A program made the position numbers and the translations under genes. Below, one piece after another: positions 1 to 12,899 of a stretch of DNA of 12,899 bases. The notes beneath the pieces are model-generated. The model made no database searches, had not been told where the DNA came from, and saw nothing but the letters and a program-made list of their open reading frames with translations. Numbering within the stretch: the stretch's first letter is position 1; each line of letters begins with the position of its first letter. Source of the DNA: a bacterium (GTDB taxonomy: Bacteria > RBG-13-66-14); assembly GCA_035528375.1 (NCBI GenBank), contig DATKYS010000081.1, positions 1 to 12,899 on the forward strand, in the 5' to 3' direction.

Positions 1-201
1 CTGGCCGGGCTCATCGGTCGCCCCGGGGCGAGGCCGAGCCTGGTCATCGCCACACTGTCTGGCTCCCACAGGACGCTCTACAAGGAGCTCCTGGTCGAGC
101 TCATCCGTCGCGGGGAAATAAACCTCGCCGTGGAGCAGATAGCCGAGGAGCTTGGCCTCTCCGTCACCCCCAGGAAAGCCGCTCCGCCGCCGACGGGATA
201 A
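1..201 (+). CDS. 3' end of an unrecognised gene (partial)
   Basis: Frame 1 is open from the first base of the window and ends at TAA 199-201, giving 66 residues of a C-terminus. Codon use is strongly GC3-biased like the phage genes downstream. The visible piece has a helical stretch, roughly residues 30-55 (KELLVELIRRGEINLAVEQ and IAEELGLSV), and a proline-rich tail ending APPPTG. I do not recognise the family. By position, upstream of a Mu gpI-like protease, it could be the end of a portal or Mu gp30/F-like head-morphogenesis protein, but nothing in the residues shows this. It is separated from the next gene by 269 bases of repeat-rich DNA, so it could also be a host gene. Confidence 0.6.
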   Translation: MAGLIGRPGARPSLVIATLSGSHRTLYKELLVELIRRGEINLAVEQIAEELGLSVTPRKAAPPPTG

Positions 202-470
202 CCTTCGCCGTCTTCAACACTTAGTAGGGGCCGACCGACCGGTAGGTCCGTGTTTTATTAGGCAGCCCTCACCCTAACCCTTTCTCACAGGGAGAGGGAA
301 ATCGCGGGCGACCGTGGACGGTCGCCCCTACGGATTTGATTCGCGATTGTTCGTAGGGGCGGGTGTCCACACCCGCCCGTTTTAACCCCTCACCCTAACC
401 CGTAGGCGGGCCGCCGATGGGCCCGTGGAGCAATTTTCGCACAAACCGCGCGGTTTTTCTAAGGAGGATG
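202..470. repeat. Repeat-rich intergenic gap upstream of the protease gene
   Basis: I see no gene here. The gap holds a composite of short repeats: a CCCTCACCCTAACCC unit at 266-280 running into a GGGAGAGGG segment (290-298), a perfect palindrome at 306-327 (arms GGGCGACCGT and ACGGTCGCCC around GG), a second perfect palindrome at 358-379 (arms GGGCGGGTGT and ACACCCGCCC around CC), and another CCCTCACCCTAACCC at 387-401. A degenerate palindrome lies near 224-249. The same composite recurs at 1360-1489. AAACCGCGCGGTTT (443-456) is a small palindrome just before the ribosome binding site of the protease gene. Confidence 0.8.
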
Positions 471-1292
471 ATGCCCAATCCCTTCGACCCCCTTCCCCCG
501 AACGGGGAGGACAGCCCCCCCCGGTTCCGCAAGGAAATCGCCCGGGCCGGGACGTTCCAGCATCCCGACGGCGAGCTGGAGTTCACCCCGGAGCGGCTGG
601 CGGCCTGGGTGGAGGTCTTCCGCCAGGCGCGGGAGGCCGGTATACAGATCCCCGTCCCCCTGAACCACGGCTCCGAGCCCACGGACAACGCCGGATGGGT
701 GGAGGACCTGGAGCTCTCCGACGACGGCGAGCGGCTCTACGCCATTCTCGTCATCACCCGGCCCGAGGTGGGCGGGCTCATCGAGGGCGGGACCATCCGC
801 CACACCTCCCTGGCCCTGGGGCCCCTGGCCGACGATGCGGGCAACTACTGGGAGGACGCCATTCTCGAGGTGAGCCTGGTCACCGAGCCGCACATCCGGC
901 GCCAGGAGCCCTTCGTCACCCTCACCGGGGTGCGGGAGCTGGCGGTGGAGCTGGCGGCCAGTCGCAGGAAGAACCACGAGCTTTCCAGCTACCTGGACGC
1001 TGAGCGTCTCCGGCGGCTGGAGGAGATGGTGGATGGGCTCGTCGCCCGCGGGCGCCTCTCCCCGGACCGGCGCGCCGACGTGTTGGAGCTCGCCGCGGGC
1101 CTTCCCGGCGACGACGACCGGGAGCGGTTTCTGGCCAGCTACGACCGGCCGCGGGTGAGACCCGGCGCCCTGACCGTTTCCGCGCGCCGCGAGGGGGCCG
1201 ACCCCGAGCTGGAGTCCGTGGCACGGCGCTTCGGACTGGAGCCGGCGGCCCTGGCCTACTACCTGGAGAACACCGCCGGACAGGGGGGATAG
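471..1292 (+). CDS. Mu gpI-like prohead protease with C-terminal scaffold region
   Basis: The product (273 residues from this start) resembles the Mu gpI family of phage proteases, which process the capsid precursor and whose C-terminus acts as head scaffold. Evidence: an N-terminal segment FQHPDGELEFTPERL followed by a proline-histidine stretch (IPVPLNHGSEPTDNAGWVED), then GLIEGGTIRHTSLAL, matching the family pattern of a conserved H and G-W followed by an R..S segment. The C-terminal ~110 residues are charged and helical (LDAERLRRLEEMVDGLVARG), as in the scaffold part. AAGGAGG at 461-467 selects ATG 471; ATG 468 overlaps that site's edge and the in-frame ATG 417 lacks one. The next genes, decoration and gpT-like capsid, fit the Mu head order. 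The exact catalytic residues cannot be assigned by eye. Confidence 0.8.
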   Translation: MPNPFDPLPPNGEDSPPRFRKEIARAGTFQHPDGELEFTPERLAAWVEVFRQAREAGIQIPVPLNHGSEPTDNAGWVEDLELSDDGERLYAILVITRPEVGGLIEGGTIRHTSLALGPLADDAGNYWEDAILEVSLVTEPHIRRQEPFVTLTGVRELAVELAASRRKNHELSSYLDAERLRRLEEMVDGLVARGRLSPDRRADVLELAAGLPGDDDRERFLASYDRPRVRPGALTVSARREGADPELESVARRFGLEPAALAYYLENTAGQGG

Positions 1293-1790
1293 CGCCAACC
1301 TGAATGTAGGGCGGGGACTTTAGTCCCCGCTGCGGCCGCTTTCACGTTCCCGGCCTCGACCCTCACCCTAACCCGTAGGCTAGCCTCTCCCTGGGAGGGA
1401 GAGGGGACATGCGGGCGACTGTGGACGGTCGCCCCTACGGGTGTGATATGCGACGAATGGACGTAGGGGCGGGTGTCCACACCCGCCCGCATTCCGTCCC
1501 TCACCGCAGAAAAAGCGGCACACGGAGTTGCCGCCCTACGAGTTGTCTTTTGGGGGCTCTATAGCCCGCCCATTTTTTCACCCCTCACCCCGGCCCGTCG
1601 GCGCGCCGCTCCCACGGGGAGAGGGGGACCGTTATCCTGGCCCTCACCCTGACGCATAGGTACGCCTCCCTCCAGAAAGTGGAGGGGGAATCTGGTGGCT
1701 CTCACCCTAAATCCCGTGAGTAAATGAATCTCTCACGGGGAGAGAAAAACTCGAAAGAAAAACCCGATTACCGGTAACCTGGAGGTTCCC
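1293..1790. repeat. 498-base gap filled with palindromic repeats
   Basis: No gene is supported here although it lies inside the head operon. Palindromes include 1311-1330 (arms GCGGGGACT and AGTCCCCGC, loop TT), 1384-1404 (arms CCTCTCCCT and AGGGAGAGG), 1413-1434 (second copy of the 306-327 element, one G-T wobble), 1468-1489 (exact second copy of the 358-379 element), 1514-1536 (GCGGCA with TGCCGC), 1554-1567 (GGGCT/AGCCC) and 1713-1739 (arms CCCGTGAG and CTCACGGG). CCCTCACCCT-type units start at 1360, 1582, 1641 and 1699. A 10-base perfect palindrome TTACCGGTAA (1768-1777) sits immediately before the ribosome binding site (GGAGG, 1781-1785) of the next gene and could be an operator, which is speculation. 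Confidence 0.8.
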
Positions 1791-2210
1791 ATGGCTCTGA
1801 CAACCAACCGTTACGACGAGCGCTTCGCCGCTGGCTGGCAGCTCCCCTTCCCCGTCGCCGCGCAGACGACGGTCTACAAGGGTGCGCTGGTCTGCCTCGA
1901 CGCGAGCGGCTACCTCGTCCCCGCCGCCGACACCGCCGGCCTGCGCTTCGTGGGCGTGGCCCGGGACTCAGGCGACAACTCCTCGGGCTTCGACGGCGAC
2001 ACCGAGGTCGTCGTGGTGACCCAGGGCTCCATCGTGGTCGCCAAGTCCGGCGCCGCCGCCGGAGACGTGGGCGCCAGCGCCTTCTGCTCCGACGACGAGA
2101 CCGTGGCGCTCTCCACCGAGAACGAGGTCTACGCCGGGCTCGTCGTATCCGTGAGCGACTCCGGCCACGTCCGTCTCCGCTTCGACGCCGGCGACTGCGC
2201 CCCGGCTTAA
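1791..2210 (+). CDS. Head decoration (capsid cement) protein
   Basis: This 139-residue protein lies directly before the major capsid gene, the usual place for a decoration or cement protein that binds the outside of the head. The sequence is rich in beta-strand-forming residues and alanine/glycine turns, with the pattern VYKGALVCLDASGYLVPAAD, then LRFVGVARDSGDN and VVVTQGSIVVAKSGAAAGD. This resembles the DUF2190-like or gpD-like cement proteins, in which a short beta-barrel repeats a value/property style of motif. GGAGG at 1781-1785 precedes ATG 1791 by five bases. There are no membrane segments or signal peptide. Family assignment is by pattern and context; it could alternatively be a Mu-type minor head protein of unknown role. 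Confidence 0.75.
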   Translation: MALTTNRYDERFAAGWQLPFPVAAQTTVYKGALVCLDASGYLVPAADTAGLRFVGVARDSGDNSSGFDGDTEVVVVTQGSIVVAKSGAAAGDVGASAFCSDDETVALSTENEVYAGLVVSVSDSGHVRLRFDAGDCAPA

Positions 2211-2229
2211 CCCCCACAAGGAGGATCCG

Positions 2230-3153
2230 ATGCCCTTCACCACCGCCAGCGACCTCTCCCCGAAGATGCTCGAGGGGGTCGTGCGCACCGAATTTTTCCG
2301 CGCCTACCACGAGCTCCGGGACACCGGCTGGCAGCGCTACACCACCGTGGTCTCGTCGGGTGCCGCCGAGGAGTACTACGACTGGCTGCGCCTGCTGGGC
2401 GACGTGCGGGAGTGGATCGGCGACCGGGTGATCAACCAGGGCGTGGCCGAGCGCTACTCCATCCGCAACAAGACCTGGGAGTTCGGCTTCTACCTGGATC
2501 GCTCCGCCGTGGAGGACGACCAGTCGGGCCAGATCGGCCTGGCCATCACCGCCGCGGCCCAGCGCGCCGCCGAGCACCAGGCGCGCCTCGTGACCGAGGT
2601 GCTCGAGGCCGCCTTCACCGACGCCTGCTACGACGGCGAGGCCTTCTTCTCCGACTCCCACCCCCTGGACTCGGGCGGCTCCTTCGGCAACTACACCGAC
2701 GCGCTTCTGGACACGGAGTCGCTGCGGGGCGGCTTCTCGGCGCTGATGGGGATGCTGCGCTCCGACGGCGCCCCCTGGGGGAACGTGGTTTCCAAACAGA
2801 ACACCACCCTCATGGTCCCGCCGGCGCTCTACTTCACCGCCCTGGAGCTGACCCAGCACCCCCACTACTCCGCGGGTGACCCGGAGAACAACCCCCTGGC
2901 CGGACTCTTCGACGTGGCGCTCAACCCCTACCTCACCAGCGAGACCGCCTGGTACCTGTTGCAGACGACCGAGCCCTTGAAGCCGCTCGTCTTCCAGCGG
3001 CGCACCGAGCTGGAGCTCACCGCCCAGACCGACCCGGCCACCGGGGACGTGGTCTTCCGCAACGACCTCTACGCCTTCGGCACCCGCCAGCGCTACAACG
3101 CCGGCTACACCTTCCCCCAGCTGGCCTACGCCAGCGACGGCACCGAGTCTTAG
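2230..3153 (+). CDS. Major capsid protein, Mu gpT family
   Basis: This protein forms the icosahedral shell and has the HK97-type fold expected of the Mu gpT family. The 307 residues match the usual length of about 300. Family hallmarks visible are the N-terminus MPFTTASDLSPKMLEG, a central region KTWEFGFYLDRSAVEDDQ, and the loop DGEAFFSDSHPLDSGGSFGN at about residues 135-155, which corresponds to the conserved G..LF...HP...G..N segment of gpT. Near the C-terminus FRNDLYAFGTRQRYNAGY is also typical. AAGGAGG (2218-2224) lies five bases before ATG 2230. It follows the decoration gene by only 19 bases, so the two are surely co-transcribed. This is the most secure call in the window. Confidence 0.93.
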   Translation: MPFTTASDLSPKMLEGVVRTEFFRAYHELRDTGWQRYTTVVSSGAAEEYYDWLRLLGDVREWIGDRVINQGVAERYSIRNKTWEFGFYLDRSAVEDDQSGQIGLAITAAAQRAAEHQARLVTEVLEAAFTDACYDGEAFFSDSHPLDSGGSFGNYTDALLDTESLRGGFSALMGMLRSDGAPWGNVVSKQNTTLMVPPALYFTALELTQHPHYSAGDPENNPLAGLFDVALNPYLTSETAWYLLQTTEPLKPLVFQRRTELELTAQTDPATGDVVFRNDLYAFGTRQRYNAGYTFPQLAYASDGTES

Positions 3154-3212
3154 CGGCTCACGGGTGGACCGTGGGTCCACCCCGCACTCATGCATTCATC
3201 CGAGGAGGGACC

Positions 3213-3641
3213 TTGGCCTACGCCCAAGTCAGCGAGCTGCGCGAATTTCTGGGCGACGCCTTCGCCGCGGTGGAGGACGAAACCCTCGCCGGGTACCTGG
3301 ACTACGCCTCCTCCGAGATAGACACCCGGCTCTCGCCCCATTTCGCCCTGCTGCCCTTCGACCCGGTTCCGGCGCTCGTGGGGCGGATTTGCCTCTATCG
3401 GGCGGCGGCCGAGGTGCTGGTCGTCTACTACGGCCGGGCCGGGGCCGGGACCGAGGACGGGCGCGCGGAGCGCTTCCGCGACGATTACGAGACACTCGTC
3501 GCCCTGCTCCTCCGCGATCCGGCGCTGCTGGGCGTGGAGCTGGGTCCCCGGCGCGGCGATGTCGCCTTCTTCCACGACGACCCGGACCACCCGGGCCTCT
3601 CCCGCTTCGGGCGGTTCCCCGGCGGGGAGGGGTCATGGTAG
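3213..3641 (+). CDS. gp36-like head-tail connector (DUF1320 type)
   Basis: A 142-residue protein resembling the Mu gp36 (DUF1320) family, located right after the capsid gene as in Mu-like phages and expected to act at the head-tail joint. I choose TTG 3213 because AGGAGG (3203-3208) lies just upstream and because the product then begins (M)AYAQVSELREFLGD, matching the family start of AY....dL...; an in-frame ATG at 3171 would add 14 unrelated residues and has no good ribosome binding site. YLDYASSEIDTRLSPHFALL and LVGRICLYRAAAEVLVVYYG fit the helical pattern of the family, where a residue run near the first helix pair is followed by D..I...L. The stop overlaps the next start (ATGGTAG), showing translational coupling. 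Confidence 0.8.
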   Translation: MAYAQVSELREFLGDAFAAVEDETLAGYLDYASSEIDTRLSPHFALLPFDPVPALVGRICLYRAAAEVLVVYYGRAGAGTEDGRAERFRDDYETLVALLLRDPALLGVELGPRRGDVAFFHDDPDHPGLSRFGRFPGGEGSW

Positions 3642-4108
3642 ACCTCGCCCGGCACCACTCCATGGTCGTCGGCGCCCTGGCCGCGGGGCTCTTCACCGGC
3701 GCCCGCGTCACCTACGACCCGGGGCTCCTGCACCGATCGGCCGAGCTGCCCGCCGCGGGCCTGGTCTCCATTTCACCGCAGGGAGTGGAGCTCCTCGACG
3801 GTTCCCGCGCCCTCGTCGAGCTGGAGGTCACCCTGAGCCTGAGTAAGCTCGGCGACGAGGACCTCATCTGGGACCTGACCTCCCGCTGCGCCTCCCTGTG
3901 GCGCCTCCTCTCCCGGGCGGCGGAGGATGGCCTGCCCTACGCCTACACCTACGGGGAGAGCGAGATTTCCGGCCACACCGCCGAGGAGTGGCTCAGTCTG
4001 GAAAGCCTGACGGCGCGGTACTGGCGCACCTCCCTGGTGACCCCGCCCCGGCCCGCCTACCACCACGCGACGATCGAGGTCGCCCTGGCGGTCGTCGCCC
4101 CCCGTTGA
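3635..4108 (+). CDS. Probable tail terminator / tail-completion protein
   Basis: A 157-residue protein whose ATG overlaps the end of the gp36-like gene by seven bases; a GGGGAGG run (3624-3630) lies just upstream. The sequence has alternating strands and helices: LVSISPQGVELLDGSRALVE and LEVTLSLSKLGDEDLIWDL, then SRCASLWRLLSRAAEDGLPYAY, and a final beta-rich end HHATIEVALAVVAPR. A protein of this size between the connector and the tail tube gene usually closes the head neck or caps the tail tube (equivalent of lambda gpU or Mu gp37). I do not recognise a specific family; the role rests on gene order and fold-like pattern. No membrane segment is seen despite the hydrophobic run near residue 10-20. 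Confidence 0.55.
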   Translation: MVDLARHHSMVVGALAAGLFTGARVTYDPGLLHRSAELPAAGLVSISPQGVELLDGSRALVELEVTLSLSKLGDEDLIWDLTSRCASLWRLLSRAAEDGLPYAYTYGESEISGHTAEEWLSLESLTARYWRTSLVTPPRPAYHHATIEVALAVVAPR

Positions 4109-4123
4109 AGAAAGGACCGACCG

Positions 4124-4870
4124 ATGCCTTCCACCGTGCTCACGGGCAAGGGCTGCATCGTGGACGTGACCACCGGCCTCGTCTACGGCGGCGTGCAGGA
4201 GTTCAAGCTCACCAACGAGCTGGAGACCAAGAGCTTCCCCGCGGGGGAGCGCTGGAGCTCGTACACCGTGCCCGTCGGGGTCAACTGGCGGGGCGAGATC
4301 GCCTTCAAGGCCCTGGACGCGGCCACGCTCGGGGTCGTCCTCGGCGGCCAGAGCTCCACGGGGCGCGTGCTGGAGGTGCTCGACGAGGAGGCGGTCGTCC
4401 CCGAGGAGGGGCCCCGCACGGTCACTCTGGAGCACGACGACAACGTGGCGCTGTCCGAGACGGTGAAGGACGCCGCGGGGCGCTCCTTCCAGAGGGTCGA
4501 GGATGATCCCGCTTCCGGGGAGTACGCGATTGACGGCGACACCCTGACCTTCTCCGCCGCCGACGCGGGCGCGGAGGTCCGCCTCTCGTACCTCCGTCTG
4601 GACCCGAACGCCGGGGACCGGCTCGTGGTCGGCCCCGAGGACATCCCCAAAAAGTTCTCGCTCTACGGCGTGCTCCGCGGCCACGACCTGATAGAAGGTC
4701 GGGCGCCCGAGGCCCGTTTCGCAGTGTACCTGGCCGACTGCTGCCGGACCGGGGAGTTCCGCTTCGGCGCTCCGGCGGACGGCCTGGGCGGATTTACCCT
4801 CTCCTTCACCGCCCACAACGACCAGCCCGGCGACGTTGTCTTCTACCTGCCACCGCGGGAGACGGCTTAG
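4124..4870 (+). CDS. Major tail tube protein with inserted domain
   Basis: The 248-residue product has the layout of a tail tube protein: an N-terminal beta strand set (GKGCIVDVTTGLVYGGVQEF), a long-loop part (LTNELETKSFPAGERW), and a C-terminal set FTLSFTAHNDQPGDVVFYL. It stacks as hexameric rings forming the tail tube. Residues about 90-165 (RTVTLEHDDNVALSETVKD, EYAIDGDTLTFSAADAGAEV, RLSYLRL) look like the accessory beta domain seen in several phage tail proteins, which explains the length above the usual 150-200. AAAGGA at 4112-4117 precedes ATG 4124. The next gene starts on the base after its stop, as tail tube and chaperone genes usually do. Confidence 0.75.
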   Translation: MPSTVLTGKGCIVDVTTGLVYGGVQEFKLTNELETKSFPAGERWSSYTVPVGVNWRGEIAFKALDAATLGVVLGGQSSTGRVLEVLDEEAVVPEEGPRTVTLEHDDNVALSETVKDAAGRSFQRVEDDPASGEYAIDGDTLTFSAADAGAEVRLSYLRLDPNAGDRLVVGPEDIPKKFSLYGVLRGHDLIEGRAPEARFAVYLADCCRTGEFRFGAPADGLGGFTLSFTAHNDQPGDVVFYLPPRETA

Positions 4871-5308
4871 ATGAAGCGCGAATCGAAGGACCGGGAGCTC
4901 TTCCGCCTGGCCGGCGCTGAGCTGGACGGCGAGGACGCGGACGTCCAAGACGCGGTGGAGCCCGAGGAGCTGCTGCCCCCGGGGAGTGTCGAAATCGGCG
5001 GTCGGCTTTACCCCGAGCCCACCTGCTACGCCTACGTTCTCCTGGAGCGGGTCGCGTCCGGGCGCCTGCCCTACGAGCTCACCGCGACCGAGCGCGCCCT
5101 GTACCTGTTGTGGGTCGTCCTGCACCAGGAGAGCCCCGCCGAGCTGGCCGCGCTGACCCAGCGTCCCCTGGCCGAGGCCGAGCTCGCCCGGTTCGCCGCC
5201 GACCACACCCCCGCGGAGCTGCGCTCGTTTTTGGAGGGTTACCTGCAATCGGCTTCGAGCGCGGTTAAAAAAAAAGCCCCGCGACCGGCGACCCCGGTTC
5301 GGGAGTAG
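4871..5308 (+). CDS. Tail assembly chaperone (gpG-like, 0-frame product)
   Basis: A 145-residue acidic protein located between the tail tube and tape-measure genes, the position of the lambda gpG-like chaperone that holds the tape measure during tail assembly. It is mainly helical (PTCYAYVLLERVASGRLPYE, TERALYLLWVVLHQESPAEL) and ends SSAVKKKAPRPATPVRE. The KKK is encoded by nine consecutive A residues (5267-5275), exactly where chaperone genes carry a -1 frameshift site. The start ATG 4871 follows the previous stop directly, with a GGGAG (4858-4862) as ribosome binding site. Sequence similarity to gpG is not recognisable; the call rests on gene order, helical pattern and the slippery run. Confidence 0.75.
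   Translation: MKRESKDRELFRLAGAELDGEDADVQDAVEPEELLPPGSVEIGGRLYPEPTCYAYVLLERVASGRLPYELTATERALYLLWVVLHQESPAELAALTQRPLAEAELARFAADHTPAELRSFLEGYLQSASSAVKKKAPRPATPVRE
5267..5298 (+). promoter_or_regulatory. Probable -1 ribosomal frameshift site
   Basis: Codons AAA AAA AAA (5267-5275) form an A AAA AAA slippery heptamer in the chaperone's reading frame. Eight bases downstream is a small hairpin, ACCGG (5284-5288) with CCGGT (5294-5298), placed where stimulatory stems of -1 frameshift sites lie. Slippage leads into a GC3-biased open frame that runs to TGA 5491-5493. Conserved frameshifting in dsDNA phage tail chaperone genes is established; its operation here is inference. Transcriptional slippage on the A run is an alternative. 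Confidence 0.6.
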
Positions 5309-5493
5309 GTCTCGTGGAAAAGCTGGCCGCCGTCGCCCGGTTCGCCGGAACCACCATCGAGAGGGTCCTCTTCCGCTGGCCCGTGCGCCGGGCCGTCGCC
5401 TACTCCCGCCTGATGGCGGACCTGCGGCGGGCCGGGGAGAGGGCACTTTGGCGGAACACCCCACCGAGGAGCAGCCTTGAATCGCGCGTTTGA
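5276..5493 (+). CDS. Tail chaperone C-terminal extension (gpT-like), overlapping frame
   Basis: In the -1 frame relative to the chaperone, bases 5275-5493 are open and encode a basic helical segment including FAGTTIERVLFRWPVRRAVA and YSRLMADLRRAGERALWR. Third positions are almost all G or C, so this is real coding sequence although short. Two routes are possible: fusion to the chaperone by -1 slippage at the nine-A run, giving a product of about 207 residues as with lambda gpGT, or an independent start at GTG 5314, which has GGGAG at 5301-5305 and would give 59 residues. The end overlaps the start of the tape-measure gene by 17 bases. I favour the frameshift because of the slippery run and the conserved gene order. 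Confidence 0.6.
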
Positions 5494-6100
5494 ACAGGAT
5501 TCCGACGCCCTGCGCCGCAGCGCCCAGGCCGTGGAGCGGGCGGCGGAAAAGCTCGAAAAATCGGCCGAGAAGCTGGGCTCCACCGACCGAGGGGGTCGTT
5601 CCGGGGCCGACGGGGACCTGGATCGAGGCCTGACCGCCTTCGAGGAGGGCCTGACGAAGACCGTCGTCGGCGTCACCACCGACCTCTTCGGCGACCTGAA
5701 GCTCGGGTTCGGCGACCTCTTCTCGGGGCTCTTCGGCCTCATGTCCAGCCTCGTGACCTCGAAGCTGGGGTTCTTCGGCGACCTGCTGGAGCTCATCCTG
5801 CCCTTCGCCGGGGGCGGCTTCGTCAGCTCGCCCACCCTGGCCCTCCTGGGTGAGGGGGGACCGGAGTACGTCCTTCCCGAGGCGAGCCTCCACCGCGCCC
5901 TCGAGGGCGGTCTGGCGGGAATGGCGGGACTGCTGGCCGACGTCCACGGCGCGGCCCCTTCCGCGACCGGGGGAGACGGGCCGGTTTTGCGCACGACCAC
6001 CGTCCAGCACTTCCACTACGCCCCGGTCATCGGCTCGCTGGATAAGCTGGACGCCTACAACCAGCAGGCCGACGCCGGCGCCGCCGGGCGGGGGCTATAA
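5477..6100 (+). CDS. Very short tape-measure-like protein
   Basis: The 207-residue product carries the glycine/proline segment FAGGG (110-114) followed by PTLALLGEGGPEYVLPE (about 119-135), which is the conserved C-terminal signature of many phage tape-measure proteins. Residues 1-35 look like a coiled coil (RRSAQAVERAAEKLEKSAEK), and 70-112 form a hydrophobic helical stretch (LGFGDLFSGLFGLMSSL) like the internal tape-measure helices. Tape measures set tail length and are usually more than 600 residues, so this one is reduced to little more than its ends. The start is TTG 5477, with AGGAG at 5467-5471. It follows the chaperone as expected. Its TAA stop lies on the T tract of the minus-strand terminator (6099-6120). 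Confidence 0.7.
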   Translation: MNRAFEQDSDALRRSAQAVERAAEKLEKSAEKLGSTDRGGRSGADGDLDRGLTAFEEGLTKTVVGVTTDLFGDLKLGFGDLFSGLFGLMSSLVTSKLGFFGDLLELILPFAGGGFVSSPTLALLGEGGPEYVLPEASLHRALEGGLAGMAGLLADVHGAAPSATGGDGPVLRTTTVQHFHYAPVIGSLDKLDAYNQQADAGAAGRGL

Positions 6101-6120
6101 AAAAGCACCCCGAAGGGTGC
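6099..6120 (-). terminator. Intrinsic terminator with TTCG loop, minus strand
   Basis: Read on the minus strand, GCACCC, TTCG, GGGTGC forms a six-pair GC-rich stem with the very stable C(UUCG)G loop, directly followed by six T's (6104-6099). On the + strand there is no T tract after the stem, so it acts for minus-strand transcription. It ends the tRNA-like RNA gene starting near 6349 and lies against the stop codon of the tape-measure gene. Confidence 0.8.
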
Positions 6121-6133
6121 AGTGGAGGACGGG

Positions 6134-6202
6134 CGGAGGACGCGGGAATCGAACCCGATAACCAAGCTCGCAACCTGGTCTCAGCCCTGCTGCTCGTCCT
6201 CC
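6134..6202 (-). tRNA. Divergent tRNA or tRNA-like element, anticodon GCG
   Basis: On the minus strand the 5' GGAGGAC (6202-6196) and 3' GTCCTCC (6141-6135) make a perfect seven-pair acceptor stem followed by G at the discriminator position and then CCC rather than encoded CCA. The T arm is clear: CGGG, loop TTCGATT, CCCG, with the fifth pair mismatched. The anticodon arm is CCAGG, loop TTGCGAG, CTTGG, giving T33 and anticodon GCG, which would read the arginine codon CGC. The D-arm region (17 bases between acceptor and anticodon stems) lacks T8 and A14 and offers only a short CAGC/GCTG hairpin, and the total is 69 bases, so this is not a canonical tRNA. It may be a degraded or specialised tRNA-like domain. 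Confidence 0.5.
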
Positions 6203-6355
6203 TTAGACGGTCGCTCACATTAGGGCACCAGGCTTGACTTCCCGCAGCGGCCGAAGGAAAGATTAATACAGGGCGACCTCCATGTCAAGTAGGAGCGCCC
6301 TCCGTTTGGAAGGCGCACCGAGCAACAGAGGACCAGGACTTGCGAGCCACAAAGT

Positions 6356-6384
6356 AATATAGTCCGGTTTTTCCGGATTGTCAA
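6356..6384 (-). promoter_or_regulatory. Sigma70-type promoter for the minus-strand RNA
   Basis: Read on the minus strand: perfect -35 TTGACA (6384-6379), a 17-base spacer, and -10 TATATT (6361-6356, one mismatch to TATAAT). Transcription would begin near 6349. The spacer contains the dyad TCCGG-AAAAA-CCGGA (6377-6363), which could be a repressor site. The promoter lies just in front of, and pointing away from, the hub gene start at 6392. Confidence 0.65.
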
Positions 6385-6391
6385 GGTAAAA

Positions 6392-9300
6392 ATGGAACGG
6401 ATCAACGCCCCAGCTCAGACCGTGGAAATCCGCCTCGACTCCGGCGCGTGGGTGGACATCACCACCGCCGTCGAGGGCTTCGTCGTGCCCTCCTGGCGCG
6501 TGGAGGCCAAGACCGGCGAGATCATCTGCGACCAGGTTCGCGCCCGGGTCATCGTCCCGCTCCTCGAGGGGTTGGGCGTGACCATCCGTCGGGTACTCGA
6601 AGCGGGGCGGATAGACTTCCGCCTTTCCTTCCGCGAGGCGACGAGCGGCATGGCGCCCGTCGGCGCGACCCCGGCTTTCCGCGGGCGGGTGGTGGAGCTG
6701 GCGCGGCTGACCAAGCTCAGGGCCGGGGACACCCTCGATCTCACCGTCCACGACCTTCTGAAGGCGGGGAACGAATTACAGCCGTCGGCGCCCATCCTCA
6801 TCTCCACCGAGCCCGCGCGCTACGACGCGGTGATTCGGGAATTGGCCGCCGAGATGGACTTGACCGTGGGCGATTTCCACGGGACCGGTATCTCGGCGAC
6901 GACCCCCTACGTCACCCACCACCCCCGGCCGGGTGGGGTGGACGCCACGGTCCAAATCCGGGGCCTGGCCTGGTGGCCGGTTCACGGGTTGCTCCTGTGC
7001 GGAGCCGGAGAGAGCATCTTCGGCTATTCACCCTCGACGGGGGCGAGCTACGAGCTGGCCGTCCCCCCCTGGCCCATTCCGCTCAACCCGACGCGGCAGA
7101 TAGAGACCATTTGGGTGGACGGGACCGATGTTTACGGCGTGAATCTCCCCCTCCCCGACGCGGCCGCGACCGCCCCCGGCTACATCATCAAGGCCGACCT
7201 GTCGGGATTCACCCCGCACATTGTCGCCCCGCCGGTACATTACACCGTTTACACCGAGCCGTTCAAGCTGTGGAACGCGGGAATGGCGCGGATAAAGTCT
7301 AGGGCGGCGGAATGGCGGCTGCCAAAGCCGGTGGGCGCGGGCGATTTATTCATCTACAAGGGGAACGCCATCGGCCTGGCCGGGCCGGTGGAAAAGGACT
7401 ACGCGCCCGGTCCAACCGTTTTCGACGCGGAGTTTACATTAGGTGAAGATACCCACATCTACCGGGCATTCGCCCGGGATTTCTCTCGCGTGCTAGGCAA
7501 GCCGGGTATCCATCGTGAATACGCGTCGGAAAACCCGCTCATGTACGGTCGTAATCTCTTCCTCCCCGAGGAAACCGCCGTCGGTGTGGAGTTCACCGAA
7601 AGCAACCGGAGGCCCGCCGACGTGACGGCCTACCGGATGCCGGGGCCTTTGGCCTACTACATCCCGCGGTTCAGCCCCGACGGAGACGATTGGGTCTACG
7701 ATGTCGGCAGTGGGTTGCCCTACGCCGAAAATGCGGGCAAGCTCCCATGTACCTTGCCGGCTGGATACTATGCCTTCATAAATCACGGCGGAAGCCGCAG
7801 GAATTATTCCGGCCCCCCGGAGCCCGAGAAGGTATCAGCCTTCGAGATTTCCTTCACCCGGGCGCAACGCCGCCCCTCGGTAGTCTTTACCTCGGCGGGT
7901 GATAAAATCTTTACCGCCGAGGACGACGTGGACATCTCCACCCTGACCAATCCCCTGGGACCCCTGGCGGACAACAATACCAATGAATATGAGAGGCTTT
8001 ACTACCGGGATTTGACCGCGGGAACACGGTGGTTGATAGCGGGGTTTCCCAGCCGCGCACATTCCGTGCGAATGGCCCGCCTGGGTGATTCCGAGGCTTT
8101 GGTGATATTCGCCCGAGAGGATGGGATGCCCGGGTCCTACAACCACACGGCGCCGCTGACCAGGCTGGTCCTCAGCCGGGTGCGTAAGTCTTATCCCCTC
8201 TGGGACTTGACCAGCCTCGGGGGCTGGACGATCAACGACGACCCGAACGCCTACTACCACTACACCCCGACGAGCCTGGCTCATTTAAATGGGAAGGCTT
8301 ACGTCGGCTACACCCGGACCACCCAGCGATTCGTCACCCTGGAGGGCGCCCCCGTCACCCGGGCTTACGTTGATTGGGAGCAGGACGGATTCGTCTTCAA
8401 CATGGGCCATTCCATCGTCGAGGTCGGTGCCTATCTCATGGATGACATCAAGGTCGGGGACCGCATCCGTTTGTGGCCGAAAAAGCCCAAACACCTCCCC
8501 TACGCGCCGCTACCCCGGACCATCACCGACATCGAGTGGATAAATGCAGATATGGTGACCAGGCTCACGGTGAGCCCGCCTTTGGATTGCTCGAACGGGG
8601 CTTTACGCCCGGAAGATCGGATTATCGAGCTTCTCAGCCCGCTGGAAAGCACTCACACCAAGGGTATCGAGGAGTACGACTCCGGGTATGGAGATCAATT
8701 CGACGGCCCGCCGACCCTCCAGGTCGAGGCCGAGGCCCGCGAAATCCGTACCTACTTCCGGGCCTACGACCTCATTACGGATACCTGGGGCGCCCCGCTC
8801 GACTTCGGCCGCGAGGACGTGACCGAGGAACTCACCGCCGAGGACGACCCGGAGAACCAACGGGCGACGCTCTCCCTCTCGAACGCCTTCCCCGACCCGG
8901 CGCTCATCACGGTGAAGCTGGGCGATTCCCCGGTTTCCTTCACCGTGGATACCGACGAACTCTACGAAACGGGAGACTGCATCCTGGCGCTCTCCCGGCG
9001 GTACGTCGGGCTGGAGTTGACCGTCGCCTATTCTTACTGGGATGCGTCGCTGCGGTTCACCGAGATGACCACGGTCGGCTCCACCGTCTACTACACCCGG
9101 GGGAAGGAGCTGCGGTCTTATTCCGGCTCCGTGGTCGGGCACGGCGAGGTCCACTACCAAGCCTCGGGGACCGCTTCACCCCTGGTGATTCCGGCGGCGG
9201 TGTCCCCCACAACCGTCTACGGCGTGGCCGAAGGCGGCGGGAACTACCCCTACCAGCTTTCGGTGAACCACTCGCTCAACGTCGGCGACCGCTCCGGGTG

Positions 9301-9829
9301 GGCCGGGAAGGGCCTGGCCTCCTGCCTGGCCGAGGTGGCCCTGGCGCTCGGGTGCATCTTCTGGGTGGACGGCAGCGGGGTGATCCACTTCGTCCCGAGG
9401 GGCTGGCGGCGGGGGAGAACCACCGTCCCCCCCGAGGAAGTGCTGGACTACCAGGAGCCGGGGGCCTGGCAGCGGGCGGCGCCGGCGGTGACCGTCGGTT
9501 GGCCGGGCGGCGAGGAGACGGCTGGGGTGCTCTCCGCCACGAGGCTCACCGACAACGAGAGCTTCAGCGCGCCGCTGGTGACCTCGGCGGGTTGGGCACG
9601 CCTGCTGGCGAACCTTCTCTATATGGCTAAGAGCAACCGCGGCAGCCGGGCCGAGGTGACGCTGGCCGGGTTGCGGCTGGACATCGAGACCGGCGATGGG
9701 TTGAGACTCGGGCTCGCCGGGGCGACCTCGCCCGACGACGGCTGCGGGGTCGTGGTGGGAATCGAGCCGCGATTGAACTTCGGCGAGGCGGCGACGCGGT
9801 TCGCTCTGGAGTTAGAGGATGGTACATAA
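6392..9829 (+). CDS. Tail hub / baseplate protein with large insertion
   Basis: A 1145-residue protein following the tape-measure gene, the place of the tail hub. Residues 1-130 (VEIRLDSGAWVDITTAVEGF, then FRGRVVELARLTKLRAGDTL) look like the first hub domain. Residues about 945-1145 (WAGKGLASCLAEVALALGC, FWVDGSGVIHFVPRGW) resemble the second domain of gp27/gp44-like hub proteins. Between them, about residues 185-940 contain short strand-turn repeats (GESIFGYSPSTGASYEL, then IIKADLSGFTPHIV, SAGDKIFTAEDDVD) that look like beta-propeller or other all-beta blades, perhaps receptor- or glycan-binding. No lysozyme or peptidase motif is seen. Bases 6900-8700 look a little less GC-rich than the ends. 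ATG 6392 has only a weak AAGG (6384-6387) upstream. Confidence 0.65.
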   Translation: MERINAPAQTVEIRLDSGAWVDITTAVEGFVVPSWRVEAKTGEIICDQVRARVIVPLLEGLGVTIRRVLEAGRIDFRLSFREATSGMAPVGATPAFRGRVVELARLTKLRAGDTLDLTVHDLLKAGNELQPSAPILISTEPARYDAVIRELAAEMDLTVGDFHGTGISATTPYVTHHPRPGGVDATVQIRGLAWWPVHGLLLCGAGESIFGYSPSTGASYELAVPPWPIPLNPTRQIETIWVDGTDVYGVNLPLPDAAATAPGYIIKADLSGFTPHIVAPPVHYTVYTEPFKLWNAGMARIKSRAAEWRLPKPVGAGDLFIYKGNAIGLAGPVEKDYAPGPTVFDAEFTLGEDTHIYRAFARDFSRVLGKPGIHREYASENPLMYGRNLFLPEETAVGVEFTESNRRPADVTAYRMPGPLAYYIPRFSPDGDDWVYDVGSGLPYAENAGKLPCTLPAGYYAFINHGGSRRNYSGPPEPEKVSAFEISFTRAQRRPSVVFTSAGDKIFTAEDDVDISTLTNPLGPLADNNTNEYERLYYRDLTAGTRWLIAGFPSRAHSVRMARLGDSEALVIFAREDGMPGSYNHTAPLTRLVLSRVRKSYPLWDLTSLGGWTINDDPNAYYHYTPTSLAHLNGKAYVGYTRTTQRFVTLEGAPVTRAYVDWEQDGFVFNMGHSIVEVGAYLMDDIKVGDRIRLWPKKPKHLPYAPLPRTITDIEWINADMVTRLTVSPPLDCSNGALRPEDRIIELLSPLESTHTKGIEEYDSGYGDQFDGPPTLQVEAEAREIRTYFRAYDLITDTWGAPLDFGREDVTEELTAEDDPENQRATLSLSNAFPDPALITVKLGDSPVSFTVDTDELYETGDCILALSRRYVGLELTVAYSYWDASLRFTEMTTVGSTVYYTRGKELRSYSGSVVGHGEVHYQASGTASPLVIPAAVSPTTVYGVAEGGGNYPYQLSVNHSLNVGDRSGWAGKGLASCLAEVALALGCIFWVDGSGVIHFVPRGWRRGRTTVPPEEVLDYQEPGAWQRAAPAVTVGWPGGEETAGVLSATRLTDNESFSAPLVTSAGWARLLANLLYMAKSNRGSRAEVTLAGLRLDIETGDGLRLGLAGATSPDDGCGVVVGIEPRLNFGEAATRFALELEDGT

Positions 9830-9872
9830 AAGAAATATTATCATGCATTTATGACATTAACGTGATTTTGAT

Positions 9873-9893
9873 TCAAGATTTTCTTGATTTTTT
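9873..9893 (+). terminator. Weak AT-rich intrinsic terminator after the hub gene
   Basis: TCAAGA (9873-9878), loop TTT, TCTTGA (9882-9887), followed by six T's (9888-9893). The stem has only two G-C pairs, so it is weak. It lies 44 bases after the hub stop and would end the late operon before the cassette. Its right arm overlaps the proposed -35 box of the cassette promoter. Confidence 0.45.
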
Positions 9894-9912
9894 CTGTAAT
9901 TACGTGTAAACT
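9884..9912 (+). promoter_or_regulatory. Promoter of the XRE-ImmA / PIN cassette
   Basis: TTGATT (9884-9889), a 17-base spacer and TAAACT (9907-9912), each four of six to consensus, lie 23 bases before ATG 9936. AGGAGGG (9926-9932) is the ribosome binding site. XRE-ImmA proteins commonly regulate their own promoter, so an operator is expected here, but I see no clear dyad beyond the overlapping TCAAGA/TCTTGA repeat. Confidence 0.5.
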
Positions 9913-9935
9913 AGAGCAGGTAGTTAGGAGGGAAT

Positions 9936-11102
9936 ATGCGTAGCTTGAGCAGCAGCATTGATAAAGATATCGGTTTGCGCATTAAGGAAGTCCGGACCGA
10001 TGTAGGAATAACGCAAGGGGATCTGGCTAAAGAAATAGGAGTTGGCTCTGCTCAGATTATTTCTGATATAGAGCAGGGAAAAAGAGCGTTAAAGGCTAGT
10101 GAATTAAATAAATTAGCGAATGCCCTTTTTAAAGATCCTGTTTTCTTTTTAAAAATTGACAAATCTAAAGGTAAACCGGCTCTTTTATACAGGGGCGATG
10201 AACGATGTGAGGTGGGTAGCCTTGGTAAAGTCGGGGCATACTTTATTCAGAAGTGTGAACAATATCGTCATCTAGAAACTTTGCTTGATAAAAAACCAGC
10301 ATCACAGCTCTATCAAGAAGAAATTAATATCACCCATACTAGGGAAGACTATGCTTGGGCGGATAAACTAGGTAACCAAACACGTAAATTGTTTCAATTA
10401 GGTGCGCGGCCCGCGCGGGTTCTTTGCAGCATACTCGAGCAAATTTATAATATAAAGATTTGGTTTAAAAGAGGTATGGATAAATCGGCATGTGCAACCA
10501 TCACAGATTTTGGTCCTGCAATTTTAATAAATAGTGAAGATTCTCCGTGGAGACGTAATTACGATTTAGCACATGAATTATTTCATTTGATCACATGGGA
10601 GTCTTTTATTAAACAAGCAGACAACGATCCAGATTGGCATGATCAGCTTGAAAAATTAGCTGATGTCTTCGCCTCGACCTTATTGTTACCTGAGGAAGAG
10701 ATTAGAAGTGAATTCGCATCTAGAATACGAAATGATAGTATCTCCTATCTCGATTTGATTAATATTGCACGTGATTTTGAGGTTTCGACTTCAGCTTTAC
10801 TTTGGCGCTTTGTAAATATTGGTCTCCTAAAGCGAAAAGACATCTTGAGCGCCCTCCAAGATAGGTATTTCAAAGCCCAAGATAAATCGGAGCGCGTTGG
10901 TGATTGGCTGCAGCCCCCCGATTTTCCTGATAGGTTTGTTCAATTAGCGATCACTGCGCATAATATTGGTAGGCTTGCAAAAGGTCAATTAGCTCGCTAT
11001 CTCCAAACGTCTATACCAGAGGTTGAAGATGTAGTAAGAGAATACGGTTATAACCTGGGGATTATTAATGGCAGCGATACAACATCTAGCTTTAGATGCT
11101 AA
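9936..11102 (+). CDS. XRE-family regulator fused to ImmA/IrrE metallopeptidase
   Basis: The 388-residue protein begins with a helix-turn-helix of XRE type at about residues 13-62 (IGLRIKEVRTDVGITQGDLA, then IGVGSAQIISDIEQGKRAL). The middle carries HELFH (213-217), the zinc-binding HExxH of the ImmA/IrrE family, with LEKLADVFASTLLLPEEE (from about 238) as the usual following segment that supplies the third ligand. In ICEBs1 and Deinococcus relatives such proteins cleave repressors; XRE fusions act as antitoxin-like regulators in several two-gene systems. A C-terminal helical region (about 270-388) has no recognised family. It overlaps the PIN gene by 35 bases, implying coupled translation. AT-rich codon use marks it as foreign to the phage genes. 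The XRE and ImmA calls are secure; the substrate is unknown. Confidence 0.88.
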   Translation: MRSLSSSIDKDIGLRIKEVRTDVGITQGDLAKEIGVGSAQIISDIEQGKRALKASELNKLANALFKDPVFFLKIDKSKGKPALLYRGDERCEVGSLGKVGAYFIQKCEQYRHLETLLDKKPASQLYQEEINITHTREDYAWADKLGNQTRKLFQLGARPARVLCSILEQIYNIKIWFKRGMDKSACATITDFGPAILINSEDSPWRRNYDLAHELFHLITWESFIKQADNDPDWHDQLEKLADVFASTLLLPEEEIRSEFASRIRNDSISYLDLINIARDFEVSTSALLWRFVNIGLLKRKDILSALQDRYFKAQDKSERVGDWLQPPDFPDRFVQLAITAHNIGRLAKGQLARYLQTSIPEVEDVVREYGYNLGIINGSDTTSSFRC

Positions 11103-11592
11103 TATTATAATCGAAGCATTTAAACTTAATGCATGGAAACCCCTTGCAGATAAATTCAATATTGTCGTTACTAGTACAATCATTGAAGAGGCATCTTTTT
11201 TTATAATAGACAGTAAAAGGATCAGTATATCAAAGAGTGAATTCGGTAAATGCACACAAATAGACCCTAATCTTCAGGAATTACAAGATATTGTCGACAT
11301 TTTTGATAATGTTCTATTACAATCGGTTGAACAAGGCGAAATTGAAATATTAGCTTTGGTTAAAGCAGGGAAATTACCTGAGGAGTGTAGAATTTGTACT
11401 TCTGATGGACCAGCCGTTATTGCTGCATGTCTGCTTGAGTATGGGAGTTTTTGTGTATCTTTTGAATCGCTATTACGTAAAATAGGTTTTACAAAAAGTT
11501 TAGATTATCAATTTACAGAAGAGTTTTTAACAAGAAAGGTGACAGAAGGAAAACAAAATAGGATCCAAGGAGTAGGTTTACGCAAGCGATAG
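11068..11592 (+). CDS. PIN-domain nuclease, probable toxin partner
   Basis: The 174-residue protein has the PIN-domain arrangement: LALDANIIIEAF with D10, an acidic pair E40-E41 after VVTSTII, GEIEILAL with E91 and E93, and CTSDGPAVIAAC with D113. These are the acidic positions that bind metal in VapC-type ribonucleases. The length is above the usual 130-150 because of a charged extension at the C-terminus (about 150-174, ending RKR). Its start lies inside the end of the XRE-ImmA gene, with a weak GGGG upstream, so it is likely translated by coupling. Together they resemble XRE-ImmA plus PIN toxin-antitoxin-like pairs, in which the first protein represses and neutralises the second. RNA targeting is inferred from the family only. 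A terminator follows at 11622. Confidence 0.75.
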   Translation: MAAIQHLALDANIIIEAFKLNAWKPLADKFNIVVTSTIIEEASFFIIDSKRISISKSEFGKCTQIDPNLQELQDIVDIFDNVLLQSVEQGEIEILALVKAGKLPEECRICTSDGPAVIAACLLEYGSFCVSFESLLRKIGFTKSLDYQFTEEFLTRKVTEGKQNRIQGVGLRKR

Positions 11593-11621
11593 AATAAAAT
11601 TGTATGTTTTTACGATGAGGC

Positions 11622-11644
11622 GCCATCTTAGGGATGGCTTTTTT
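11622..11644 (+). terminator. Intrinsic terminator of the cassette
   Basis: GCCATC (11622-11627), loop TTAGG, GATGGC (11633-11638), then six T's (11639-11644). It is a good rho-independent terminator 30 bases after the PIN stop. The next phage gene starts at 11657, so it must be transcribed by read-through, antitermination or an unseen promoter. Confidence 0.8.
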
Positions 11645-11656
11645 AGTGGAGGATTG

Positions 11657-12226
11657 ATGCCCTGGGGCGACACGGATTCGGGCGGCAAGTTGCGGCCCAA
11701 GGTCAGTTTCTCCGGCGGAGCGATGGGCATCCCCGACCTCACCTTCCCGGAGTTCGGGTTTACCCGGCTGGACGAGGATTGGGTGCCGGAGAAGATAGTC
11801 AACGCGGCGGCGGACGCCTCCCGGACCGTCTCCGAGAGCATCGTCGGCTACCGCGGCGTCTTCACCGTTCACTACGCCTACCTCTCCGCGATAGATCGGC
11901 GGCGCATTGCCCGCATCGTCAACGTCGGCGGCCGGGTGTACTTCTACCCCCACTCCGACGTGTTGGAAAACTACCTCTGTCGGGTGTCGTCCACCACGGG
12001 CATCATGCAGCAGCTCGGCGGAAGAACCAGCGGCTACGGGCCGCTGTCCATCACCTTCGAGACGGTCACGCTCCGCGCCTCGGTGCCCTGCGAGGATGAA
12101 GGACGGTCGCACTTCTCCGACAAGGACCTGGCCTACGGCCCGACGGACGAGATTTGCTGCTTCTCCGACAAGGACCTGGCCTACGACCCCGGCGATAAGA
12201 TCGGGTGGTTCAACAAGGCGGAGTGA
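11657..12226 (+). CDS. Baseplate / tail-tip protein with C-terminal 16-residue repeat
   Basis: A 189-residue GC-rich protein. GGAGG (11647-11651) selects ATG 11657. An upstream in-frame ATG at 11600 lies before the terminator and lacks a site. The body has a beta-rich pattern similar to tail-tip and distal-tail proteins (GYRGVFTVHYAYLSAIDRR, then NVGGRVYFYPHSDVLENYLC, TSGYGPLSITFETVTL). I do not recognise a named family. The C-terminus is a two-copy repeat of 16 residues (FSDKDLAYGPTDEICC and FSDKDLAYDPGDKIGW) plus FNKAE, encoded by near-identical 25-base blocks at 12113-12137 and 12161-12185. Such repeats may be an expanding receptor-contact segment. Separation from the hub gene by the AT-rich cassette suggests the cassette split the tail module. 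Confidence 0.5.
   Translation: MPWGDTDSGGKLRPKVSFSGGAMGIPDLTFPEFGFTRLDEDWVPEKIVNAAADASRTVSESIVGYRGVFTVHYAYLSAIDRRRIARIVNVGGRVYFYPHSDVLENYLCRVSSTTGIMQQLGGRTSGYGPLSITFETVTLRASVPCEDEGRSHFSDKDLAYGPTDEICCFSDKDLAYDPGDKIGWFNKAE
12113..12185 (+). repeat. 48-base tandem repeat in the tail-tip gene
   Basis: A 25-base block beginning TTCTCCGACAAGGACCTGG occurs at 12113-12137 and again identically at 12161-12185, a period of 48 bases or 16 codons. The remaining 23 bases of each unit differ. This suggests recent duplication with relaxed selection between the conserved blocks. Confidence 0.85.
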
Positions 12227-12334
12227 AGGAATTGGCGGGAAGTTGTATCGTATTACACGATGGCACAGATTATGCTGCGGTCCGAAGGTGGGCGGCTTTA
12301 CTACCGTAGGCCAAAAAATCAGGCCAGTAGGGGG

Positions 12335-12363
12335 TTGACAAATTAGATAAATCCGTCTAAGTT
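12335..12363 (+). promoter_or_regulatory. Possible promoter of the HicB-like gene
   Basis: A perfect -35 TTGACA (12335-12340) is followed at 17 bases by TAAGTT (12358-12363), a weak -10 with three of six consensus bases. It lies 26 bases before GTG 12390. The 108 bases between the tail-tip stop and this site show no other feature. Confidence 0.4.
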
Positions 12364-12389
12364 GTGTGTGGATAGAAGAGGAGGCGCTA

Positions 12390-12722
12390 GTGTTTCCAGG
12401 AACTCGCATTACTTGGCGTTTGCCCTACGTTGTGACAAAAAAGGCCAAATGGACGGTTGCATGCTGTCCCGTATTAGACCTTTTCGCGCAGGGAGGCGAC
12501 GAAAAAGAAGCGAAAAGGAACCTTGTTGACATGATTCAGTTGTTTATTGAGTCGTGTTATGAAAGAAACACGCTTGACGAAGCGTTAAAAGAATGCGGAT
12601 TTAAGGTATTCCATAAAGAAGACACCCCGATGGGGGTTGCCCCGCTTAAAATAGAGCCCAACTACCTTAATGTGCAGTTACCCCTGAGCGTGGTAAAGTC
12701 GGCTACAAGATGCCGCGCATAG
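12390..12722 (+). CDS. hicB: HicB-like antitoxin
   Basis: The 110-residue protein has the HicB partial RNase H-like fold pattern: WTVACCPVLDLFAQGGDEKE followed by KRNLVDMIQLFIES and then TLDEALKECGF, with a C-terminal LNVQLPLSVVKSATRCRA that is common in this family. HicB neutralises the HicA mRNA interferase. AGGAGG (12379-12384) lies five bases before GTG 12390; the upstream in-frame GTG 12366 sits within the promoter region and has no site. The gene overlaps by 13 bases an ATG-started frame (12710) that looks like the beginning of HicA. Composition is less GC-rich than the phage genes, so it is probably acquired separately. It could also act as a solitary HicB-like regulator. Confidence 0.75.
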   Translation: MFPGTRITWRLPYVVTKKAKWTVACCPVLDLFAQGGDEKEAKRNLVDMIQLFIESCYERNTLDEALKECGFKVFHKEDTPMGVAPLKIEPNYLNVQLPLSVVKSATRCRA

Positions 12723-12899
12723 TACCTGTGCATTGGCGGGTACTTGAGTGTATTTTTAAAGGGATCGTCTTACCTAAACGGACCATTATCCGTGTTCATA
12801 ACGCTAGAGACACGTTGATTGAGGAGTGTTATCCTGCCACAGATGTGAGGAGGCAAAAGTGGCAGGAAAGGCGTCATCCGACCGGCACATCAAGTGCCC
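12710..12899 (+). pseudogene. HicA-like start, probably decayed (runs off the window)
   Basis: ATG 12710 overlaps the hicB end and starts MPRIVPVHWRVLECIFKG, which closely matches the N-terminus of HicA toxins linked to this HicB type. After residue 18 the frame reads IVLPKRTIIRVHNARD and loses the expected GSH or GDH motif. In the two other frames of the same stretch I can read DHY (around 12780) and VFIT (around 12793), as if small indels broke a GDHYVFI-like segment. The frame is open to the window end, so a full-length but diverged gene is not excluded. GTG 12859 inside it has AGGAGG (12848-12853) and may start another gene in a different frame. Confidence 0.4.
12859..12899 (+). CDS. Possible start of a further gene (partial)
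   Basis: GTG 12859 is preceded by AGGAGG (12848-12853) at five bases and opens MAGKASSDRHIKCP to the window end. This is too little for identification. An inverted repeat, CCTGCCAC (12833-12840) with GTGGCAGG (12859-12866), spans the ribosome binding site and could fold over it. Confidence 0.25.
   Translation, partial: MAGKASSDRHIKC

Follow-up and report, generated by a model that had tools for sequence, protein, structure and literature searches.

A moron-type insertion probably brought a solitary, phage-type, compact tRNA(Arg-GCG)-like gene, together with its own promoter and terminator, into the late operon of a Mu-like and probably domesticated cluster. That cluster occupies most of the window, i.e., the whole 12,899-nt stretch of DNA that we analyzed. 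Present in the sequence itself are the insertion, the promoter and terminator motifs, and a compact 8/4 cloverleaf with a GCG anticodon (Table 1). A preliminary description of this DNA had reported these features, and all of them were recovered at their place on the minus strand, but two of its interpretations, that of an antisense RNA and that of a structure unlike phage tRNAs, did not hold. The element looks like a lone phage-carried tRNA, perhaps slightly decayed, and not like a new type of antisense RNA.

Table 1. Coordinates of the features within and around the insertion (positions in the window)
Feature	Position	Strand	Remarks
Upstream tail gene, tape-measure-like	5477–6100	+	Start uncertain
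Genome-specific insertion, ~290 bp	6101–6391	-	Between tape-measure stop and hub start; ends uncertain by ~6 bp (A-runs)
Intrinsic terminator	6099–6120	-	GCACCC-TTCG-GGGTGC-T6; six T's
Compact 8/4 tRNA-like domain	6132–6202	-	Anticodon GCG (6171–6169), G73, CCC in place of CCA
Possible second promoter, P2	6260–6288	-	TTGACA-17-TAATCT; TTGACA at 6288–6283; in the style of host tRNA promoters
Leader hairpin	6292–6319	-	Nine-pair core (6295–6316), AAAC loop; -21.6 kcal/mol
Promoter P1	6356–6384	-	TTGACA-17-TATATT; -35 box 6384–6379, -10 box 6361–6356
Dyad in P1 spacer	6363–6377		TCCGG-AAAAA-CCGGA (TCCGGAAAAACCGGA); possible operator
Downstream tail gene, hub-like	6392–9829	+	Conserved in the family

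RESULTS

A genome-specific insertion separates two abutting tail genes

The stop codon of the tape-measure-like gene abuts or overlaps the start codon of the hub-like gene in all five relatives with a readable junction (G001, G002, G003, G005, and G006). DNA identity to the window in the upstream gene is 88% for G001 and 91% for G002, the nearest two relatives, and the flanks are 88 to 91% identical. In the alignments with G001, G002, and G003, the upstream match stopped at positions 6078 to 6100 and the downstream match began at 6390 to 6392, while between the two the relatives had 0 to 14 bp of their own DNA. Their junction sequences (GGGTTGTGATGG, GGGCTGTAATGG, and GACTACTAAATGG) consist of stop and start codons that touch or overlap, and the two codons also overlap at the same junction in G005 and G006. 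Because the genes are adjacent in five relatives and loss in all five would be far less likely, we conclude that the ~290 bp were gained in the lineage of the genome under study (G000). On these alignments the piece is an insertion specific to G000, a moron-like cargo. The gap between the two genes had been described as not empty, and an insertion with a full set of signals was indeed found there. A comparison of the gap in relatives had been proposed as a check; the element was absent from five of five, leaving no stems there whose conservation could be compared, and its absence strengthened the case for an independent unit.

The insertion is clean, with A-runs at both junctions, and a target duplication (TAAAAA on both sides) is possible. 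The G+C content is 57% at positions 6151 to 6450, compared with approximately 70% in the surroundings. The start site of the hub gene was retained, and the AAGG upstream of it comes from the insert. No copy of the insert was detected in its own genome, in 14 genomes of the phylum, in phages, or in plasmids, and no homologue of the whole unit was detected in any set searched, which we count against our preferred reading.

Hairpins near both ends and a clean insertion at A-rich junctions would be compatible with a nonautonomous element of the IS200/IS605 type. The terminator hairpin and the promoter-spacer dyad would then be its end hairpins, and the tRNA a passenger or an accident. We consider this highly improbable, as the hairpins are fully accounted for as a terminator and an operator-like dyad, and the multicopy pattern of a MITE was not observed: neither the genome itself nor 13 others of the phylum contains a second copy.

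The insert carries signals of a self-contained transcription unit

P1 matches the sigma-70-like consensus at 11 of 12 positions and is the sole site of at least 11/12 in the window. Dinucleotide shuffles of the window indicated that 0.01 sites of this quality are expected by chance, and such sites arose in 2 of 2,000 shuffles of the insert. The dyad in the P1 spacer has no second copy with the same spacer in the window. The TTGACA box of P2 had been overlooked in the preliminary description. At the other end of the unit, the terminator is one of two strong terminators in the window, against 0.007 expected. The predicted transcript of 255 nt folds better than shuffled sequences (z, -3.7). Complementarity between the leader and the tRNA was at chance level: it was equaled in 108 of 300 shuffles of the leader and in 90 of 300 shuffles of the tRNA sequence. 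A switch in which the leader pairs to the anticodon arm was rejected, since shuffles do equally well.

Promoters of the form TTGAC-17-TAnnnT were found in 13 of the 33 host tRNA genes tested, mostly 8 to 16 nt before the tRNA, and several host tRNA genes end in similar terminators, with a hairpin and a T-run. The insert has the same promoter and terminator grammar, but its tRNA starts 57 and 153 nt past the two candidate promoters.

Thus, the near-perfect promoter with a dyad in its spacer, the nine-pair hairpin, and the strong terminator with a TTCG loop and six T's that had been claimed are all present on the minus strand. These motifs, and further the absence of the insertion from five relatives, support the proposal of a self-contained minus-strand transcription unit. 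Its designation as an antisense RNA was rejected. The terminator places the 3' end at position 6099, within the tape-measure stop codon, and the unit is located between genes. The overlap with the gene of a sense transcript that characterizes cis-antisense RNAs was not found, and overlap with the mRNA would occur only on read-through past the terminator.

The predicted transcript contains a compact 8/4 cloverleaf

ARAGORN predicted a complete cloverleaf of tRNA-Arg(gcg) in the 3' part of the unit. The same program made 3 calls on 200 shuffled windows, corresponding to approximately 0.0003 calls expected per 290 bp. The ARAGORN brackets and ViennaRNA concurred on an 8-bp acceptor stem, a 4-bp T stem, a standard T loop (TTCGATT), and the anticodon stem, which has six pairs and a 7-nt loop, TTGCGAG, according to ARAGORN and extra pairs on either side according to ViennaRNA. 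The tRNA-like 3' domain with a perfect acceptor stem and T loop that had been described was therefore confirmed by both programs. The D arm can be drawn with 3 bp and a 5-nt loop or with 4 bp and a 3-nt loop (AGG), and its loop contains GG. The variable loop is 3 nt long, and U8 is replaced by a paired G. Canonical tRNAs have a 7-bp acceptor stem and a 5-bp T stem, U8, and a D loop of 7 to 11 nt, whereas this structure has an 8/4 arrangement, G8, and a D loop of 3 to 5 nt. The discriminator is a G followed by CCC, so that no CCA is encoded, in contrast with nearly all the host tRNAs typed.

In many arginine tRNAs, including those of Escherichia coli, A20 in the D loop is an identity base. The D loop of the insert tRNA has no A after the GG, unlike host Arg tRNAs, which have A there. 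Furthermore, the cloverleaf is not the predicted fold of the unprocessed transcript (-97.2 kcal/mol when forced, versus -112.5 kcal/mol when free). With the D-loop A lacking and another fold predicted for the full precursor, charging is doubtful, and both decay and mimicry are retained as rival readings.

It may be, as the preliminary description had suggested in speaking of a degenerate tRNA, that the insert carries a decaying imported phage tRNA, uncharged or unused, whose promoter and terminator were kept by chance after a recent insertion. The loss of U8, the shortened D arm, the missing CCA, and the disfavored cloverleaf in the precursor would fit such decay, as would the occurrence of the element in a single genome. 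Nevertheless, the acceptor, anticodon, and T stems are fully paired, the T loop, U33, and A37 are intact, as are the promoter and the terminator, and D loops just as small are known from array tRNAs. We regard decay as a possible but rather unlikely explanation.

The cloverleaf is closer to phage and array tRNAs than to host tRNAs

We searched for relatives of the RNA with a single-sequence covariance model of the insert cloverleaf. The best other match in its own genome was weak, with 18.3 bits compared with 103.7 for the cloverleaf itself, and the best matches in the host phylum were ordinary Gly, Met, Lys, and Ser tRNAs at 20 to 28 bits. The D loop was 7 nt or longer in each of the 36 host tRNAs typed. 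Judging from these comparisons, the insert tRNA is not derived from a host tRNA, and the earlier statement that it is not an ordinary host tRNA is borne out, as no similar host tRNA was found. An attachment-site fragment of a host tRNA was likewise rejected, since no host tRNA resembles the cloverleaf and both of its halves are present.

The best match (46.2 bits; E value of 1.9e-9 per genome) lay in an array of 29 tRNAs (L208) and was a tRNA-Gly(gcc) whose D loop, TGG, has 3 nt; in the search of 396 genomes from the phylum of an Acidobacteria MAG, nothing else came close. This array (L208:2858-6148, G301 contig 75) is dense, includes several compact tRNAs, and has an HNH-like gene beside part of it. 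Next came a tRNA-His (L111; 44.7 bits) on a 182-kb viral contig, whose D loop has 5 nt and whose T stem has 4 bp; it was found among 100 loci, nearly all viral, that had been picked for other tRNA matches. Together, the viral set and the array comprise 1,035 tRNAs, a biased sample, in which D loops of 5 nt or less and 8/4 branches occur 14 times each. Compact D arms with loops of 3 to 5 nt and 8/4 stems thus occur in phage tRNAs, contrary to the view that the noncanonical D arm sets the element apart from them. The structure is nearer to phage and mobile-array tRNAs than to host tRNAs, although covariance matches of this kind are a likeness of shape among tRNAs and not proof of common descent.

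The best covariance match among 396 genomes of the Frigoribacterium phylum reached 35 bits. Pattern scans of viral contigs and GTDB genomes yielded segments from within serine tRNAs, repeats of Frigoribacterium whose 3' end is tRNA-like, or chance matches, among them one chance-level match to the leader hairpin. The tRNA-like repeats stand in tandem copies in Frigoribacterium genomes (L183:89-247 and L191), and their 3' end is of the serine type (GGAGGGCG...GGGTTCGAATCCCACGCCCTCCGCC).

The host cluster is probably a domesticated Mu-like element with further cargo

The cluster, at positions 417 to 12226, has a Mu-like gpT head gene (L034-L039 and L209-L212). In this small phylum of five families, 13 of 14 genomes have the gene, each at a single locus, and in G010 it is split into two pieces. 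Identity of this gene follows kinship, with 82 to 94% within a family and 30 to 36% across families. A single-locus head gene whose identity follows kinship makes the cluster read as domesticated and vertically inherited. It is probably a domesticated Mu-like element and possibly an undescribed gene transfer agent.

A second genome-specific insertion (approximately 9821 to 11646) is located exactly between the hub gene and the next tail gene. It has a low G+C content and harbors genes for an HTH/ImmA-type regulator and a PIN-like protein (11068 to 11592), as well as its own strong terminator (11622 to 11638), and it is absent from G001 and G003. The regulator resembles spr1629 but scores below the cut-off, and the PIN-like protein, whose label comes from the preliminary description, has no match in Pfam or NCBIfam. 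The DNA that follows the hub gene in G002 (L047:4182-4353) differs at this junction, and for this reason the site may be a hot spot of cargo insertion. Near the contig end, at positions 12366 to 12898, two small overlapping open reading frames resemble a HicB/HicA-type pair by eye, the first of which has no NCBIfam match.

Both the tRNA and the HTH/PIN insertions lie in one operon of one genome, which raises the possibility of a nontranslating tRNA mimic, acting as a decoy or regulator for a tRNA nuclease, a synthetase, or a tRNA-binding regulator and possibly tied to the HTH/PIN module 3.4 kb downstream. The long structured leader would be in keeping with such a role. In addition, according to a review (PMC7609411), the 8/4 tRNA-like RNAs reported most often include those with a GCG anticodon, which ranks among the leading anticodons of 8/4 allo-tRNAs. 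Certain 8/4 RNAs are unusable in E. coli, and the review relates a suggestion that these may accompany transposons or toxin-antitoxin systems. However, each of the two modules was inserted separately and at its own junction, neither occurs in any relative, and the pairing between leader and anticodon is at chance level. A mimic is unlikely, and the role of a decoy for tRNA-cutting toxins raised in the preliminary description remains speculative, given that the PIN gene belongs to a separate insertion. We give slightly less credence still to a new kind of phage cargo, either an uncharged tRNA mimic with promoter and terminator that would protect the element or its host as a toxin decoy, or an allo-tRNA that would recode CGC.

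DISCUSSION

The imported solitary phage-type tRNA that we favor would be transcribed against the late operon, either constitutively or under the control of a repressor acting via the spacer dyad, and transcription would stop at the tape-measure stop codon. RNase P would then cut the 5' end, followed by trimming and by CCA addition by a host enzyme. If the RNA is active, its likeliest role would be that of an extra tRNA reading CGC and CGU, distinct from the host Arg-ACG, which could survive host tRNA nucleases; partial decay of this role is nearly as probable. The Arg codons used most in the cluster are CGC and CGG (84 and 90 of 214, respectively), and among the host tRNAs typed Arg-ACG alone reads CGC. 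Phage tRNAs counter tRNA-cutting defenses (PMC10264068, PMC11555353), and by analogy a GCG tRNA whose anticodon loop differs could serve as a nuclease-resistant spare.

If the RNA is active, a virus-derived cluster carries a lone mini-tRNA as a cargo gene of its own. With a single gene to study, it would offer a simple way to test whether phages carry tRNAs for codon supply or for nuclease resistance, and a test of the minimum size of a bacterial tRNA D arm. It would also show that RNA genes, besides protein genes, can act as morons. If dead, the element would still be a tidy example of the entry of cargo into a domesticated phage cluster.

Comparison with known systems

Searches of the minus strand with Rfam models, another proposed check, gave no match at curated thresholds. 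At relaxed thresholds tRNA-Sec (RF01852) was the best match, with 24.6 bits against a cut-off of 47, and the tRNA model (RF00005) remained below its gathering score. A tmRNA was rejected, as ARAGORN found none. The insert RNA shares a long acceptor stem, G73, and a T arm with tRNA-Sec but differs from it by its score, its GCG anticodon, and the lack of a variable arm. The host selC gene (L013) is elsewhere, intact, and dissimilar, and the candidate of a tRNA-Sec or a selC remnant was rejected.

With 8/4 allo-tRNAs (Mukai et al. 2017, per PMC7609411), as defined in that review, the insert RNA has in common the 12-bp acceptor branch arranged as 8/4, a lengthened anticodon stem, and the GCG anticodon. 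In contrast with them, it has a 3-nt variable loop in place of a longer variable arm, lacks the set of serine identity elements, and has a much smaller D arm. By its fold it is an 8/4 tRNA-like RNA, but on account of the variable arm we do not class it with the allo-tRNAs.

The compact phage and array tRNAs, such as the tRNA-His of L111 and the tRNA-Gly of L208, are similarly foreign to the host tRNA set. They share with the insert RNA a small GG-containing D loop, a short variable loop, an anticodon stem of 6 to 7 bp, and a T stem of 4 to 5 bp. The insert tRNA differs from them in being solitary rather than arrayed, in its antiparallel orientation to the late genes, and in having its own long leader, promoter, and terminator. 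As in phage morons, there is a clean insertion between tail genes that abut in relatives, with a different G+C content and, as far as motifs tell, a promoter and a terminator of its own. Unlike in those morons, the predicted product is an RNA and not a protein, and the host cluster is probably domesticated.
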